Part shown: positions 1 to 64,000 of the stretch, one piece after another
Position numbering within the stretch: the stretch's first letter is position 1
How the letters are laid out: each line of letters starts with the position of its first letter
From: Bradyrhizobium murdochi
GTDB lineage: Bacteria; Pseudomonadota; Alphaproteobacteria; Rhizobiales; Xanthobacteraceae
Assembly (NCBI RefSeq): GCF_000472965.1
Contig: NZ_AXAU01000015.1
Coordinates: 62,001-126,000 of the forward strand
Direction: 5' to 3'
DNA length: 64,000 nucleotides
The notes under the pieces: generated by a model
Database searches by the model: none
Told to the model about the DNA's origin: nothing
What the model saw: the letters and a program-made list of their open reading frames with translations, nothing else
Program-made: the position numbers and the translations under genes

Positions 1-76
1 AGCCTTCGTGTCGAGGCTTGGAACCGAGCATGAAGCATCCGGCCGCCAAATTCCATAAGCAATTGGATGCAAACGC

Positions 77-114
77 AAAAAAGCCCGACCTTCCTGCGAA
101 GGCCGGGCTTTCTT
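77..114 (-). terminator. Rho-independent terminator of the TRAP binding-protein gene
   Basis: A near-perfect 12-bp stem (AAGCCCGACCTT against AAGGCCGGGCTT) with a short loop is followed, when read on the minus strand, by a run of T. It lies about 30 bp past the stop codon of the minus-strand gene at 146-1234 and so should end that transcript. Confidence 0.85.
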
Positions 115-145
115 GTAAGCTTTTGGGACAGGTGTGCGGGTCAGA

Positions 146-1234
<1,089 letters not shown>

Positions 1235-1415
1235 TCAAGCTCTCCTTCGGGTCGTTCCCCAAATTTCCTCGAGCGTTCCTCCGGCGGGACGAATTCCATG
1301 GCATCCGGGGCGCTCTGGCGGGGGCGCTTTAACACGGAAGTTCGCGCCAGAAAACGCGACAAAGGCATGACTGCACTGATTAAACGAAAGTCGTATGGGC
1401 GCGAATAAGGCGACT

Positions 1416-2549
1416 TCAGGCCGCGGCAATCGCGCCCTGAAGCTGGTCGCGAACTTTGGTCCCGATGGCCCGGTAGACCGCGGCATGCGGGCCGTCAGGC
1501 TGGCTCGCGACCACAGGATTACCTTCGTCCGAGGTGGTCCGAATCGACATGTGCAGCGGGATTTCGCCCAGGAATGGGACACCCAGCCGCTCCGCCTCAT
1601 GGCGCGCGCCGCCATGGCCGAAAATGTCCGAGCGCGTGCCGCACTCGGGACACTGGAAGTAGCTCATGTTCTCGATGAAGCCGAGCACCGGCACGTTGAC
1701 CTTCTTGAACATCGCAAGCCCCCGCCGCGCGTCGATCAGGGAGAGGTCCTGCGGGGTTGAGATAATCACCGCTCCCTTCAACGGCACGTTCTGCGCCAGG
1801 GTCAATTGCGCGTCCCCCGTACCGGGCGGCATGTCGACGACGAGAATATCGAGCGTGCCCCACGCCACGTCGCGCAGCATCTGGGTGATCGCCGACATCA
1901 CCATCGGCCCGCGCCAGATCATCGCAGTGTTTTCCTCGACCAGGAAGCCGATCGACATGATCGAAAGCCCAAAACGCTTGATCGGAATCATCTTGCGATC
2001 GTCGTTGAGCTGCGGCTTCTCATTGATGCCGGAGAGCCGCGGCACCGAGGGGCCGTAAATGTCGGCATCGAGCAGCCCGACCCGCAGGCCGAGGTCGCGC
2101 AGGCCAAGCGCAAGGTTGAGCGCGGTAGTCGACTTGCCGACACCGCCCTTGCCCGAGGCCACCGCGATGACGGCGGCAACGCCAGGAATCTCCGCCTGCT
2201 TCGACATCGGCGACGCCGCGCCCTGCGGCGGCCGGTGGGCGGAAGCGGGTTGCACGCCATGCGCATGCCGATGCGCCGCGGGCGCGGCCTGCGGAGCACC
2301 GGGCTTGCGCTCGGCCGTGAGCGCGATCATCGCCATGCTGACGCCGGGGATCGCGCGCACTGCAGCTTCGGCTTGCGCGCGCACGCTTTCCCAGACTCTA
2401 GCCTCGGCGGCGTCGACATTGATGGAGAAGAACACCTTGCCGTCGGTGACCGAGATCGCCGATAGCACGTTGGCATTGGTCAGTGGCACGCCGCGCGGCG
2501 AGGCCACCCGGCTAAGGGCATCGAGAACCTGTTGCTGCGTTACGCTCAC
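1416..2549 (-). CDS. mrp: Mrp/ApbC-family iron-sulfur carrier P-loop ATPase
   Basis: A cytosolic ATPase of the Mrp/NBP35 family, which carries iron-sulfur clusters to apoproteins. The N-terminal ~90 residues form a MIP18/DUF59 domain, followed by a Pro/Ala/His-rich linker, then the nucleotide domain with the deviant Walker A SGKGGVGKST, the VDMPPGTGD motif and a C-terminal CPEC cysteine pair for cluster binding. The open frame extends 46 codons further upstream, but GTG at 2549 is preferred: it has AGGAGA five bases upstream and begins directly with the conserved helix SVTQQQVLDAL. The extra upstream part is low-quality sequence near an intergenic repeat. The length of 377 aa fits the family. 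Confidence 0.92.
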   Translation of the reverse strand: MSVTQQQVLDALSRVASPRGVPLTNANVLSAISVTDGKVFFSINVDAAEARVWESVRAQAEAAVRAIPGVSMAMIALTAERKPGAPQAAPAAHRHAHGVQPASAHRPPQGAASPMSKQAEIPGVAAVIAVASGKGGVGKSTTALNLALGLRDLGLRVGLLDADIYGPSVPRLSGINEKPQLNDDRKMIPIKRFGLSIMSIGFLVEENTAMIWRGPMVMSAITQMLRDVAWGTLDILVVDMPPGTGDAQLTLAQNVPLKGAVIISTPQDLSLIDARRGLAMFKKVNVPVLGFIENMSYFQCPECGTRSDIFGHGGARHEAERLGVPFLGEIPLHMSIRTTSDEGNPVVASQPDGPHAAVYRAIGTKVRDQLQGAIAAA

Positions 2550-2680
2550 TCGCGTCTCCTGAAGCCCTTGCAGTTCCGAGCGAGAACCGGGCCCTACTCG
2601 CTTGTTTTGACGCGCATTCTTGATGCGAACCTGACCTGCTCCGGACCAAGTCCGAAAGTAGGGCCCCGTTCCAATACGCC

Positions 2681-2755
2681 GGAGCATGATCTCTGCGCAA
2701 ACGCATTCCGCGTTTGTCGCGAGGAAAACCGGTCCCCACTTTTCCGGATCATGCT
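2681..2755. repeat. Bradyrhizobium-type intergenic palindromic repeat
   Basis: The ends GAGCATGATC and GATCATGCTC are inverted copies, and the interior holds GCAAACGCATTCCGCGTTTG, itself an imperfect palindrome, plus the typical AAAACCGGT and CCACTTTTCCGGATCATGCTC words. From memory, this element recurs in many copies in Bradyrhizobium and Rhodopseudomonas intergenic regions. It supports the taxonomic reading. A partial word (TCCGAAAGTAGGG) lies just to its left. Confidence 0.7.
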
Positions 2756-2793
2756 CGTCCGATGCGACCCATAGAGCGATTCAGCCCAAAAGG

Positions 2794-3231
2794 CTATCTC
2801 GCTCCTACGTCATCCCACCGCTCCGCGGGGGCGGCAGCCGCCTGCTCCTTCGCCGCCTCGTAATTCAGCTCGATCATCACGCCATTGGGGTCATTGACGA
2901 AGATTTGCCAGAGGTCACCGCCCGGAACCTGCCGGGAGTCATACGCCATGCCCTTCTGTTCCAGCCGCCGTTTCATGCCGTCAAAGCCGTAGCTGGCAAA
3001 CGCGACATGGTGGACGACGCCGGAATCGGGCTTCTGCGGCTCGTCGGTCTTGGAGATATCGACGAGGTGCACCACCGCCTTGCCCTCGCTGTACATCCAC
3101 GCCCCGGGAAATGCGAAGTTCGGCCGGGCGCCCTTTTCCAGGCCCAGAATGTCCTCATAGAACCGGACCGTATCGGCAAGGTTGCGGGTCCGGATGTTGA
3201 AATGGTCGAGCACGCCCACGCTGACGCCCAT
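2794..3231 (-). CDS. VOC-family (glyoxalase/dioxygenase fold) protein
   Basis: A 145-residue single vicinal-oxygen-chelate domain protein. It opens with the family signature LDHFNIRTRNLADTVRFYEDILGL, has HLVD and VHHVAFASYGFDGM strands, and ends with FVNDPNGVMIELNY, giving the usual His/His/Glu-type metal ligands. Such proteins are glyoxalase-like isomerases, extradiol dioxygenases or resistance proteins, and the substrate is not evident. The ATG at 3231 precedes GVSVGVLDHFN directly. It is transcribed away from the next gene at 3405, with a short shared upstream region. Confidence 0.85.
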   Translation of the reverse strand: MGVSVGVLDHFNIRTRNLADTVRFYEDILGLEKGARPNFAFPGAWMYSEGKAVVHLVDISKTDEPQKPDSGVVHHVAFASYGFDGMKRRLEQKGMAYDSRQVPGGDLWQIFVNDPNGVMIELNYEAAKEQAAAAPAERWDDVGAR

Positions 3232-3404
3232 GCGATGTCACTCCCTTTTTTGTGAGGTTCTTGAGGAACCTATCCTAGCACGAATCCGGCTCCGCCCACC
3301 AACGAAGGCGTTGCCCTCCCCTGCGCAGTGGTTATGGTGCGGCTCCTCCAAAAACACCGTCCGGCCGGCCCAACGTCGCCGGCGAAAACTCCAAGGTAAC
3401 ACAC

Positions 3405-4277
3405 ATGGCTAAAGTCGCTTTTCTCGGTCTCGGCGTAATGGGCTTCCCCATGGCAGGACATCTGGCGAAAAAAGGCAGCCACGAGGTGACCGTGTACAAC
3501 CGGACCGGGGCCAAGGCGAAGGAGTGGGCGGACAAGTTCGGCGGGCGCACCGCGCCGACGCCGAAGGCCGCGGCGGAAGGTCAGGATTTCGTGATGTGCT
3601 GCGTCGGCAACGACAATGACCTGCGCGCGGTCACGATCGGCACCGATGGCGCCTTCGCCGGCATGAAAAAGGGCGCGGTATTCGTCGACCACACTACCGC
3701 CTCCGCCGAAGTCGCCCGCGAGCTCGATGCTGCAGCCGTTAAGGCGGGCTTCAAGTTCATCGACGCGCCGGTGTCCGGCGGCCAGGCGGGTGCGGAAAAC
3801 GGCGTGCTGACGGTGATGTGCGGCGGGAAGGAAGACGCCTACGCCGCTGCCGAGCCAATCATTTCCGGCGCTTATGCGAGAATGTGCAAACTGCTCGGGC
3901 CCGCCGGCGCCGGACAGCTCACCAAAATGGTCAATCAGATCTGCATTGCAGGTCTCGTCCAAGGCCTGTCGGAAGGCATTCACTTCGCCAAGAAGTCCGG
4001 ACTCGACGTCGCGGCCGTGATCGAGACCATCTCCAAGGGCGCGGCGCAGTCCTGGCAGATGGAGAACCGCTACAAGACCATGAATGACGGCAAGTTCGAC
4101 TTCGGCTTCGCCGTCGAATGGATGCGCAAGGACCTCTCGATCTGCATCGCTGAGGCCCGCCGCAATGGCGCCAACCTGCCAGTGACCGCCCTCGTCGATC
4201 AGTTCTACGCCGAGGTCGAGAAGATGGGCGGCAAGCGCTGGGATACGTCGAGCCTTTTGGCCCGGCTTGAGCGGTGA
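3405..4277 (+). CDS. NAD(P)-dependent 3-hydroxyisobutyrate-dehydrogenase-like oxidoreductase
   Basis: A 290-residue beta-hydroxyacid dehydrogenase. The N-terminal Rossmann fold shows GLGVMGFPMAGHL (nucleotide-binding glycines), the substrate-binding segment DAPVSGGQAGAENGVLTVM is at about residue 120, and GAGQLTKMVNQ supplies the catalytic lysine at about 170; the C-terminal helical domain follows. Family members oxidise 3-hydroxyisobutyrate, tartronate semialdehyde or succinic semialdehyde, and the exact substrate cannot be chosen here. The ATG has AAGGTAA upstream. A hairpin shortly after the stop probably ends the transcript, so it looks monocistronic. Confidence 0.9.
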   Translation: MAKVAFLGLGVMGFPMAGHLAKKGSHEVTVYNRTGAKAKEWADKFGGRTAPTPKAAAEGQDFVMCCVGNDNDLRAVTIGTDGAFAGMKKGAVFVDHTTASAEVARELDAAAVKAGFKFIDAPVSGGQAGAENGVLTVMCGGKEDAYAAAEPIISGAYARMCKLLGPAGAGQLTKMVNQICIAGLVQGLSEGIHFAKKSGLDVAAVIETISKGAAQSWQMENRYKTMNDGKFDFGFAVEWMRKDLSICIAEARRNGANLPVTALVDQFYAEVEKMGGKRWDTSSLLARLER

Positions 4278-4309
4278 GTTAAAGAAACAGGTTAAGACAA
4301 AGCGCAAAG

Positions 4310-4340
4310 CCCCCGCTTCTTATCCAGTCAGAAGCGGGGG
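4310..4340 (+). terminator. GC-rich hairpin after the dehydrogenase gene
   Basis: An 11-bp perfect stem (CCCCCGCTTCT / AGAAGCGGGGG) with a 9-base loop sits about 30 bp beyond the stop of the gene ending at 4277. The following T run is short, so termination strength is uncertain, but its position and stability fit an intrinsic terminator. Confidence 0.6.
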
Positions 4341-4479
4341 TTCCGTCTGCCCGACAGGTTAATTTTAACTTCCTGTTTACGAGAATTTTTAGCTCTTTAA
4401 GTCATCGCTTAATGATTTAGCGGCACAGATAGACAATGCAAAAGCCCGCGCAGTTCGCGGGCAGGATTTGTGTTGTTCA

Positions 4480-6084
4480 ATGAGTAAGCCCGCAGAGAAG
4501 CCCGAGGTTGTCCAGCTTCCGGCAGAAGCGCCGGTCGCATCAGCGGTCAACACCCGGCGCGTGGCGGCGCAGCGGGTGCGCGAGGCGCGTGATCGGTTAA
4601 CGTCGACCAGCGGGACCCGCCCCGCCTTCGATACCGAATTGCTCCGACAATACGCCCAGACCCGGGTATCGGCTTCCTTCGTGGTCATGCTGCTGGTGGT
4701 TGCGACCGGCGTTCTGTTCGGCCTCTGGAAGTATGCCGTGCCGGCCGCGGTCTGGACCGTCGGCATGCTCTGCATCCATTTCACCATCATTCGCAACTGC
4801 AAGCGCTTCCTCAGCGAGCAGCCTAATCTCGCCGCCACGCGCAAATGGCAAACCCGCTTCGTGCTGCTCGACCTGCTCTACGGCCTGAGCTGGACGGCGA
4901 TCCTGCTCGACCCTGCCGGCCTCGACGTCGTCTCGAACACGATGATGATGTTCCTGATGCTGCTGGTGATCGCGGTGTCAAGCATGCTGGCCGCGACGCT
5001 GCCCATTGCGGCGGTGGCGGCAACCGCGCCGGTGACGGCTGCGATCGCGCTCAATTTCGTGATGGGCGGAACCTTCGACAATTACGCGCTCGCGCTGTTG
5101 GCAGTCGCCGCCGAAAGTTATTTTGCGCTGCTTGCCCACCAGCTTCATTCGACGACGCTGGAGACGATCGAAGCACGCGCCGAGAAGGACGCGCTGATCG
5201 GCGAGCTCGAACAGGCCAAGGCGATTTCGGACGAAGCGCGGCACCGCGCCGAATCCGCCAACGTCGCCAAGTCGCGCTTTCTGGCGCAGATGAGCCACGA
5301 GCTGCGCACGCCGCTGAACGCGATCCTCGGATTCTCCGAGGTGATGAAGAGCGAAATCTTCGGCGCCCACGCCGTGCCGGTCTACAAGGAATATTCCGCC
5401 GACATCCATAATTCGGGCGTCCACCTGCTCAACCTCATCAACGAGATTCTCGATCTGTCGCGGATCGAGGCCGGCCGCTACGAACTCAATGAGGAAGCGG
5501 TGTCGCTGGTGCATGTCGTCGCCGACTGCCACCATCTGTTGAAGCTGCGCGCGACCAGCCGCGGCATCACCATTCATGAGGTGTTCGAGCACGGCATGCC
5601 CAGGATCTGGGGCGACGAGCGCGCCACGCGCCAGGTCGTGCTCAATCTCATATCCAACTCGATCAAGTTCACTCCGCCGGGCGGCGATATCTGGCTTAAG
5701 GTCGGCTGGACCGCGTCCGGTGGCCAATATCTCAGCGTCAAGGACACCGGCTCCGGCATTGCCGAGGATGAAATCCCGATCGTGCTGGCGTCGTTCGGCC
5801 AGGGCTCCAACTCGATCAAATCGGCCGAACAGGGCGCAGGCCTGGGCTTGCCGATCGCCAAGAGCCTGATCGACATGCATGGCGGCACCTTCACGCTGAA
5901 ATCGAAATTGCGCATCGGCACCGAAGTCATCGTCACCTTCCCGCCGGAGCGCGTGATGAGCGCGCTGGCGCCGATGGCCGAGGAGGCCCCGCCATTGCAG
6001 CCGGACCCCGCAATCACAGTAGCCGCCGAGGACAAGCGGCGGCCGCGTCACAAACCGATTATGAGTGCCGGCACCGGGTTGTAG
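4480..6084 (+). CDS. Membrane-bound sensor histidine kinase
   Basis: A two-component sensor kinase of 534 aa. About five or six hydrophobic segments lie between residues ~60 and 220 (VVMLLVVATGVLFGLW, AAVWTVGMLCIHF and following), then a short coiled coil, a HisKA domain with the phospho-accepting His in SHELRTPLNAILGFSE, and a HATPase domain with the N box (QVVLNLISNSIKF), G1 (DTGSGI) and G2 (GAGLGLPIA). There is no PAS domain or periplasmic sensor loop, so the stimulus is unknown. No response regulator is adjacent (an orphan kinase). The ATG at 4480 is chosen over an in-frame TTG at 4468 because GCAGGA then has usable spacing. A GCCCGCG/CGCGGGC hairpin (4444-4462) just upstream may fold over the ribosome site or be a terminator remnant. 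Confidence 0.9.
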   Translation: MSKPAEKPEVVQLPAEAPVASAVNTRRVAAQRVREARDRLTSTSGTRPAFDTELLRQYAQTRVSASFVVMLLVVATGVLFGLWKYAVPAAVWTVGMLCIHFTIIRNCKRFLSEQPNLAATRKWQTRFVLLDLLYGLSWTAILLDPAGLDVVSNTMMMFLMLLVIAVSSMLAATLPIAAVAATAPVTAAIALNFVMGGTFDNYALALLAVAAESYFALLAHQLHSTTLETIEARAEKDALIGELEQAKAISDEARHRAESANVAKSRFLAQMSHELRTPLNAILGFSEVMKSEIFGAHAVPVYKEYSADIHNSGVHLLNLINEILDLSRIEAGRYELNEEAVSLVHVVADCHHLLKLRATSRGITIHEVFEHGMPRIWGDERATRQVVLNLISNSIKFTPPGGDIWLKVGWTASGGQYLSVKDTGSGIAEDEIPIVLASFGQGSNSIKSAEQGAGLGLPIAKSLIDMHGGTFTLKSKLRIGTEVIVTFPPERVMSALAPMAEEAPPLQPDPAITVAAEDKRRPRHKPIMSAGTGL

Positions 6085-6130
6085 CTGCAATCGCTTGCGC
6101 AAAGGATGCAAACCACTTCACTATCCAGCA

Positions 6131-6334
6131 ATGAGCAAAGAAACGCCGTGTATCGCAGTCTGTATGATGGATCCCAAAACCAAACTCTGCTTCGGCTGCG
6201 GACGAACGTTGCCGGAGATCGCGCGCTGGCACCGCATGGAAACGGCGGAGCGATTGGCCGTGATGGAAGGGCTTGCGGCGCGCATGGTGGATGCGGGCCT
6301 AGTTCCGATGCCGCCGCGCACCGAGCGCGGCTGA
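6131..6334 (+). CDS. DUF1289 small cysteine-motif protein
   Basis: A 67-residue protein starting MSKETPCIAVCMMDP with the DUF1289 pattern PC..VC.MDP....C.GCGRT..EI..W, four cysteines that probably bind a metal. Function in the family is unknown. The ATG at 6131 is chosen because homologues, from memory, start right at this motif; the longer frame from 6065 would add sequence with no family match. It lies 28 bp upstream of the protease gene at 6363, and the two probably share a transcript. Confidence 0.85.
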   Translation: MSKETPCIAVCMMDPKTKLCFGCGRTLPEIARWHRMETAERLAVMEGLAARMVDAGLVPMPPRTERG

Positions 6335-6362
6335 TCACCGGAGGAAACGGCGGAGGCGCCAA

Positions 6363-6920
6363 GTGATCCGCATCATGCTCGTTCTGGCGATGCTCGCTGC
6401 CACCGCCGGCGCCGTCGTCGCGTATGGCGATCCGAACCAGATCGCGCGCGCCAGCAACTCGGTATCGAAAATGCTATGGCAACGCAGCCTGGAGCCGGCG
6501 CCCGCTGTGGAGATCGCACGCGGCAAGGCCGGCGAGTTCGCGCTGCACGCCAAGATCAACGGCGTCAAGGCGCCGATGGTGATCGACACCGGCGCAACGT
6601 CGGTGGTGCTGACCTGGGAAACGGCGAAGGCGATCGGCCTGCCGACCGAGATGCTCGAGTACAACGTCGAACTCGAAACCGCCGGCGGCCACACCAAGGC
6701 GGCGCGGCTAACCCTCGATCGTCTCGCGGTCGGCGGCCTCGTCGAGAAATCGGTCCCGGCGCTGGTGGTGCCGCGCGGGTTGATGAAGACCAACCTGCTC
6801 GGCATGAGCTTTCTGGACCGGCTGGAAAGCTGGGGCGTGCGGGCCGACAAGCTGAAGCTGCACGGCTATCCCGAAGTGGCGGCGTCCAACCGCAAACGCA
6901 CCCGGTCGGCTGCGAATTAG
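6363..6920 (+). CDS. Retropepsin-like clan AA aspartic protease (TIGR02281 type)
   Basis: A 185-residue protein with an N-terminal hydrophobic anchor or signal (residues 1-20, IRIMLVLAMLAATAGAVVAY) and a single retropepsin-like domain carrying the catalytic motif MVIDTGATSVVLT at about residue 75 and the closing motif LLGMSFLDRL at about 150. Such bacterial proteins are single-lobe aspartyl proteases that would act as dimers, probably on the periplasmic face. The GTG start has GGAGGC seven bases upstream; the alternative ATG at 6375 would cut into the signal region. It follows the DUF1289 gene, as is common in Rhizobiales. Confidence 0.85.
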   Translation: MIRIMLVLAMLAATAGAVVAYGDPNQIARASNSVSKMLWQRSLEPAPAVEIARGKAGEFALHAKINGVKAPMVIDTGATSVVLTWETAKAIGLPTEMLEYNVELETAGGHTKAARLTLDRLAVGGLVEKSVPALVVPRGLMKTNLLGMSFLDRLESWGVRADKLKLHGYPEVAASNRKRTRSAAN

Positions 6921-7268
6921 ATTTGGCTGTTGTTCACGGCTGCTTAGGGTCCAGGAGCGGCGCTAAGCAGAGATGCCGATATCGATGCAATGGGCCAATA
7001 GGCGACATACCGGCAAGGAACGGCTTTTAGTTGATGTAACCTAGTTCACATACCGAAAAACGCCACCGTAGTATTCCTTGATCCGATATCGCGTCGCTTC
7101 CGCAGCCGTTTTGAAAGCTGCGCACTATCCCAACTCGATCGTTCGAGAACTCAAACGTTCTTTTTGAATAACAGGTTTGCCCTTCTGCAAACCACTCCAC
7201 GCGGACGATACTGAAGGAATTGTCGGATTGCATTGCGGGGCGCAGTAACGTGCGCCAGGTAGGTCGCC
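6921..7268. other. Intergenic region with no recognised gene
   Basis: This 348-bp stretch separates the aspartic protease from the secreted unknown protein. Open frames here are short, lack ribosome sites and show no family motif. No promoter or RNA gene could be assigned by eye. Confidence 0.5.
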
Positions 7269-7979
7269 ATGGACCGAACTGTTGGCAACGAAAGCGGTTA
7301 CCAGGCCATACAAAGTGGCGGTACTCTCCTTGTTGCGATGCTCTGCATCGCCCTCTTCGCGAGCGAAGCCAGTGCTCAATGTACTGCGCGAGACGTCCTG
7401 CAGAAGCGCTTGATGTTTAAGCCAAGTCCTTCAGCTAATACTCCGCCAATTCTGATCAAATCCGCCTTCGCTGTTCCGGTGTGGAGAACGATCACAGTAG
7501 GGACGTTTGCAAATTCGTTTGCCCTCATTAACGCGTTGGATGCAGCAGGCTGTGGCATCGGAGGCTTGGCTGAGGAAATTCTCGCTCGACCGGCTTTCAG
7601 CGTCGGCACCACGAAAACAAACGTGGAGCTTTTTGCGGTGTCGGCGGCCGAACTCGGCTTTCAGACCGATACCGCGCCGCTAGCAGACGTTTATGCGCGC
7701 GCTCGACAATTGGGCTTCGGACTTGCCGCAGCAGAAGTAGCTCCGCAACTAAGGCTCCAGTATTTTGACCAGCCGATGGGTGAGTTTGTTATCGGGATGG
7801 AGCCGATCAAAACGTGGAAAGGCGAGCCTGTCATTTTAACCGTGGCCAATGGCGGAGCGGGATTAGTCCTCATCGGCCGGGATGGTAGCGCCGACGCAGA
7901 AATACCTGTGGCGTCCCGCTTTTTGTTCGTGCGGTCCAATGAGCCTGCGTTAGCGAAGGCGGCCCTTGGGGCTCGGTGA
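7269..7979 (+). CDS. Secreted protein of unknown function
   Basis: The product of 236 residues has an N-terminal export signal: a polar start, hydrophobic core GTLLVAMLCIALFA and cleavage-like ASEASAQC. The mature part is mixed alpha/beta with a few cysteines and no motif I recognise. The segment AVPVWRTITVGTFANSFALINALDAAGC suggests one compact domain. It stands alone between two intergenic stretches. The start could be one of several codons, but the signal sequence fits the ATG at 7269. I cannot name a function. Confidence 0.65.
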   Translation: MDRTVGNESGYQAIQSGGTLLVAMLCIALFASEASAQCTARDVLQKRLMFKPSPSANTPPILIKSAFAVPVWRTITVGTFANSFALINALDAAGCGIGGLAEEILARPAFSVGTTKTNVELFAVSAAELGFQTDTAPLADVYARARQLGFGLAAAEVAPQLRLQYFDQPMGEFVIGMEPIKTWKGEPVILTVANGGAGLVLIGRDGSADAEIPVASRFLFVRSNEPALAKAALGAR

Positions 7980-8113
7980 GGCCGCAACGCTCGGCCACGC
8001 CGGGCAGATCGTTCGTTCCCCGCGATCGACCTACAGTCACGATGATCTCGCCACTGTGCCAGCAGACATCTTGGAGCGAATGGCGCGCTCCATCGCTCGT
8101 GCGTTACGGAAAG

Positions 8114-8656
8114 TTAGACTCTCGCCTTCGCCGCCTTGCGCGCCTTGTTGACTTCCTCGATTTCGGGCTCGATCGAATTTAGGCTCTCGTAGATTTCTGC
8201 GAGCACCGTCTTCAGATCCGAAACGTTCTTCGACGGAAAATTGCGAACCGCCACCTCCTCGAAATGGATGGCGATCGGGATCAATTCTTCCACCAGCGTC
8301 CGCCCCTTGGGCGTGAGGTTGATCGCAACCGTGCGCGCGTTGTCCTTCAGCCGCGTGCGCGTCACGAGGCCTCGCCGCTTCATCTCCCCGACCAGGCGCG
8401 ACAGCGTCGATATCTCGATCGTCGTCATGTCGGCGAGATCGCCGAGGCGCTGATCGCCTTTTTCCCAGAGCGCGGCCATCACGCGGTACATCGGTAATGT
8501 TACGCCATAGCCCGCGATGCGCCGGGAAAACAGGTCGCCCATCCGCACGCCGACGCGGTTGAGCATGTAGGGCAAGGAATTCGTCAGCCGGTACAAGGTC
8601 TTGCGTCCCGCTTTGGTGCAACTTTTGCATCCCTCCAATAGCCGGGCGCCGATCAT
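8114..8656 (-). CDS. MarR-family regulator of the resorcylate operon
   Basis: A 180-residue winged-helix repressor of the MarR type: dimerisation helices at both ends, recognition region LGDLADMTTIEISTLSRLVGEMKRRGLVTRTRLKDNARTVAINLTPKGR, where the DNMR/N-type wing is typical. It is divergent from the flavin reductase gene at 8774, and the shared 117-bp region contains two palindromes that are likely operators. By analogy with the rhizobial gra cluster, it probably represses the catabolic operon until gamma-resorcylate or resorcinol is present. The start at 8656 gives a slightly long N-terminus; a later Met is possible. Confidence 0.88.
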   Translation of the reverse strand: MIGARLLEGCKSCTKAGRKTLYRLTNSLPYMLNRVGVRMGDLFSRRIAGYGVTLPMYRVMAALWEKGDQRLGDLADMTTIEISTLSRLVGEMKRRGLVTRTRLKDNARTVAINLTPKGRTLVEELIPIAIHFEEVAVRNFPSKNVSDLKTVLAEIYESLNSIEPEIEEVNKARKAAKARV

Positions 8657-8773
8657 TTTTCAAGGCAATTGTTGCAATTGAAAGTTTTCGATTGACTTGT
8701 CATTTGCAAATGCAATTATTGTTCGCGAAAATTAAGCCGCCGATCAAGAGCGGATTGTTCAGTGGAGGAAACC
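8657..8773. promoter_or_regulatory. Divergent promoter region with two palindromic MarR-type operators
   Basis: The segment between the regulator and the catabolic operon is AT-rich and contains CAATTGTTGCAATTG (8666-8680) and the perfect palindrome CATTTGCAAATG (8701-8712). A plausible -35 box TTGACT lies at 8692-8697, and the second palindrome lies between it and the region where the -10 would be, which is a good place for repression. The operon's ribosome site GGAGG sits before the ATG at 8774. The role is inferred from position and symmetry. Confidence 0.6.
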
Positions 8774-9292
8774 ATGTCGCTGGATTCGGCATCCGACGAA
8801 TTGCGTGAAACGTTCAAGCGCGCGTTGCGGCGATTTCCGGCCGCCGTGTCGGTGATCACGTCTGCCGACCAGAACCGCCGCCACGGGATGACGGCGACCG
8901 CGGTGACGTCGCTGTCGCTTGATCCTCCCTCGCTGATCGTCTGCGTCAACCAACAAACGCTGCTGCACGACATCATGCTGCTGGCGCGCCGCTTCTGCGT
9001 GAACGTGCTGCGCCGCGATCAGGTTTCCCTTTCATCGGCGTTCAGCGGCGCGGTCCCCGCCGAGGAGCGGTTCGGGCTCGGCCAATGGATGACCTCGGCC
9101 GAGGGCGTCACCTATCTCGCTGACGCGCAGATCAACATCTTCTGCAAGAAGGCCGCCGCCGTGCCCTACGGCACGCATACGATTTTCATCGGCGAAGCTG
9201 AGACCGTGAACGTGCGCGATCCGATCGAGCCCCTGATCTACCAGGACGCGACCTACTGCTTCTCGGTGCCCCACGACAGCCAGGCTGCGTGA
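8774..9292 (+). CDS. graA: Flavin reductase component of a two-component monooxygenase (resorcinol hydroxylase)
   Basis: This 172-residue protein belongs to the HpaC-like flavin reductase family, which supplies reduced FAD or FMN to a partner oxygenase. The family pattern RRFPAAVSVIT, HGMTATAVTSLSLDPPSLIVCVN and the C-terminal GTHTIFIGEAE are visible. ATG 8774 is preferred over an upstream GTG (8762) because GGAGG is 5 bases before it. The next gene encodes the matching oxygenase, and a gamma-resorcylate decarboxylase follows, so the pair probably hydroxylates resorcinol to hydroxyquinol. The gene name is by analogy with Rhizobium sp. MTP-10005. Confidence 0.85.
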   Translation: MSLDSASDELRETFKRALRRFPAAVSVITSADQNRRHGMTATAVTSLSLDPPSLIVCVNQQTLLHDIMLLARRFCVNVLRRDQVSLSSAFSGAVPAEERFGLGQWMTSAEGVTYLADAQINIFCKKAAAVPYGTHTIFIGEAETVNVRDPIEPLIYQDATYCFSVPHDSQAA

Positions 9293-9340
9293 TCCGCCCA
9301 GCCGCCGCCTTCCAGCCCATCGAAGATACGGAGCAAACCA

Positions 9341-10573
9341 ATGGTATCAGTCGCCCAGTTGAAGGACGTGCCGGCGCCGCCGCCCCCTCGCCCCGACATC
9401 AGCGAGTTGCGGAGCCGCGTGGCGCAGATCGCGCCGCAGATCAAGGCGCGCGCCCACACCACGGAAAAGGCAGGCCGCGTGCCGGAAGAGAACATCACGG
9501 CGCTGCGCAACATCGGCTATTTCGACATCGTCAAGCCGGCGATGTTCGGCGGCTACGAGCACGATTTCGACGTGCTGGTCGAGCTGAACATCGAGCTCGC
9601 GAAAAGCTGCGCCTCGACGGCGTGGGTCGGCGGCCTGCTCGCCGCCCATCAATGGCTGATCGCGGGATTTCCGGAAGCCGCGCAGCGCGACGTCTGGGAT
9701 GATAATCCGGACGCACTCGCTTGCGGCTCCTACGCACCGGCCGCCAAGGCGATCGAGGTCGAGGACGGCTATCGCCTCACCGGGCGCTGGTCGTTTGCGA
9801 GCGGCTGTGACAACGCGCAATGGTCGTTGTGCGCGGCGCTGTTGCCGTCGAAGACGGAAGCCGGCCAGTTTGCGCCGGCCTTCCTGCTGGTTCCGGCCAC
9901 CGACTACGTCATCGACGATACCTGGAATGTCGTCGGCCTCAGCGGCACCGGCAGCAAGACGCTCGTACTGTCAGACGTGTTCGTGCCGGCGCACCGCCTG
10001 CTGTCGTTCGCCGACACCACATCCGGCAAGACGCCGGGCGCTGCGCTCTATGCCGCCAACCCCACCTTCTCGATTCCGATGCTCTCGAACATTCCTTCCT
10101 GCCTGGCGTCCACCGCAGTCGGCGCCGCCGCCGGCGCGCTGGAGGACTATCTTGCCGTTACCTCCAGGCGAATCACGCGCGGCGCGGTGGCGGGCCACAA
10201 CAACCGCATGGCGGATTTCCCCACCATCCAGCTACGTGTTGCCGAAGCGGCCGCCTCCGTCGATGCGGCGCGTGAAGTGCTGCTGCGCGATCTCAGGGAC
10301 CGTGCGGCGACGATCCGCGACGGCAGGCCGGTCTCGATCGAGGACCGCATCGTCAGCCGCCGCGGCCAGGCGTTTTCAGTTGCACTGGCCATCCGCGCCA
10401 GTGAGGCGCTGAACGCCTCGACCGGCGGGCTCGGCCTCGACCTTTCCAATCCGGTGCAGCGCGCCTGGCGCGATGCCAATGCCGTCGGCCGCCACATCAG
10501 CATGAACTGGGACGCCGTCGGCACCATGTACGGCCAGCTCGCGCTCGGGCTGACGCCCCAAGGTCAATACTAA
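9341..10573 (+). CDS. graD: Flavin-dependent monooxygenase oxygenase component (resorcinol hydroxylase)
   Basis: A 410-residue protein of the acyl-CoA-dehydrogenase fold, of the HpaB/HsaA (group D flavin monooxygenase) type. Visible features are the N-terminal helical domain (LRSRVAQIAPQIKARAHTTEKAGRVPEENI), the central beta domain with GRWSFASGCDNAQW, GLSGTGSKTLVLSDVFVPAHR, and the C-terminal four-helix bundle. With reduced flavin from the upstream reductase it would convert resorcinol to hydroxyquinol. The gene is 48 bp after the reductase and 39 bp before the decarboxylase, in one operon. Assignment to resorcinol rather than another phenol rests on the neighbouring decarboxylase. Confidence 0.83.
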   Translation: MVSVAQLKDVPAPPPPRPDISELRSRVAQIAPQIKARAHTTEKAGRVPEENITALRNIGYFDIVKPAMFGGYEHDFDVLVELNIELAKSCASTAWVGGLLAAHQWLIAGFPEAAQRDVWDDNPDALACGSYAPAAKAIEVEDGYRLTGRWSFASGCDNAQWSLCAALLPSKTEAGQFAPAFLLVPATDYVIDDTWNVVGLSGTGSKTLVLSDVFVPAHRLLSFADTTSGKTPGAALYAANPTFSIPMLSNIPSCLASTAVGAAAGALEDYLAVTSRRITRGAVAGHNNRMADFPTIQLRVAEAAASVDAAREVLLRDLRDRAATIRDGRPVSIEDRIVSRRGQAFSVALAIRASEALNASTGGLGLDLSNPVQRAWRDANAVGRHISMNWDAVGTMYGQLALGLTPQGQY

Positions 10574-10612
10574 GGGACAGTACTAACAACATCAGACATC
10601 AGCGAGGACGAC

Positions 10613-11638
10613 ATGCAGGGCAAGATCGCATTAGAGGAACATTTCGCCATCCCGGACACGCTGATGGACTCAGCGGGTTTCGTTCCGGACTCCTATTGGC
10701 CGGAGTTGAAGGACCGCCTGCTCGATATCCAGGACAAGCGGCTGGCGCAGATGGACCGCCACGGCGTCGAGATGATGATCCTGTCGTTGAACGCACCGGC
10801 GGTTCAGGCGATTCCCGACGTCGTCAGCGCCAACGAGATCGCGATCCGCGCCAATGATTTCCTCGCCGAACAAGTGGCAAAACGGCCGTCACGCTTTCAG
10901 GCCTTTGCCGCACTGCCGATGCAGGACCCCGATCTCGCGATCGCCGAACTCGAGCGCTGCATCAAGACGCTCGGCTTCCGCGGCGCGCTGGTCAACGGCT
11001 TCTCGCAAATCGGCGACGGCAAGCGGCCGGTCTATTACGACCTGCCGCAATACTGGCCATTCTGGGAAGCGGTCGAGCAGACCGGCCTGCCCTTCTACCT
11101 GCATCCGCGCAATCCTCTGCCGGAAGACTGCGCGATCTATGAAGGACATCCGTGGCTGATGGGCCCGACCTGGGCGTTCGGACAGGAGACCGCGGTCCAT
11201 GCGTTGCGCCTGATGGGATCGGGATTGTTCGATGCCTATCCAAAACTGAAGATCATCCTCGGCCATATGGGTGAAGGCCTGCCCTACAGCATGTGGCGCG
11301 TCGATCATCGCAACGGCTGGGTCAAGGCGCCGCCAAAACATAAGGCGAAAAAGAAGATCTGCGACTATTTCAATGCCAACTTCTTCCTGACCACGTCGGG
11401 CAATTTCCGCACCCAAACGCTGATCGATTCCATTCTCGAAATCGGAGCCGACCGCATCCTGTTCTCGGTCGACTGGCCGTTCGAGAACGTGGACCACGCC
11501 TCCGACTGGTTCAACAGCGCCAGTATCAGCGAGAACGATCGCCTGAAGATCGGCCGGCGCAACGCCATCGACCTGTTCAAGCTCGATCTCGGTGACTTGG
11601 CCGTCGCCGAGCACGGCATTCACCAAGCCGCGGAATAA
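10613..11638 (+). CDS. graF: Gamma-resorcylate (2,6-dihydroxybenzoate) decarboxylase
   Basis: A 341-residue amidohydrolase-superfamily decarboxylase that reversibly removes CO2 from gamma-resorcylate to give resorcinol. The start QGKIALEEHFAIP carries the metal-binding E-x-H form seen in this family. YLHPRNPLP, LGHMGEGLPY and FSVDWPFEN give the other metal-site and catalytic residues (His, His, Asp). The whole sequence closely follows remembered rhizobial gamma-resorcylate decarboxylases, including LDIQDKRLAQMDRHGVEMM and ANDFLAEQVAKRPSRF. It is the specific marker that defines this operon's substrate. Confidence 0.9.
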   Translation: MQGKIALEEHFAIPDTLMDSAGFVPDSYWPELKDRLLDIQDKRLAQMDRHGVEMMILSLNAPAVQAIPDVVSANEIAIRANDFLAEQVAKRPSRFQAFAALPMQDPDLAIAELERCIKTLGFRGALVNGFSQIGDGKRPVYYDLPQYWPFWEAVEQTGLPFYLHPRNPLPEDCAIYEGHPWLMGPTWAFGQETAVHALRLMGSGLFDAYPKLKIILGHMGEGLPYSMWRVDHRNGWVKAPPKHKAKKKICDYFNANFFLTTSGNFRTQTLIDSILEIGADRILFSVDWPFENVDHASDWFNSASISENDRLKIGRRNAIDLFKLDLGDLAVAEHGIHQAAE

Positions 11639-11681
11639 GCGGCCTCAAACGACATAATCACCATCTGGGAGGGAAACGGCC

Positions 11682-13058
11682 ATGGCCGCGCAGGCAATCG
11701 ACCTTCACGAAGAGCTCGCCGAAGCAAAGGTAGGGAAATTTCACTGGCGCCTCGGCGCCATCATGGGACTGCTAACGCTGTTTGACGGCTATGACACGTT
11801 CAACCCGGCTTACGTCATTCACTATGTCGCAAAGCCATGGGGCCTGCAGGCCGGCCAGGCGGGACTGTTGATCTCCAGCGGACTGGTTGGATTCCTGCTC
11901 GGGGCCGCCATCCATGGCATCATTGCCGATCGGCTCGGCCGCCGTGGCACCCTGCTCGGCGGCTTGTGGATCACCAGTATCTTTACACTGCTCACCGCGA
12001 CCTCGGCGGACTCGTTCCTCTCCTTCTGCATCCTGCGGCTCCTGACCGGCATCGGCCTCGGCGTGTTGCTACCGCTCGCGACCACCTACATCAACGAGCT
12101 GGCGCCGCGGCGCGTGGCGAACACATTTGCGCTGTGGGGCGTCGCGCTTGGCTGGGCGCTCGGCGGCACCCTCGCCGGTGTCGCCGGCGTGTTTGCAACC
12201 CCGGTGTTCGGCTGGACGTCGCTGTACTGGATCGGCTCGCTGTCTTTCCTGCTCTTGCCGTTCATGCACATGATGTTACCGGAATCGCCAAAATTCCTCG
12301 CACTCCAGGGCCGCACCGATGAAATCCGCGACATGCTGACGAAGCTTCGGCCCGAGCGCGCCGGCGCCTACAAGTTGGCTGAAATTGCCATCGGACAAGC
12401 GGAGAAGCCGGTCAATTCGGTGGCAGTGCTGCTGCAGTCGAAATATCGACGGACCACATTTGCGATCTGGGCCTCGGCCTTCCTCAGCCTGTTCTGCATC
12501 TTCGGCCTTTCGGGATGGATTCCGACGGTGATGATGCAGCGTGGCGAAACCTTTGCCGCAAGCTTCGGCTTCGGCGCGCTGATGCAGATCATGTCGTTCG
12601 TCGGCGGCCTTGTGCTTGGCAACCTCGTCGATCGATCGGGCGGCAGCCGCGGGCTGATCGCGACCTGGTGGGCCTTTGGCGGCCTCGCCGTGTTGTCGCT
12701 CGTGGTACTGAACGTCCACATCGTCAACATCACCTCGGTCGCCGCCGCCGGCTTCTTCATTATCGGCGCGCAATTCGTGCTGAACAATTTCACTGCGGCT
12801 TCCTATGAGACCGGCGTGCGCGCCACCGCTGTCGGAATGGAGCTCGGGGTTGCCCGCGTCGGCGCCATCCTCGGCCCGTTCGTGGCTGGTGCGCTTCAGC
12901 AATATTACCAGAGCCCGACACCGATGTTCCTGTCGATCGGCGTCTCCGCGATTGCCGCCGGTGCGATCATCTTGCTGGCCAGGCGGCCGGCGAGCGTACC
13001 AGCAAGCAGACTTGAAGAGGCCGCCGGCTTGCGCAAGGTTGCACAGCCCGCCTCTTGA
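11682..13058 (+). CDS. MFS aromatic-acid transporter (AAHS type), probable gamma-resorcylate uptake
   Basis: A 458-residue, 12-helix major-facilitator transporter. The AAHS-type motif FDGYDTFNPAYVIHYVAKPWGL in helix 1, the loop 2-3 motif GIIADRLGRRGTLLGG and GVLLPLATTYINELAPRR in helix 4 are visible. Family members import aromatic acids with protons. Its place between the decarboxylase and maleylacetate reductase suggests it imports gamma-resorcylate. A GGAGGG ribosome site precedes the ATG. Confidence 0.87.
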   Translation: MAAQAIDLHEELAEAKVGKFHWRLGAIMGLLTLFDGYDTFNPAYVIHYVAKPWGLQAGQAGLLISSGLVGFLLGAAIHGIIADRLGRRGTLLGGLWITSIFTLLTATSADSFLSFCILRLLTGIGLGVLLPLATTYINELAPRRVANTFALWGVALGWALGGTLAGVAGVFATPVFGWTSLYWIGSLSFLLLPFMHMMLPESPKFLALQGRTDEIRDMLTKLRPERAGAYKLAEIAIGQAEKPVNSVAVLLQSKYRRTTFAIWASAFLSLFCIFGLSGWIPTVMMQRGETFAASFGFGALMQIMSFVGGLVLGNLVDRSGGSRGLIATWWAFGGLAVLSLVVLNVHIVNITSVAAAGFFIIGAQFVLNNFTAASYETGVRATAVGMELGVARVGAILGPFVAGALQQYYQSPTPMFLSIGVSAIAAGAIILLARRPASVPASRLEEAAGLRKVAQPAS

Positions 13059-13122
13059 GCCGGAAGTCCGGCTCCAGGGCGGCCTGATCCTGGAGCCGGT
13101 CATTCGTCCGCAAGGAGCAACC

Positions 13123-14190
13123 ATGCAAGACTTCACCTACCAGAGCGCGCCGATGCGGGTGGTGTTCGGCACCGGCACGCTGCGTCAATTGCCCGATGAA
13201 TTGTCTCGCCTCGGCGTTACCCGCGCCCTCGTGCTGGCGACCCCGCGACAGAAAGATCTGGTCGCCGGCATCCGGGAGATGATCGACGAACGCTTGGCCG
13301 GCGTCTTCTCCGGAGCGGTCATGCATACGCCCGTCGAGGTGACGGAACGGGCGATGGAAGTCGTGCGCGAGAGCAAGGCCGATGGCGTCGTCGCGATCGG
13401 CGGCGGTTCGACCACCGGCCTCGGCAAGGCGATCGCCTTGCGCACCGATCTGCCGCAGATCGTGCTGCCGACAAGTTATGCCGGCTCGGAGATGACGCCG
13501 GTGGTCGGCCAGACCAGCGGCGGGATCAAGACCACGCAATCGAGCCCGAAGATCCTTCCCGAGATCGTGATCTACGACGTCGACCTCACCATGACGATGC
13601 CGGCAAAACTATCGGCGACATCGGGCGTCAACGCCATTGCGCACGCGGTCGAGGCGCTCTACGCGCGGGATCGCAACCCCATCATATCGCTGATGGCGCG
13701 GGAAGGCATCGGCACGCTAGCGCGGGCGCTGCCAAAAATCTGCGCTGAGCCAAGCAACAAGACGGCGCGCACCGACGCGCTCTATGGCGCCTGGCTCTGC
13801 GGCGTCTGCCTCGGCGCGGTCGGCATGGCGCTGCATCACAAGCTCTGCCACACGCTGGGCGGGCTATTCAATCTGCCGCATGCGGATACCCACACCGTCA
13901 TTCTCCCGCACGCCCTCGCCTACAATGCGCCTGCCGCACCTGATGCAATGACACGCATCTCCACAGCGCTTGGCGTGAGCGACCCGGCGCTCGGCCTCCA
14001 CGATCTGGCGCGAAAGCTTGCCGCGCCGCTGTCGCTGCGCGAGATCGGCATGCCCGAGAGCGGCATTGATCAGGCCGCCGACCTCGCCGTGAAGAACCCC
14101 TACTGGAATCCGCGCCCGATCGAGCGAGAAGCGATCCGCGGATTGATCGCGCGCGCCTGGCGCGGAGACGCTCCGCAAACCGCCGAATGA
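13123..14190 (+). CDS. graC: Maleylacetate reductase
   Basis: A 355-residue iron-type alcohol dehydrogenase-fold enzyme that reduces maleylacetate to 3-oxoadipate with NAD(P)H. The N-terminal MRVVFGTGTLRQL, the nucleotide site GGGSTTGLGKAIAL and the maleylacetate-reductase-specific PTSYAGSEMTPVVG and HKLCHTLGGLFNLPHADTH are all visible. ATG 13123 has AAGGAG five bases upstream; the much longer frame from 12805 overlaps the transporter gene and is rejected. It is the last gene of the operon. The intermediate hydroxyquinol 1,2-dioxygenase needed to make its substrate is not encoded in the window. Confidence 0.9.
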   Translation: MQDFTYQSAPMRVVFGTGTLRQLPDELSRLGVTRALVLATPRQKDLVAGIREMIDERLAGVFSGAVMHTPVEVTERAMEVVRESKADGVVAIGGGSTTGLGKAIALRTDLPQIVLPTSYAGSEMTPVVGQTSGGIKTTQSSPKILPEIVIYDVDLTMTMPAKLSATSGVNAIAHAVEALYARDRNPIISLMAREGIGTLARALPKICAEPSNKTARTDALYGAWLCGVCLGAVGMALHHKLCHTLGGLFNLPHADTHTVILPHALAYNAPAAPDAMTRISTALGVSDPALGLHDLARKLAAPLSLREIGMPESGIDQAADLAVKNPYWNPRPIEREAIRGLIARAWRGDAPQTAE

Positions 14191-14242
14191 TTCCCTGGAC
14201 GACGCCCGTGGTCGACGTCTGGCATTCGGACAATGACGGCTA

Positions 14243-15238
14243 TTACGCCGCGACGGGCTCCGCCGCGCGATCCTCGACCAGTGCGATCGCATCGCGCAGC
14301 ACGTCAACGCCGGCGCCCGGCCTAGTGCCCTTCTCCGCGAGATGGCGGCGAAAGGCGCGCGCGCCGGGCACGCCGTGAAACGCGCCGACGAAGTGCCGCG
14401 TCATCGCATGCAGCTTTGCGCCTTGCGCCAACTGGTCTTCAATATAAGGCAACATCGCTTCGAAGACGTCCTTCATCGTCGCGTGAGGTGCCACCTCGCC
14501 GAACAATTCCGGATCGACATCGAGTAGGCGCCATGGCTCCTGATAGGCCGCCCGCCCCAGCATCACGCCGTCGACATGGTCGAGGTGCCGCTTCGCCTCG
14601 GCAATACTGCCGACGCCGCCATTGATGATAATCGGCACACCCGGCAGCGCGGCCTTGAGCCGGTAAACCCTATCGTAATCGAGCGGCGGGACGTCGCGGT
14701 TTTCCTTCGGCGACAACCCGTTGAGCCAGGCCTTCCGGGCATGCACGATCAGCGCGTCGGCGCCGGCCGCGACCACGCCGCGCGCCAGCACGTCGAGCGC
14801 CACTTCCGGGTCCTGGTCGTCGATGCCGATCCGGCATTTGACTGTAACCGGAATCTTGACCGCACGCTTCATGGCAGCCACGCCCTCGGCGACCAGCGCC
14901 GGCTCCGCCATCAGGCAAGCGCCGAAGCGGCCATCCTTCACGCGGTCGGACGGACAGCCGACATTGAGATTAACTTCGTCGTAGCCAAAATCCTCGCCGA
15001 TCGTCGCGGCGGTCGCAAGATCATCCGGAACGGAACCACCGAGCTGCAGCGCCAGCGGATGCTCGCTTGGATCGAAGCCGAGCAGCCGCCTCCGGTCGCC
15101 ATGAATGATGGCGCCCGTCGTCAGCATCTCCGTATAAAGCCGCGCGCGCCGGCTCATCAGACGGTGGAACACGCGGCAGTGCCGGTCAGTCCAATCCATC
15201 ATCGGAGCCACAGAAAAGCGATAGTCTTGCGATTTCAA
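14243..15238 (-). CDS. dusA: tRNA-dihydrouridine(20/20a) synthase DusA, with 5' end at the island junction
   Basis: An FMN enzyme that reduces uridine 20/20a in the D-loop of tRNAs. The 331-residue reading has SVAPMMDWTDRHCR at the N-terminus, NLNVGCPSDRVKDGRFGACLM with the catalytic cysteine, VKCRIGIDD, IVHARKAWLNGLSPKENR and INGGVGS, all typical of DusA. The frame is open to 15367, but the TTG at 15238 is the likely start: AGGA lies 7 bases upstream and the length then matches the family. The sequence upstream of the start belongs to the inserted element, so the element has probably supplied a replacement start region and promoter for dusA. This fits known dusA-integrated islands. Confidence 0.88.
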   Translation of the reverse strand: MKSQDYRFSVAPMMDWTDRHCRVFHRLMSRRARLYTEMLTTGAIIHGDRRRLLGFDPSEHPLALQLGGSVPDDLATAATIGEDFGYDEVNLNVGCPSDRVKDGRFGACLMAEPALVAEGVAAMKRAVKIPVTVKCRIGIDDQDPEVALDVLARGVVAAGADALIVHARKAWLNGLSPKENRDVPPLDYDRVYRLKAALPGVPIIINGGVGSIAEAKRHLDHVDGVMLGRAAYQEPWRLLDVDPELFGEVAPHATMKDVFEAMLPYIEDQLAQGAKLHAMTRHFVGAFHGVPGARAFRRHLAEKGTRPGAGVDVLRDAIALVEDRAAEPVAA

Positions 15239-15275
15239 TGATTTATCCTGTACCCTCAATAGGATGAAAGAGGAA

Positions 15276-15370
15276 CGTGTGCACTTCAAACTAGCCGAAA
15301 TTGCACACGTTTGTACCCGTTTTGACCTCTCGGTGCACACGTAGCGCACACGAATTGGGGAGTGCACACG
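15276..15370. promoter_or_regulatory. Cluster of TGCACACG repeats between dusA and the integrase
   Basis: The octamer TGCACACG occurs on the plus strand at 15302, 15334 and 15363, with a one-mismatch copy CGCACACG at 15345 and an inverted copy CGTGTGCA at 15276-15283. Five copies in under 100 bp, right at the integration junction, suggest arm-type binding sites for the integrase or a directionality factor. They may also act as an operator for the integrase gene. The count and positions are read directly; the function is inferred. Confidence 0.6.
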
Positions 15371-15373
15371 GCT

Positions 15374-16498
15374 ATGGCCAGCTTCACTCAGTTGCCCTCC
15401 GGGAACTGGCGCGTCCAGGTCCGCCGCAAGAACCGCTATGTGTCAGAGACCTTTCGCCGTCGCAAGGACGGCGAAGACTGGGCGCTCGATATGGAGCGCA
15501 ATATCGACCGCAGTGGATCACCAAAGCCACGCGCTGCCGTACAGGCGCGTACATTCGGTGACATCATCGACCTTCATGTCGAGGATATGCATGAGGTAGG
15601 TCGCCCTCCCCGCCGTTCCAAGGCGGCCGTATTGGAAGCACTGAAGGAAGCCTTAGGCACAGTGAAGTTGGCCAAGCTCAATCGCGAGCGACTTATCGAA
15701 TTTGGTCGCAAGCGGGCGAAGGAAGGTGCGGGCCCAGCCACGCTGGCGATCGATTTCTCCTTTATCAGAACTGTCGCCACACACGCTGCAGCCGTTCATG
15801 GCATTGAAGTCTCGGCCGAAGAGGTTCGCTTAGCGCGCTTTGCGATGAAGCATTTGGGCCTTGTCGGGAAATCGGAGGAACGAGATCGACGTCCAACTGA
15901 AGACGAGCTTGGCGAACTCATTGAATATTTCGAGACCAATCCTCGACAAGTCATTCCAATGGGTCGGATCGTTCGGTACGCAGTCGCGACAACGATGCGA
16001 CAAGAGGAAATTTGCCGACCCGACTGGCCGGACGTGGACATGAAAACGCGGGTTCTGATCATCCGTGACCGCAAAGATCCCCGGGCGAAGGATGGCAACG
16101 ATCAGAAAGTCCCCCTTCTCAATCTGACCGGCTACGATGCGTGGGAAATCATGCTCCAGCAGCGGATCATCACGAGAGGTTGGGGTCGCGTGTTTCCGTA
16201 TAATCACCGCTCAGTAAGCGCTGCTTTCACGCGAGCCTGCGATGAGTTGAAGATCGAGGATTTGCATTTTCATGACCTGCGACACGAGGGGACTAGTCGT
16301 CTTTTTGAAGCAGGGCTCACGATCGAGAAGGTCGCGCTGGTAACCGGCCATAAGGATTGGCGGACGCTGCGGCGTTACACCAAGCTGAAGCCGGAAGAAC
16401 TCCACAAGCTACAAACGGCGCCGCAACCCTCTTTGGAGGAGTTCATCCAAACGCTCACGAGAAACGAGCTTGCAACGGGAGTGCGACAACAGGTGTAA
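15374..16498 (+). CDS. Tyrosine recombinase of the dusA-associated integrase family
   Basis: This 374-residue integrase would insert and excise the element at the 5' end of dusA. The N-terminus (MASFTQLPSGNWRVQVRRKN) and the catalytic set (Arg in TTMRQEEICR, Lys in the RDRKDP hairpin, HDLRHEG, TGHKDW and the nucleophile in RRYTKL) are all present, so it looks intact. ATG 15374 is used because family members start at MASF; the frame opens 4 codons earlier. It lies head-to-head with dusA, the usual layout for this family. Confidence 0.92.
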   Translation: MASFTQLPSGNWRVQVRRKNRYVSETFRRRKDGEDWALDMERNIDRSGSPKPRAAVQARTFGDIIDLHVEDMHEVGRPPRRSKAAVLEALKEALGTVKLAKLNRERLIEFGRKRAKEGAGPATLAIDFSFIRTVATHAAAVHGIEVSAEEVRLARFAMKHLGLVGKSEERDRRPTEDELGELIEYFETNPRQVIPMGRIVRYAVATTMRQEEICRPDWPDVDMKTRVLIIRDRKDPRAKDGNDQKVPLLNLTGYDAWEIMLQQRIITRGWGRVFPYNHRSVSAAFTRACDELKIEDLHFHDLRHEGTSRLFEAGLTIEKVALVTGHKDWRTLRRYTKLKPEELHKLQTAPQPSLEEFIQTLTRNELATGVRQQV

Positions 16499-16880
16499 AG
16501 ACGCGGGCTGCGAGTTGCGGCTTTACGGCGCGCTCGGAGGCGGTCGCATTTGCTGTGTTTTTCAATCGCTTGCCGGGATGGACAAAGAAATAAGGTGAAT
16601 TTCCGACCTATTTGTCGCTTTAGGCTCTCGGCCCAACCACGCCTGCGCTCGCCAGAACAGGCGCAAGGCATCCCCAAGGACCGCTGCGAAGCTCGCATTC
16701 AGATTGGAAGGCTGTGGCGCTGAAGCAAAGCGTCCTTCCCGCTTCGCCTCGTACGGAGCATTTAACGATGGAGGTCGGCCAACCGATAGATGGCGTCACA
16801 GTGGATCTGGGCCGCCAAGTTCGAGACCGGAATCCGGCTGGGTCGAACGCGCGCCCTCGCCCAGCCGCCTCCGCTAGCCG
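16499..16880. other. Non-coding stretch between integrase and Pycsar operon
   Basis: The 382 bp between the convergent ends of the integrase and the PycTIR gene contain no convincing gene. Short frames lack ribosome sites and family motifs. It is possibly debris from earlier rearrangement, and nothing else was recognised. Confidence 0.5.
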
Positions 16881-17789
16881 TCAGACGTTTCGTCCGAGCC
16901 GCATGATGTGCTCGCGCAATTCGTTGCAGGCCGGCGCCATGCTGGGCGCCGGCTCCTTCGGATCGAAGCGATAGCTTATCGTCGTGACGCCGGCGAGGTC
17001 GCTCGGCAATTTCACGCGGGTCGCCCGAGGCTCCATAAGGATCGCGCGGCTTCGGCCTAGCCGTCCCATGAAGAACCCGAGCTCGAACACGACGTTGTCG
17101 CGCGGCGTCGGCCAGTCCTCGTCTCGCACTTCTGTCCGATCGTCGGGATGCGCGATGGCTACGGCGAAGTCGGAGCGGTCGAGTTCGTTCTCCAAGGATT
17201 CGAGGGTGTAGTTAGTGACCCGGAAGACGCCGTCAGCCCAGACGACGGTTGCGAACGGATCGTGGGCGAAAGCATTCTGGATGGTCCGGGCGACCGGCAG
17301 CGCCTCGGCTGAGGAGATGACGAAGACGCGGATCTTCTCGTTGGGCTCCCGAATGAACACGTTCCGTTGCTCCAGGCGCCTCGCGACTTCCTGAGCGACG
17401 CGACGCCAGATTTCCGGGAACTTGGTCGCGATCTCGGAGAATTTCGGCTCCTCGATCTTCAGGACCACGGCGTCCTCGTCGCAGATGACCGTTGCCGAGC
17501 GCTTCTGAATCGGCGACACCGTCGCCATCTCGCCGATCGAGTCCCCACTGAAGCGACGCGCGACTTGCTTACCGTTGACCAGGACGCGAAATGCGCCGGC
17601 GACGACGAGGAAGATGTCGTTGTCGGTGCCGTTCTGCTCGACAAGCGTATGGTCCTTGACCACGGCGTCGAGGACGCCGGTGTCGGCCAACGCCTCGGCG
17701 GCGCCGGCGATCCCGACCACAATCTTCTGCTTGCGGAGCTCCTCGATCAGGAGGGCGCGTCCCCGGTCGCCGTGAAACCTATTGATCAT
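16881..17789 (-). CDS. pycTIR: Pycsar effector PycTIR: cyclic-nucleotide-binding domain fused to CAP12/Pycsar-type TIR
   Basis: The 302-residue product is the killing arm of a Pycsar antiphage system. After a short helical start, residues ~45-135 form a cNMP-binding domain with the phosphate cassette FSGDSIGEMA...KRSATV. Residues ~150-290 form a TIR-like domain (IRVFVISSAEALPVARTIQ, then PRDNVVFELGFFMGRLGR, containing the likely catalytic Glu). In characterised Pycsar, cCMP or cUMP binding activates NAD+ destruction by this domain. ATG 17789 is chosen: its first base is shared with the TGA of the preceding gene (TGATG), and AAGGAG lies just upstream, showing translational coupling. It is the last gene of the operon. 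Confidence 0.9.
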   Translation of the reverse strand: MINRFHGDRGRALLIEELRKQKIVVGIAGAAEALADTGVLDAVVKDHTLVEQNGTDNDIFLVVAGAFRVLVNGKQVARRFSGDSIGEMATVSPIQKRSATVICDEDAVVLKIEEPKFSEIATKFPEIWRRVAQEVARRLEQRNVFIREPNEKIRVFVISSAEALPVARTIQNAFAHDPFATVVWADGVFRVTNYTLESLENELDRSDFAVAIAHPDDRTEVRDEDWPTPRDNVVFELGFFMGRLGRSRAILMEPRATRVKLPSDLAGVTTISYRFDPKEPAPSMAPACNELREHIMRLGRNV

Positions 17790-18580
17790 CACGCGGTCTC
17801 CTTCCGCAGCGGACAATAGTCCATGGTTCCGCAGCACTCGATACCCAGCGCGGTGTAGGCTGCATAGAATTCCTCCTCCGCCCGTTTCCAGCCATGTAAG
17901 GCGAGAGTGAGGTTGGTGAGCGCAGCTTGGTGATCGCCGCAGGCGCAGGCCGGAAGGCCGAGACGTGCTGCATCATCGCATTTGCAGCGCGCCCGTTTGG
18001 TCATCAGGCGGGAATCTCGTTCCGAAACCGTGACCAGACGTACGCCGTCGCGCAAAAGACGTATCCGCGGCTGGCCCGCGACCGACTTGCGCCGTGTGCT
18101 CAGACGCATCAGCTGCTTTCTGAATCGGGGTCCGAGCTCGGAGGCGGCGCGCTCTGCCACCACTTGGTGTCTGGCTGCACGCATGCCGTGAGCTCTGGCT
18201 TCGGCCTGGGCCGGCCACTGCCGACGCGCCGCGGCGACCCGCTGCCTGCGCAAGAACACGAGGAGCTTGCCGAACCAGAGCGAAGCGGATTTCGCATCCG
18301 TGACGGAAAGGGGTTCGGCTTCCTCCCAGTACAGGCAGAATGTGCCGTCGCAGTTGATGTGCCGTTCGGGGCAGCAAGCCGGCAACAGCGTCGGCTCGAC
18401 CTCGCGGACCACGGCGGCATCCCCGACTTCGTCGATGCGCAGCCTGTACGTCGGCCCAGGCGCCCCGGAGACGGCCGGCGGAGCCACATCGAGGATGGCG
18501 TGATCGCGCTCGAGTACAATCGGCTGCGCATGGTGCGCAGCCGATACGCCGCTGATGATTTCAAGTGGGCTCGGCGGCAT
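17789..18580 (-). CDS. E2-like (ubiquitin-conjugating fold) cysteine-rich accessory protein of the Pycsar operon
   Basis: A 263-residue protein between the cyclase and effector genes. Residues ~43-84 read as the core of an E2 enzyme: strand TYRLRIDEV, then PTLLPACCPERHINCDGTFCLYW, where H74, N76, G79 and C82 match the HPN...G.(I/F)CL pattern around an E2 catalytic cysteine. The C-terminal third is cysteine-rich (CKCDDAARLGLPACACGDH and CCGTMDYC), probably a metal-binding module. No E1 or JAB peptidase is adjacent. The start directly follows the cyclase stop (TGAATG), and the end overlaps the effector start. The E2 call is from the motif only; transfer activity and target are unknown. CBASS uses related E2 or E1-E2 proteins to prime cyclases, which suggests a similar role here. 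Confidence 0.6.
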   Translation of the reverse strand: MPPSPLEIISGVSAAHHAQPIVLERDHAILDVAPPAVSGAPGPTYRLRIDEVGDAAVVREVEPTLLPACCPERHINCDGTFCLYWEEAEPLSVTDAKSASLWFGKLLVFLRRQRVAAARRQWPAQAEARAHGMRAARHQVVAERAASELGPRFRKQLMRLSTRRKSVAGQPRIRLLRDGVRLVTVSERDSRLMTKRARCKCDDAARLGLPACACGDHQAALTNLTLALHGWKRAEEEFYAAYTALGIECCGTMDYCPLRKETA

Positions 18581-20113
18581 TCACGGCGTTTCGCTGAAGG
18601 GCCGGAACGGCTGTTCGACCGCCTTGGCCATTGCGGGAGCCGCCACCGCGTAGGCCGCGATCGCGGCGTCCTTCGCGACCTTGTCGCCCTCCGCTTCGAG
18701 CGAGTCCACGGCTGTGTCGTAGTCGAGGCCGGAGAGCTTGCGCGTCTTGCCGAACAGCTTCCTGACCGCATCGGTGCCGGCGTCATATGCGGCCTGTCCG
18801 ATCGCCGTCTCGACGCCGTTGCACCGGCACTGCTCGTCTTCCGAGGCAAGAACGCCGCGGCTGACCGAGCAACGCACGCGGTCGCCTTGCATGCCGAGAC
18901 GGGTCACGGTCATCGGGCCGAATTCGTAACCGATCGCCAGGCCCAGACCGGCGACGCCAACCTTGTTCGCCTTCAGCCGCTCGAGGGCGAGATCGAAGCT
19001 GCTCCTCAGAGCGCCGGCGCACAGCGTCGCCGTCGAGATGGTCTCCTGGTCGTAGGTCGTATGAGCCGTCCCCTCCATCAGAAGGGCGTGGATGCAATCG
19101 CCGACGAAGCGGATTCTGCGGCCGCCGAAGTCGGACGAGACGACCCGATCGAGCTCCGAGCGGATGACCTGGAAGCAGCGCACTACGTCGGCCGCCTTCT
19201 TGTCGATGTTGTCGGCGACGTACTTGGTGAACCCGTCGATATCGGCGTAGACCGACATTGCCTTCATCCGCTTGGAATTGCCAGGCGTGAGGACCGAGAT
19301 GTTCAAGCTGCGCAGCGGCGGAGTCGGACGCGAGAAGTCGAACGAGCCGATCGGGTTGTCCTTGTTGTCCTGACGCCATTCCTTGACTATCGTGTCCTTG
19401 CCGACCTCGAGCTTGGCAACATCCTGACAATAGGCGATCTGGTCCGCCGTGAGCGGCGTCGTTCCCTCCTTGCCTTCTTCGGTCTGTTCGATGCCCGCCG
19501 CCTTGCGGGCTCCGTTCGTGAGATAGATGCCCTCGGCGCGCCAGTTGGACGCCAGCTTGGCGGCGAGGTTGGCCGCCGACCCGAGGAACAGCGGCTCGCG
19601 GTTACCGTTGCGCCCGTTGTTGACGGCCAGCGTCAAACCGCTGTCGATGCCGATCCTGACCTTCGCGTTGGGGATGTCCTCATCGTCGTCTCCGGTATCT
19701 GCGAGCACGTCGATGATGAGCTTGCCGATCGCGACCGCCCGACAGACCCGCTTCTTCTCTTCTTCGGTCCCATAGGGCTTCGCGACCAGGGAATGAAGAC
19801 GCTGGTTGTGAAAGTCCACCCGGCGCGCGTCGCAGCGGGACAGGATCCTATGGACCGCGCGTTGATGGAGGTTGAGGAAGCGCAGCGTCCGCCTATGGCT
19901 GCGCTCGCCCTCCTTCTCGGTCGTGGCGAGGATGTCGGCCATGTTGAGGATATCGGCATACAGATGGGCGCCATCGACGCGATAGGCCTTGTTGGTCGGG
20001 ATCGACTCCAGCGACATATCTCGCTTGTAGTCGACGATCTCAACTGTCTTGACCTCCTCGAAGCGCTTGTCGATCGCTTCCTTCGCGCGGTCGTATTTCC
20101 AGGAATTGCCCAC
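18581..20113 (-). CDS. pycC: Pycsar pyrimidine nucleotidyl cyclase PycC (two cyclase domains)
   Basis: A class III nucleotidyl cyclase, by context a phage-responsive maker of cCMP or cUMP. The 510 residues hold two cyclase homology domains in tandem. The first (residues ~30-190) has LYADILNMADIL and GIDSGLTLAVNN...LGSAANLAAKLAS, but its second metal position reads DFHNQRLHSLV instead of GD. The second (~285-440) has both metal aspartates (VYADIDGFTKYV, RFVGDCIHALLMEG). It would thus fold as an intramolecular pseudodimer with one active site. GTG 20113 is preferred over 20173, with GGAG seven bases upstream and NSWKYDRAKEAI following. First gene of a three-gene operon, divergent from the XRE gene at 20309. 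Confidence 0.85.
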   Translation of the reverse strand: MGNSWKYDRAKEAIDKRFEEVKTVEIVDYKRDMSLESIPTNKAYRVDGAHLYADILNMADILATTEKEGERSHRRTLRFLNLHQRAVHRILSRCDARRVDFHNQRLHSLVAKPYGTEEEKKRVCRAVAIGKLIIDVLADTGDDDEDIPNAKVRIGIDSGLTLAVNNGRNGNREPLFLGSAANLAAKLASNWRAEGIYLTNGARKAAGIEQTEEGKEGTTPLTADQIAYCQDVAKLEVGKDTIVKEWRQDNKDNPIGSFDFSRPTPPLRSLNISVLTPGNSKRMKAMSVYADIDGFTKYVADNIDKKAADVVRCFQVIRSELDRVVSSDFGGRRIRFVGDCIHALLMEGTAHTTYDQETISTATLCAGALRSSFDLALERLKANKVGVAGLGLAIGYEFGPMTVTRLGMQGDRVRCSVSRGVLASEDEQCRCNGVETAIGQAAYDAGTDAVRKLFGKTRKLSGLDYDTAVDSLEAEGDKVAKDAAIAAYAVAAPAMAKAVEQPFRPFSETP

Positions 20114-20206
20114 GAGAAAACTCCAGCTTGTCGGCACTCGGTGCTGACCGCTATGCCGGGTTAGGCCAGCCAAAGAGCGGCCCTAGCCGACTCCGGCACG
20201 AAAACG

Positions 20207-20269
20207 TTCGGTATATCGAACACGATTGGTGTTCGCTTGTCAACTACGATCTCGTACGGTATATCGAAC
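20207..20269. promoter_or_regulatory. Paired operators between Pycsar operon and XRE repressor
   Basis: The 13-bp word CGGTATATCGAAC occurs twice in the same orientation, at 20209-20221 and 20257-20269. The first copy is part of the near-palindrome TTCGGTATATCGAA (20207-20220, 12 of 14 symmetric). Both lie in the 195-bp divergent promoter region, so one repressor could shut both the Pycsar operon and its own gene. Binding by the XRE protein is inferred from position. Confidence 0.65.
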
Positions 20270-20308
20270 TCGATCTAACTAATTGCCCTGGCTGGAGAAT
20301 TACTGGAC

Positions 20309-20629
20309 ATGCCCGTTTCGCTCCGCGACAAGCTGAAGGAATTGCGCAAAAAGAAGGGGTACTCGCTGGACGAACTCGCCCGGCTCAGCGGCGCCAGCAA
20401 AAGCTACCTGTGGGAGCTCGAGAACCGCAGCGAGCGCAAGCCATCCGCCGAGAAGCTCATCGATATTGCGAGGGTACTCGATACAACCACCGACTATCTC
20501 GTCGACGACAACGCGGGCTTCGACGACCAGCAGGTCAAGGAGGCATTCTTCCGCAAGTTCAACAATCTCGACGATGACACCAAGGGGCGGGTGATGGACA
20601 TGATCGAGACCTGGAGCCGGAAGAAATGA
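20309..20629 (+). CDS. XRE-family HTH repressor (CapH-like by context)
   Basis: A 106-residue protein with an N-terminal cI/XRE helix-turn-helix (LRDKLKELRKKKGYSLDELARLSGASKSYLWELENRSERKPSAEKLIDIARVL) and a short C-terminal helical tail probably for dimerisation. It overlaps the following protease gene by ATGA and diverges from the Pycsar operon across paired repeats. XRE/ImmA pairs are a common repressor plus antirepressor switch. In CBASS the same layout, CapH and CapP, keeps the defence off until DNA damage; this gene is probably the equivalent repressor for Pycsar. Confidence 0.88.
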   Translation: MPVSLRDKLKELRKKKGYSLDELARLSGASKSYLWELENRSERKPSAEKLIDIARVLDTTTDYLVDDNAGFDDQQVKEAFFRKFNNLDDDTKGRVMDMIETWSRKK

Positions 20630-21502
20630 AGATGCCGAAGACGTGGGAGGGTTGGGCCTCCCGGGTTTCGCTCTATGTCCGCGAAGGAAAGAAGCTGCTG
20701 GGCGAGCCTCGTTTTCCCATCAGGATCGCCGAGATCGCGCAGGACTATTCCCGGAACGTTTTTCCGGCGGATCCTATCGTGCACGTCGAAGGCAGAAACT
20801 TCGCGGGGAAGTTCGAGGGTGCCCTCGTCCCCAACGAAAGCAGGCAGTGGGCGATCTTCTACGACTCCGGTCATTCATCCAAAGGGCGCATCAACTTCAC
20901 GATGGCTCACGAGCTGGGTCATTATCTCGCGCATCGCCACCTCTCCGGCCAACCTTTCTACTGCTCTAGGCGCGACATGTGGACGTGGAATGGAGGCGGA
21001 GGCGAACAGCTTTGCCGCCTTCGTCCTCATGCCTCCCGACGACTTCCGCGAACAAACACGCGATTTCATCAAGCCGACATTGGCTCAATTCGAAGTGCTG
21101 CGGGACCGCTACGAGGTTTCGCTCACCGCAGTCGTTCTAAACTGGCTGAAAAGGACGAAGCGTCGGGCCATGCTGGTGGTCAGCAAAGAAGGCTTCATCG
21201 ACTGGTCTTGGGGGAGTGACCCGCTGTTCGCGTCGGGTGTGTTCTTCAAGGCCAAGCAGATAACGACGCCGGTGCCGGAGCGCTCTCTCGCGGCACTCGG
21301 TGTCGGCGCAGGCGTAGCAGAGATTCAGCATCCGCCAGGCGTATGGAATCCGCGCGAGTCTGTCCTCGAGTCTGTGGTTTTCTCCGAATACCACGACATG
21401 ACCTTGTCGCTGCTCATCTTCCCTCCCCACGGTCCTGCGATCGGGTTGTCAGGCTCGGAAGAAGACCAGCTCGTGGACACTTTCGACGCTTTCCGCGGGT
21501 GA
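20626..21502 (+). pseudogene. ImmA/IrrE-family metallopeptidase (CapP-like), interrupted by a frameshift
   Basis: The first frame (from 20626) runs through the zinc motif TMAHELGHYLAHRH to about 20988. The protein then continues in the +1 frame from about 20990 (MEAEANSFAAFVLMPPDDFREQTRDF...) to a stop at 21502. Removing a single A in GGAATGG would join the two halves into an intact ImmA/IrrE protease with a C-terminal sensor-like domain. Its ATG overlaps the XRE gene's stop. It may be a true mutation, a sequencing error, or less likely a programmed +1 shift. If truly broken, the XRE repressor may no longer be cleaved. Confidence 0.8.
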
Positions 21503-21732
21503 TCGAGCGCACCGCCATTGTGTCATTCAGTCGGCCGCCATGACCTGGAAGTTTCGGAGAAAAGAGCGCGAAAAGACCCATTGCTCGCAAATGGCTGAAC
21601 CTAGCTCTCGCTTCCTTCAGCCTTCGCCAACTCGTCAATCCATTGAGTGACCCAATCGTGATCCAAGCGCGCCAGAGACACTTGTCCCTCCACGAGGATC
21701 ATCCAATCCATTGATATATTGGAAGATCGGTG

Positions 21733-21778
21733 GACGCACCAGGGCTCGAACCTGGACCCTCTGATTAGGAGTCAGATA
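21733..21778 (-). repeat. tRNA 3'-half relic (Arg-CCT-like), left bracket of the CBASS module
   Basis: Read on the minus strand, this is the right half of a tRNA: an anticodon stem-loop CTGA-CTCCTAA-TCAG (anticodon CCT), then the T arm GGTTCGAGCC and acceptor-side TGGTGCGTCCACC. No 5' half follows, so it is not a functional tRNA but a probable attachment-site copy left by a tRNA-targeting integrase. A second relic at 25242 shares the 20-base core GCACCAGGGCTCGAACCTGG in the same orientation. Confidence 0.6.
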
Positions 21779-21885
21779 TCTTTTTACGCCACACCCTGCA
21801 CTCAAAATCGCGGAAACGCTTGCGCTGCAGTGGTTTTCGTATACATAGCGCGTTGAGGCTATCACACGCACCACGCCAATTGCAG

Positions 21886-21905
21886 GGTGCCAAATCGGTG
21901 CCACG
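21886..21905 (+). repeat. 20-bp direct repeat, copy 1
   Basis: GGTGCCAAATCGGTGCCACG occurs here and again, identical and in the same orientation, at 25173-25192. The word GGTGCCA also repeats inside the unit. The two copies lie just inside the two tRNA relics, so they mark the inner edges of the CBASS module. Confidence 0.65.
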
Positions 21906-21925
21906 ATGCAGAAGCATCAAGCGTT

Positions 21926-22333
21926 GACCGACATCACCCTTCCCTAACGCACATGTCATCGAGTCTCACCGCTTTGCGATCTATCTTCCTGACCGCAATG
22001 CCCAGGCCGAATTCATCGTCGATATCGAACTTTGGGTCCGCGAAGCCGCGTATGTACTCACAACCATAACCGGAGGGGGCAGCCCGCTTGGCACCCGCTA
22101 CAGGTATGTGGCAGAACACGGACACGGGCGTGCTGATCGAAGAGACAACTCATATCGTTTACACGATCATTGAGCCGCCCGCTTTTGCCATGGATATCCA
22201 GCTGGTGCGAGACTTCATCTTCCGCTTCGTCAAAGAGATCAAACACCAAAGCGTCGCAGTCGAGCTTCTCGGAAAGGTATATTTCATCAGCGACTTCGAG
22301 CCGAAGCCGCCAAAGCTATCCGTCGTCGCTTGA
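21926..22333 (+). pseudogene. Frameshifted remnant of a conserved hypothetical gene
   Basis: One frame gives RFAIYLPDRNAQAEFIVDIELWVREAAYVLTTITGG up to about 22080. The protein sense then moves to the frame of 22088-22333 (ATGMWQNTDTGVLIEETTHIVYTIIEPPAFAMDIQLVRDFIFRF...). A single-base change in the G-run near 22075 would join them. No start codon is found upstream of the first part, so the 5' end is also lost. The family is unknown to me. Confidence 0.45.
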
Positions 22334-22409
22334 CGCTGGTCCGCTTTGGCGGGCCTTTTCTTTCGTGCGGTGCATTGGGCAGGAAGATCCCCGAAAGCAT
22401 GAGCCTACC

Positions 22410-22668
22410 ATGACGCTGATGCTACACAGCGGCGCTAAGGCCGTGTCTTACGACGAGCTCCGTCCCCGAGCCGACCGCCTCCCACGTCCCCGTCCCCGCT
22501 TCATGCTCGACCTCCACCAACGAGATCGCCGAGGAGCATCACGCCGTCACGCCCGACGGCGCTAGGTACTTCGGCATCATGTGCCTGCGCTCCCCGCACG
22601 GCGACTACACGGACATGCTCGGGCTGCCCAACAGCCACGACAAGTCCCTGCCGATCGGCATCGCGTGA
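22410..22668 (+). pseudogene. Degenerate DUF932-like plasmid/ICE gene fragment
   Basis: The start MTLMLHSGAKAVSYDEL matches the N-terminus of DUF932-type proteins carried on rhizobial plasmids and ICEs. The frame then breaks, and the recognisable continuation EEHHAVTPDGARYFGIMCLRSPHGDYTDMLGLPNSHDKSLPIGIA appears in another frame, ending in a stop at 22668. The sequence between the halves is shortened and scrambled. The gene is a non-functional remnant. Confidence 0.5.
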
Positions 22669-22913
22669 AGAAGGCGGTCAAGAAGGTCGGCAACAGCCGC
22701 AAGAGGCTACGGAAATCATTACTGGGTCGCTGACCAGCCATCGAGCAGAAATCCGTCCCACAACACAACGCCGGGCGTATCTCATGGAGCGGCGTGCGCC
22801 CGGTGGTTCGCCGCCCATTCGGGCCGCCATTCGAACGTGGTGCCGGTTGAGGCCGTCGTGCACTAGGCGCGGCTTGTCCGGATCGAACGAGGCCATAGAG
22901 TTCACTGGACGGT

Positions 22914-23108
22914 TTACGCCTCGGAAGCCATGCGCTCCGCAAGCTCCTTCTCGTTCCAGACACGGCCAGAGGGCTCCCGCAGTTCGATCACACGGCGTCC
23001 CTCAGTGACCGCCTTTCGCCCGCTTGCCAAAGCTTCCCGCAAGGTCATCCAACCCGAGTGGTCGGGCGAGACCTGGGTCTTGTCCTGAATCGCTATCCAA
23101 AAGAACAT
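22914..23108 (-). CDS. Small hypothetical protein downstream of CBASS
   Basis: A 64-residue frame, MFFWIAIQDKTQVSPDHSGWMTLREALASGRK..., with GGAG six bases before its ATG and a charged helical C-terminus. It lies about 90 bp downstream of the CD-NTase gene on the same strand, so it could be the last gene of the CBASS transcript. No family is recognised, and it could be a chance frame. Confidence 0.4.
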   Translation of the reverse strand: MFFWIAIQDKTQVSPDHSGWMTLREALASGRKAVTEGRRVIELREPSGRVWNEKELAERMASEA

Positions 23109-23199
23109 TAGTTACTCCGGTCGTTACTCTCCCTCATATAGTGGTTAGTTCGCCAGCCAGAAGCCCTAAAATGTGCCGTCCTGCTAACGCAACGACCCG

Positions 23200-24108
23200 T
23201 TAGAATGGCCACCCCTGCCAAAGCCGTCGGACGCCTTCCAAGAAGTCGATATAGCCTTGTACGCTCCACGACGTGTGCGTGTTGTCGCGAACGAGCGGAT
23301 GAATGCCGTTGGCGCACGTCAAATCAGCATGACTATTACAGTTATTGATCCATCCCCAGCAGTTCTCGACGGTAGCTTGGCGGCTCCTGACAAATTGGTT
23401 TGCAGGAACGTTATACAGCATTCCCTCGATAAAATAGGACGGTGCGGAGCCGCTCTTCAACTTGCCGTCCCGGATTAGACGATTGCGCATGTTTTTGAAT
23501 ATGCGCACCGTCGGCTTTAGCCGCTCCTCGGTGTTTTGATGCTTCCACGTCATGTTTTCGGAATGCTGCTTCGGGTAATTGATGATGCTGGTTCCGTCGG
23601 TAGTGATGAACATAACCCCGTCAACGCATTGCTTGTCCTGCTCGCTGTAGTAGCGCGTATACTTCCTATGCGGCGCGACAAGCAGGATGTCGGAGCTGCG
23701 GCGGTTGTCGGTTGCCTTCAAACGCAGCGCCTTCTTTCCAGATGTGTCGAGGTCGGTCTTATACTGGTCGTACAGCCATTTGATCGCGTCATCCCGGAAG
23801 TTTGCCAACTGGTATTTAGAATCCGTCGGGTGCACGGTCCTGAACGCGGTCTTCTCCCCTTCGGACAGGGAATCGAGGTTGTAGTGGAAAAATGCCTTAG
23901 TCCGCAGAACAATATCGACGTCGCTATCGGCTCCGTACACGTTCGTGTCGTTTCCGTAAGATCCCTGCAGAAATGAGTCTATCCGCCGGGACGCGTAGGG
24001 AGCATTGCTGCTCTCTATCACGCCCTTGATGGACTGGTATGTGGCGGCGGATTGCGCCGCCGCCCCGATATGGGTCCAAGTTTCGAGCTGATTTTCGGGA
24101 ATCGCCAC
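23200..24108 (-). CDS. CBASS cyclic-oligonucleotide synthase (CD-NTase)
   Basis: A 302-residue cGAS/DncV-like nucleotidyltransferase that would make a cyclic nucleotide signal on phage infection. The helix-1 motif LQGSYGNDTNV is followed by the catalytic DSDVDIVLR, and a third acidic position sits in RRSSDILLV; the C-terminal half is the helical CD-NTase domain. The ATG is 10 bp after the phospholipase stop on the same strand. The order effector then cyclase, without Cap2/Cap3, is a type I CBASS. The clade and product cannot be told by eye. Confidence 0.9.
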   Translation of the reverse strand: MAIPENQLETWTHIGAAAQSAATYQSIKGVIESSNAPYASRRIDSFLQGSYGNDTNVYGADSDVDIVLRTKAFFHYNLDSLSEGEKTAFRTVHPTDSKYQLANFRDDAIKWLYDQYKTDLDTSGKKALRLKATDNRRSSDILLVAPHRKYTRYYSEQDKQCVDGVMFITTDGTSIINYPKQHSENMTWKHQNTEERLKPTVRIFKNMRNRLIRDGKLKSGSAPSYFIEGMLYNVPANQFVRSRQATVENCWGWINNCNSHADLTCANGIHPLVRDNTHTSWSVQGYIDFLEGVRRLWQGWPF

Positions 24109-24118
24109 GCCGCCCTCC

Positions 24119-25051
24119 TCAAAACAATTTCTTCAATGCGGGTTCGTACTCGCGGAAAGACTCGCGGCCCCGCTGGTAGAGCTGGTCCAGCTTGTCGAGG
24201 TCCGCTTCGAAAAGGTCGGCCGCCATTCTCGGCTCGGTGTACTTATTGCTGATGCGCACCGTCGCGATGTCCTTGAACAGGACGTGCAAAAGCTGGTCCA
24301 TCGACTTCGTGTTGATCTCGAGAACCCGCTGCAAGAGGCGGACTGTGAACAGGTAGCCGAACCAATGGGAAAGCGTCAGGTAGCGCTTCGGCGTTGGGTA
24401 TTCGCCCACTCCTACGCTCACGACACGGATGTGCTCGCGCGGCACCTTGAACGCCTCGGTAGCGTCAGCGATCGCATATAGGGTGGGGTTGTTCGCGCAG
24501 AAGCCGCCGTCGGCCGTCAGTATCTTCTGCTTGTCGCCGGTAACGATGAGCTTCCGGCGGAAGAACGGGTAGGCCGAGCATGAGGCTTGTACCGCGTCGC
24601 CTATAGTGCAGCCGAACCCGGGAACGAAGTTGCCGTGATCTCCGTGCGCCTGGGCAACCGAGGTCTTGAAGATAATCGGCGTCTCAAAATTCCACCGCGT
24701 CGCGACGATGCCAATATTCGTCTGAACGGCAGTGAAATCCCTGTTCCCGAAAACCTCAGCGGCAAGTTCGCGCAATGCTTGCGATTTGGTCCACGGAAAC
24801 CACTTTCCCATCACCTTCACGACATGGTCGCGGTAGAGCTGGTGGACTTCATCGATAGGGCAGCCCAAACAGACGAGCGCCGCGATTATCGACCCGGTGC
24901 TAGTGCCGAAGACGAGGTCGAAATGCCTATGCAGAGGGGCGCCAAGCAGGCCCTCAAGTCCTTTTAGCACACCGATGGTGTAGAAGCCTTTAGCGCCCCC
25001 GCCGTCTAGGCTAAGGATGCGACAAGGTCTGGCCGCAGAAAACTCGGCCAT
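24119..25051 (-). CDS. capV: CBASS effector patatin-like phospholipase (CapV)
   Basis: A 310-residue patatin-family lipase that destroys the cell membrane once activated by the CD-NTase product. The oxyanion motif LSLDGGGAKGFYT, nucleophile motif FGTSTGS and catalytic Asp in TADGGFCANNP are intact. The C-terminal ~120 residues are helical and probably bind the cyclic nucleotide. It is the first gene of the CBASS operon, 10 bp ahead of the cyclase. Confidence 0.9.
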   Translation of the reverse strand: MAEFSAARPCRILSLDGGGAKGFYTIGVLKGLEGLLGAPLHRHFDLVFGTSTGSIIAALVCLGCPIDEVHQLYRDHVVKVMGKWFPWTKSQALRELAAEVFGNRDFTAVQTNIGIVATRWNFETPIIFKTSVAQAHGDHGNFVPGFGCTIGDAVQASCSAYPFFRRKLIVTGDKQKILTADGGFCANNPTLYAIADATEAFKVPREHIRVVSVGVGEYPTPKRYLTLSHWFGYLFTVRLLQRVLEINTKSMDQLLHVLFKDIATVRISNKYTEPRMAADLFEADLDKLDQLYQRGRESFREYEPALKKLF

Positions 25052-25172
25052 TCTGGCCCCCGAAGTTTGCGCGTTTCTTTACTTGGGGTTCCAAGGGGTT
25101 CCCTACAACCCTCGCTGCTCGTCAGCGACAGTTTCCACCAGAAAATTCAGGCTGCCGAAACCGATGTATGGA

Positions 25173-25192
25173 GGTGCCAAATCGGTGCCACG
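25173..25192 (+). repeat. 20-bp direct repeat, copy 2
   Basis: Identical to the copy at 21886-21905 and in the same orientation. It lies about 50 bp left of the second tRNA relic, upstream of the CBASS operon promoter region. Confidence 0.65.
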
Positions 25193-25241
25193 GGCAAAGC
25201 CCGGCCGGCTTCAAACCCTTGCAAGTATTTGAAAGGACTGT

Positions 25242-25285
25242 TGGGCGCACCAGGGCTCGAACCTGGGACCCGCTGAATAAGCGGC
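25242..25285 (-). repeat. tRNA 3'-half relic, right bracket of the CBASS module
   Basis: On the minus strand it gives an anticodon-like stem CCGC-TTATTCA-GCGG, GGTCCC, the T arm CAGGTTCGAGCCCTG and GTGCGCCCA. The core GCACCAGGGCTCGAACCTGG is identical to the relic at 21733. There is no 5' half, so it is an attachment-site remnant, not a tRNA gene. Confidence 0.6.
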
Positions 25286-25833
25286 GTGTGATTTACAAGG
25301 AAAATCAATAGCCATTCCGACAAATGGGACGATAGAACTGCATTGAGGCCGCAAGGGCGTTTCTCTTTGTCGGAATGATGGGTTTCGACTGGCGAGAACG
25401 ATGAGCCAGCTCCTGTTCGGGAAAAGAGGACTGCGAATTGTCGGGGCCTTTTTCTATCGGAAAAGACCCTAGCTCCCGAGCTGAAGTCTCGGAAGTCGGT
25501 CAAAAGCTCCAGCTCCTACGCACTCCATCGCCAACTCAGACCGGCTAGGTTCAAATCCCCGACCGGCAATCATCTTTACTTGCTCTTCAGCGCAGCGGCT
25601 TAACACCTCGAAAAATAGAACAAAGTCAAATACATCAGGGTCACCTCTTGATACAGGTTCCCGCGCACCCACGCTGAACTTGTTCGCGTGGTGCCTGTCC
25701 TCACGCGGCGGAGAACCGATTCATTCGTTCTCGGAATGTTCCGCCGTCGGTGCCAACGCACTTCCGACTTGGGGATTGGTTTACTCAGACGATAGGCAAA
25801 CCACTTCCACAACTGTATGTTTTGCATGTTTTA
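25286..25833. other. Spacer between CBASS and ABC-3C modules
   Basis: These 548 bp hold no convincing gene. Weak T-arm-like words occur at about 25545 (GGTTCAAATCC) and 25856 (GGATTCGAGCC) and may be further attachment-site debris, but their stems pair poorly. The promoter for the next operon must lie here; no clear box was identified. Confidence 0.4.
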
Positions 25834-27033
25834 ATGACCAATTGCGCCGGCCGGAAGGTCTTGGATTCGAGCCACGATAATACCGTCGCTGCACAGGCCG
25901 CAGGCTACATCCTGCAGCTCGATCGTGCATTACACCACTTGGCGCTCGCGGCGAGCAGCGATCTTGCTGTTGCAGTAGAACACGTCGACGACGTCGTCAC
26001 CATGCGCGACGGCAAGGTCGTCCTGGTCGAGCAGGACAAGAGCTCTTCTCAGCCGACCGCTCAGTTGTTAGCCAATCGAAGCCGAGCTTTTTGGCGTACA
26101 CTACAGATTTGGCTTCGCCATCGAGAAGGTCCAGACGGTCATTTTGTCAAGCGCCGGCTGTTCTTCGTCAATCAATGGGTGTCGTCTCCGATCGCGCTTC
26201 TGCTCAAGAAGCAAGCCAAGCGAGAGATCGAAGCCACCGAAGTCGTCAAAGTGATGCGGGATGTCGGAGCAAAACGCAGCAGGTCAAAAGCACAGGCTCT
26301 GATTGACGACGTGCTATCCAGGAGTGACGAAGACCTAGCCGCGCTTGTCGAAACGATTGAGATCGTCGAGGCTGAAGATCCCGCGAGCGAGAGAGCGAAT
26401 CTAGCAAACGGGCTCGGTCTGAATCCTCGAGCCGATGCAGATGACATCTTGAACGGACTTCTAGGATGGCTGACGACAAAGCTCCGGACCGAATGGTCTG
26501 AGGGGCGCCCGGGTGTGATTACACGCAAGGAGGTCCTTACTCAGAGCTACGCGCTACAGGAAAAGCAAGCCAAGAGACGATTCCTCCCTCGTCCATCCGC
26601 TGAGATCCTCATCAGCGAGGAGGACCGTGAGGGCGCACTCGCGCGAAATTTCGTCGAACATCTCGGACGGATCAGCGCTGAAAACGAAGACGTCGTTCAA
26701 GCCGTCGATCATTTCCTCAAGTTCAGCATCGAGAAGCACCGTCTTGTTCGTGCCGGAGACGTGCCCGTCGCCGAGTGGGGCAACCGCTCAAATCGGCTTA
26801 GGGAGCGTTGGGGTAACGTAATGCGCCGAAAAAGACGAGAGCTCGCAGGATCCGAAAACGCTACCATTGGCCAGGCAGTGCTCGCGGACACTACTTATGA
26901 GCACCGTGAAAGTCTCGATGGCCAAATGTGCGACGAGCTCTACATGACGTCCGGGCACTATCATCGTCTCGCGGAGGAAGATGAGGTTTGGTGGGATCCG
27001 AACTTTTCTAGGGAGGCACAGCATGAGAGATGA
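25834..27033 (+). CDS. ABC-three-component system effector-type protein (Cap4/DUF4297-like N-terminus)
   Basis: The first gene of an ABC-3C defence module, 399 aa from ATG 25834. The N-terminal region (AAGYILQLDRALHHLALA..., VAVEHVDDVVTMRDGKVVLVEQDKSS) matches the layout of restriction-like nuclease folds of the DUF4297/Cap4 kind: an invariant glycine helix, an acidic strand and Q-x-K-like VEQDK. The middle is charged and helical, and the C-terminus ([14 protein letters not shown]) overlaps the next gene by 11 bp. The start has no good ribosome site and could lie elsewhere. The nuclease role is inferred from position and fold resemblance. Confidence 0.65.
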   Translation: MTNCAGRKVLDSSHDNTVAAQAAGYILQLDRALHHLALAASSDLAVAVEHVDDVVTMRDGKVVLVEQDKSSSQPTAQLLANRSRAFWRTLQIWLRHREGPDGHFVKRRLFFVNQWVSSPIALLLKKQAKREIEATEVVKVMRDVGAKRSRSKAQALIDDVLSRSDEDLAALVETIEIVEAEDPASERANLANGLGLNPRADADDILNGLLGWLTTKLRTEWSEGRPGVITRKEVLTQSYALQEKQAKRRFLPRPSAEILISEEDREGALARNFVEHLGRISAENEDVVQAVDHFLKFSIEKHRLVRAGDVPVAEWGNRSNRLRERWGNVMRRKRRELAGSENATIGQAVLADTTYEHRESLDGQMCDELYMTSGHYHRLAEEDEVWWDPNFSREAQHER

Positions 27034-27514
27034 CCACGAGGAGCTTCTTGCACGCAATCCTGCTCTCCTCAGCCGATGTTTCTGGCATCTGGCCCGAAAG
27101 TACGGAGAAACGGCGGGAGGACAAGCTCCGAGTCTGCCAATATTTCTTGTAGGTGCGGGCCTTCTCTTTCACAGAGATACTCTCGACAAAGTACACCGCA
27201 TGAACTTTGATAGTCGGTTTCTCAAGGTAGTCGCCGAAAGGCCTGATTTGCTGGGTGGCCTGCAGTCAAGGGTAGAAGGGGCATTTGGCGCGTCACTCTT
27301 AGCGCTGCAGCTCGGTGTTGCGTCAGAGCTCCTCCAGCGCGACGGTGGAAGAGGCTTTCCCACGTTTCGAGCGTTGGGTGGGGCAGATTTGCCGGTCTCT
27401 CTGCGAGAGCCCTCCGGCTCAGGAGAAATGATCGCCGCAGCCAAAAGGCTCGGCGCATGGTTTGCGCTGGACCCCTTCGAGGTGATTCAACGTCAACTCG
27501 TTATAGAGTTTTAA
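27023..27514 (+). CDS. ABC-three-component system middle component
   Basis: A 163-residue helical protein with the ABC-3C middle-component pattern: [31 protein letters not shown], then a conserved [26 protein letters not shown] helix. It is thought to link the ATPase to the effector. ATG 27023 has GGGAGG six bases upstream and overlaps the stop of the previous gene; the longer frame from 26981 is rejected. It ends 4 bp before the ATPase gene. Confidence 0.8.
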
Positions 27515-27518
27515 GTCG

Positions 27519-29552
27519 ATGAAACTTTTCATTAAGGCGGTCGTCGTATGGCCGGAGGACCCAAACCACGATCCGCGAAGGGTACCCTTCGATATCGATA
27601 AAGTGTCCGTAGTGACCGGTTGGAGCAGTACGGGTAAGTCCTCGATCGTCGACATTATTAATTACGTTCTTGGGTCGGGAACCTGTTCGATACCGGTTGG
27701 CTACATCCGCGATCTTGCATCTTGGTACGGGCTGGAGATCGAGACTGACGTGGGTCCGATGCGGATCGCACGTCCTAAACCAGCCGCTCGTCAGATTTCG
27801 GACGACATCTGGCTACAGCAAGGTGGCGACACCGAGGGCCCACTCCCTAGGCGGCCAACGCCGACTATTAATGTTGCGCGTTTGAAAGCAATGTTCGATG
27901 CGATGTCAGGCCTGTCAAATCTAGGCATCGTCCCAGAAGGGGAGCAAAGCCGAGCAAGCTTTCGCGACATGGCATCCTTTAATCTGCTGCCACAGCATAT
28001 AGTCGCTAATCCCTACACGCTTCTCTTCAAAGCGGATTCGCAGTCTCACCGCACCAAGCTCCAGCAGGTGCTTCCTTTGGCCATGGGCATTGTGACTAAT
28101 GAAGATTTGGTTCGCGCCCATCGGCTAAGGCTTCTTCGCGACGAACTTCGTCAGATAGAAGCGGAGTTACGGACAAGACGCGATGCGATCGACAACTGGA
28201 AGGCGAATGCGCGGGGTGCTTTTTATCGCGCTCAAGAGCTTAGCTTGCTTCCGCCTGGCGAACCGCCCGAAAGCCTGCAGCTCTTGATCGGGCTCCTCCA
28301 GAAGGTCGTGAATGCCGGTGGCCATACGATCGCTACGGCAGGCAGAGTGACGGCTGCCGTCGAGCGGCTCGAAGACATTCGCCGGCGCGAGGAACATCTT
28401 GACGCCAAGATTAGCGCGGATCGACGACGGCTTCGCAAATTGAAGAGCTTAGCTCGCTCGGTGCTTGACTATGACGAAATCCTGCAAGAGCAACGGGCGA
28501 GCGTGGTTGGAGTTGGATGGTTCAAGGCTCAAACCCATGCAGAGACGTGCATTCTGTGTGGATCTGATACGGATACTGCCAAACAGGCACTCGCTAATTT
28601 GGAAGAGCCCATAGCCGAACTCTCTGCCCTCGCAGCTAGCGCCACTTCGACCAAGCCGATGGTCGATCGAGATATCATCGTAATCCAAGAGGAACTGTTG
28701 CGACACGAGCGGGATCTGTTGGCATTACGGCAGACGCGACAGGTCTTTGAAGCCGAAGTCGATATCGAGCAAGGCCGCAGTCAAAGCTTGGAGAACGTTT
28801 ATCGGTTTATTGGCTCAACTGAGCAGGCTCTCAACATGCTCGGCGAGGTCGAAGGCGAGAGTGGACTCGCGGAGCGCGCAGAGGCGCTTCGCAAGGAGAT
28901 CGCAGACCTCAACGCCCAAGCCAATGAGCTGGAGCGAAAAAGCCGGGCAGAACGGGCTCACAATCAGATATCAGGCTATATCCCCAGATTCATCGAGGCG
29001 ATGGGCGTCGCCGGTGCGGAAGGCAAACCAGTCCTCGACGAACGTGAGTTAAACATCAAGTTTGAACGAGAAGGAGCAAATCGCCCTGACTATCTGTGGG
29101 AGATCGGCAGCGGAGAGAATTGGATGGCGTACCATCTGGCCGCGCTTCTGGCACTTCACGGTGTGTTCCTAGCGCGTGGCACGACCAATCCAGTACCTTC
29201 CTTCCTCGTCATCGATCAGCCCAGCCAGGTCTATTTTCCGAGCGACACATTCGACGCATTCATCAAAGGCGAACAGCCCGCAGGTGGGCAGGATCAGCGG
29301 CCTAGACGCCGCAGGCATCTGACAGACATCGAGAGCACCGAGCGCATCTTCTCCAGCCTCGCGCGCGCCCATAAGAGCTTTGAGGCCCGCGTTCAGATTA
29401 TCGTTCTAGATCACGCAGACCGAAATGCTTGGGGTGACGTGGATGGGGTTGTTGGAGTTGCCAATTGGCGCGATGACGAGGACTTCCTTATCCCAGCCTC
29501 GTGGATCTCTCCACGATCTCAGGATACAGAAAAGACTGATGAGTACAACTGA
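27519..29552 (+). CDS. ABC-three-component system ATPase, DUF3732 (SMC/Rad50-like)
   Basis: A 677-residue ABC ATPase split by a long coiled coil. Residues ~25-50 hold Walker A ([21 protein letters not shown]). Two coiled-coil stretches flank a hinge containing CILCG (a zinc-hook-like half, at about residue 345). The C-terminal lobe has the signature-like [20 protein letters not shown], Walker [14 protein letters not shown] and the D/H-loop IIVLDHAD. This is the DUF3732 type of the ABC-3C systems, which sense invading DNA or RNA and trigger the effector. It follows the middle component by 4 bp. Confidence 0.88.
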
Positions 29553-29607
29553 TATGGCGCCGCGCGGAAGGCGGCCAAGCCACAGCTGATCGTTTCGGAG
29601 ACTGTCC

Positions 29608-30675
29608 ATGAAATGGGGAGACAGCGCCCGCGATTTTGATACCGCGCTGGCGGTCTGGCCGCAGTATCGCCCGTTATACGATAACTGGCTGATGCAAGAA
29701 CTGGTGGAGCAGGGCGAAAAGGCTCCAATCTGGCGCGATCGCAGGGTGCCGACCGAGAATGGACATGTACGCGGCGACGTCTATCCGGATCGCGAGGCCG
29801 CATTGTCGGCCGCCGCCGCTCTCAACGAGACGCTCCACGACGCACTTGCAGCGCGCGACATGGAGGCCATGAGAAAGCTTTCGCTTCAGCTTAAAGTCGC
29901 GAAGAATCTGCAATCCAAAGAGCGCCTTCGCGACGAAGAGGAGCTTATGCTCGCCGAAGCACGGCGCAGGCACGCGAGCGATCCACGGCCGGACCCAACC
30001 GCCATCGTGCTCCCGGCGGAATCAGAGCCCTTCCGCCATGAACTGAGCGAACAGCTTTCAGACATGCCTTATCTGAGGGTCGCAATAGTCGGGAAGCCGG
30101 CTCGCCGTTGGCACCGTTCCATTCTATACCTCTCACACGACAACAGTTGGTCCAAGCCTTACATGGCGGGTGAGCGATCCGCAACAATGGCCATGCGCGC
30201 ACGGATCGCAAACGGTTTCGGCTGCAGCGCCGACACGCATTGGGGAAAGACCAAAGCCAAGATCCGCCAAGTCTTGTTGCCGCGCGCCAATCAGCTGCTA
30301 CAGCTCGCAAGCGTGCAGCGCATGCTCGCGGAAGCATTGGCCAACGGCCAGAAGGTGCTGGTCTCGAACGGCATCGTCTTCTGGTACGAAGAGGACGGCG
30401 GTGTCGGCTGGCAGGTCAAACATACCGTGTCCACCAGAGAGTCTGAGGGCAACACCTTATGGAAGGAAGGCACCATCCGCTCAATAAACCACGGTCGATT
30501 GGTTATCTTGCCCTACATCAAGGAAAACGGTGAGCAGGTGCGGGGGCACACCAGGAACGGACCGAACGACGGTAGAGCCAAACCACGTCATCCGGATCAC
30601 TACGTGGATATCCCATTCGCGCAACTCGACGGTGACCTCATGATCGGTCTGTTCGGCGAATTACCATATGAGTAG
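29608..30675 (+). CDS. Unknown protein in the ABC-3C module
   Basis: A 355-residue protein 55 bp after the ABC-3C ATPase on the same strand. The N-terminal half is rich in charged helices (RKLSLQLKVAKNLQSKERLRDEEELMLAEARRRH). The C-terminal half has aromatic strands (KVLVSNGIVFWYEEDGGVGWQVKHTVS) and ends IPFAQLDGDLMIGLFGELPYE. I recognise no domain. The position suggests an accessory or cargo gene of the defence module. Confidence 0.7.
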   Translation: MKWGDSARDFDTALAVWPQYRPLYDNWLMQELVEQGEKAPIWRDRRVPTENGHVRGDVYPDREAALSAAAALNETLHDALAARDMEAMRKLSLQLKVAKNLQSKERLRDEEELMLAEARRRHASDPRPDPTAIVLPAESEPFRHELSEQLSDMPYLRVAIVGKPARRWHRSILYLSHDNSWSKPYMAGERSATMAMRARIANGFGCSADTHWGKTKAKIRQVLLPRANQLLQLASVQRMLAEALANGQKVLVSNGIVFWYEEDGGVGWQVKHTVSTRESEGNTLWKEGTIRSINHGRLVILPYIKENGEQVRGHTRNGPNDGRAKPRHPDHYVDIPFAQLDGDLMIGLFGELPYE

Positions 30676-30837
30676 CTTGAAGCGGCGCGAGCACTCACGA
30701 CCTTGTGGTTATCAAGCACCTGGCGGTTTCTCTTATCGCGATCCGGCCCATCGATTTCGAACACCAGTAGGCATAGCTTCCCAAGGAGATTCTTTTAGGA
30801 TCGCTAAAACGTGCCCCCATTACCAGGATACGTAGAC

Positions 30838-31902
30838 ATGGAGTGTTTTCGTATCGACGAAAGTGGATACACGGGGTTTGACCTTCTGAACACCGACCAG
30901 CGTTTCCAGGGCGCTTCAGCGATTGCTATTAGCGACGAAGATGCCGCTCGCCTCATCAAGGAACACTTTCCCCGGCTCCAAGCACCAGAGCTCAAGTATC
31001 GTTCGCTATCGCGTCGCCCCGCCAATCACGAGCGGCTGCTTTCGCTGCAAGGCGACCTTCTCACCCACTACAAATGCGTGACATATGTCTGCGACAAACG
31101 CTATCTGTTGGTGCTCATGTTCGTGGACTACGCCGTCGAGCCCTTCTACGACGAACGGGGCATCGATTTTTACGAGGACGGGCAGAACTTCGCGATGGCG
31201 TCGTTGCTCACGATGTCCGGCCCTACCTTTCTCGGACAGGCGGCCTTCGATAACATACTCGCGGCGTTCCAACATGCCGTCAAGGACAAGACGCCGGAGG
31301 CTTTAACGACACTTGTTGCCGCAGTGCGCGCGACCCGCTGGCGCGAATTCCCCGAGGGCCTGGGACCACTCGCCCAGTACGCCGCACCCGAATGTCTCTC
31401 AGCAATCGCGACACCCGGCGTAAACACCGACGCAGCGTTGATAGTGTTGCAGTCGCTCATCAGCCGAATGGAAGTGATGGCAGACGGGCCCTATCGCGTC
31501 GAGCACGACCGGTCAAAAAATCTACTCACTTACCATAACCTGCTGCAGCGTTTCATCGATCACGACCAGGAAATCGAGTTTCGCCAAACCGAGATTGCAT
31601 CACTCAAATTTCCGCTCAAGCTCACCGAGGTCACACAGGTTGATTCCAAGGCGAGTCCAGCAGTGCAACTGGCTGACGTCATGATTGGTGCCGCGATTGA
31701 AACGGCAAACAATATAGCAGGCCTGCGGTCCGGTGGGCTCGATCCCGAAGCGGTGATGTCACTCTATGCCGACCACCAGTTCATCCATATGATCCCTTCC
31801 GTCGACTTCGAGGAACAGCGGCGTTTCAGACAAGGCACCCAGGCTGCCGAACTGATCGACTATTTTTCGGCAAACTTCTATTATGGCCCACGCGAAAGCT
31901 GA
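30838..31902 (+). CDS. DUF3800 (RNase H-like) protein
   Basis: A 354-residue protein with the DUF3800 layout: an N-terminal strand with an acidic pair (CFRIDESGYTGFDLL) and a C-terminal acidic motif (QVDSKASPAVQLADVMIGA), together giving the metal ligands of an RNase H-like nuclease fold. DUF3800 proteins are common in defence and mobile islands and are presumed nucleases. ATG 30838 has AGGA nine bases upstream and begins close to the first conserved strand; an in-frame GTG at 30811 is possible. Confidence 0.78.
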   Translation: MECFRIDESGYTGFDLLNTDQRFQGASAIAISDEDAARLIKEHFPRLQAPELKYRSLSRRPANHERLLSLQGDLLTHYKCVTYVCDKRYLLVLMFVDYAVEPFYDERGIDFYEDGQNFAMASLLTMSGPTFLGQAAFDNILAAFQHAVKDKTPEALTTLVAAVRATRWREFPEGLGPLAQYAAPECLSAIATPGVNTDAALIVLQSLISRMEVMADGPYRVEHDRSKNLLTYHNLLQRFIDHDQEIEFRQTEIASLKFPLKLTEVTQVDSKASPAVQLADVMIGAAIETANNIAGLRSGGLDPEAVMSLYADHQFIHMIPSVDFEEQRRFRQGTQAAELIDYFSANFYYGPRES

Positions 31903-32314
31903 AGGGACCTGACCTGCGTCGACACAAGGGGGAAGCCTTCCCCTGCGTCCGAGCCCGTCGGTCTCGCCCCCTCTTCGGGCAGCTGTCCCGCAACGCCCCA
32001 CTTGTGACACCTATCTGACTTTCAGAAGGTTCGCCGCCCTTTCGCAGCTGAGACAATCCGTGCAAGCGCGTTCGAACCGCTACCGTCAGGAGTACCACAT
32101 CGAAGATCGTAGTTTGGCGTACAAAATCGTCGCCCGTGGTAGCGGGGACGCGAATCGAACCCCGGCTCCTATTGTTCTTATTCTTCAGATTGGCAACCAG
32201 CCGCGACATCGCGCTGCCCGAATGAGAGAGAGCAGACCACTGTCGTGACAACCGCTGACTCGGGTTGTCGGAACGAGACTCCAACAATCTCTATAAGTGC
32301 TTGATTTTGCTATG
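31903..32314. other. Spacer before the third tRNA relic
   Basis: This ~410-bp stretch holds no supported gene. At about 32143-32170 the words GGTAGCGGGGACGCGAATCG and AACCCCG look like a T arm and acceptor end on the minus strand, but the T stem does not pair cleanly, so no RNA gene is called. Confidence 0.4.
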
Positions 32315-32376
32315 GTGGGCGCGCCAGCGCTCGAACCGGCGGACCCGCTGATTAAGAGTCAGCGGGTCCGCCGGTT
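32315..32376 (-). repeat. Third tRNA relic (Lys-CTT-like) with an 18-bp perfect inverted repeat
   Basis: The minus strand reads CTGA-CTCTTAA-TCAG (an anticodon loop with CTT), then GCGGGTCC and a diverged T arm ending in GGCGCGCCCACC. The anticodon stem is extended outward so that 32334-32351 and 32359-32376 are exact inverted copies (18 bp, 7-base loop). The hairpin also contains the stop codon of the XRE gene at 32352. It marks the boundary between the defence modules and the conjugation backbone. Confidence 0.65.
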
Positions 32377-32591
32377 CGCCGTCGTCGACGATGAACTAGC
32401 TCCTCGGGGTCGACATCCAAAGCCCTAGCTATCCGCTCAAGTACTAAGAGAGAGGGATTTCTCTTGCCCGTTTCGACGCCACTGAGATAGGTCTGATGGA
32501 CCTTGCACCTGTCGGCGAGCTCCTCCTGGCTGAGTTTCTTTGCCCGGCGCAACTCCTGAATATTTAAGCCGACTCGGTCCTGCAAGCGCAT
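32352..32591 (-). CDS. XRE-family HTH regulator at the module boundary
   Basis: A 79-residue regulator that is almost only a helix-turn-helix (VGLNIQELRRAKKLSQEELADRCKVHQTYLSGVETGKRNPSLLVLERIARALDV). Its last residues (RTGGPADS) are encoded inside the tRNA-relic palindrome, so the natural C-terminus was probably changed when this junction formed. It diverges from the small gene at 32685, which it may regulate. Confidence 0.85.
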   Translation of the reverse strand: MRLQDRVGLNIQELRRAKKLSQEELADRCKVHQTYLSGVETGKRNPSLLVLERIARALDVDPEELVHRRRRRTGGPADS

Positions 32592-32684
32592 GCAGGAAAA
32601 TCGAGAGAAACTGCACCATCAGCCCATAGACTATGAGTCATAAAGCGACTAAGTTAGCGGCTTCTGATGCAAGTTCAGAGAGCT

Positions 32685-33086
32685 ATGTCAACAGAACAAG
32701 TGGACCTCACTTTTGGCGCCTTCGCCAAATGCGGCCAAAGCACTGCAACCGTTGGATACCGTGATGCATCGACAGGAAGCGTGGTAGCCTCGATCGAAAT
32801 TCCGACCCAAGTGATCGAATGCGCGGTTCTCGAGAATGCTTCCGTGGAAATCACCTTGTTAGGCGACGGAGAGATTGCCTCCGCTGTCGCTGGACCGGCA
32901 TCTGATTGCTTTTCGGCAAGGACGAGCATCTCCATTGACCACCTGGTGGACGCGTTCGTAGCTAGCCATAACCTCCACAAGGAAGAGGCGACGGAAGCGG
33001 AGCTCAGAACATTGCTCGAACGCCTTCACAAATCCGTTGAAGCGGTTGAGCGCACGATCCGTCGCCTTGGAGGTAAGGCGAAATAG
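32685..33086 (+). CDS. Small hypothetical protein next to the trb operon
   Basis: A 133-residue protein: an all-beta-looking N-terminal half (QVDLTFGAFAKCGQSTATVGYRDASTGSVVASIEIP) and a helical C-terminus (ELRTLLERLHKSVEAVERTIRRLGG). No family is recognised. ATG 32685 is preferred over 32667 because AGAGAG precedes it. It converges with the trb operon, its stop being 15 bp from the DUF2274 gene's end. Confidence 0.55.
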   Translation: MSTEQVDLTFGAFAKCGQSTATVGYRDASTGSVVASIEIPTQVIECAVLENASVEITLLGDGEIASAVAGPASDCFSARTSISIDHLVDAFVASHNLHKEEATEAELRTLLERLHKSVEAVERTIRRLGGKAK

Positions 33087-33101
33087 GGCGCAGAGTTGCA
33101 G

Positions 33102-33335
33102 CTAGGATGCAACGCCCATCGATCCGCCGTGTCTTTTCTTGCTGCCTCTCCTAAAATCTGCGTCACTGTCAAGAAACGCCTCGAGCATAAATGGTATCAG
33201 TTCGGCGACCTCCTCCTTGCTGCCGTAACTCTCCGCATAGAAATCAGCGTACTCGCACAGCCGCTTCGCGAGGCTTGGCGCCAACACAACATTCATCTTG
33301 ACCGGTGTCCGATCGGGCAGCTTCGCAAGCTTCAT
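33102..33335 (-). CDS. DUF2274 protein, last gene of the trb operon
   Basis: A 77-residue protein with MKLAKLPDRTPVKMNVVLAPSLAKRLCEYADFYAESYG, the DUF2274 pattern. The fold looks like a ribbon-helix-helix. In rhizobial ICEs this gene regularly follows trbI, as here with a 3-bp gap, and its role in conjugation is unknown. Confidence 0.88.
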   Translation of the reverse strand: MKLAKLPDRTPVKMNVVLAPSLAKRLCEYADFYAESYGSKEEVAELIPFMLEAFLDSDADFRRGSKKRHGGSMGVAS

Positions 33336-33338
33336 CCC

Positions 33339-34613
33339 TCACTCGCCCTTCGCTACTGCCTGAACGTCCTGGTATGGCTTCAGCACCAGGTCCTTAGAAA
33401 CAATCACCCGTAGCGGCCAACCCGGCCGGACCGTGATCGTCGGCTGCACGTCGAGCTCACGCTCTACCAGCCGCTGCCCTGCACGGTTGGTCGTTTGCTG
33501 CGTGCTTTCCCGCAGTGCCTTGACGAGATCGCTCTCGTCGTTGCCGATCGATAGCTGCGTCCCCACCCCGATCAACGTTGCTAACGCCACGCCCTTGAGC
33601 AACTGCCAGGTATGGAAGTCCACCTCGTCCTCGAGCCCGGCATAGCCTGCGACATCGGTCGCCGGAAGGTTCTCTATCACGATCGAATTACCGTTCGGCA
33701 AGATCAGCCGCGTCCAGACGACGAGCGCCCGCTTCTGGCCAAAGGCGACGACACTATCGTATTTGCCCACAAGCCGCGTGCCCTGCGGGATCAACAGATG
33801 CTCGCCCGTCACCGTGTCGTAGACGTTTTCCGTGACCTGACCGATTGTCGCGCCAGGCAGGTCCGAATTTAGCCCCGTGACGAGACTCGCCGGAATGATC
33901 GAGCCCGCCATGACGGCAAATTTCGAAGGTGCTGCGGTAAGCGCGTGAGGATTAGTGGTCTCGGTGTCCGCTTTTGCTCCGACAAACATGAGCTTTCGCG
34001 CCTGTGAAGATGGGATGAACTCGTTGGAGCGGTCGACCATCATTCGCGCGGCCTGTGCCAGCTCTGCAGCAGATAGTCCTTGATCGCTCGACAGTGGGCG
34101 GAACGAGGACGGTGGGTTGGCTGCCGCCTCGGTGTTGCTCGCCTGTTTGCGCTTGGACTGCTTCTCAGAAAGTCTGAAGAACAATCCGGACTCCTTGGCT
34201 TGTTGCGCAATGCGCACCTGACGAATGCGCTCGGCCCGTTCTGCGTCCTCTTCCGGGTTGCTGCGGAAACTGAGATCCGAGGTGCCCGCCTTTTTTTCGT
34301 TCTCAGCGAAGGCGCGGCCAATATCACCAGGCGATGGAGGACCGAGACGGGGCGTTGAGGGAGGTAGCTCCTCGTAGGACTTTGGCAGCTTGTTCAGGCC
34401 CTCGGCCGTTTGCTTCCGCTCGGTGTTGTAGAGCTCTGATCGTTCGGCCTGTCTGAACGCACGAGGCCGAAGCGCAATGATCGCCGCACCAGCGACGAAT
34501 AGTGCCGCAACGGCGCAACCGATCATGAGTGCACGTCTGCTGAGACGCCGGATTGGCCGCGGCCGTGCTCGCAATTCCAACGGCTCCGGGGATTCCTGAT
34601 CCTCGTTCGTCAT
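33339..34613 (-). CDS. trbI: Conjugative transfer protein TrbI (VirB10-like)
   Basis: A 424-residue inner-to-outer membrane scaffold of the type IV secretion channel. One transmembrane helix at about residues 29-48 (LMIGCAVAALFVAGAAIIAL), a Pro-rich periplasmic linker, and the TrbI/VirB10 beta-barrel domain with VMAGSIIPASLVTGLNSDLPG and LLIPQGTRLVGKYDSVVAFGQ. It overlaps trbG by 4 bp. Confidence 0.93.
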   Translation of the reverse strand: MTNEDQESPEPLELRARPRPIRRLSRRALMIGCAVAALFVAGAAIIALRPRAFRQAERSELYNTERKQTAEGLNKLPKSYEELPPSTPRLGPPSPGDIGRAFAENEKKAGTSDLSFRSNPEEDAERAERIRQVRIAQQAKESGLFFRLSEKQSKRKQASNTEAAANPPSSFRPLSSDQGLSAAELAQAARMMVDRSNEFIPSSQARKLMFVGAKADTETTNPHALTAAPSKFAVMAGSIIPASLVTGLNSDLPGATIGQVTENVYDTVTGEHLLIPQGTRLVGKYDSVVAFGQKRALVVWTRLILPNGNSIVIENLPATDVAGYAGLEDEVDFHTWQLLKGVALATLIGVGTQLSIGNDESDLVKALRESTQQTTNRAGQRLVERELDVQPTITVRPGWPLRVIVSKDLVLKPYQDVQAVAKGE

Positions 34614-35632
34614 GAGGCGCTCCCGGTGCCGATGGACTGAGAAACCGGCCGCGCGTCGATGCGAATGATCCGGACGATGCGTTGGGGATTCTCGCCAAGG
34701 CGCAGCTCAGCGGCGCCAAACATCCGATCGACAATGTAATACGAGCCCCGCACGCGGTAGTTTACAAGATTTGGGCGGCCGTCGGCGCCCGTAACAAACA
34801 ACGGCGGCGCCTCGCCTTGCGAGAGACCGGATGGCATCTGGATATAGACCTTGCGACCGTCATCGAAGGCGCGCAGCGGCCGCCATGGCGGATCATCGCC
34901 CTCGATCCGATAGCGGAAGTTCAGGCTGTCGAGGCGCACCCCGCGATCCGCCACTCGTTCCTGGTTGACCTCCGCAGCTGCGTTTTGCTTATGAAGCGCA
35001 AGCAGCGTATCCGTCGGGTACGTCCACGAGATCGAAGCCATGTAGGACTGCTTGGTAGAGACAAGCTCGAGGTGATAGGCGCGCCGATCCGTCAAGACCA
35101 CGAGGTTAGTCTGGATATCCGGCAGCGTCGGCTTGACCAGGATGTGCACGCGCCGGGCTCCGCCCTGCCCGCTTAGCGTATCGCCAACGACCCAGCGGAC
35201 CGTGTCGCCCGTCGAGACGTCGATCAGCTCCTCCCCCGCCTGAAGCACGATCGTTGAGACTTTCTCGGGGCTCGCATAGAGCCGGTAAAGGGCTCCCTCC
35301 GTCCATGGATAGACCTGGATGGCGTTGATGTATCCGGCCCGCGTCGGTTCCATCCTTGCCGCCTTGTTAGCCTTCGCGATTGTCTGCTCCGGCGGGACCT
35401 TTTCCTCTTTTGCGCCCTTCGTCGGATAAGGCTTTAGCTGACCGGGCAACGGCAGGATCTTCGGCACCTCAACGACCTGGACTGGCTTTGGCGGGTCCGC
35501 CTCGGGAAGCGCCTGCTCGAACGTCATTTCGTCGTAGGGCGCTTCGAGGTTGAGCTTGGTGGCGCATCCGCAGAGCACGAGGGACAGAGCGAGCACACTG
35601 GCCGACGCAGGTTTGGTGACAGCAGAATTCAT
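34610..35632 (-). CDS. trbG: Conjugative transfer protein TrbG (VirB9-like)
   Basis: A 340-residue outer-membrane-complex subunit of the mating channel. A signal peptide with a lipobox-like LVLCGCATK gives probable lipidation. The VirB9 domains follow (GYINAIQVYPWTEGALYRLYA, ILVKPTLPDIQTNLVVLTDRRAYHLEL). It overlaps trbF at the 5' side and trbI at the 3' side by 4 bp each, indicating coupled translation. Confidence 0.92.
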   Translation of the reverse strand: MNSAVTKPASASVLALSLVLCGCATKLNLEAPYDEMTFEQALPEADPPKPVQVVEVPKILPLPGQLKPYPTKGAKEEKVPPEQTIAKANKAARMEPTRAGYINAIQVYPWTEGALYRLYASPEKVSTIVLQAGEELIDVSTGDTVRWVVGDTLSGQGGARRVHILVKPTLPDIQTNLVVLTDRRAYHLELVSTKQSYMASISWTYPTDTLLALHKQNAAAEVNQERVADRGVRLDSLNFRYRIEGDDPPWRPLRAFDDGRKVYIQMPSGLSQGEAPPLFVTGADGRPNLVNYRVRGSYYIVDRMFGAAELRLGENPQRIVRIIRIDARPVSQSIGTGSAS

Positions 35633-36333
35633 TTGGAGTCTCCGATGAGGTCGCGCGACCAGTTGAGGGAGTGGACGAAAAGGCCGAGCGGATTCTTGCG
35701 CAGCATCTGCGCATCGGCCGGCGGCTTGAGGACGGTGGTGACAATGCCTGTGAAACGCTCGGTCTTGGCGATCGAGCCATTCTCGTAGGTGCTTTCTTTC
35801 CAGCGGATCTCAAAACTGTCGCTGGACGCACGCACAACTGAGGTGACTTCCACCGTGACCGTCCTAGAGCCGATCCTCGCAAACGGATCAGCCTCGCGCG
35901 CGTAGTCATTTAGAGCTAACGCACCGCGATCGGTGACGAAGTCGTAGGCACGCAACCAGTTACTTCGCACGATGATCGGGTCGATCGACAGGGAACGAAC
36001 ATTTTCGATAAACCGCGCCAGGAAATGCGCGATCTGCGCATCCGAGGGCTGATACGCTTGGAGCGCGGGCCCGACTGCGCGCACCTCGCCGAGCCGATCG
36101 ACTTCGACGACATACGGGACAACACCCGAACGGGCGATCACGGTCAGGAGCGTCAACCCGAGAATTCCAGACGAGGCGATGGCGGCTAGCGCCGCAAGCC
36201 GCCAGTTGCTCGCCTGAACTCGCGCGGAGCCTAACCGCTCGTCCCAGACCTGGGCTGCCTTCTGATAGGGCGTTACCGGTTCCGGCGTTTCACCATAGCG
36301 AACGGACACGCGCTCAAAGGGATGGCTAGACAC
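35629..36333 (-). CDS. trbF: Conjugative transfer protein TrbF (VirB8-like)
   Basis: A 234-residue inner-membrane scaffold: a cytosolic tail with PYQKAAQVWDERLGSARVQASNWR, one membrane helix (LAALAAIASSGILGLTLLTV), and the periplasmic VirB8-type domain (VPYVVEVDRLGEVRAVGPAL). It sits between trbL (3-bp gap) and trbG (overlap). Confidence 0.93.
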   Translation of the reverse strand: MSSHPFERVSVRYGETPEPVTPYQKAAQVWDERLGSARVQASNWRLAALAAIASSGILGLTLLTVIARSGVVPYVVEVDRLGEVRAVGPALQAYQPSDAQIAHFLARFIENVRSLSIDPIIVRSNWLRAYDFVTDRGALALNDYAREADPFARIGSRTVTVEVTSVVRASSDSFEIRWKESTYENGSIAKTERFTGIVTTVLKPPADAQMLRKNPLGLFVHSLNWSRDLIGDSK

Positions 36334-36336
36334 GTG

Positions 36337-37500
36337 TCAGTCCTCCCCCAGCTTCGGACCTGACGAATGTCCGCCCTTGTCACCTTCCTTCAGGGTATGG
36401 GCGGCAACGCGCGCAGCCTCGGACGCCGATGGTCGTCCCGCCGAGCCGGATCCCCAGGTCGAGCCCGTGGCGCTCCCGCCAGCAGCAGGGCCGCCACTCC
36501 GCGGACTCGACAGTTGATCGACCGCTGAACCTCCCACCGTGTTGCTAGCTGCTGAAGCCGCTCCGGCTAGCGATGCGGCCGAGCGCACTGCCGTTGCCGA
36601 TCCACTTGCAGCAGCGCGGAGCCCGCCCGCTGCGGCAGCCCCTCCTCCAATCACGACGGCGGCCGCGCCCGCCAGCGTTCCCGCGGCCGCGCCGGCACCG
36701 AGCTGAGGCGCTCCCGAAACAAGTCCCGCGGCAATACCCGGACCGAAGATCCCAAGTCCGAACAGAGAAAGCGCCGCAAGCAACAGGCTCATGGCCGAGG
36801 CAATATCGATCGGCCGCGTCAGTGTGCTCGCGAGTTGACCGAAGATTGTTGACCCGATGCCGATGATAATGGCGAGAACCATCACCTTCACACCGGAAGC
36901 GACGACATTGCCTAGGGTCTTCTCGGCCAGAAAGGCGGTCTTGCCCCAGAGCGCGAACGGCACCAGGATGAAGCTCGCGAGCGTTGTCAGCTTGAACTCG
37001 ATCAGCGTGACGAAGAGCTGCACCGAGAGCACAAAGAATGCGAGCACGATCAGAATCCAGCAAAACAGCAGGATCAGGATCGTCGGCAGATTGGTCAGCA
37101 CATCGAATCCGGAGAACTGGCCCGTCTCCTCCAGAAGCGGATGCGCGGCGGAAAACCCAGCGGCAGCGACAAACCCTGGCCGGGTTAGGTCGGCCGCACT
37201 AAGGGTGCCACCCGACGCTTTCAGACCGATGCTCGAGAACGAGGTGAAAATGATATCGGCCAGACTCTTGAAGTTGCTGATGATAAAGGCGAAGGCGCCG
37301 ACATAAAGCACCTTCTTCGCAAGGGTCACCAAGACCTGATCGTCAGCGCGCACACTCCAGGCAAGGCCGGCAAGCGTGAGATCGATGACGACGAGGGTCG
37401 AACTCAGGAACGAGACATCGCCTGCGAGGAGACCGAAGCCGGAGTCAATGTATCGCGAGAAGGTCTCGGTAAAGCGATCGATAACGGAGAGATCAGCCAT
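36337..37500 (-). CDS. trbL: Conjugative transfer protein TrbL (VirB6-like)
   Basis: A 387-residue polytopic inner-membrane channel subunit with about six to eight hydrophobic helices in residues 20-260 and the family start DLSVIDRFTETFSRYIDSGFGLLAGDVSFLSSTLVVIDLT. The C-terminus is a long Gly/Ala/Ser-rich low-complexity tail, as in other TrbL. The TrbK entry-exclusion gene often found between trbJ and trbL is missing; the gap is only 11 bp. Confidence 0.92.
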   Translation of the reverse strand: MADLSVIDRFTETFSRYIDSGFGLLAGDVSFLSSTLVVIDLTLAGLAWSVRADDQVLVTLAKKVLYVGAFAFIISNFKSLADIIFTSFSSIGLKASGGTLSAADLTRPGFVAAAGFSAAHPLLEETGQFSGFDVLTNLPTILILLFCWILIVLAFFVLSVQLFVTLIEFKLTTLASFILVPFALWGKTAFLAEKTLGNVVASGVKVMVLAIIIGIGSTIFGQLASTLTRPIDIASAMSLLLAALSLFGLGIFGPGIAAGLVSGAPQLGAGAAAGTLAGAAAVVIGGGAAAAGGLRAAASGSATAVRSAASLAGAASAASNTVGGSAVDQLSSPRSGGPAAGGSATGSTWGSGSAGRPSASEAARVAAHTLKEGDKGGHSSGPKLGED

Positions 37501-37511
37501 GACGCCCTCTC

Positions 37512-38264
37512 CTACTTGCGGCCATTGTAGGCGCGCCCGTCGCCGATGAAACGAATGAAACGTTCCTTGGCGGCGGCAACGGATGCCTGTTGCTCGGCCG
37601 CTCTTAAAGTGTCCGCGCGCGCTTGGGTCGCCAGCAGCGCCTGGGTCTGCAACGACTGCTTGACCTGCAACGCCAGCAGTTCGTTGCCCGACTGTTGGGC
37701 TTGCAGTGAGCCGATCGCCCCCGACGAGTTCGCCATCAACGTACGAAGGGTCTGGCCATCCAGCTCCAGGGTGCTGACAATAGCCGCTTGAATTGCGAGC
37801 GTCTGTTTCAGACCCTCGTAGCTGTTATCCCAGCGAGCGCTGGCATCCTGCACCATCTTGTCGGACGAGATGGCCGCCCCATACTGACGAGGATAGAACT
37901 GCGCAAAATCCCGTTGAGCCTTTTCAACGTCGAATGAGATGCTTTTCGCTTGAGCGATGAGGCTGTTCATCTGGTTGATCGTCGAAGTGAGCTGCCCGAC
38001 AACACTGGTCGGAAGAGCCGCTAGGTGTTTGGCTTGGTTGAGAAGCGACCGCGCCTGATTTTCGAGGCTCCTGACTTGATTATTGATTTGCTCAAGAGCT
38101 CGCGCGGCAGTCAGGAGATTCTGGCTGTAGTTCGAAGGATCGAACACGATGCCTTGCGCGCCGAGCCGTCGTGATCCATTCACGGCCACAATCATGGATA
38201 ATGCGATTGCCGCTATTGCTCTTAAAGTTGAGCGAGCGGGTACGCGGCAGATGCCTTCGAACAT
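37512..38264 (-). CDS. trbJ: Conjugative transfer protein TrbJ (VirB5-like)
   Basis: A 250-residue secreted pilus-tip-type subunit with a signal sequence (LRAIAAIALSMIVAVNG, then GAQG) and a long coiled-coil body (SQNLLTAARALEQINNQVRSLENQARSLLNQAKHL), the TrbJ hallmark. The N-terminus is a little longer than usual, and an in-frame later start is possible. It lies 35 bp after trbE. Confidence 0.9.
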   Translation of the reverse strand: MFEGICRVPARSTLRAIAAIALSMIVAVNGSRRLGAQGIVFDPSNYSQNLLTAARALEQINNQVRSLENQARSLLNQAKHLAALPTSVVGQLTSTINQMNSLIAQAKSISFDVEKAQRDFAQFYPRQYGAAISSDKMVQDASARWDNSYEGLKQTLAIQAAIVSTLELDGQTLRTLMANSSGAIGSLQAQQSGNELLALQVKQSLQTQALLATQARADTLRAAEQQASVAAAKERFIRFIGDGRAYNGRK

Positions 38265-38299
38265 GAGTCACTCCAGAGGTTGAGATTGCGGGTTCGGGG

Positions 38300-40885
38300 T
38301 CAGGCCTTGCGAGCCTGTTCGAAGGTGCTGATCAGGTTCGCAGCCCAGTGCAGGTCTCGTTCAGCGAGATAGCGCTCGGCAAAGTGATGGGGGCCGGACC
38401 TGGACAAGACCGCTTCGATGGTACGCTGGTCTTCCGGCGAGGATGCTCCAACGAGTGCAAGCGCGACCGGCCCGAGTCCTAGTTCGAACAGGCGGTTGCC
38501 TGCGCGAGACTGCAAATAGTAGTCGCGCTTGGGAAAGGCTTCTGCGATCAAGCGGATCTGGGTGTCATTCAAGCCGAAGCGCCGATAGGTTTCGGTTTGG
38601 GTCGGCTCGAGGGCGCGTGGATTTGGCAGAAATATCCTGCTTGGACAGGATTCGATGATCGCGGGCGCAATCTGGCTGTCGGCGATATCCGCCAGCGACT
38701 GGGTGGCAAAGATCACAGCCACGTTTTTCTTGCGCAGCGTCTTCAACCATTCACGAATTCGGCTTGCGAACAGCGGATCGTCCAGGAAAACCCAGGCTTC
38801 ATCGAGCACGAGCAAAGTTGGGCGACCGTCAAAACGTGCATCCAGGGTGTGGAAAAGATAGGTGAGAACGGGCGCAACGAGTTCGGGCAGCGCCATCAGT
38901 TCCTCCATCTCGAAGGTCAGAACGTCGGCGCTCGACAGACGGTCGGCGTCCGCATCAAGAAAGCGGCCGTAAGGTCCTTCAAGGGTGTATGGCTGCAGCG
39001 CCTGACGCAGGGCATCGCGTGCAAGCAACGCCACGAGTCCGGTCATCGTGCGCTGGCAAATGGGCGCGGTGCCGAGGCTCTTGAGCGCGGACCAGACGGT
39101 TTCCTTGACCTCAGGCGTTACGGTGACGCGTTCGTGGGCAAGTACGCCGCAGAGCCAGTCGAGCGCCCAAAGCCGTGCCCCCTCCTCCGCAACATCCTTC
39201 AGCGGCTGAAACGCGATGCCGCCCTTGGCTCCCAGCTCATACCAGGCGCCCGACAAGGCGAGTGTCGTGGCGCGAGCGGACCGTCCCTTGTCAAACGTGA
39301 TCAGCTGCGCATCCGGGTAACGGCGAAATTGCAGTGCGAGCATCGAGAGCAGCACCGATTTTCCCGCGCCGGTTGGCCCGACCACGATGGTGTGCCCAAC
39401 ATCTCCGGCATACAGCGAAAGCCTGAAGGGGGTCGCTCCCTTGGTTTTGGCAATCAGAAGCGGTGGCCCATCGAGGTGCTCGCATCGCTCCGGTCCGGCC
39501 CACACGGCCGACAGCGGGCACATATGGGCCAAATTGAGCGTGTGGACGATCGGCTGGCGAATATTCGCATAAGCCTGTCCTGGCAAACCGCCAAGCCAGG
39601 CCTCGACCGCATTGACACTTTCCCGGATCGTGGTGAAGCCGCGGCTATTGATCACACGTTCGACAAGCCGGATCTTGTCGTCGGCTGCGCGCGCGTCCTC
39701 ATCGCTAACTGTGACGGTCGTCGTGATGTAACCGAATGCCACGAGATCGTCGCCAAGCTCCGTGAGCGCAGCATCCGCGTCGATCGCCTTGTTGCTGGCG
39801 TCTGTGTCAATGAGCGCGGCCTGCTCGTTGAACATGACCTCCTTCACGATTGCAGCCAGGGATTTGCGCTTGGCGAACCATTGGCGGCGGTACCGCGACA
39901 GGGTCGCTTGGGCCTGCGTGCGATCGAGCGGTAGAAACCGCGTCGTCCAGCGATAAGCAACGCCAAGCCGGTTCAGTTCGTCGAGCAAGCCTGGAAAGGT
40001 CACGGCCGGGAAGCCGAGGACGGTCAGCGCACGAAGGTGGCTTCGGCCGATCGCTGGCGATAATCCCCCGGTCAACGGCTCGTCGCTCAGAAAACAATCG
40101 AGATAGGCCGGGATTTCGGGGACAGCGACCGGATGGCGCTTGGTGGAGACGCAACTGTGCAGGTAGGTCAGCGTCTCCTCGTCGCCAAGCGGCCAGATCT
40201 CGGGCAGGACGGAAGACAGGAGATCGATCGCTCGGTCGGTTTCCTGAACGAAGCGCTCAAGGTGATCCCGGTATGTATGGCCCCGCGATGGCCGAGGCTG
40301 TCCAGGCTCAACGTCGAATTCCGAGACGTGCTCGTTTGGTGAATCACCCTCTTGCCTCGCCTCAGAATCTTTTTGAGCGCGTTGCTGAGGCTGTCGCAGT
40401 CCAGCAGCCTGCTTTTCCCTCGGACGTTCCAGGAATAACCCCTCCAGACGCGACACGCGTTCGGCGGGTGGCAGATACATTAAGGTCAGATGCAGCACGC
40501 TTTCAAAATGCTGCCCGCGCGGCCGCGAAGGATCGTCCCATGATTCCTCAGACGTGCTTTCGAAAGCGGCGCGACGCTCCTCATCGATAAGCCAGGATAC
40601 CGCATCTGGAAACTGTGAGTGCGGATATTCCGAGGCCTCGATCCGCGTAGCGTCAAAGAACAGCGCCCAGCCCGAGCCAAAGCGTTTCAAGACATTGTTG
40701 ACCCGCGAGACCACGCTCATCAGCTCCGCTTCGGTGGCGCTGTCGAGATCAGGTCCCCGGTAGCGAATGGTGCGCTGAAAGCTGCCATCCTTGTTAAGGA
40801 CAACTCCGGGCGCCACCAGACATGCCCAGGGCAGCCAATCGGCCAGCCGATAGGCGTTTGCGCGGAATTCTCTCAAATTCAACAT
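38300..40885 (-). CDS. trbE: Conjugative transfer ATPase TrbE (VirB4-like)
   Basis: The 861-residue ATPase powers pilus assembly. Walker A is VVGPTGAGKSVLLSMLALQF, Walker B LLVLDEAWVFLDD, and the C-terminal FATQSLADI box is typical. A hydrophilic insert rich in Gln, Arg, Lys and Glu lies at residues ~155-205 (RPREKQAAGLRQPQQRAQ, EGDSPNEHVSEFDVEPGQ), making the protein longer than the usual ~815 aa. The start overlaps the end of trbD by 7 bp. Confidence 0.93.
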   Translation of the reverse strand: MLNLREFRANAYRLADWLPWACLVAPGVVLNKDGSFQRTIRYRGPDLDSATEAELMSVVSRVNNVLKRFGSGWALFFDATRIEASEYPHSQFPDAVSWLIDEERRAAFESTSEESWDDPSRPRGQHFESVLHLTLMYLPPAERVSRLEGLFLERPREKQAAGLRQPQQRAQKDSEARQEGDSPNEHVSEFDVEPGQPRPSRGHTYRDHLERFVQETDRAIDLLSSVLPEIWPLGDEETLTYLHSCVSTKRHPVAVPEIPAYLDCFLSDEPLTGGLSPAIGRSHLRALTVLGFPAVTFPGLLDELNRLGVAYRWTTRFLPLDRTQAQATLSRYRRQWFAKRKSLAAIVKEVMFNEQAALIDTDASNKAIDADAALTELGDDLVAFGYITTTVTVSDEDARAADDKIRLVERVINSRGFTTIRESVNAVEAWLGGLPGQAYANIRQPIVHTLNLAHMCPLSAVWAGPERCEHLDGPPLLIAKTKGATPFRLSLYAGDVGHTIVVGPTGAGKSVLLSMLALQFRRYPDAQLITFDKGRSARATTLALSGAWYELGAKGGIAFQPLKDVAEEGARLWALDWLCGVLAHERVTVTPEVKETVWSALKSLGTAPICQRTMTGLVALLARDALRQALQPYTLEGPYGRFLDADADRLSSADVLTFEMEELMALPELVAPVLTYLFHTLDARFDGRPTLLVLDEAWVFLDDPLFASRIREWLKTLRKKNVAVIFATQSLADIADSQIAPAIIESCPSRIFLPNPRALEPTQTETYRRFGLNDTQIRLIAEAFPKRDYYLQSRAGNRLFELGLGPVALALVGASSPEDQRTIEAVLSRSGPHHFAERYLAERDLHWAANLISTFEQARKA

Positions 40886-41136
40886 GCGAGCCAGCCCTTA
40901 TGTTTGGTGTGGCGGATGGCGACCTCGACAAAGGCGGCATCCCGCTTGGCAAGCCAAACAGCTATGCCGTGACCGACAAGCCAGAGCACGAGGCCAGCGA
41001 TCCAAAGCCGCAAGCCGAGCGCCAGAACGGCCGACAGGGTGCCGATCAGGATGGCCGCAGCACGCGGTGCGCCACCGATGAGAATGGGTTCGGTCAGCGA
41101 ACGATGGAGCACGAGTTCGAAGCCGTCGGGGCGCAT
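40879..41136 (-). CDS. trbD: Conjugative transfer protein TrbD (VirB3-like)
   Basis: An 85-residue inner-membrane protein with the start RPDGFELVLHRSLTEPILIGGAPR and two hydrophobic helices (AAAILIGTLSAVLALGL, IAGLVLWLVGHGIAVWLA). The proper start, ATG 41136, overlaps the trbC stop (ATGA). A longer frame from 41493 is a reading through trbC in the wrong frame. Confidence 0.92.
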   Translation of the reverse strand: MRPDGFELVLHRSLTEPILIGGAPRAAAILIGTLSAVLALGLRLWIAGLVLWLVGHGIAVWLAKRDAAFVEVAIRHTKHKGWLAC

Positions 41137-41498
41137 CAGATCAGGGCTCCGCCGCCGAACGAGAAGAAGGAAAGGAAGAAGGAGCTCGCTGCAAAGGCGA
41201 TCGAGAGGCCGAACACGACCTGGACCATCTTGCGAAACCCGCCGGAGGTGTCGCCGAAGGCAAGCGAAATACCGGTGACGGTGATGATGATAACGGCGAC
41301 GATCTTGGCAACCGGCCCCTGCACGGATTCCAGGATGCGTTCGAGCGGAGCCTCCCATGGCATGCCCGAGCCAGCCGCGTGAGCAATCGATGTGGTGAAG
41401 ACCAGACAAGCTGCACCTGTCCCAAGCTTCATGAGTAGAGGCTTTTGAACACGGCGAAGGAGAAGGAACGTGCAGTTGAAGGCCGCAAAACAAATCAT
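41136..41498 (-). CDS. trbC: Conjugative pilin TrbC (VirB2-like)
   Basis: A 120-residue pilin precursor: a long N-terminal signal (ICFAAFNCTFLLLRR, then LGTGAACLVFTTSIAHA) and a mature part with two hydrophobic helices (AKIVAVIIITVTGISLAFG, VQVVFGLSIAFAASSFFLS). ATG 41498 has GGAGAG upstream; an alternative internal Met (MKLGTGAA) would give the more common length. It lies between trbB and trbD. Confidence 0.9.
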   Translation of the reverse strand: MICFAAFNCTFLLLRRVQKPLLMKLGTGAACLVFTTSIAHAAGSGMPWEAPLERILESVQGPVAKIVAVIIITVTGISLAFGDTSGGFRKMVQVVFGLSIAFAASSFFLSFFSFGGGALI

Positions 41499-41518
41499 GT
41501 CGTACTCTCCGTGAGGAA

Positions 41519-42502
41519 TCAGGGACGATGGGAGCTGTTGGGAAGGCCTGGCGGCGTCTCTAGGACGTAGTCGCCCGAGGGATCGAGGCCCTTGAGCTCG
41601 GCGAGAGCTTCGATCCGGCGCGCCGGCCCACGCCCCTTGATGAAGACGACGAGATCGATCGCCTCGGCAATGAGCCGGCGCGGCACAGTGGCAACAACCT
41701 CCTGGATCAGTTGCTCGATCCGGTAGAGTGCCGCGCGCGCAGAATTGGCGTGAACCGTCGCGATGCCGCCCGGGTGACCCGTATTCCATGCCTTCAACAT
41801 GTCGAGGGCTTCGGCCCCTCTTACCTCGCCGACAATGATGCGGTCAGGACGCAAGCGGAGCGTGGAGCGTACGAGATCGGCAAGGCTTGCGACGCCCGGC
41901 TTGGTTCGAAGCGTCACGGCATCCTTGGCCTCACAGCGAAGCTCGCGCGTGTCCTCGATGATGACGATGCGCTCATCGAGGCGGGCGATCTCGGCCAGAA
42001 GCGCGTTGGCAAGCGTCGTCTTGCCAGAACCCGTGCCGCCGGCGACAAGAACGCTCTTGCCTTCTGTGACCGCAGCGGCGAGCACCTTGGCCATCACAGG
42101 TGACGCAATCTGCGCCTTGACGTAATCCGAGAGACGGAAGGTGGTCGTTGCGGGTTTGCGGATGGCAAAGCACGGCGCAAGCGATACCGGCGGCAGAACG
42201 CCTTCAAACCGTTCACCAGTTTCGGGAAGCTCGGCCGAGATGATGGGGAATGACCCGCTTGCTTCTGCCCGGACATGGCTTGCAACCAGGCGGATAATCC
42301 GCTCTGCCTCCTGCGCAGTCAGGACCACGCCGGTATCCGCACGCCCTGACCCGTGTCGGTCGAGCCAAAGCCTGCCGTCGGGATTGACCAGCACTTCAAC
42401 GACGTCGGGCTCTTCCAGGGCCAGCGCGATCGCTTGTCCCATCGCGGTCCGCAACATGCCGCGGCGTCGCTCGCGGGTCTCGGGCGAGAGAAGATCAGAC
42501 AT
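41519..42502 (-). CDS. trbB: Conjugative transfer ATPase TrbB (VirB11-like)
   Basis: The 327-residue hexameric traffic ATPase has Walker A VAGGTGSGKTTLANALLAEI, Asp box IVIIEDTRELRC, Walker B PDRIIVGEVRGAEALDMLKAWNTGHPGG and His box. ATG 42502 (MSDLLSPETRERR) is chosen; the upstream extension to 42697 is only an out-of-family reading over the CopG-type gene. The start overlaps the end of that gene by 8 bp. Confidence 0.93.
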   Translation of the reverse strand: MSDLLSPETRERRRGMLRTAMGQAIALALEEPDVVEVLVNPDGRLWLDRHGSGRADTGVVLTAQEAERIIRLVASHVRAEASGSFPIISAELPETGERFEGVLPPVSLAPCFAIRKPATTTFRLSDYVKAQIASPVMAKVLAAAVTEGKSVLVAGGTGSGKTTLANALLAEIARLDERIVIIEDTRELRCEAKDAVTLRTKPGVASLADLVRSTLRLRPDRIIVGEVRGAEALDMLKAWNTGHPGGIATVHANSARAALYRIEQLIQEVVATVPRRLIAEAIDLVVFIKGRGPARRIEALAELKGLDPSGDYVLETPPGLPNSSHRP

Positions 42503-43049
42503 AGCCGACCTCCTCCCGCCGTGCCGGAGATGGCCCCGGCTGCTCACCCGTCGCGTGCTGCGAGCGGGATTCGGTTGAGGAGCTATCCTTGTTGGCGCCG
42601 AGAGGCGCTCCTTCCTCCAGATGTCGCATGAAGAGGTCCGGATTTGACGTCGAGACCTGCTCCATGACGTCAGCGACCAGTCGGCCACCCGACGCAACGC
42701 GCTTGCCGACTTGGACTACGAACATTTCGAACCGTTCGCGTCCCAGCGCCCGCGCCGCATCCTGATCGCCGGACGGCAACGGCGGCGTAATCGTCAGGTA
42801 ATAGCGAACAAACAGAGCGATGGTTTCCGCCATGATCGAGAGATCACGGTCGGCCCGATCGAGCTGCCGGCTCATGCGGTCGAGCCTGCGTATCAGCGCT
42901 GCATCGCCGCTGGTGTCGCGCTCCGGATTGAGGAAGCGATCGACCGCGGCTTCGACGATCGCCGATTTGTTGGTTCCGGGTCGCTTGGCTGCCAGCTCGA
43001 GCCGCTGTGCCACGCTGTCGGATACATAGGCTGACAGTTTGGGTTTCAT
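42495..43049 (-). CDS. CopG-type ribbon-helix-helix protein of the conjugation operon
   Basis: A 184-residue protein with an N-terminal ribbon-helix-helix-like segment (KLSAYVSDSVAQRLELAAKRPGTNKSAIVEAAVDRFL), a central helical and membrane-like part (LSIMAETIALFVRYYLTI) and a disordered tail rich in Ser, Glu and Pro. In rhizobial ICEs it sits between traG and trbB as here. It may act in the relaxosome or regulate the operon. Confidence 0.85.
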   Translation of the reverse strand: MKPKLSAYVSDSVAQRLELAAKRPGTNKSAIVEAAVDRFLNPERDTSGDAALIRRLDRMSRQLDRADRDLSIMAETIALFVRYYLTITPPLPSGDQDAARALGRERFEMFVVQVGKRVASGGRLVADVMEQVSTSNPDLFMRHLEEGAPLGANKDSSSTESRSQHATGEQPGPSPARREEVGYV

Positions 43050-43060
43050 GGGAATACTCG

Positions 43061-45100
43061 TCAGAACGCAGGAAGGAGATCGTCGTCATCGCGGGTAACG
43101 GCATGAGCGCTGCGAATGGTGCTTGAGCCGTTGATCGCGCGCTGCATCTGGTTGCGATCCGCAGCTACGTCCGCGTCATCATCGAGCAGCCGCTCCTCGG
43201 CGAAGCGTGCCGCCTCCATGCGGGGGGCCGTTTCCTCAAACAGCGGCAGTTGCTGCTTGAGCCCGCCCTCCTCGGCGCCTAGTTGCATGAGATCGCGGTA
43301 CGGCAGGGTCGCTAGCCGAAGATCGACGCCTCGAACCTGACAGGCCCAGTCATTTGGACGTGCCGTTGGCCGGTCGCGATACTCGGCCGTGGCGAGCTGA
43401 GGCGGTGACCGCAGACGTCCAACGAAGTTTGCGTCTTCATAGTGCTTGAGCTTACGCGCCCGAATCGGGGCAAGCCCTGAAACCAGCACGATGGCCTGGT
43501 CGGGTGGCATCTGCATCACTTCGCCCGGCGTGAGCAGCGGCCGTGCGGTTTCCTGACGGCTGACCATGACATGGCCGAGCCAGGGCGCGAGCCGGTGGCC
43601 CGCATAGTTGCGCTGTGCCCTGAGTTCCGTTGCTGTGCCGAGCGCGTCCGAAATACGCTTTGCCGTACGCTCGTCATTTGCGGCAAACGCGATGCGGACG
43701 TGGCAATTGTCCAGGATCGCGTTGTTCTCGCCATAGGCCTTGGCGATCTGGTTCAGCGATTGGGCGATCAGATAGGCGCGGATGCCAAAGCCGGCCATGA
43801 AGGCAAGCGCGCTCTCGAAGAAGTCGAGCCGGCCAAGCGCTGGAAATTCATCCAGCATCAAGAGCAATTGACGATGCCTGGCCTCACCCACCTTCGTGTT
43901 CAAGGATTCGGTCAGGCGGCGGCCGATCTGGTTGAGGATCAACCGGATGAGTGGCTTGGTGCGGCTGATGTCAGATGGCGGCACGACAAGATAGAGAGTG
44001 ACCGGCTTGTCGGCACTGACCAGGTCGGCAATGCGCCAATCGCAGCCTTCGGTGTTCCGGCTCACGATTGGATCGCGGTAGAGCCCGAGAAAGCTGACGG
44101 CGGTCGACAGGACGCCGGAGCGCTCATTCTCAGACTTGTTGAGGAGTTCGCGAGCGGTCGAGGCGACCACCGGATGGACCTTTGGCTCAGCTTCGGTGCC
44201 GAGATGGTTTGTGGCCATCATAATCCGCAACGTCTTCTCGAATGACTGCGCGGGATCGGCCAGGATCTCGGTCACACGTGTCAACGTCTTCTGCTCTTCC
44301 GCGTAGAGAACATGAAGGATGACACCGACAAGCAGAGAATGACTGGTCTTCTCCCAATGGGTGCGGCGTTCCAGCGCGCCTTCCGGGTCGACGAGGATGT
44401 CGGCGATGTTCTGGACGTCGCGCACTTCGGCCGCGCCTTTGCGGACCTCGAGCAGCGGATTGTAGCGGGCGCTTCTCGCGTCCGTCGGATTGAACAACAG
44501 GCAGTGCGAGAAGCTTGAGCGCCAACCGGACGTTAGCTCCCAGTTCTCACCCTTGATGTCGTGGACCACCGCCGATGAAGTCCATGACAACAGCGTCGGC
44601 AGCACAAGCCCTACGCCCTTTCCTGAGCGCGTCGGCGCAAAGCACATGACATGCTCCGGTCCGTCATGACGCAGATAGTTGCTTTCAAAGCGCCCCAGAA
44701 ACACGCCCTTGGCAGCAAAGAGGCCGGTTTCCCTGATCTCCTTGGCCATCGCCCAGCGTGCCGAGCCGTAGGTCGTCACGAGCTGATTTTGCCGCGCACG
44801 CCACACCGAGTTGACTATCGCAAACAGTGCGCCTGCGATCCCGCCGGCCGCGGCAATGCAGCCTCCCTCTTCAAAGATTTCCGGGGCGTAGGCTTCGTAG
44901 GCGAACCACCATTCAAATAATCGCCAAGGCAGATAGACCGGATAGCTGGCAACGACGAACCAGGGCGCGCCCAGCCGCTCCTGAAAGCCTAGAGCCGCCG
45001 CGGTCCATTGCGTCGCTCCCCAGGCCGAGCCGATGACGATGGCGAACACGATCGTGATCTGCCCGACATAGATTTTTGCTGGAAACATTCGCTGCCCCAT
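43061..45100 (-). CDS. traG: Type IV coupling protein TraG (VirD4-like)
   Basis: A hexameric ATPase that brings the relaxase-DNA complex to the channel. Two membrane helices lie in the first ~110 residues. Walker A is APTRSGKGVGLVLPTLL and Walker B LLLMLDEFPALGRLDFFE, with a C-terminal DQAIVLVSGLAPIRARKLKHYED as in TraG/VirD4. The frame opens with a TTG at 45112, but ATG 45100 (MGQRMFPAKIYVGQ) fits the family. First gene of the tra/trb operon. Confidence 0.92.
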   Translation of the reverse strand: MGQRMFPAKIYVGQITIVFAIVIGSAWGATQWTAAALGFQERLGAPWFVVASYPVYLPWRLFEWWFAYEAYAPEIFEEGGCIAAAGGIAGALFAIVNSVWRARQNQLVTTYGSARWAMAKEIRETGLFAAKGVFLGRFESNYLRHDGPEHVMCFAPTRSGKGVGLVLPTLLSWTSSAVVHDIKGENWELTSGWRSSFSHCLLFNPTDARSARYNPLLEVRKGAAEVRDVQNIADILVDPEGALERRTHWEKTSHSLLVGVILHVLYAEEQKTLTRVTEILADPAQSFEKTLRIMMATNHLGTEAEPKVHPVVASTARELLNKSENERSGVLSTAVSFLGLYRDPIVSRNTEGCDWRIADLVSADKPVTLYLVVPPSDISRTKPLIRLILNQIGRRLTESLNTKVGEARHRQLLLMLDEFPALGRLDFFESALAFMAGFGIRAYLIAQSLNQIAKAYGENNAILDNCHVRIAFAANDERTAKRISDALGTATELRAQRNYAGHRLAPWLGHVMVSRQETARPLLTPGEVMQMPPDQAIVLVSGLAPIRARKLKHYEDANFVGRLRSPPQLATAEYRDRPTARPNDWACQVRGVDLRLATLPYRDLMQLGAEEGGLKQQLPLFEETAPRMEAARFAEERLLDDDADVAADRNQMQRAINGSSTIRSAHAVTRDDDDLLPAF

Positions 45101-45407
45101 CGACCCACGCAACGTGAGCGGCGCGATGAAAGGGGCGAAAGCGCTTTGCGTTCAATGAAAATAAAAATTGCTCGCGGGAAGACAGAGCAAGGTCGATCAT
45201 GCGTACTGCGGTCAGAAGGACTTGCGTCCAATCTGGTCGTGGATGATCCGGCGCTTCAACAGAAGGTGAAGAGCCGGCTCGAGTTGGACGATGCTTCGAG
45301 CGGACGGCGATCCACCGAGGGCCCGGACGCTCCGTCACCAAGGCCCAGAGCCACACCGCAGCAGCCGATTGGGTCTCGATTCGGTCCAAAATCATGGTTA
45401 TTTTTGG
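45101..45407. other. Divergent spacer between traG and the nucleotidyltransferase gene
   Basis: About 300 bp separate the two divergent genes. AT-rich patches near 45165 (AATAAAAATTGCTCG) and 45395 (GTTATTTTTGGC) may be promoter parts for traG and the rightward gene. No supported gene was seen. Confidence 0.4.
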
Positions 45408-45491
45408 CTATACTCAACTTGCGAACTGAGTATAAGAACGCTGGACAGCCGGGTTCCATTAGCATTATACTCAATCTGCAAAATGAGTATA
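45408..45491 (+). promoter_or_regulatory. Two palindromic operators upstream of the nucleotidyltransferase
   Basis: TATACTCA-N11-TGAGTATA (45408-45434) and TATACTCA-N10-TGAGTATA (45466-45491) are two inverted repeats with identical arms, about 57 bp apart. They sit directly before the gene at 45507, the second ending 15 bp before its start codon. They look like binding sites for a dimeric regulator; the regulator is not identified. Confidence 0.7.
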
Positions 45492-45506
45492 AATCCGGAG
45501 CGGACC

Positions 45507-46889
45507 ATGCCGGCCCCCACCCTGGTTGGGCAGACGACTTACGCCGAGCTTTTGGAGCGCAGCGCCAACGCCGCCTTCCAGGACGCCTTCGCGGAGGACG
45601 GTGCGTTCACGGCCAAGACCATCAAGGGCCGGAAATACTGGTACTTTCAGGCCGGCACCGGCGCCGAGCGGTCCCAACGCTATGTCGGCCCGGAAACGCC
45701 AGAACTCCTGGAGCGCATCGCCCGTCACAAGGACATTCGCGAGGACGAGCGCGAGCGCCGCGCTCTCGTCTCCACGTTGGTCAGGTCGTTCGGCTTTCCC
45801 CGCCCCATTCCCGAGATCGGCGAAATCATCGCAGCGCTCGCCAAGGCCGGCGTCTTCCGCCTCCGCGGCGTGCTCGTTGGAACCGTCGCCTATCAAACCT
45901 ATGCCGCAATGCTCGGCGTTCGCCTGTCCGTCGGCTCCCTCCAGACCGGCGACGTCGACATCGCCCAGTTCAAGAATGTCTCGGTGGCGGTCGAAGACTC
46001 CACGCCGCCCGTGCTGGAGGTGTTGAAGGAGGTCGACAAGACCTTTCGTCCCGTTCCTCATACGGCCGATGGCCGACGCGTGACCAGTTATGCCGCCAGG
46101 GGCGGCTTGCGCGTCGACTTTCTCACTCCTCACGAAGGCAAGGAGACCGCCAAGCCCCAGAAGCTGCCGGCCCTTCACACGGACGCCCAGCCGCTCCGTT
46201 TCCTCGATTTCCTGATCCGCGACCCCGAGCCTGCGGTCATCCTGCACGGCGCGGGGATCCACGTGCACGTGCCAGCCCCGGCCCGCTACGCAGTCCACAA
46301 GCTGATCGTTTCCCGCCGGCGTCCGGAAGGGTTTGCGAAACGCGACAAGGATCTCCAGCAGGCGGAAGCGCTGCTCGCGGCCTTGGCGGACAAGCGACCC
46401 TACGAGGTGAAGCTCGCATGGGAGGAGGCCTATGGCCGCGGCCCGAAATGGCGCCAGTTGCTTATCGAAGGTCTTGGCCTGCTTGCCGCCCCGGTTCGGG
46501 ACACCGTGCTCAAGACTATCGGCCTCCGCCGCTCGGCTATTCCCGGGATCGATCTCTCCTTTGAGAATCCCCCCGCCCGCTATGATTTCGGCCGCGATGT
46601 CGTGACCTTCACGGGCCAGGCCCTCGATCAGCCGGTCAGTTGCGCGATCAGCCGCGAAGCGCTGGACGACCATTTCGGCGCCGATGGCCTTGGACAGGAA
46701 GGTCGCCTGCAAGCCTTCCTCAAGAACAGGTCGAGGATCGAGGAGATCGCTCGCGCCAAGTATGTCGCCTCTCCGGTCGAAGAGCCAGGCGCTGTCCTGA
46801 TCAAAACGTCGGACGTAGAGCGTTTCCCGCAAACTGGCTCCCTCGGCAGCAAAACATCCTCCGCGCCACGGACACCCAAGCGTAAGTAG
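45507..46889 (+). CDS. GSU2403-type nucleotidyltransferase-fold protein
   Basis: A 460-residue protein of the GSU2403 nucleotidyltransferase family, related in fold to AbiEii/MNT toxins. The nucleotidyltransferase core includes FRLRGVLVGTVAYQTYAAMLGVRL, the acidic SLQTGDVDIAQF and strand LRVDFLTP. ATG 45507 has GGAG six bases upstream; earlier in-frame starts (45483, 45291) would run through the operators and are rejected. It may be a stand-alone toxin-like or defence gene, since no antitoxin-like neighbour is seen. Confidence 0.75.
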   Translation: MPAPTLVGQTTYAELLERSANAAFQDAFAEDGAFTAKTIKGRKYWYFQAGTGAERSQRYVGPETPELLERIARHKDIREDERERRALVSTLVRSFGFPRPIPEIGEIIAALAKAGVFRLRGVLVGTVAYQTYAAMLGVRLSVGSLQTGDVDIAQFKNVSVAVEDSTPPVLEVLKEVDKTFRPVPHTADGRRVTSYAARGGLRVDFLTPHEGKETAKPQKLPALHTDAQPLRFLDFLIRDPEPAVILHGAGIHVHVPAPARYAVHKLIVSRRRPEGFAKRDKDLQQAEALLAALADKRPYEVKLAWEEAYGRGPKWRQLLIEGLGLLAAPVRDTVLKTIGLRRSAIPGIDLSFENPPARYDFGRDVVTFTGQALDQPVSCAISREALDDHFGADGLGQEGRLQAFLKNRSRIEEIARAKYVASPVEEPGAVLIKTSDVERFPQTGSLGSKTSSAPRTPKRK

Positions 46890-46901
46890 CCGGGGCTCGC
46901 T

Positions 46902-48869
46902 TCACCGTCCGATACCGCGCTTGATCCCGATCGACCACGAGATGCCCTCGCCGCCGACGCTGCCGGTGACCGTTTGCCCACGCGCCCTCTCCAGCACCGG
47001 CCGCCAGGGCACAAGCGCAAAATCGTGGGATCGCTCGATCAACGCAAAGCGACCGCTGTTAAGCGTCAGCATGCGCCGATAAACGCCGGTGAGATTGTCG
47101 CCGGCCTTGACGTCGCGATGTTCAAGCCCCGTTCGCGCAGCAATCTCCGCAGCCGTCTGGCGGAGCTCACGGGCCTCGAGTGTCCGCAACAGATCCCGAG
47201 CGTAGCGCACTTGGCCATCCTGCTCGCGCGCGAGTCCTTGTTCGATCAGCCATTGCCGCCTCGTCCGCATTGCCGCCTCGACTTCGCTACCCATCCCGCT
47301 GTGCCCAAGCACCTCGCGCGTCCTGGCGACGAGTTGACGGTCGAGCCAGGTTGCACCCACCGCCTGTGGCAAATCCTCAAGCCGCTGCCATGACAGCACT
47401 GCAATCCGCACGGGAATACGAGAGCGCTGGCGGCTCTCATATTGAACCACCCTATCGAGATGGTCCTCGCCCACCACAAAGCTGCCATCGCCAAGCCGGC
47501 TCACTATTCCGTCCTGTCGCATCGCTTCCAGACGACGCACATGCGACGCGACAAACTGGCCCGAGGCCTGACGATCGAACTCGCGGTGAATGCGTTCGCT
47601 GTAACGCCCATCATGGGCGGCCGCGATCGTCACGATGGTTCGATCGATTTCGCGCGCCTCTGCGCGTCGAGAGGAGAGCTCCACGATGGTATTCCGGATC
47701 GGAGGCTCATCCCGAGCGGAGAGGCTGCCGATCTCCACGTAATGCGTCCGCCCATCGATCCCATCGAGCACGACATAACGGCGCTCTCTGAGCTCATCCG
47801 AAAACCCGTCGCCGACGATGCGTCCGACCAGGCGCTGGCCGCCCTCGCCCGGGTCGAAGGTGGTGTAGGTGCCTACAGCTCGCGCCATTCCAGCGGCAGC
47901 AAGTTCGCGATGAATGGTCTTGATGATGTCGCCACGCTCGCCCATGCGCCTGAGCTTTGCCTCGAGGCCGGTGTCGATCCGCCAATGGCCGGGGCCAGTC
48001 TCTTCCGCCAACCCCATCCGCTCGAGCGTTTGCAGGCGGCCCATTCGCGCGGCCTGCCAAACCGGATCCCGCGCCGGCATCGCGTTGAGTTCGAGAGCGC
48101 CATCCGGCGCATCGCGCAGGATGGCCTGGTCGAGACGCGTGAGCCGCTCGGCTGTAACCTCCTGCTGGAGCTTGCGCACGGCCTCGATTTCGGTCTCTGG
48201 ACCGAGCTCCCGCGTGAGGAGATCGGCGGCCCGCGCCCGCAAGCCGTGAGCGATATAATCGCGGGCGATCACGAGGTCCTGTCCCTCGTCGTCCTTTCCG
48301 CGCAGGACGATGTGGCTGTGCGGATGGCCCGTGTTGAAATGATCCGCCGCGACCCAGTCAAGCCTGGTGCCGAGGTCACTCTCCATCTGCCGCATCAGGT
48401 CGCGGATGAATGGCTCCAGGTCGGGGAGTTCCGCGCTGTCTTCAGGCGCCACGATGAACCGGAATTGGTGGCGATCCCCGGCACTTCGTTCCGTGAAGGC
48501 CTTGCCGTCGGCGCGGTCGTTGGTCGCGTCATAGAGCTCGCCTGGATCACCGTCCCGCGTAACGCCGTCGCGCTGAACGTACCGCAAGTGCGCCCGGATG
48601 GCCCCAGGATCGCCTGTCTTGATGCGCACAATGCGCGCCTTGATCACGACGCGTCGCTGGCCCTTCGCCCTCGCCCGTCCGGCCAGCATCGCACCTTGGG
48701 CGTATCCGCGGCTGATCCGGCCGCCCGAGAAGTTCGACTTACATTGCGATCTGGCGCCGGCCTTCTCGGCCGCCTGGCGGACACGCCGAAGATAGCTGGT
48801 TGCCCGCCTGGCTTTGCGGTTGCCGATCCGGCCGAGCTTTACTTCGAATTCGTCGTCGACGCCGTGCAT
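46902..48869 (-). CDS. VirD2-like relaxase with DUF3363
   Basis: A 655-residue protein that nicks the element's oriT and leads the strand into the recipient. The N-terminal part has RVVIKARIVRIKTGDPGAIRAHLRYVQRDG, with the metal-binding HFNTGHPHSHIVLRG motif at about residue 175. The remaining ~430 residues are the DUF3363 region. ATG 48869 (MHGVDDEFEVKLG) is preferred over an extension from 48947. It is convergent with the nucleotidyltransferase gene. Confidence 0.9.
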   Translation of the reverse strand: MHGVDDEFEVKLGRIGNRKARRATSYLRRVRQAAEKAGARSQCKSNFSGGRISRGYAQGAMLAGRARAKGQRRVVIKARIVRIKTGDPGAIRAHLRYVQRDGVTRDGDPGELYDATNDRADGKAFTERSAGDRHQFRFIVAPEDSAELPDLEPFIRDLMRQMESDLGTRLDWVAADHFNTGHPHSHIVLRGKDDEGQDLVIARDYIAHGLRARAADLLTRELGPETEIEAVRKLQQEVTAERLTRLDQAILRDAPDGALELNAMPARDPVWQAARMGRLQTLERMGLAEETGPGHWRIDTGLEAKLRRMGERGDIIKTIHRELAAAGMARAVGTYTTFDPGEGGQRLVGRIVGDGFSDELRERRYVVLDGIDGRTHYVEIGSLSARDEPPIRNTIVELSSRRAEAREIDRTIVTIAAAHDGRYSERIHREFDRQASGQFVASHVRRLEAMRQDGIVSRLGDGSFVVGEDHLDRVVQYESRQRSRIPVRIAVLSWQRLEDLPQAVGATWLDRQLVARTREVLGHSGMGSEVEAAMRTRRQWLIEQGLAREQDGQVRYARDLLRTLEARELRQTAAEIAARTGLEHRDVKAGDNLTGVYRRMLTLNSGRFALIERSHDFALVPWRPVLERARGQTVTGSVGGEGISWSIGIKRGIGR

Positions 48870-49202
48870 GATGCTGGCTCTCGTTAAGACCCCGGATATG
48901 TGAAGCCGGCAAGCGACTGCCAAGACGCAGACGAAATCAGCAAGCAACGCGATCGACTTGAGCAGAACTTGGCGACAACGCTCAACTCGGTGTCGACAAA
49001 ACTGGGATGTGCAGACAACGGCTTAGGCCTCCTCAAGCTCCAGTGCTTTTATCTTGCCCTCCCGCTTCGCTGGTTCACCCGTTGATCTCAATGGAAGAGC
49101 TTGCTTCACCGCAGATTCGCGATCTGCCCGAACGAAGGCTCAGCGGCATACCAGGGAAAGGTGCGCGCCCTTTTCTGACACGCACATCGCTGTCATGGAA
49201 AT
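48870..49202. other. Intergenic stretch, candidate oriT region
   Basis: The 333 bp upstream of the relaxase gene lack a convincing coding frame. Relaxase genes are commonly close to their oriT, so this is the first place to look. I see no decisive inverted repeat plus nic sequence by eye, so this is position-based only. Confidence 0.3.
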
Positions 49203-49742
49203 TCAAATATCTGGATTCCAGGTCAAGAGCGGATGCGCCACGCCTAGGATGTCGCAGCGCAGCACCGGGCCGAAGTATCGCGAGTCGAACGAATGAGGGT
49301 GCGGCTGCAGCAAGAAAAATTCTCCTTCACTAAGCCGCAAGCAGCCCTCCCAGGTTGGCAGGGGCCGTCCCCGTCGATCGTTCTGAAGCACCTCTACAAT
49401 GACCCTTCCATTGACCAAAACCGATTCGACCGGTGCTTTGGCGCGGCACACTTCATCGCCGCCCGCCGCAGCCACCTGCTTCAAAAGGGGCACCGGGCCC
49501 GGCAAAACGCCATGCGCGATGATAAGGAGCTCAATAGCCGGCGGCGGTCTGAACAGCGCCAGTTCACCGTGCGCGGGCAGACGTTGCTCCAGATAGTAGA
49601 AGCCGAGTGGCGCGCTGCCCGAGGCATTGTAGATCAAAAGCGGCATACCGCTCGCGAAGGAAATCAGCACTGCGATGATGCTGGCGCACATGGCCGAGAG
49701 CACGGCCAGTTGGCGCCAGCGGCTTGCGCGATCAATCAGCAT
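49203..49742 (-). CDS. traF: Conjugative signal peptidase TraF (S26 family)
   Basis: A 179-residue inner-membrane serine protease that in related systems matures and cyclises the TrbC pilin. It has one N-terminal membrane helix (LAVLSAMCASIIAVLISFA), the catalytic Ser in NASGSAPLGFYYL and Lys in VPLLKQVAAAGGDEVC, and the C-terminal HSFDSRYFGPVLRCDILGVA. ATG 49742 overlaps the HTH gene by 11 bp. Confidence 0.9.
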   Translation of the reverse strand: MLIDRASRWRQLAVLSAMCASIIAVLISFASGMPLLIYNASGSAPLGFYYLEQRLPAHGELALFRPPPAIELLIIAHGVLPGPVPLLKQVAAAGGDEVCRAKAPVESVLVNGRVIVEVLQNDRRGRPLPTWEGCLRLSEGEFFLLQPHPHSFDSRYFGPVLRCDILGVAHPLLTWNPDI

Positions 49743-49950
49743 CGGAGGTTGACCTCCGCTTATTGGCTTGCGAATATTCGATGAGGTCTTCGATGTGGTA
49801 GCGGACATAGCGTCCGTGCTTGCGGTAGGCGGGCCCTCTGCCGTTCACCCGCATTTTTTCAAGGGTATTCTTGGTGAGGCGCAACCAGGCGGCAGCCTCT
49901 ACTGTATTGAGAAACGGCTTATCGGACCGTTTGTCGTCACTGTTAGTCAT
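49732..49950 (-). CDS. HTH_17/excisionase-like DNA-binding protein
   Basis: A 72-residue winged-helix protein: FLNTVEAAAWLRLTKNTLEKMRVNGRGPAYRKHGRYVRYHIEDLIEYSQ is the MerR/excisionase-like HTH_17 pattern. It may act as a recombination directionality factor for the integrase or as a regulator of the traF-relaxase transcript. In rhizobial ICEs this gene and traF are regularly adjacent and overlapping, as here. Confidence 0.88.
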   Translation of the reverse strand: MTNSDDKRSDKPFLNTVEAAAWLRLTKNTLEKMRVNGRGPAYRKHGRYVRYHIEDLIEYSQANKRRSTSDAD

Positions 49951-50103
49951 TTCCGAGGCTCCTTCTCACCTACCTCGTCAAGCACGAGGCGTGAGAAGAA
50001 GCGTCGTCACATTAGCAACCTGATTGGGAGTGGCGAATGCGGCAGGGTCTGTTTCGCCATCCTGCGAAAGCAAGTCTCGTCAAGCAGCCGCGACAAGAAG
50101 CGG

Positions 50104-50907
50104 CTAGCTCAGGAGATCGCGATAGCCGCCCTTCATCAATTCGGTTCCCTTGGCAACAAGCCGTCGCGTGCGATCTTTCAAGAATTGACTATGCCCGTAC
50201 CATTCCTCCGCAACTTTTTTCTCCCCGAAGATCGTGATTGCGATCTGGCGGTAGGTCTTGCCCTCCAGGCTTTCATCGAGCGCGATCAGGGCGTGATGCA
50301 TACGTTCGTCGCTTGCGAATGGCGGCGTTTGTATTGTCCTCTGGCCAGGCTCGGTGAAACGCTTCAAGCGCTTCAGAAGCTCGATTTGCGCGGAGAGGTC
50401 GCCGAGGCCATGGAGCTCGAAGACCGGCGCAAATGGCGCAGTTAGGGCAGGAAGACCGCGGATTTCGAGGGGGACATGTACGCCCGCTCCCTTCACCAAC
50501 ACCAACGGGACTTTGTCGACACCGATGACCGCCGTTCGATTGAACTTGAAGTCCGCAAGCGTGGACGGCGGCGTGTTTTCGTTGCCATTCTGCCTTTGGG
50601 CGTTGAGGCGGATCACCCGCTTCAGGGCACCGACGTGCCAGAACACCGGTGCCTGCCGGGCGCATAGCGCAGGGTCGGCAAAGGCATAAAGTCCCCATCG
50701 TTCGGCGCGCGGAAAGCGTCGCTGCAGCCGCAACAGCCACGTCCCATCGCTAAGTCTGATGTACGGCAGACGTCGAGGAACGGAGCCTCGCCACTCGGCG
50801 ATATAGTCTTTGTTCCGGCGCAAGAACTCCCACGCCCAGTCGCATGCGTCATAGCCCGCCGGATCAAGGCGAGCGACGCCATCGCGCGCACGGCGGTGCG
50901 AAGACAT
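50104..50907 (-). CDS. DUF2285 (DUF6499-DUF2285) ICE protein
   Basis: A 267-residue protein with the N-terminal DUF6499-type part (AWEFLRRNKDYIAEWR) and C-terminal DUF2285 (LIALDESLEGKTYRQIAITIFGEKKVAEEWYG...LKDRTRRLVAKGTELMKGGYRDLL), which looks helix-turn-helix-like. It is constant in Trb-type ICEs and has no proven function. ATG 50907 (MSSHRRARDG) is chosen over 50946. Confidence 0.85.
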   Translation of the reverse strand: MSSHRRARDGVARLDPAGYDACDWAWEFLRRNKDYIAEWRGSVPRRLPYIRLSDGTWLLRLQRRFPRAERWGLYAFADPALCARQAPVFWHVGALKRVIRLNAQRQNGNENTPPSTLADFKFNRTAVIGVDKVPLVLVKGAGVHVPLEIRGLPALTAPFAPVFELHGLGDLSAQIELLKRLKRFTEPGQRTIQTPPFASDERMHHALIALDESLEGKTYRQIAITIFGEKKVAEEWYGHSQFLKDRTRRLVAKGTELMKGGYRDLLS

Positions 50908-51294
50908 GACGGGATGGTTCAGGGCCTGCCCCAAGCTAGAAAGCACATCGGAGCGCTGATCGTTTCGGCCAAATGGGGCAACAGAACGGCCCAGCGGGTA
51001 CTTTCGGGCGCCGATTGCATCAGTCCGCCAGAGTCGAGATCATGCCCGCGCAAGTTTCTGCTAGTGTCTTTGTGGATCGCCCAACACCGGATCACGTAAT
51101 GCGAATCGGCCGTGGTTGCGAGAACCCTTCTCTCGCCCCCGTGGTGACCCCGCGGCAGACACTCGAACGCGGTAGCGTCACGAACAAGACGTCTCAATGT
51201 CAATCTTGCAAATTCCGTGGTACGCTTTCTCGTGTGCAGCCCGATTCCGGTCTGCGCAGTAAGCGAGCTCATTTGATATTTAACGGAGGGGCAC
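50908..51294. other. Intergenic stretch upstream of DUF2285 and the Lys-rich peptide
   Basis: Nearly 390 bp with no supported gene, serving as promoter region for two divergent genes. An AT-rich patch (CATTTGATATTTAACGG) just before 51295 precedes the peptide's ribosome site. No operator was recognised. Confidence 0.4.
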
Positions 51295-51366
51295 ATGGCC
51301 AAGAAAGCGAAGAAGGCGAAGAAGACCACTGTGAAAAAGGCCAAAAAGAAGAAGATGAAGAAGTAA
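51295..51366 (+). CDS. 23-residue lysine-rich basic peptide
   Basis: The frame MAKKAKKAKKTTVKKA followed by six further Lys and one Met has a strong ribosome site (GGAGGGG, 4 bases before the ATG) and stops with TAA at 51364. More than half of its residues are lysine, like histone-H1-tail or nucleoid-binding peptides. It lies opposite in strand to its neighbours. It is probably real because of the ribosome site and composition; the role (DNA or RNA binding) is a guess. Confidence 0.55.
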   Translation: MAKKAKKAKKTTVKKAKKKKMKK

Positions 51367-51557
51367 GTCTTCGACGACCTTCTGCTCGTTCCGAGCAAGA
51401 TGCCTGCTGCGGCAACGTTTGCACTCGTCGAACTCACTTTGGTCTGAATGGACCGATCAATGGTTGGGCTGGACCGCATGGCGCTAGGCACCATGCAGTC
51501 CGGCCCTCAAATTCTTACAGTCGTTTCCGGCAGCTCTGCCCTGAGTTGGCGAGGCCT

Positions 51558-51707
51558 TTAATGAAACCCATTCATCACCGTCACGACCTCCGATAGCAGG
51601 ACGCCAGTCGACATCAGCGCGGCAAGGCTGATGATCATTTGCGCCAGGCAAGTGCGCTTAAGCGTCACCGCTGGTGGATCGGGAAACACCATGAACGGAC
51701 TCGCCAT
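51558..51707 (-). CDS. Small single-helix membrane peptide
   Basis: A 49-residue frame, MASPFMVFPDPPAVTLKRTCLAQ then MIISLAALMSTGVLLSEVV, with one predicted membrane helix and GGAG seven bases before the ATG. It has no known family. It lies 216 bp downstream of the DUF736 terminator on the same strand. Confidence 0.45.
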   Translation of the reverse strand: MASPFMVFPDPPAVTLKRTCLAQMIISLAALMSTGVLLSEVVTVMNGFH

Positions 51708-51922
51708 CGTCAGCTCCGTGAAGCGGTGAACACGTTTGTAGTGGCCGAGAAATAGGGTGAGTCGCGTCGATCGCGATGCAGTATATTTGTTGCCCGTAAG
51801 GTTGACTCTTCACCGACTCGGCTGAGGCAAACTCGCGGGCACGAATTGAGGCCCCGCGCCGAATCGGTTGGCCTAAGTTCAGGTAAACAAAAGATTAACG
51901 GCTTGCGTCGCACGGCTAAAAG

Positions 51923-51949
51923 GCCCCGCCCGAGTGGGTCGGGCGGGGC
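51923..51949 (-). terminator. Terminator of the DUF736 gene
   Basis: A perfect 11-bp GC stem (GCCCCGCCCGA / TCGGGCGGGGC) with a 5-base loop, followed on the minus strand by CTTTTAG. It lies 16 bp after the DUF736 stop. Confidence 0.85.
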
Positions 51950-51964
51950 TCGGTGGCGAGAACC

Positions 51965-52282
51965 TCAGTCGCCGTTCTTCCGCGGCCGCGACCAGAGCAG
52001 AGTATGACCTTCGTCTTCATCCTCGAACAGGTTCGCGTAGATCGGCGCGTTGAACGAAGGATCATCGAGCTTGAGCGAAAGGTAGTCGCGGCCCTCCTCT
52101 GACCGCTTCGACCAGGCTGCCCCGATCTCGGCCCGGCCGACATAGACGCGATGGCTGGGCGCGTTCTCGTTGGTGCGATTGGGCTCGGCGACGATGCGGA
52201 CGCCCTTCGCTTGCACGCTCAGCGTGACGATCTCGCCCTGAAAATCGTTGCCGACCTTCTTAAAGGAACCGATGTTAGCCAT
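51965..52282 (-). CDS. DUF736 ICE/plasmid protein
   Basis: A 105-residue protein with MANIGSFKKVGNDFQGEIVTLSVQAKGVRI and SLKLDDPSFNAPIYANLFEDEDEGHTLLWSRP, an intact DUF736 member. These are common on conjugative elements of Rhizobiales and of unknown role. It has a long leader upstream and its own terminator downstream. Confidence 0.92.
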   Translation of the reverse strand: MANIGSFKKVGNDFQGEIVTLSVQAKGVRIVAEPNRTNENAPSHRVYVGRAEIGAAWSKRSEEGRDYLSLKLDDPSFNAPIYANLFEDEDEGHTLLWSRPRKNGD

Positions 52283-52784
52283 GTCACTTCTCCTTGAGTT
52301 TTCGAGCCCGCGACCACCGCGGCCTCGATGGTGATCGAGAGGCCGAATGACGATCGGCGACGCACCCGCTCGCGGGCCGGAGCGTAGCGGAGGACGCTAG
52401 CCGGAAGACTTTCTTGGCTCGCGAGGAATGGGCGTCAGCCCAGGGGAAGAAAGTCTTAACGGCGGCGTTGCGGCTCAGACGATCGAGGCGGAGCCGGTCT
52501 TCGGCCAGATCAAGCCATCAAGAGGCAAGGTGCGTCCGTGCGCTGAACAGCCTTAAGGAGACGAGGCGGCGGACGTCGGCCGTCCTGTACAAGAGGTCGA
52601 GAGGTTCAGGCGAAGAAAGGAAACAACGTGCGGGAAAAGTCGGGCGTCGGCCGCCCCGAAACAGCCGTTAGAGAACGCCCGCCCCGACACTAACAGAGTT
52701 GCCGATGATTGGCATAATGGCTGTGTAGTGCTCTGAGGAGACCGCCTCTCCCTGCGATGCCGATCATTGGCGATCTCGACGCGC
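52283..52784 (-). ncRNA. Long structured leader upstream of DUF736, candidate regulatory RNA
   Basis: About 500 bp with no family-matching frame but several inverted repeats. Arms AAGACTTTCTT (52405-52415) and AAGAAAGTCTT (52447-52457) are exact inverted copies enclosing 31 nt. GCGGAGGACG and CCGGAAGAC words nearby echo those in the leader of the DUF2493 gene (54398-54746). It could be a cis-regulatory RNA or part of a replication or transfer site. The call is tentative. Confidence 0.35.
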
Positions 52785-53303
52785 CTAATGTTGAGGAGAA
52801 CCCTGGGCGCCGAGCCGAAGGGCTATAGCCGTCTTGGCCGCGAGAACTGGTTGACGTTCGGTTCGCCCTACCCTGACTGACTGAAGCGGGGCAAGCTCGG
52901 CCAAGACAGTCATGCGCGCCCGCCCCGTGTCACCGATGAAGATCGAACCGATGCAGCCAAAGATCTCGTGTGCCAGAGCGGGGATGGCACCCCAACATAC
53001 GATATCCGAGAATCACATAATAACGGCAACGGCGGCCGAAATGGCAAAGACTGCCGCGATGGTTGCGCGCAAGACAAATGACCGCGCGGTGGCAAAGGTG
53101 ATCTGACCGATGAGGAGCATCATCGCGGCGGGAGCAATGCCGACGAGCAACGCGCCGATGGCGCCCGCACTATGAAATACCATCACGCCGGCAGTGAAAC
53201 TAACCAGGAATGAAAGGGAGTCTACAGCGAGAGCAAAGATGTGAGCAGAATAGACCGATGCGAAGTATTGAGGAAGTCCGAGAGCAATTCGCGCCTTCCA
53301 CGA
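52785..53303 (-). pseudogene. Decayed small membrane-protein gene of the ICE backbone
   Basis: The minus-strand frame reads LPQYFASVYSAHIFALAVD, SLSFLVSFTAGVMVFHSAGA, LLVGIAPAAMMLLIGQITFATARS and so on with several hydrophobic helices. It hits TGA at 53015 and continues in the same frame with IFGCIGSIFIGDTGRARMTVLAEL to a stop at 52785. No start codon is present at the 5' end, where an in-frame TGA lies at 53306. I recall intact homologues in this place, next to DUF2493, in related ICEs. It is a degraded copy. Confidence 0.55.
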
Positions 53304-53458
53304 TCACCTGGACGCGAGGTTACTCAAGCCGGAACTAGTTAGAAGTGCGGCTCACTGTCTAACCACATTCGAGGTCGCGAATGTGCTCGGGGGCGCAATT
53401 GCGTCGGTTACGACGCCTGCCCTATGCAGGGAGATTTCGAAATCGGCATGGACGGCGC

Positions 53459-54397
53459 TCACGCGCCGCCATCCCCAAACTTCCAGACCGGGATACCGAG
53501 TCGTTTCGCCTTGTCGGCGAGATTGCTCTGGATGCCAGTGCCGGGGAAGACCATGACGCCGATCGGCAAGATCTCAAGCATCGCGTCATTGCGCTTGAAC
53601 GGTGCGGCCTTTGCGTGCTTGGTCCAGTCGGGCTTGAAAGCAATCTGGGGCACCTTGCGATTGGTCGCCCATTTGGCGGCTATCAGTTCGGCGCCTTTCG
53701 GCGAGCCGCCATGCAGCAGCACCATGTCAGGATGCTTAGCGTGGACCTTGTCAAGTCGATCCCAGACCAGATGATGGTCATTGAAGTCGAGGCCACCGGT
53801 TAGGGCAATTTTAGGGCCGGCCGGCAGCAACAGTTCGGTCTCCGCCCGGTGTTTGGCGGCGATGAAATCCCTGGAGTCGATCATCGCCGCAGTAAGCTTG
53901 CGATGATTGACCAGCGATCCAGAGCGAGGACGCCAGTGCGAGCCGGTATGGACCTGGAAGCGCTCGATGGATTGATCGCGGAAGAGCTCCATGCAGTTGC
54001 GACGTTCGACCAGCGTGATGCCTTCGGCCGTGAGCCGCTCGAGTTCGACCGATCTGATTTCCGAGCCGTCCTGCTCACGCTGGCTCTTCCGCTGCGCTTG
54101 CTCGTTGGCGTCGAGCTCGCGCTCGATGCGCTCTGTTGCACGGTGGAACAGGTTGACCGTCGACCAGAGCAGGTCATCGATATCCGGCTCGAGGCGAGTG
54201 TCGCTTAGGGTTGCGACGAGGGCGTCGAAGATATCGGCGACCGCACCCGCGATCATCTTGCCTTCGGGAAGCGGCCTCGGGTCTGGCTCGTCGTTCAAAG
54301 GACGGTAGCCAAAGAGCTGAAGTTCGCTAATGACGTGATCAATCGGGGATGAGCCGTGCGTTGCTTCGAAATCTAGGTCGTTGCGATCGGATGTCAT
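53459..54397 (-). CDS. DUF2493 (SLOG/DprA-like) ICE protein
   Basis: A 312-residue protein. The N-terminal half is charged and helical; the C-terminal ~120 residues form DUF2493, a SLOG-like Rossmann domain (KIALTGGLDFNDHHLVWDRLDKV, MVLLHGGSPKGAELIAAKWA, MLEILPIGVMVFPGTGIQSNLADKAKRLGIPVW). SLOG domains bind nucleotides or single-stranded DNA. ATG 54397 is chosen; the frame upstream to 54628 runs through the structured leader. Confidence 0.9.
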   Translation of the reverse strand: MTSDRNDLDFEATHGSSPIDHVISELQLFGYRPLNDEPDPRPLPEGKMIAGAVADIFDALVATLSDTRLEPDIDDLLWSTVNLFHRATERIERELDANEQAQRKSQREQDGSEIRSVELERLTAEGITLVERRNCMELFRDQSIERFQVHTGSHWRPRSGSLVNHRKLTAAMIDSRDFIAAKHRAETELLLPAGPKIALTGGLDFNDHHLVWDRLDKVHAKHPDMVLLHGGSPKGAELIAAKWATNRKVPQIAFKPDWTKHAKAAPFKRNDAMLEILPIGVMVFPGTGIQSNLADKAKRLGIPVWKFGDGGA

Positions 54398-54746
54398 GGT
54401 CGAGGTCCTTTGCCCGGATCGGCCGCGCCCATCGCGGCCTTCGTGGCGATCACCTGACAGCGGGCGGAACGGACCAGAACCCGAAGCGAAGCGAAGGGCC
54501 GCAGCGACAGCGGAGGATGGCGAAGTCCGGCTATTTTGTTTCGCGATGCAAAGGCGCGTGGCCGGGCCCCCGCAAAGCTTTCTTCGCGGGGTGAACACCG
54601 CCGGCGGAAAATAGCCGGGCGCAGCCATTGCCGGTCCGGTCCGAATGCTGTCCGATCGCCCTCTAGAAGGCCAGGGCGCGGCCTCTCCTCGGCACTATGG
54701 GCCTCCCATCGACCTCCCGTGACGATGTCGCTGGTTACGCCGGCTC
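54398..54746 (-). ncRNA. Structured leader upstream of DUF2493, candidate regulatory RNA
   Basis: A GC-rich 349-bp stretch between the Toprim gene and DUF2493. Exact inverted arms CCGGCTATTTT (54527-54537) and AAAATAGCCGG (54608-54618) enclose 70 nt that themselves contain a CCCCGC...GCGGGG hairpin (54570-54592). The short repeated unit GAAGCGAAGCGAAGGGCCGC at about 54483 is also notable. Arrangement and words resemble the DUF736 leader. It might be a conserved ICE RNA; function is unknown. Confidence 0.35.
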
Positions 54747-55802
54747 TTATCCCTTCTCCGCCATAACCAAGAAGCGGGTAACGTCCTGCGGCGCGAGTTG
54801 AATGCGCATGGCCGCTCGAAGATCGTGAATGCCGAATGTGCGGAGATCGTCATTAAAATCTCCCAACCGAGGAGACAAAGCGGTCGCCACGATACCAGCA
54901 GCCTCCGAGCGCTGCCTGAGGGCCGCCGTCGCCGCGTCTCCCGCCGCATCCGCATCCCGGACGATGTAGAGGCGACGCAGCGTCGGCGGTAGCAGCATGG
55001 CAGCTAGGTGATTGGCCGATAGTGCGGCGGCCATTGGCAAGGTAGGCAGTGCGTAGCGCAGCGACAGGATGGTTTCGATCCCTTCGCCCGCGACAAGCAC
55101 ATCATCCGCCGTACCGAAACGAACTGCGTTGCCGAGCAGATCGCCCATTGCCCTTCGTGGTGTGTCGATCGGCGCCTTGCCGAGCCGGATCGGGTCAAAA
55201 CCCTCAGGATTAAGCCAGGTCCGGTGCGCGCCTGTTATCCGGCCGCCGAGATCGGTGACGCGGGCAATCATTGCAGGCCAAATCTCGGTCCGCGCGTCCT
55301 CATCCGGCCGATAGTAGCAGCGTGGGTGGAAGCGCAGGCTCGCTCCGTAGTGCAGCCCGAAAATGGCGCGTCCGCGCAAATATGCCTCCACGAGGGTCCC
55401 CTCGATCGGCCGAGATATCGCGAACAGCCGCCGCGACGCTTCCGGTGATCCTGCCTTTACTGTAGCGCGGACGGGCTTCGTTCGGAGATCCGGGTGCGGC
55501 CGAGGCAGCTTAAGGAAGCGCGTTGCTTCGTCCACGACATCGCGGAATTCTATGAAGCCGCAGGTTTCGCGGATGATGTCGAGGAGATCACCATGTTCGC
55601 CCGTGGCGGCGTCGGTCCATTTGCCCGCAGGTCCCTTCTGTGATTTCTGTAACCGCACGAACATCGAGCGACCTGGCGTGTTGCGGACGTCGCCGACCAG
55701 CCAGTAGCGCCCCACGCGCCGACCATTGGAGAGATAGTGGTGGCACACCGCCTCGGTCTCGCGCGCGAGGCGGTGTGCCAGTTCGGAAGCATCGAACGGC
55801 AT
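54747..55802 (-). CDS. Toprim-domain protein (DUF7146/primase-like)
   Basis: A 351-residue protein: an N-terminal region with cysteine/histidine positions like a degenerate zinc domain (EAVCHHYLSNGRRVGRYWLVGDV), a primase-like middle (RCYYRPDEDARTEIWPAMIARVTD), and a Toprim domain with the catalytic Glu in VAGEGIETILSLRYA and D-x-D in IVRDADAAGDAA. It probably primes replication of the transferred strand. It overlaps ardC by one base. Confidence 0.9.
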   Translation of the reverse strand: MPFDASELAHRLARETEAVCHHYLSNGRRVGRYWLVGDVRNTPGRSMFVRLQKSQKGPAGKWTDAATGEHGDLLDIIRETCGFIEFRDVVDEATRFLKLPRPHPDLRTKPVRATVKAGSPEASRRLFAISRPIEGTLVEAYLRGRAIFGLHYGASLRFHPRCYYRPDEDARTEIWPAMIARVTDLGGRITGAHRTWLNPEGFDPIRLGKAPIDTPRRAMGDLLGNAVRFGTADDVLVAGEGIETILSLRYALPTLPMAAALSANHLAAMLLPPTLRRLYIVRDADAAGDAATAALRQRSEAAGIVATALSPRLGDFNDDLRTFGIHDLRAAMRIQLAPQDVTRFLVMAEKG

Positions 55803-56758
55803 CAGGCGGCCTCGCAGTGGGCAGGCTCTTCCGCCGGGCTCAAGGCGAGATCAGGCAAGAACGCGAGCAGATAATCCGCGACTTTGCTGGCCTGCGAAGC
55901 TGCGCGGACGATTGCGCGATTGTCTTCGCGGAGCACCTCAAGCCACGAACCGATGTAGTCCGCATGCCGCACGGTCGGCACGATGCCGAGCGAAGCACAG
56001 CAGAATGCAGCGGATATCTCCGCGACGATTTCCTCGAAGGCGTATTTCTTGGTGCCGTAATTTCCGGTTAGATCCCGGTTGAGCCGTGAGGAATGGCCGG
56101 TGGCATGAGCCAACTCGTGCAGAGCCGTGCGGTGCCAATTGATCGGCTCAAAGTAGGCAGCCGGAAATGGCACCTGAACGTAGTCCTCAGAAGGACAATA
56201 GAAGGCTCGGTTACCGCCGATTCGAAGATCGATGCCGCTGGCCCTAATCAGCGCTTCGACTTGCGGCTCGATCATGTGAGGTAACGGGAGAGGCGCCATA
56301 GTCGACACCTCGGCTGGCAGCCCGTCACATTGGTCGGTATTGAAGACCGTAAAACGTTTCAGAAAGGGAATCGCTTGGGCGTCGTCGGCCGCCTCAATCG
56401 CCCGCTTCCTCTCCTCTTCGGGCACGAAGCGGTCAGCATAGACGACGGTCGTTCCTCGCTCTCCTTTGCGGACGTGGCCACCCAGCGACAATGCCTGCCG
56501 GAAGGTGAGCCAGCTCTGGCCGGAGAAGCCCCGCTCGACCACAGCGCCCCAGAGGATCAGGATGTTAATGCCGCTATATCGCCGATGTGTTGCTCCATTG
56601 TGAGGCATGGCAAGCGGCGCCTTCGCCGCGGCCGTTCCCCACGGTTGCACCCAGGGCACACACCCCGCCTCTAGCTCGGCAATGAGTCTATTCGTGATCT
56701 CGTCATAAAGATTGGTCCGGCTGGGGCTGCTCTGCGAAACTTGGTTGTGCCTGGACAT
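55802..56758 (-). CDS. ardC: ArdC-type antirestriction / ssDNA-binding metallopeptidase
   Basis: A 318-residue protein that protects incoming single-stranded DNA. The N-terminal ArdC ssDNA-binding domain (LYDEITNRLIAELEAGCVPWVQPW, RYSGINILILWGA, WLTFRQALSLGGHVRKGERGTTVVY) and a C-terminal zincin domain with TALHELAHATGHSSRLNRDL (HExxH) are intact. It is the first gene of the maintenance operon ardC-toprim. Confidence 0.92.
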   Translation of the reverse strand: MSRHNQVSQSSPSRTNLYDEITNRLIAELEAGCVPWVQPWGTAAAKAPLAMPHNGATHRRYSGINILILWGAVVERGFSGQSWLTFRQALSLGGHVRKGERGTTVVYADRFVPEEERKRAIEAADDAQAIPFLKRFTVFNTDQCDGLPAEVSTMAPLPLPHMIEPQVEALIRASGIDLRIGGNRAFYCPSEDYVQVPFPAAYFEPINWHRTALHELAHATGHSSRLNRDLTGNYGTKKYAFEEIVAEISAAFCCASLGIVPTVRHADYIGSWLEVLREDNRAIVRAASQASKVADYLLAFLPDLALSPAEEPAHCEAA

Positions 56759-57561
56759 CGCGGTTCTCCGCGACGGGCACCGCGAGCCTCTCTCGCGGCT
56801 ACAAACCCGTCACGGCAATCCAGGCCGCCACTCTTGGCTCTCTGGAGATCTCCACGTCTCGGCCATCTGGGTGCGTCTCGACCGCGAATGCGATCCAGAG
56901 TCCCATCCTTCTCAAAGCCCAGGTCGTGGAAACCGGTGTGGCCTCCGTCCATGCCCGGCGAGTGGCTTACTCGATAAGGGGACGAAGCTTATGTTGCTGA
57001 CATCGAAATCGTGCGCGAGTATCGCGGCGTTCTGACTCTAAGTGCGAATTTTCGATCCGATCAAAATGCGTCGCATGGGCGCACGTCGGTCACGCGCGGG
57101 CGTTGCCCGATTGCGGGCGCAGGGTCAAGTTCTTGTGGCTCTCAGCGCGCGAGACCATAGACCTCAGCACCATGGACGGGCGACCTCAGTTAGTTTGCTA
57201 TAAGCGCGGCATGGATCGTGAAAACCTCTTACAGCAGTCGGCGGTAGCCCACCGCAGGTCGCCCAGGACGCCGCGCGCATTGCCAAAAAAGGAAGTGCCT
57301 TCAACCTGGACTAAGTCCGTGGGGCAAGGTCCGGATGCAGCAGCCCCTCGATCATTGTCCGCTTTCTGACAGCGACACACAACCTGTGAGATTCAAAACA
57401 CCGTGCGCCGTTTGCGCATCGCGAACTGTTTCAAAGCACAATCAGGCGCTTAATGCGCGCGAGAAGCGCTGGCACGGCCGTTGCTCTATCTCACCGTAGG
57501 GCAATAGGCCAATGAACATGAACGGCACGACAGGATCTTGGATTTACGGAGAAAAGCGCTG
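56759..57561. other. 800-bp spacer between ardC and the biosynthetic operon
   Basis: It contains the ardC upstream region, with a perfect hairpin CCGCGAG-N5-CTCGCGG at about 56778, and sequence of mixed origin. A promoter-like TTGCTATAAGCGCGGC precedes ATG 57211, which opens a 52-codon frame (MDRENLLQQSAVAHRR...). Its start resembles a small ICE gene I recall from Bradyrhizobium, but the rest does not, so it is probably a remnant. No nod box or clear NifA site was seen. Confidence 0.4.
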
Positions 57562-57672
57562 ATGCCGAGGAAAGAACAGACCAAGGTCAAAGAAGTTCGC
57601 GACAGTTCGATGCAGGGCCGTTTTGGGAGCATATCACAGGACGCGATAGTTGCGGCTAGAACGGCCAGGTAA
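57562..57672 (+). CDS. 36-residue peptide directly upstream of the GMC oxidoreductase
   Basis: The frame MPRKEQTKVKEVRDSSMQGR then FGSISQDAIVAARTAR ends 3 bp before the next ATG. It has GGAG upstream, with rather long spacing. It could be a leader peptide, a peptide precursor modified by the following enzymes, or a chance frame. The placement at the head of a coupled operon of modifying enzymes and an exporter is what makes it worth noting. Confidence 0.4.
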   Translation: MPRKEQTKVKEVRDSSMQGRFGSISQDAIVAARTAR

Positions 57673-57675
57673 GAC

Positions 57676-59190
57676 ATGACGGCCAATGCCGTTGACGTAT
57701 GCGTCGTCGGGAGTGGTGCCAGTGGCTCGATAGTCGCCCACGAGATCGCTCGAAACGGATTCCGAGTGCTCGTCCTCGAAGAAGGCCGGACGCTTTCCCC
57801 CGGCGCCTCACTGGCGACTGTCCAAAGTGGTTTCGATAACGCCTTGGTGCCCTCTCCTGCCGGAACGTTGACGCCGTTCGGGCGCCCCTGGACCGTGTCG
57901 GCGCTCGGCGGTGGAATGACGCTGTACGCCGGGATCGCCTTCCGTTTTCGGACCATCGATTTTGACGCGCGAGCGCATGTGGCCGCGGACGCGCTCGACC
58001 CAGTCTGGCCGATCGACTACGCCGAACTACGCCCCTATTACGAGGAGCTCGAACAGCGGATGGGGGTGGCCCGGCTCCCTGGCGCGGACCCGCTCGAACC
58101 GCCCAGCGATCCCGCCGTGCTGCCGCCGCACGAGTACAGCCCACAGGGCCTGTTGATCGCCAAGGCGGGCGGACGCCTAGGCCGGCTGCCGTTCCCCACC
58201 CCGCTGGCTATCAACTCGTTGCCCTATGGCGGCCGCCCGGCGTGTCACGGCTGCGGGCCTTGCAACGAACACGTGTGTCCGACCGGTGCGAGGGCCGATG
58301 CGCGGTCCCCATTCTCTGACGTGCCCCTGCCGCCCGGTGCACTGACAGTCGCCCTAGGCAGCAAGGCCGTGCGTATCGAGTTGGGCAACGTGAGCCGCGC
58401 GGACTCGGTGGAATGGCTGGACACCGTGACCAGTCAACGCGCTCGGGTCCGCGCCCGCTGCGTGGTGCTCACCGGCAACGCGGTGCAGTCTGCCGCCCTG
58501 CTGCTACGGTCGGCGCAGTCCGCGGCGCCCAACGGCATCGGCAATGCCACTGGCATGGTCGGCAGCGGGATCTCGTTCAAAATCAGTGGCTACGTGTCCG
58601 GCAACACCACGCTGGACCGGCTGCCCGCGCGGTCGCCGGGCGGCCCGTTCTCCACGGTCGCAATGTCGGATCACTACCTCGACGACGAGGCGCCCTCCGG
58701 GCTGGGCGGAATGATCTACGAAGCCAGTCGTGCCGAGCAGGCGATTTGTGACGGCAATATAGCGCTACGGCTTCATTTCCTGGCGGCCGATCAGCCCATG
58801 CGCAAAAACACGGTCCGACTGGCCAACAGTCGAGATCGGTTAGGTCTGCAGAAAATTATTCTTGAGTACTGGACCCATCCGCTGGACAAACGCCGATTAG
58901 GCTATTTGTCCCGACGCGCGTCGGAATTGCTCGCCGAAGCCGGCGTGAAAAAAGTCGCTTACCAGGATTCCAACTATCAGTCCGGTAGCGGGCATCTGCA
59001 TGGCGGCTGTCGAGCAGGTGTCGATCCAACAGAGTCTGTAGTCGACCGCTGGGGTCGGGTGCACGACATCGACAATCTCTATGTCGCGGACGGCGGGTTC
59101 TTTCCGTATTCCGGAGGCGTCAACCCGACCTTCACTATTCAGGCGAACGCGCTGCGGATCGCTCGAAGAATAGCCACGCAGCTCGCCTGA
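57676..59190 (+). CDS. GMC-family FAD oxidoreductase
   Basis: A 504-residue FAD-dependent alcohol oxidoreductase. FAD motif VCVVGSGASGSIVAHEIARNGFRVLVLEEG is at residues 7-36. GGGMTLYAGIAFRFRTIDF, CHGCGPCNEHVCPTGARADA and the C-terminal GGCRAGVDPTESVVDRWGRVHDIDNLYVADGGFFPYSGGVNP are typical of the GMC/glucose-methanol-choline group, related to bacterial sugar or sterol oxidoreductases. It would oxidise a hydroxyl to a carbonyl, giving a substrate for the next gene's aminotransferase. The base and codon use looks actinobacterial compared with its surroundings (visual impression). Confidence 0.85.
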   Translation: MTANAVDVCVVGSGASGSIVAHEIARNGFRVLVLEEGRTLSPGASLATVQSGFDNALVPSPAGTLTPFGRPWTVSALGGGMTLYAGIAFRFRTIDFDARAHVAADALDPVWPIDYAELRPYYEELEQRMGVARLPGADPLEPPSDPAVLPPHEYSPQGLLIAKAGGRLGRLPFPTPLAINSLPYGGRPACHGCGPCNEHVCPTGARADARSPFSDVPLPPGALTVALGSKAVRIELGNVSRADSVEWLDTVTSQRARVRARCVVLTGNAVQSAALLLRSAQSAAPNGIGNATGMVGSGISFKISGYVSGNTTLDRLPARSPGGPFSTVAMSDHYLDDEAPSGLGGMIYEASRAEQAICDGNIALRLHFLAADQPMRKNTVRLANSRDRLGLQKIILEYWTHPLDKRRLGYLSRRASELLAEAGVKKVAYQDSNYQSGSGHLHGGCRAGVDPTESVVDRWGRVHDIDNLYVADGGFFPYSGGVNPTFTIQANALRIARRIATQLA

Positions 59191-59225
59191 CCGACCATGG
59201 GCGGAGAATCAACCGGAGATCATTC

Positions 59226-60536
59226 ATGCCCATGAGCACGCCCAGTGCCACCGTCGCCGCGACCGACGCGCAAAAAACTGCGCTCCGCCGCGCGCTGCGG
59301 ATCACCGCGTCGGAGAAATGGGATCTCAACCGGCGTTTTCCAGTGGTGATGAGCCGCGCGTCCGGCGCGCATGTCTGGGATGTTAATGGAAAACAATACG
59401 TGGATTTCACCTCATGCAGCGGGGCCGCGCCGTTGGGAGCCGGATACGAACCTGTGCTCGCGCACGTCGCCACGGAAATGCGCCGCACCGGCGGCATCCT
59501 ACCGGGGCCGTTGTCCGTACACCGGGTCGAGGTGGCCGAACGGCTCGCGGAAATCTTTCCGGTCGCGCAACGCTCCGTGTTCTTCCGCACCGGCTCATGC
59601 GCCACCACCGCCGCAGTCCGCCTCGCTCGCGCGCACACCGGCGTCAACCTGGTGCTTACTAGCGGATATCACGGCTGGCACGACTGGCACTTACAGGACC
59701 GGCCAGCGATGGGGCTGCCCAGGCGGGACCCGGACAGCGTGGAGTTCCGCTACGACCTGGACCTGCTTGAGAAACTGCTCAGCCTCCAGCGCGTCGCCGC
59801 GGTGATCATCACTCCCGAGGTCAACTTCTTCCCTGCCGAATACCACCGGCGATTGCAGACGCTGGTGCACCAGCACGGTGCCCTGTTGATCCTGGACGAG
59901 GTTATGACCGGTTTCCGCTACGCCCTCGGCGGATATCACACTGCAGTCGGCCTCACGCCCGACCTGATCACACTGAGCAAAGGACTGGCGAACGGCATGG
60001 CGCTATCTGCGGTGGCCGGTCGGGCTGACGTGCTCAACGCCACCGAAAAGACCTACCTGGGCAACACCTATCAGCGCGAGGTTACCCCGTTCGCGGCCGC
60101 GCTGAGCACCCTAGACGCGCTGCGCGACGGGACCGCACTGGCGCGGATGCGTCAGGTTGGCGAGCAACTCATCAACGGGCTCAACGAGGTCTTCGTCGGC
60201 CAGCAGGTCGAGGCGTGGGCGTTCGCCTGGCCTACCATGTTCGACGTCATGTTTGCCGACGCCGAACTCGGCCACGCGTTCTTCCAGGAGATGTGGTCGC
60301 GAGGCTTCCTCATGCAGTACGGCGGCCGGTTCATGCCATCCGCGGCATTGTCCGACGCTGACGTACGGGCCGCGATCGAAGCCGCCGGGCAGGCTTTGCC
60401 GGTGGCACTGGCGCGAGTGGATAGCACTGGCGACGACCCGGATCCGGTGGCCGCCGCCGTGCGGTTCGCCGGTGATCACTTCGTGGCCACCCCGGATTCT
60501 GTCCGGCGCTGGTTCACTGCGCCCACCTACCCATGA
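59226..60536 (+). CDS. Class III PLP aminotransferase (glutamate-1-semialdehyde-aminomutase-like)
   Basis: A 436-residue PLP enzyme. Visible motifs are FRTGSCATTAAVRLARAHTG, SGYHGWHDWH, ILDEVMTGFRYALGG and the PLP lysine in LITLSKGLANGMALSAVAGR. It resembles aminomutase-type class III transaminases of secondary metabolism more than housekeeping HemL, which is longer in conserved blocks. It probably aminates the carbonyl made by the GMC enzyme. GGAG lies 7 bases before the ATG; it overlaps the sulfotransferase gene by ATGA. Confidence 0.85.
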   Translation: MPMSTPSATVAATDAQKTALRRALRITASEKWDLNRRFPVVMSRASGAHVWDVNGKQYVDFTSCSGAAPLGAGYEPVLAHVATEMRRTGGILPGPLSVHRVEVAERLAEIFPVAQRSVFFRTGSCATTAAVRLARAHTGVNLVLTSGYHGWHDWHLQDRPAMGLPRRDPDSVEFRYDLDLLEKLLSLQRVAAVIITPEVNFFPAEYHRRLQTLVHQHGALLILDEVMTGFRYALGGYHTAVGLTPDLITLSKGLANGMALSAVAGRADVLNATEKTYLGNTYQREVTPFAAALSTLDALRDGTALARMRQVGEQLINGLNEVFVGQQVEAWAFAWPTMFDVMFADAELGHAFFQEMWSRGFLMQYGGRFMPSAALSDADVRAAIEAAGQALPVALARVDSTGDDPDPVAAAVRFAGDHFVATPDSVRRWFTAPTYP

Positions 60537-61507
60537 ACACCAGCTGTCAAACAGGGAACACCGCTATGCCCGAGGCCGACCCATTTCCCACTTCGCCGGT
60601 TCTGCTCGGCGGCGACAACAGGTCCGGCACGACCTTGCTGAGCGTCGTGCTGGACTCGCATCCCGATCTGGTGATCGGGCCGGAGATCGACTTCCTGGAG
60701 CCGCCTAATCTTGGTCCGCACATCCTGCGCGCGATTGACCTGCTGGATGCCAGCGACCCCAAGGTCACCGGCACCACAAAGAGCACGATCGATCCATTCT
60801 GGTACGACGGCGTACACTTCGCGGTGCAGTGCCGACGCTTTGGCCTGGACTTCGACGACGTGCGCGAACTGGTCAGCAAAGTAATGGTCGAAGTGGCCAA
60901 TGACATTGTGTCGTTCGCCGACCGGTGCCGGCTGATCAACGAGATCGGTGAGTTCCGCAGGGCTCACACCGGAGCCCAGCGGTGGGGACTAAAACTACAG
61001 CGCAAGATCGCTCAGGTCGATTCTTACGCCCGGCTGTGGCCGAGGGCGCATTTTGTGCACATTGTGCGCGACGGTCGGGACCTGGCCGCCTCGCACCTGA
61101 AAACCGTGCCGGATTGGGGTTACCGGACCGCCGCCGAAGCCGCGCGGGGCTGGCTTGAAGTGGTCACCCGGCCGCATCGGGTCGCGCCGCCAGACCGCTA
61201 CCTCGAGCTGCGCTACGAGGATCTGGTAAGTCGTCCTCGACCCACCCTGACCCAAATCCTGGACCACCTCGGCTTGCCTTGGAACGAGGCCGTGCTGCGG
61301 CACGCCGAGTATCAGCACGCGCTCTTCGACCATCCGTACGGCCACCCGGCGGCCGAATCCGCCGGCAAACCGCTGCACTCGGGGCGGCTCGGTCGCTACG
61401 CGGAGGATCTGACGCGCGCTCAGATCGCGGAGTTCGAGCGGATCGCCGGCAGTGAACTGGCCCGGCTGGGCTATCTATCGGCCCCGACCTCGATCGTCGA
61501 AGCGTGA
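60533..61507 (+). CDS. PAPS-dependent sulfotransferase family protein
   Basis: A 324-residue P-loop sulfotransferase. The 5'-phosphosulfate loop is LLGGDNRSGTTLLSVVLDSHP at the N-terminus, and the 3'-phosphate site is VHIVRDGRDLAASHLKT with YLELRYEDLVSRP following. It would transfer a sulfuryl group to a hydroxyl or amine of the pathway product. It is coupled by overlap with both neighbours. It is not the NoeE/NodH type by eye, so a Nod-factor role is not assumed. Confidence 0.85.
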   Translation: MNTSCQTGNTAMPEADPFPTSPVLLGGDNRSGTTLLSVVLDSHPDLVIGPEIDFLEPPNLGPHILRAIDLLDASDPKVTGTTKSTIDPFWYDGVHFAVQCRRFGLDFDDVRELVSKVMVEVANDIVSFADRCRLINEIGEFRRAHTGAQRWGLKLQRKIAQVDSYARLWPRAHFVHIVRDGRDLAASHLKTVPDWGYRTAAEAARGWLEVVTRPHRVAPPDRYLELRYEDLVSRPRPTLTQILDHLGLPWNEAVLRHAEYQHALFDHPYGHPAAESAGKPLHSGRLGRYAEDLTRAQIAEFERIAGSELARLGYLSAPTSIVEA

Positions 61508-62751
61508 GCCGCGTCCACTGTTCCGCCGCCCTGCTCCGACTGCCGCGTGGCTACCTGGCGCTACTCGTTGGCCAGACCGTGTCGTTGCTGGGCTCCCAAG
61601 TGACCATGCTAGCGCTGCCGCTTACCGCGATTACTCTGCTGGGCGCGGGACCCGTGCAGACCGGGCTGCTGCTGGCTTGCGGTCGGGCGCCGTACCTGGT
61701 GGCGGGCCCGTTCGCCGGCGTCATCGTGGACCGCCTCCCGCACCGGTGGATCCTGTTGATCGCCAACTTGGTAATGGCGGCAACGCTGGCCACGATTCCC
61801 CTGCTGGCCGGCCTCGGACACCTCGGAATGGTCCAGCTGTGTACGGCAACGGCGCTGGTCGGGGTGGCGGCGGTGAACGCCGAGGTGGCCTATCTGGCGT
61901 GCGTACCCACGGTGGTGGACCGGACTCGGCTGATCCAGGCGCAGAGTTTGTTAGAGCTCAGCCAGGCAAGCGCGGTGGCAGTCGGTCCGTTCCTGGCCGG
62001 CTGGCTGGTGAGCACGTTCTCCGCGCCGACCGCGATCCTGGCCGACTCGGCCTCTTTCCTGCTCGCCGCCGCGTTGCTGTCGCTCGTGCCGATGCGCGCG
62101 GCCGCCGGCTCAGCGGCCGGGCCGACCCAGCTATTTGGCCAAATGGCCGAAGGGCTAACCACCGTGTTCGGCACCCCGATTCTGCGGGCAGTCACGTTGG
62201 CCACTGGCACCTTCATCTTTTGGTACAACGCATATTCGGCGGTCTTCCTGCTGCACCTGACGAAAGATCTGGGTTTGGAGGGCGGGACTGTCGGCATGGT
62301 GCTCGGCATCGGTGCACTCGGTGGCGTCGTCGGCGCGGTCACCGCACCGTGGGCGGGACGCGCGATCGGCCTCGGGCCGGTGCTGATGGTCGCGCTGGCG
62401 CTCAGCGCTGGAGGCATGAGCTTGGCGGCGCTTCTCACCCGGCCGTGGTGGGCCGCGTTAATGTGCGTGGCACTGTCTCAGTTCCTGCTGTCGGTTGGTC
62501 AAGGGATTTACAACGTGCAGCAGGTCCCTATTCGATATGCGCTGGCCCCGCACCGGCTGCAGGGCCGGGTGAACGCGAGCATCCGGAGCGTCGTGTGGGG
62601 ACTGGCGCCACTGGGCGCGCTGGTCGGCGGCGCGGCGGGTGCCGCATTGGGCCTGCGTGCCACGTTGCTGGCTAGTAGCGTGCTGGGCGCGGCGTCGGTT
62701 CTGTGGATCTGGTGGTCGCCGCTGCGCCACACGCACAGTTTGCATCTCTAA
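61504..62751 (+). CDS. MFS exporter of the biosynthetic operon
   Basis: A 415-residue, 12-helix MFS permease of the enterobactin-exporter/MFS_3 type (LPRGYLALLVGQTVSLLGSQVTMLALPLTAITLLGAGPVQTGLL; GPFAGVIVDRLPHRWILLIANL). It starts at GTG 61504 overlapping the sulfotransferase stop (GTGA). It probably exports the sulfated product. Confidence 0.87.
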   Translation: MSRVHCSAALLRLPRGYLALLVGQTVSLLGSQVTMLALPLTAITLLGAGPVQTGLLLACGRAPYLVAGPFAGVIVDRLPHRWILLIANLVMAATLATIPLLAGLGHLGMVQLCTATALVGVAAVNAEVAYLACVPTVVDRTRLIQAQSLLELSQASAVAVGPFLAGWLVSTFSAPTAILADSASFLLAAALLSLVPMRAAAGSAAGPTQLFGQMAEGLTTVFGTPILRAVTLATGTFIFWYNAYSAVFLLHLTKDLGLEGGTVGMVLGIGALGGVVGAVTAPWAGRAIGLGPVLMVALALSAGGMSLAALLTRPWWAALMCVALSQFLLSVGQGIYNVQQVPIRYALAPHRLQGRVNASIRSVVWGLAPLGALVGGAAGAALGLRATLLASSVLGAASVLWIWWSPLRHTHSLHL

Positions 62752-62770
62752 CTAGCAGACAGGACCGCTT

Positions 62771-62850
62771 ATGGAAATCAAAACACTGGACGAGCTTGGC
62801 CTTCACCCGCGCCGGCTGACTGTGTGGCGGATCGACGTGCCCGGACCCTG
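62771..62850 (+). pseudogene. 5' fragment of a fifth biosynthetic gene, cut off
   Basis: After the exporter a new frame starts, with MEIKTLDELGLHPRRLTVWR then IDVPGP, in the same base style as the operon. It loses that style at about 62850, where rhizobial-type sequence resumes. The IS630 copy begins about 110 bp later. Thus the operon was longer in its source and has been truncated here; the lost gene cannot be identified from 26 residues. Confidence 0.5.
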
Positions 62851-62962
62851 GCCTGGCGCCCCAACTCGCGGGCGACGGTCTCACGTTGCTTCCACTTCGC
62901 GATATCTTCTGCCCTCGCCTCCGTTCAGATGCCTCGGGACAACAAAGATGCCGGAGAGTAAT

Positions 62963-64000
62963 CTAGTGTCCTGAACCAGAAGTTCGCAACATTGCGCCGT
63001 GTTCTGCCGGAGCATTGTAACGGCAGAAGCGCTCGATGGAAGCAAGGATGTCATCGGCGGATTTGGTCCATCGGAAGGGTTTCGGGTCGGCGTTGTGTCG
63101 GTCGATGAACGAAGCGATGTCCGCCCGGAGGGCGGCGACGCTGCGATAGATGCCGCGTCGGATTTTCTTATCGGTGAGAAGCGCGAAGAAGCGCTCAACC
63201 TGATTGAGCCACGACGAGCTTGTCGGGGTCAGGTGTACGTGCCAACGCGGCCTTTTGGCCAACCATTTTCGGATCAGCGGGGTTTTGTGTGTGGCGTAGT
63301 TGTCCATGACGAGATGGACGTCGAGTTCGCGCGGCGCGGCGGCCTCGATCTCGTCGAGGAACTTGCGGAACTTAGCGGCTCGGTGGCGTCCGTAGCACTT
63401 GCCGATCACCCGTCCGGTCGCAATGTCGAGCGCGGCGAACAGCGATGTGGTGCCGTGCCTTTTGTAGTCATGGCTCCTTCGGGCCGGCTGGCCAGGACGC
63501 ATTGGCAGCATCGGCTGGCTGCGGTCCAGCGCCTGAATTTGGGACTTCTCATCTACACATAGAACGATGGCGTGCTCCGGCGGCGAGACGTAAAGACCCA
63601 CGACGTCGCGCACCTTGGCCACGAAGTTCGGATCGGTCGAGAGCTTGAACGTCTGCATCCGGTGCGGCTGGAGCCCGAAGGCCCGCCAGATGCGTTGCAC
63701 CGTCGACACTGACAGCCCGCTGGCTTTCGCCATGTCGCGGGAGCTCCAATGGGTGGCGTTCTCGGGGCAGCTCTCCAGCGTCCTGATGATCACCGCTTCG
63801 ATCCGGGCGTCGTCAATGGTGCGCGGCGCCCCGGAGCGCGGCTCGTCATGCAGCCCGTCCACGCGCCGCTCCACAAAGCGCCCCCGCCACTTGCCTACGG
63901 TCTGCCGGTCCAGCCCCAGCTTGGCCGCCACCTCCGTGTTCTGACCGCCTTCCGCGCAGGTCAGCACGATCCGCGCTCTCAGAGCCAGCGCCTGCGCCGT
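62963..64000 (-). mobile_element. IS630-family transposase, running off the right edge
   Basis: An ISL3/IS630-Tc1-type DDE transposase, at least 345 residues, with an N-terminal HTH ([33 protein letters not shown]) and catalytic blocks [37 protein letters not shown] and [16 protein letters not shown] (DDE). The frame is open to position 64000 ([19 protein letters not shown]), so the start is beyond the window. The stop lies next to a TA (62964-62965), the usual target of this family, and GTGTCCTGAACC may be the element's left tip. The right tip is not in the window. Confidence 0.9.

What the first reader, a model, noticed from the sequence alone, without database searches (positions are those of the whole stretch)
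20207..21502. CapH/CapP-like switch attached to Pycsar instead of CBASS
An XRE repressor gene overlaps an ImmA/IrrE metalloprotease gene and diverges from the Pycsar operon across two CGGTATATCGAAC repeats. This copies the CapH-CapP control known for CBASS. I infer DNA-damage or single-stranded-DNA control of Pycsar.
Basis: partly seen in the sequence, partly recalled or inferred. Interest (0 to 1): 0.7.

Follow-up and report, generated by a model that had tools for sequence, protein, structure and literature searches.

The report
CBASS-type CapH switch borrowed by Pycsar
A bacterial anti-phage suicide system (Pycsar) here sits under a repressor switch of the kind that normally guards another defence system (CBASS), but the protease that should release the repressor is broken in this sequence, so the defence may be stuck off.

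Summary
An XRE gene (20309-20629, CapH) overlaps an ImmA/IrrE gene (from 20626, CapP) and diverges from pycC-E2-pycTIR across two 16-bp near-palindromes (20206-20221, 20254-20269). But capP is broken: against three intact relatives it lacks 17 nt between the HExxH region and the next conserved Glu, so the frame shifts and ends at 21219.

The repeats are very likely CapH operators. The same pair lies upstream of CapH in 11 of 11 loci of the window's CapH clade, 0 of 21 others and 0 of 6400 shuffles. The first repeat differs by one base from the site upstream of an E. coli CapH whose domains are in the PDB.

The nearest relatives (70-72% DNA identity) sit at type III CBASS in Rhizobium and Agrobacterium. 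CapHP plus operators therefore looks like a CBASS cassette joined to Pycsar. CapH trees reject one clade for Pycsar-linked CapH.

CapHP-Pycsar association is already in print, so the headline is not new. Damage-inducible control is plausible for the family but, as sequenced, not for this locus: the best guess is a switch locked off, unless the deletion is an assembly error.

The parts
20309..20629 (+). capH: XRE/HTH_3 repressor, 106 aa
   Evidence: PADLOC capH 1.9e-27, Pfam HTH_3 1.7e-13; PDB 7t5u E 6.5e-16; 81-87% identical to CapH of three CBASS-linked Rhizobium/Agrobacterium loci
20626..21219 (+). capP, 5' part: native N-terminal part with HELGH, then about 74 out-of-frame codons to a stop
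   Evidence: PADLOC capP positions 16-96, E 4.4e-22; Pfam Peptidase_M78 positions 18-61
20990..21502 (+). capP, 3' part in the other frame (MEAEANSF... to the C-terminus); ATG at 20990; no stop for 170 codons
   Evidence: PADLOC capP positions 97-241, E 1.2e-30; 73% identical to L067 CapP over 20963-21433; ATG and reading checked
20206..20221 (.). operator 1, GTTCGGTATATCGAAC, just downstream of a TTGACA -35 of the pyc operon
   Evidence: function inferred by comparison
20254..20269 (.). operator 2, GTACGGTATATCGAAC, covers the proposed -10 (TATATC 20260-20265) of the capH promoter
   Evidence: function inferred by comparison
20237..20243 (.). proposed shared -35 element: TTGTCA for capH (+), TTGACA for pyc (-); conserved in three CBASS-linked relatives
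   Evidence: inferred from consensus; the generic promoter scan found none
18581..20113 (-). pycC, Pycsar cyclase (GTG start with GGAG Shine-Dalgarno)
   Evidence: PADLOC PycC 2.5e-225; PDB 6yii E 4.5e-196; start checked
17789..18580 (-). E2 (E2-ntca) plus E2-Crich accessory protein of the Pycsar operon
   Evidence: Pfam PF20298 5e-27, PF20272 1.1e-23
16881..17789 (-). PycTIR effector (cNMP-binding plus TIR)
   Evidence: Pfam CAP12-PCTIR_TIR 3.6e-33; PDB 8jsj PycTIR 1.2e-52; ATG at 17789

Best explanation
This is a CapH/CapP control cassette of the type found at type III CBASS in Rhizobium/Agrobacterium, complete with its paired operators and divergent promoters, joined to a Pycsar operon (pycC, E2, pycTIR). 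CapH most likely binds both palindromes and shuts both its own promoter and the pyc promoter. In intact relatives an ssDNA-activated CapP would cleave CapH and switch the operon on during DNA damage or phage attack. Here capP has lost 17 nt inside the protease domain, so the protease should be dead and the Pycsar operon held off or at a basal level. Shown: gene identities, operator conservation, nearest kin at CBASS, the frameshift in this assembly. Inferred: direction of transfer, CapH binding, repression, the locked-off state.
For: capH and capP profile hits; PDB 7t5u and 7t5t are the best solved relatives of CapH and of the intact L067 CapP. The operator pair is in 11 of 11 upstreams of the window's CapH clade, 0 of 21 other CapH upstreams and 0 of 6400 shuffles, and occurs once per locus in the 10 relatives' 163 kb, always upstream of CapH. 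Operator 1 is 1 mismatch from the site upstream of an E. coli CapH whose N- and C-terminal parts match PDB 7t5u and 7t5v/7t5w, and 2 from that of Thauera K11, whose CapP is PDB 7t5t. CapH tree: the window sits with 3 CBASS-linked CapH at 100/100 (30 rows) or 95/100 (32 rows); all 9 Pycsar-linked CapH as one clade is rejected (p-AU 2e-52), as is window plus the 7 Bradyrhizobium-type ones (p-AU 9e-6). 17-nt gap against 3 intact relatives. In the genome search for capP (E<=1e-10, 6 of 7 candidates scored) the only other match is a C-terminal piece with a stop on contig C67 (E 3.5e-21), not found there by tblastn with intact CapP.
Against: No binding or expression data. The deletion could be an assembly error; no second assembly or reads were available. 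The 3' half of capP stays open and conserved for 170 codons, which fits a recent break, a sequence error, or continued use. The pyc-side -10 is not a clear consensus and the generic promoter scan found nothing. The E. coli and Thauera loci have only one full palindrome; their second site is degenerate and, in E. coli, 60 bp away, so they do not meet the pair definition. The pair definition and the clade list were fixed after I had seen the sites; the protein-only tree then returned the same 11 rows. Basal leakiness or another inducer could still let Pycsar work.
Confidence: 0.68

Rival explanations
1. The capP deletion is an assembly or sequencing error; the locus is an ordinary, working, ssDNA-inducible CapH/CapP switch on Pycsar.
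For: The rest of capP is conserved and open in both frames; capH, pycC, E2 and pycTIR match their families along their length; 29 of the other 31 CapP loci compared give one uninterrupted frame over their matched stretch (the exceptions are L097, one stop, and L074, split).
Against: A 17-nt gap away from homopolymers is not a typical base-calling error; the assembly is rated 100% complete.
Confidence: 0.22
2. CapP works as a split protein: the 5' piece supplies HExxH and the 3' piece, restarted at ATG 20990, supplies the glutamate and sensor domain, giving an unusual two-part protease.
For: An in-frame ATG lies right at MEAEAN and the ORF is open to 21502.
Against: The junction splits the conserved protease domain (M78 profile positions 61/64) and the 5' piece carries a 74-residue foreign tail; of 31 other loci only L074 shows a split capP.
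Confidence: 0.04
3. CapH/CapP serves the CBASS genes (23200-25051) or is an island-wide regulator rather than a Pycsar switch.
For: CBASS is the partner of 6 of the 11 loci of this CapH class, and a CBASS lies 1.7 kb downstream here.
Against: The CBASS operon is convergent with capP, and no operator-like 16-mer with 3 or fewer mismatches occurs near it.
Confidence: 0.05

Closest known systems
CapH+CapP of CBASS (Thauera sp. K11 and E. coli plasmid loci L129, L130; PDB 7t5t CapP, 7t5u/7t5v/7t5w HTH protein)
   Same: HTH repressor plus ImmA/IrrE protease in overlapping or adjacent genes, divergent from the operon, first operator within 1-2 bases
   Different: controlled operon is Pycsar, not CBASS; capP is frameshifted; second operator is near-perfect and 48 bp from the first here, degenerate and 60 bp away in the E. 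coli locus
CapH+CapP next to type III CBASS in R. leguminosarum 248, R. leguminosarum BT01 and A. tumefaciens 1D1108 (L067-L069)
   Same: 70-72% DNA identity over window 20308-21426, same paired operators and central TTGTCAA
   Different: they face DUF2188-AAA-HORMA-CD-NTase-DUF6602; the window has pycC directly, no DUF2188 and a broken capP
CapH+CapP next to Pycsar in Bradyrhizobium-family genomes (L059-L062, L064, L065, L111/L112) and Sphingobium (L110)
   Same: CapHP placed divergently next to PycC-E2 operons
   Different: other CapH clades and a different repeated upstream element (CTABTYYGAAC); in the two Bradyrhizobium-family loci checked (L059, L061) the operon also holds a cNMP-binding/cyclase fusion
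CapW/BrxR (WYL) next to Pycsar
   Same: defence-linked regulator near pycC, e.g. a WYL protein in Sulfitobacter indolifex; BrxR homologues co-localize with Pycsar (PMC9122601, passages)
   Different: unrelated single-protein regulator
ImmR/ImmA of ICEBs1, DdrO/PprI of Deinococcus
   Same: repressor plus metallopeptidase logic (PMC10904395, passages; the ICEBs1 comparison is recalled)
   Different: control mobile element excision (recalled) or a DNA-damage regulon, not an abortive defence operon

Membership tests
CapH (HTH repressor of CapH+CapP) | sequence match to the CapH family | tested here: met
   PADLOC capH 1.9e-27 over 4-105; PDB 7t5u 6.5e-16
CapH (HTH repressor of CapH+CapP) | operator sites in the divergent promoter | tested here: met
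   conserved pair, (comparative, not biochemical)
CapH (HTH repressor of CapH+CapP) | binds DNA and represses the adjacent operon | not testable with these tools
   needs EMSA or reporter
CapP (ImmA/IrrE-type metallopeptidase) | intact reading frame through the HExxH region, the next conserved Glu and the C-terminal half | tested here: not met
   two frames, 17-nt gap against relatives
CapP (ImmA/IrrE-type metallopeptidase) | ssDNA-activated cleavage of CapH | not testable with these tools
   reported for the family in PMC13373217 and PMC10904395 (passages)
Pycsar | PycC-type cyclase (by sequence; its product was not tested) | tested here: met
   PADLOC PycC 2.5e-225; PDB 6yii 4.5e-196
Pycsar | cyclic-nucleotide-binding effector (PycTIR or PycTM) | tested here: met
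   cNMP_binding plus TIR, PycTIR 9.9e-121
Pycsar | phage protection | not testable with these tools
   needs plaque assays

The most novel reading that the evidence does not exclude
Defence operons exchange whole control cassettes: the CapH/CapP genes together with both operators and the back-to-back promoters moved from a type III CBASS to a Pycsar operon, one of at least three separate CapHP-Pycsar pairings, and here the newly installed switch then lost its protease, freezing a suicide system in the off state.
Probability: 0.45. Interest if true: 0.55.

Novelty: new member of a known kind. Interest (0 to 1): 0.36.

Why it matters
It suggests, from sequence, that CapH/CapP can be carried between unrelated abortive defence systems with its DNA sites, which would explain how such systems gain damage-responsive control quickly. 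It also gives a natural case where the release protease appears lost while the suicide genes stay intact, a testable example of silencing. The operator consensus (GTTCG-N6..8-CGAAC pairs around TTGTCAA) could let other CapH-controlled operons be found from DNA alone.

Tried and rejected
Rejected: that CapH/CapP serves the nearby CBASS (no operator there at 3 or fewer mismatches, convergent genes). Rejected: one clade for all Pycsar-linked CapH (AU tests). Rejected: an alphaproteobacterial SOS box (GTTC-N7-GTTC, recalled consensus, exact match only) in the intergenic region: none in 20114-20309. Rejected as a spare protease: the C67 piece (a C-terminal stretch with a stop); around it I found no CapP by tblastn at 1e-4 and ORFs I read as transposase debris (no family search was run on them).

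Led nowhere: the genome-contig scan with PycC gave a single relative, matched over residues 124-437 only; the leader between pycC and operator 1 matched none of 11 relatives' upstreams convincingly, the L053 match starting 4 nt before the start codon; the generic promoter scan found nothing; four CapHP loci of the window's CapH class (L089, L090, L092, L103) have divergent operons I could not name: eight of their proteins gave no PADLOC family (two of L090 and two of L089; four of L103), and none of L092's was searched. The tRNA search of the window found none. The right end of the Dus-gene island was not found: the 151-nt probe matched contig C6 only at itself.

Rows dropped before counts: the 32 CapH upstreams leave out L104 (same locus as L062), L105 (weak CapP, no CapH match), L109 (CapH 30%, CapP 28% identical; no site found), L075, L119, the small loci, and L129/L130, which were fetched later. 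CapH trees used 30 of 32 rows (L074 and L097 left out as long branches; one search has all 32). 'System' labels in the trees were set by me from annotation or tblastn; L091 was labelled 'other' there and identified as CBASS later. The second AU group (window plus 7) was named after the tree had been seen. L119 has an ImmA-like piece (28.7%, E 1.7e-11) upstream of pycC without a CapH match and was not counted as CapHP; L116 has an annotated HTH/ImmA pair 3 kb beyond the Pycsar genes that faces another operon and was not counted either.

Full report
What is there. The XRE gene (20309-20629, 106 aa) matches PADLOC capH at 1.9e-27 and PDB 7t5u at 6.5e-16. Its stop overlaps the ATG of the ImmA/IrrE gene at 20626. 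On the other strand, pycC (GTG 20113 to 18581), an E2/E2-Crich gene and pycTIR form the operon; each has strong family hits. Between them, 195 bp hold two 16-bp near-palindromes: GTTCGGTATATCGAAC at 20206 and GTACGGTATATCGAAC at 20254.

The correction. The ImmA/IrrE gene is not one reading frame. Frame 20626-21219 matches capP profile positions 16-96, frame 20675-21502 matches 97-241, and Pfam M78 is split in the same way. Aligned with the intact capP of R. leguminosarum 248, R. leguminosarum BT01 and A. tumefaciens 1D1108, the window lacks 17 nt at the junction, between the HExxH stretch and the conserved MEAEAN. The protein would lose the conserved Glu of that stretch (the third zinc ligand, by recall of this protease family) and the whole C-terminal half. 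Of the other 31 CapP loci compared, 29 show one uninterrupted frame over their matched stretch (which for several starts only near residue 29); L097 has a stop and L074 is split. Whether the gap is biological or an assembly fault cannot be settled here.

The repeats as operators. I extracted 260 bp upstream of CapH from 32 CapH loci. A pair of GTTCG-N6..8-CGAAC sites (at most 1 mismatch each, centres 40-54 bp apart) is present in all 11 loci of the window's CapH clade, in 0 of the 21 others and in 0 of 6400 dinucleotide shuffles. In 163 kb around the 10 relatives the pair occurs exactly once per locus, upstream of CapH. The definition of the pair and the list of 11 were drawn after I had seen the sites; the tree of CapH proteins alone then returned the same 11 rows at 100/100. 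Part of the 11 were found by searching with an L069 protein, so the sample leans to this class. The 21 others often carry a different element, CTABTYYGAAC: 12 have two copies and 4 one, against 0 of 4200 shuffles with any (pattern also set after viewing). The E. coli CapH locus L130 and Thauera K11 (L129) carry GTTCGGTATAGCGAAC and GTTCGGAATAGCGAAC, 1 and 2 mismatches from operator 1. The CapP of L129 is PDB 7t5t by full-length identity, and L130 CapH is identical to chain 7t5u over the 66 residues shown, with 7t5v and 7t5w matching its C-terminus. Against a full parallel, these two loci have a single full palindrome; the second site is degenerate, 60 bp away in E. coli. Operator 2 covers the -10 of a capH promoter (TTGTCA, 17 bp, TATATC), and operator 1 follows a TTGACA -35 facing pycC. 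These promoter assignments are inference; the generic scan found none.

Where the cassette came from. The best plasmid DNA match of capH-capP (70-72%, starting at capH) is to Rhizobium and Agrobacterium, where the pair diverges from DUF2188-AAA-HORMA-CD-NTase-DUF6602, which I class as type III CBASS from those genes. Aligned further upstream, both operators and the TTGTCAA between them are shared, and visible similarity ends at operator 1. On the Pycsar side, the closest syntenic relative (L053: the same Dus-gene/integrase stretch, 83% DNA, and pycC-E2-pycTIR, 72% DNA) has no CapHP in its 20 kb; its pycC matches the window only from about the start codon inward. In the CapH tree the window joins the three CBASS-linked sequences at 100/100 (30 rows) or 95/100 (all 32 rows). 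One clade for all 9 Pycsar-linked CapH is rejected (p-AU 2e-52), as is window plus the 7 Bradyrhizobium-type ones (p-AU 9e-6; this group was named after a first tree); the Pycsar label needs at least 3 changes, and the count does not give their direction. Of the 11 loci of the window's class, 6 have CBASS (L067-L069, L091, L093, L100), 1 Pycsar (window) and 4 are unidentified.

How common. PycC (PDLC00762, E<=1e-40) was found in 16 of 391 family genomes, 18 matches. A divergent CapH-CapP pair lies next to 7 of the 18: window, L059, L060, L061, L062, L064, L065. Four further PycC genomes from class and phylum samples (2 of 385 and 4 of 398 genomes with a match, the window's counted in both) have none in the stretches fetched; L072 and L073 hold only about 3 and 2 kb upstream of pycC. 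On plasmids, 28 records have PycC and 37 have CapP at the cut-offs used; 2 records are in both lists, and in both the pair faces pycC (L110; L111/L112 across the record start). I looked at 9 of the 28 PycC records, these 2 chosen because of the overlap; the other 7 have no CapHP at pycC. Over all 31 PycC places seen, the pair stands at 1 of 15 that are at least 53% identical to the window's PycC (the window itself) and at 8 of 16 more distant ones, with that bias.

Mechanism. By the published model (passages in PMC13373217 and PMC10904395), CapH represses until ssDNA-activated CapP cuts it. With capP broken and no intact CapP found elsewhere in this assembly, CapH should hold both promoters down. 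I rate repression through the two sites about 0.85 and the locked-off state as sequenced about 0.65.

Known or new. [quoted passage not shown] The primary paper on CapH/CapP (Lau et al. 2022) is recalled only; the two DOIs I tried for it were not held. Full-text searches for Pycsar with ImmA, CapH, ubiquitin, WYL or E2 domain, and for CapH with CapP, gave no title or abstract start that describes a cassette swap or a broken capP at Pycsar; apart from the passages named I did not read the listed papers. So this is a new member of a known kind, with an instructive exchange and a probable loss.

Noticed in passing
window 14243-16498: A dihydrouridine synthase gene (Pfam Dus 4e-84; dusA by my reading) with a tyrosine integrase at its start; Pycsar, CapHP, CBASS and Lamassu genes follow. 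G331 (L053) has the same Dus/integrase stretch at 83% with Pycsar inverted. A 31-bp piece of the Dus start recurs at 87-90% on contigs C5 and C20.
   Followed up: partly
window 23200-25051: Two-gene CBASS: CD-NTase (PADLOC Cyclase 4e-114) and a patatin phospholipase effector (CapV-like), convergent with capP.
   Followed up: partly
window 25750-29552: Lamassu-like LmuA (PADLOC 1.8e-39) and LmuB (6.6e-107) pair.
   Followed up: no
L067:7635-7871, L110:5253-5486, L068, L069, L090, L092, L095, L097-L099, L103, L106: A small DUF2188 protein is encoded right beside CapH, divergently, in 12 of 32 CapHP loci, before CBASS, Pycsar and unnamed operons; none was found in the window.
   Followed up: partly
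L059:7637-8749, L061:8291-9427: In these two Bradyrhizobium-family Pycsar operons next to CapHP, the gene nearest CapH is a fusion of a cyclic-nucleotide-binding domain and a second cyclase (PADLOC PDLC00734), then PycC and E2-Crich; in L061 a DUF1488 protein follows.
   Followed up: partly
window 17789-18580 and many pycC loci: An E2/E2-Crich gene follows pycC in 23 of the 31 pycC places seen, in alpha- and gammaproteobacteria (L118 by annotation); its role in Pycsar is unclear and a paper search for Pycsar with 'E2 domain' listed only a CBASS review.
   Followed up: no
L090:6174-8283, L103:5866-7978: CapHP of the window's class next to DUF2188 plus two proteins (about 390 and 316 aa) with no PADLOC or Pfam family; possibly an undescribed or Bub-type operon.
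   Followed up: no
L117:4925-5800: A WYL protein diverges from pycC in Sulfitobacter indolifex, so Pycsar may also take the CapW/BrxR type of control.
   Followed up: no
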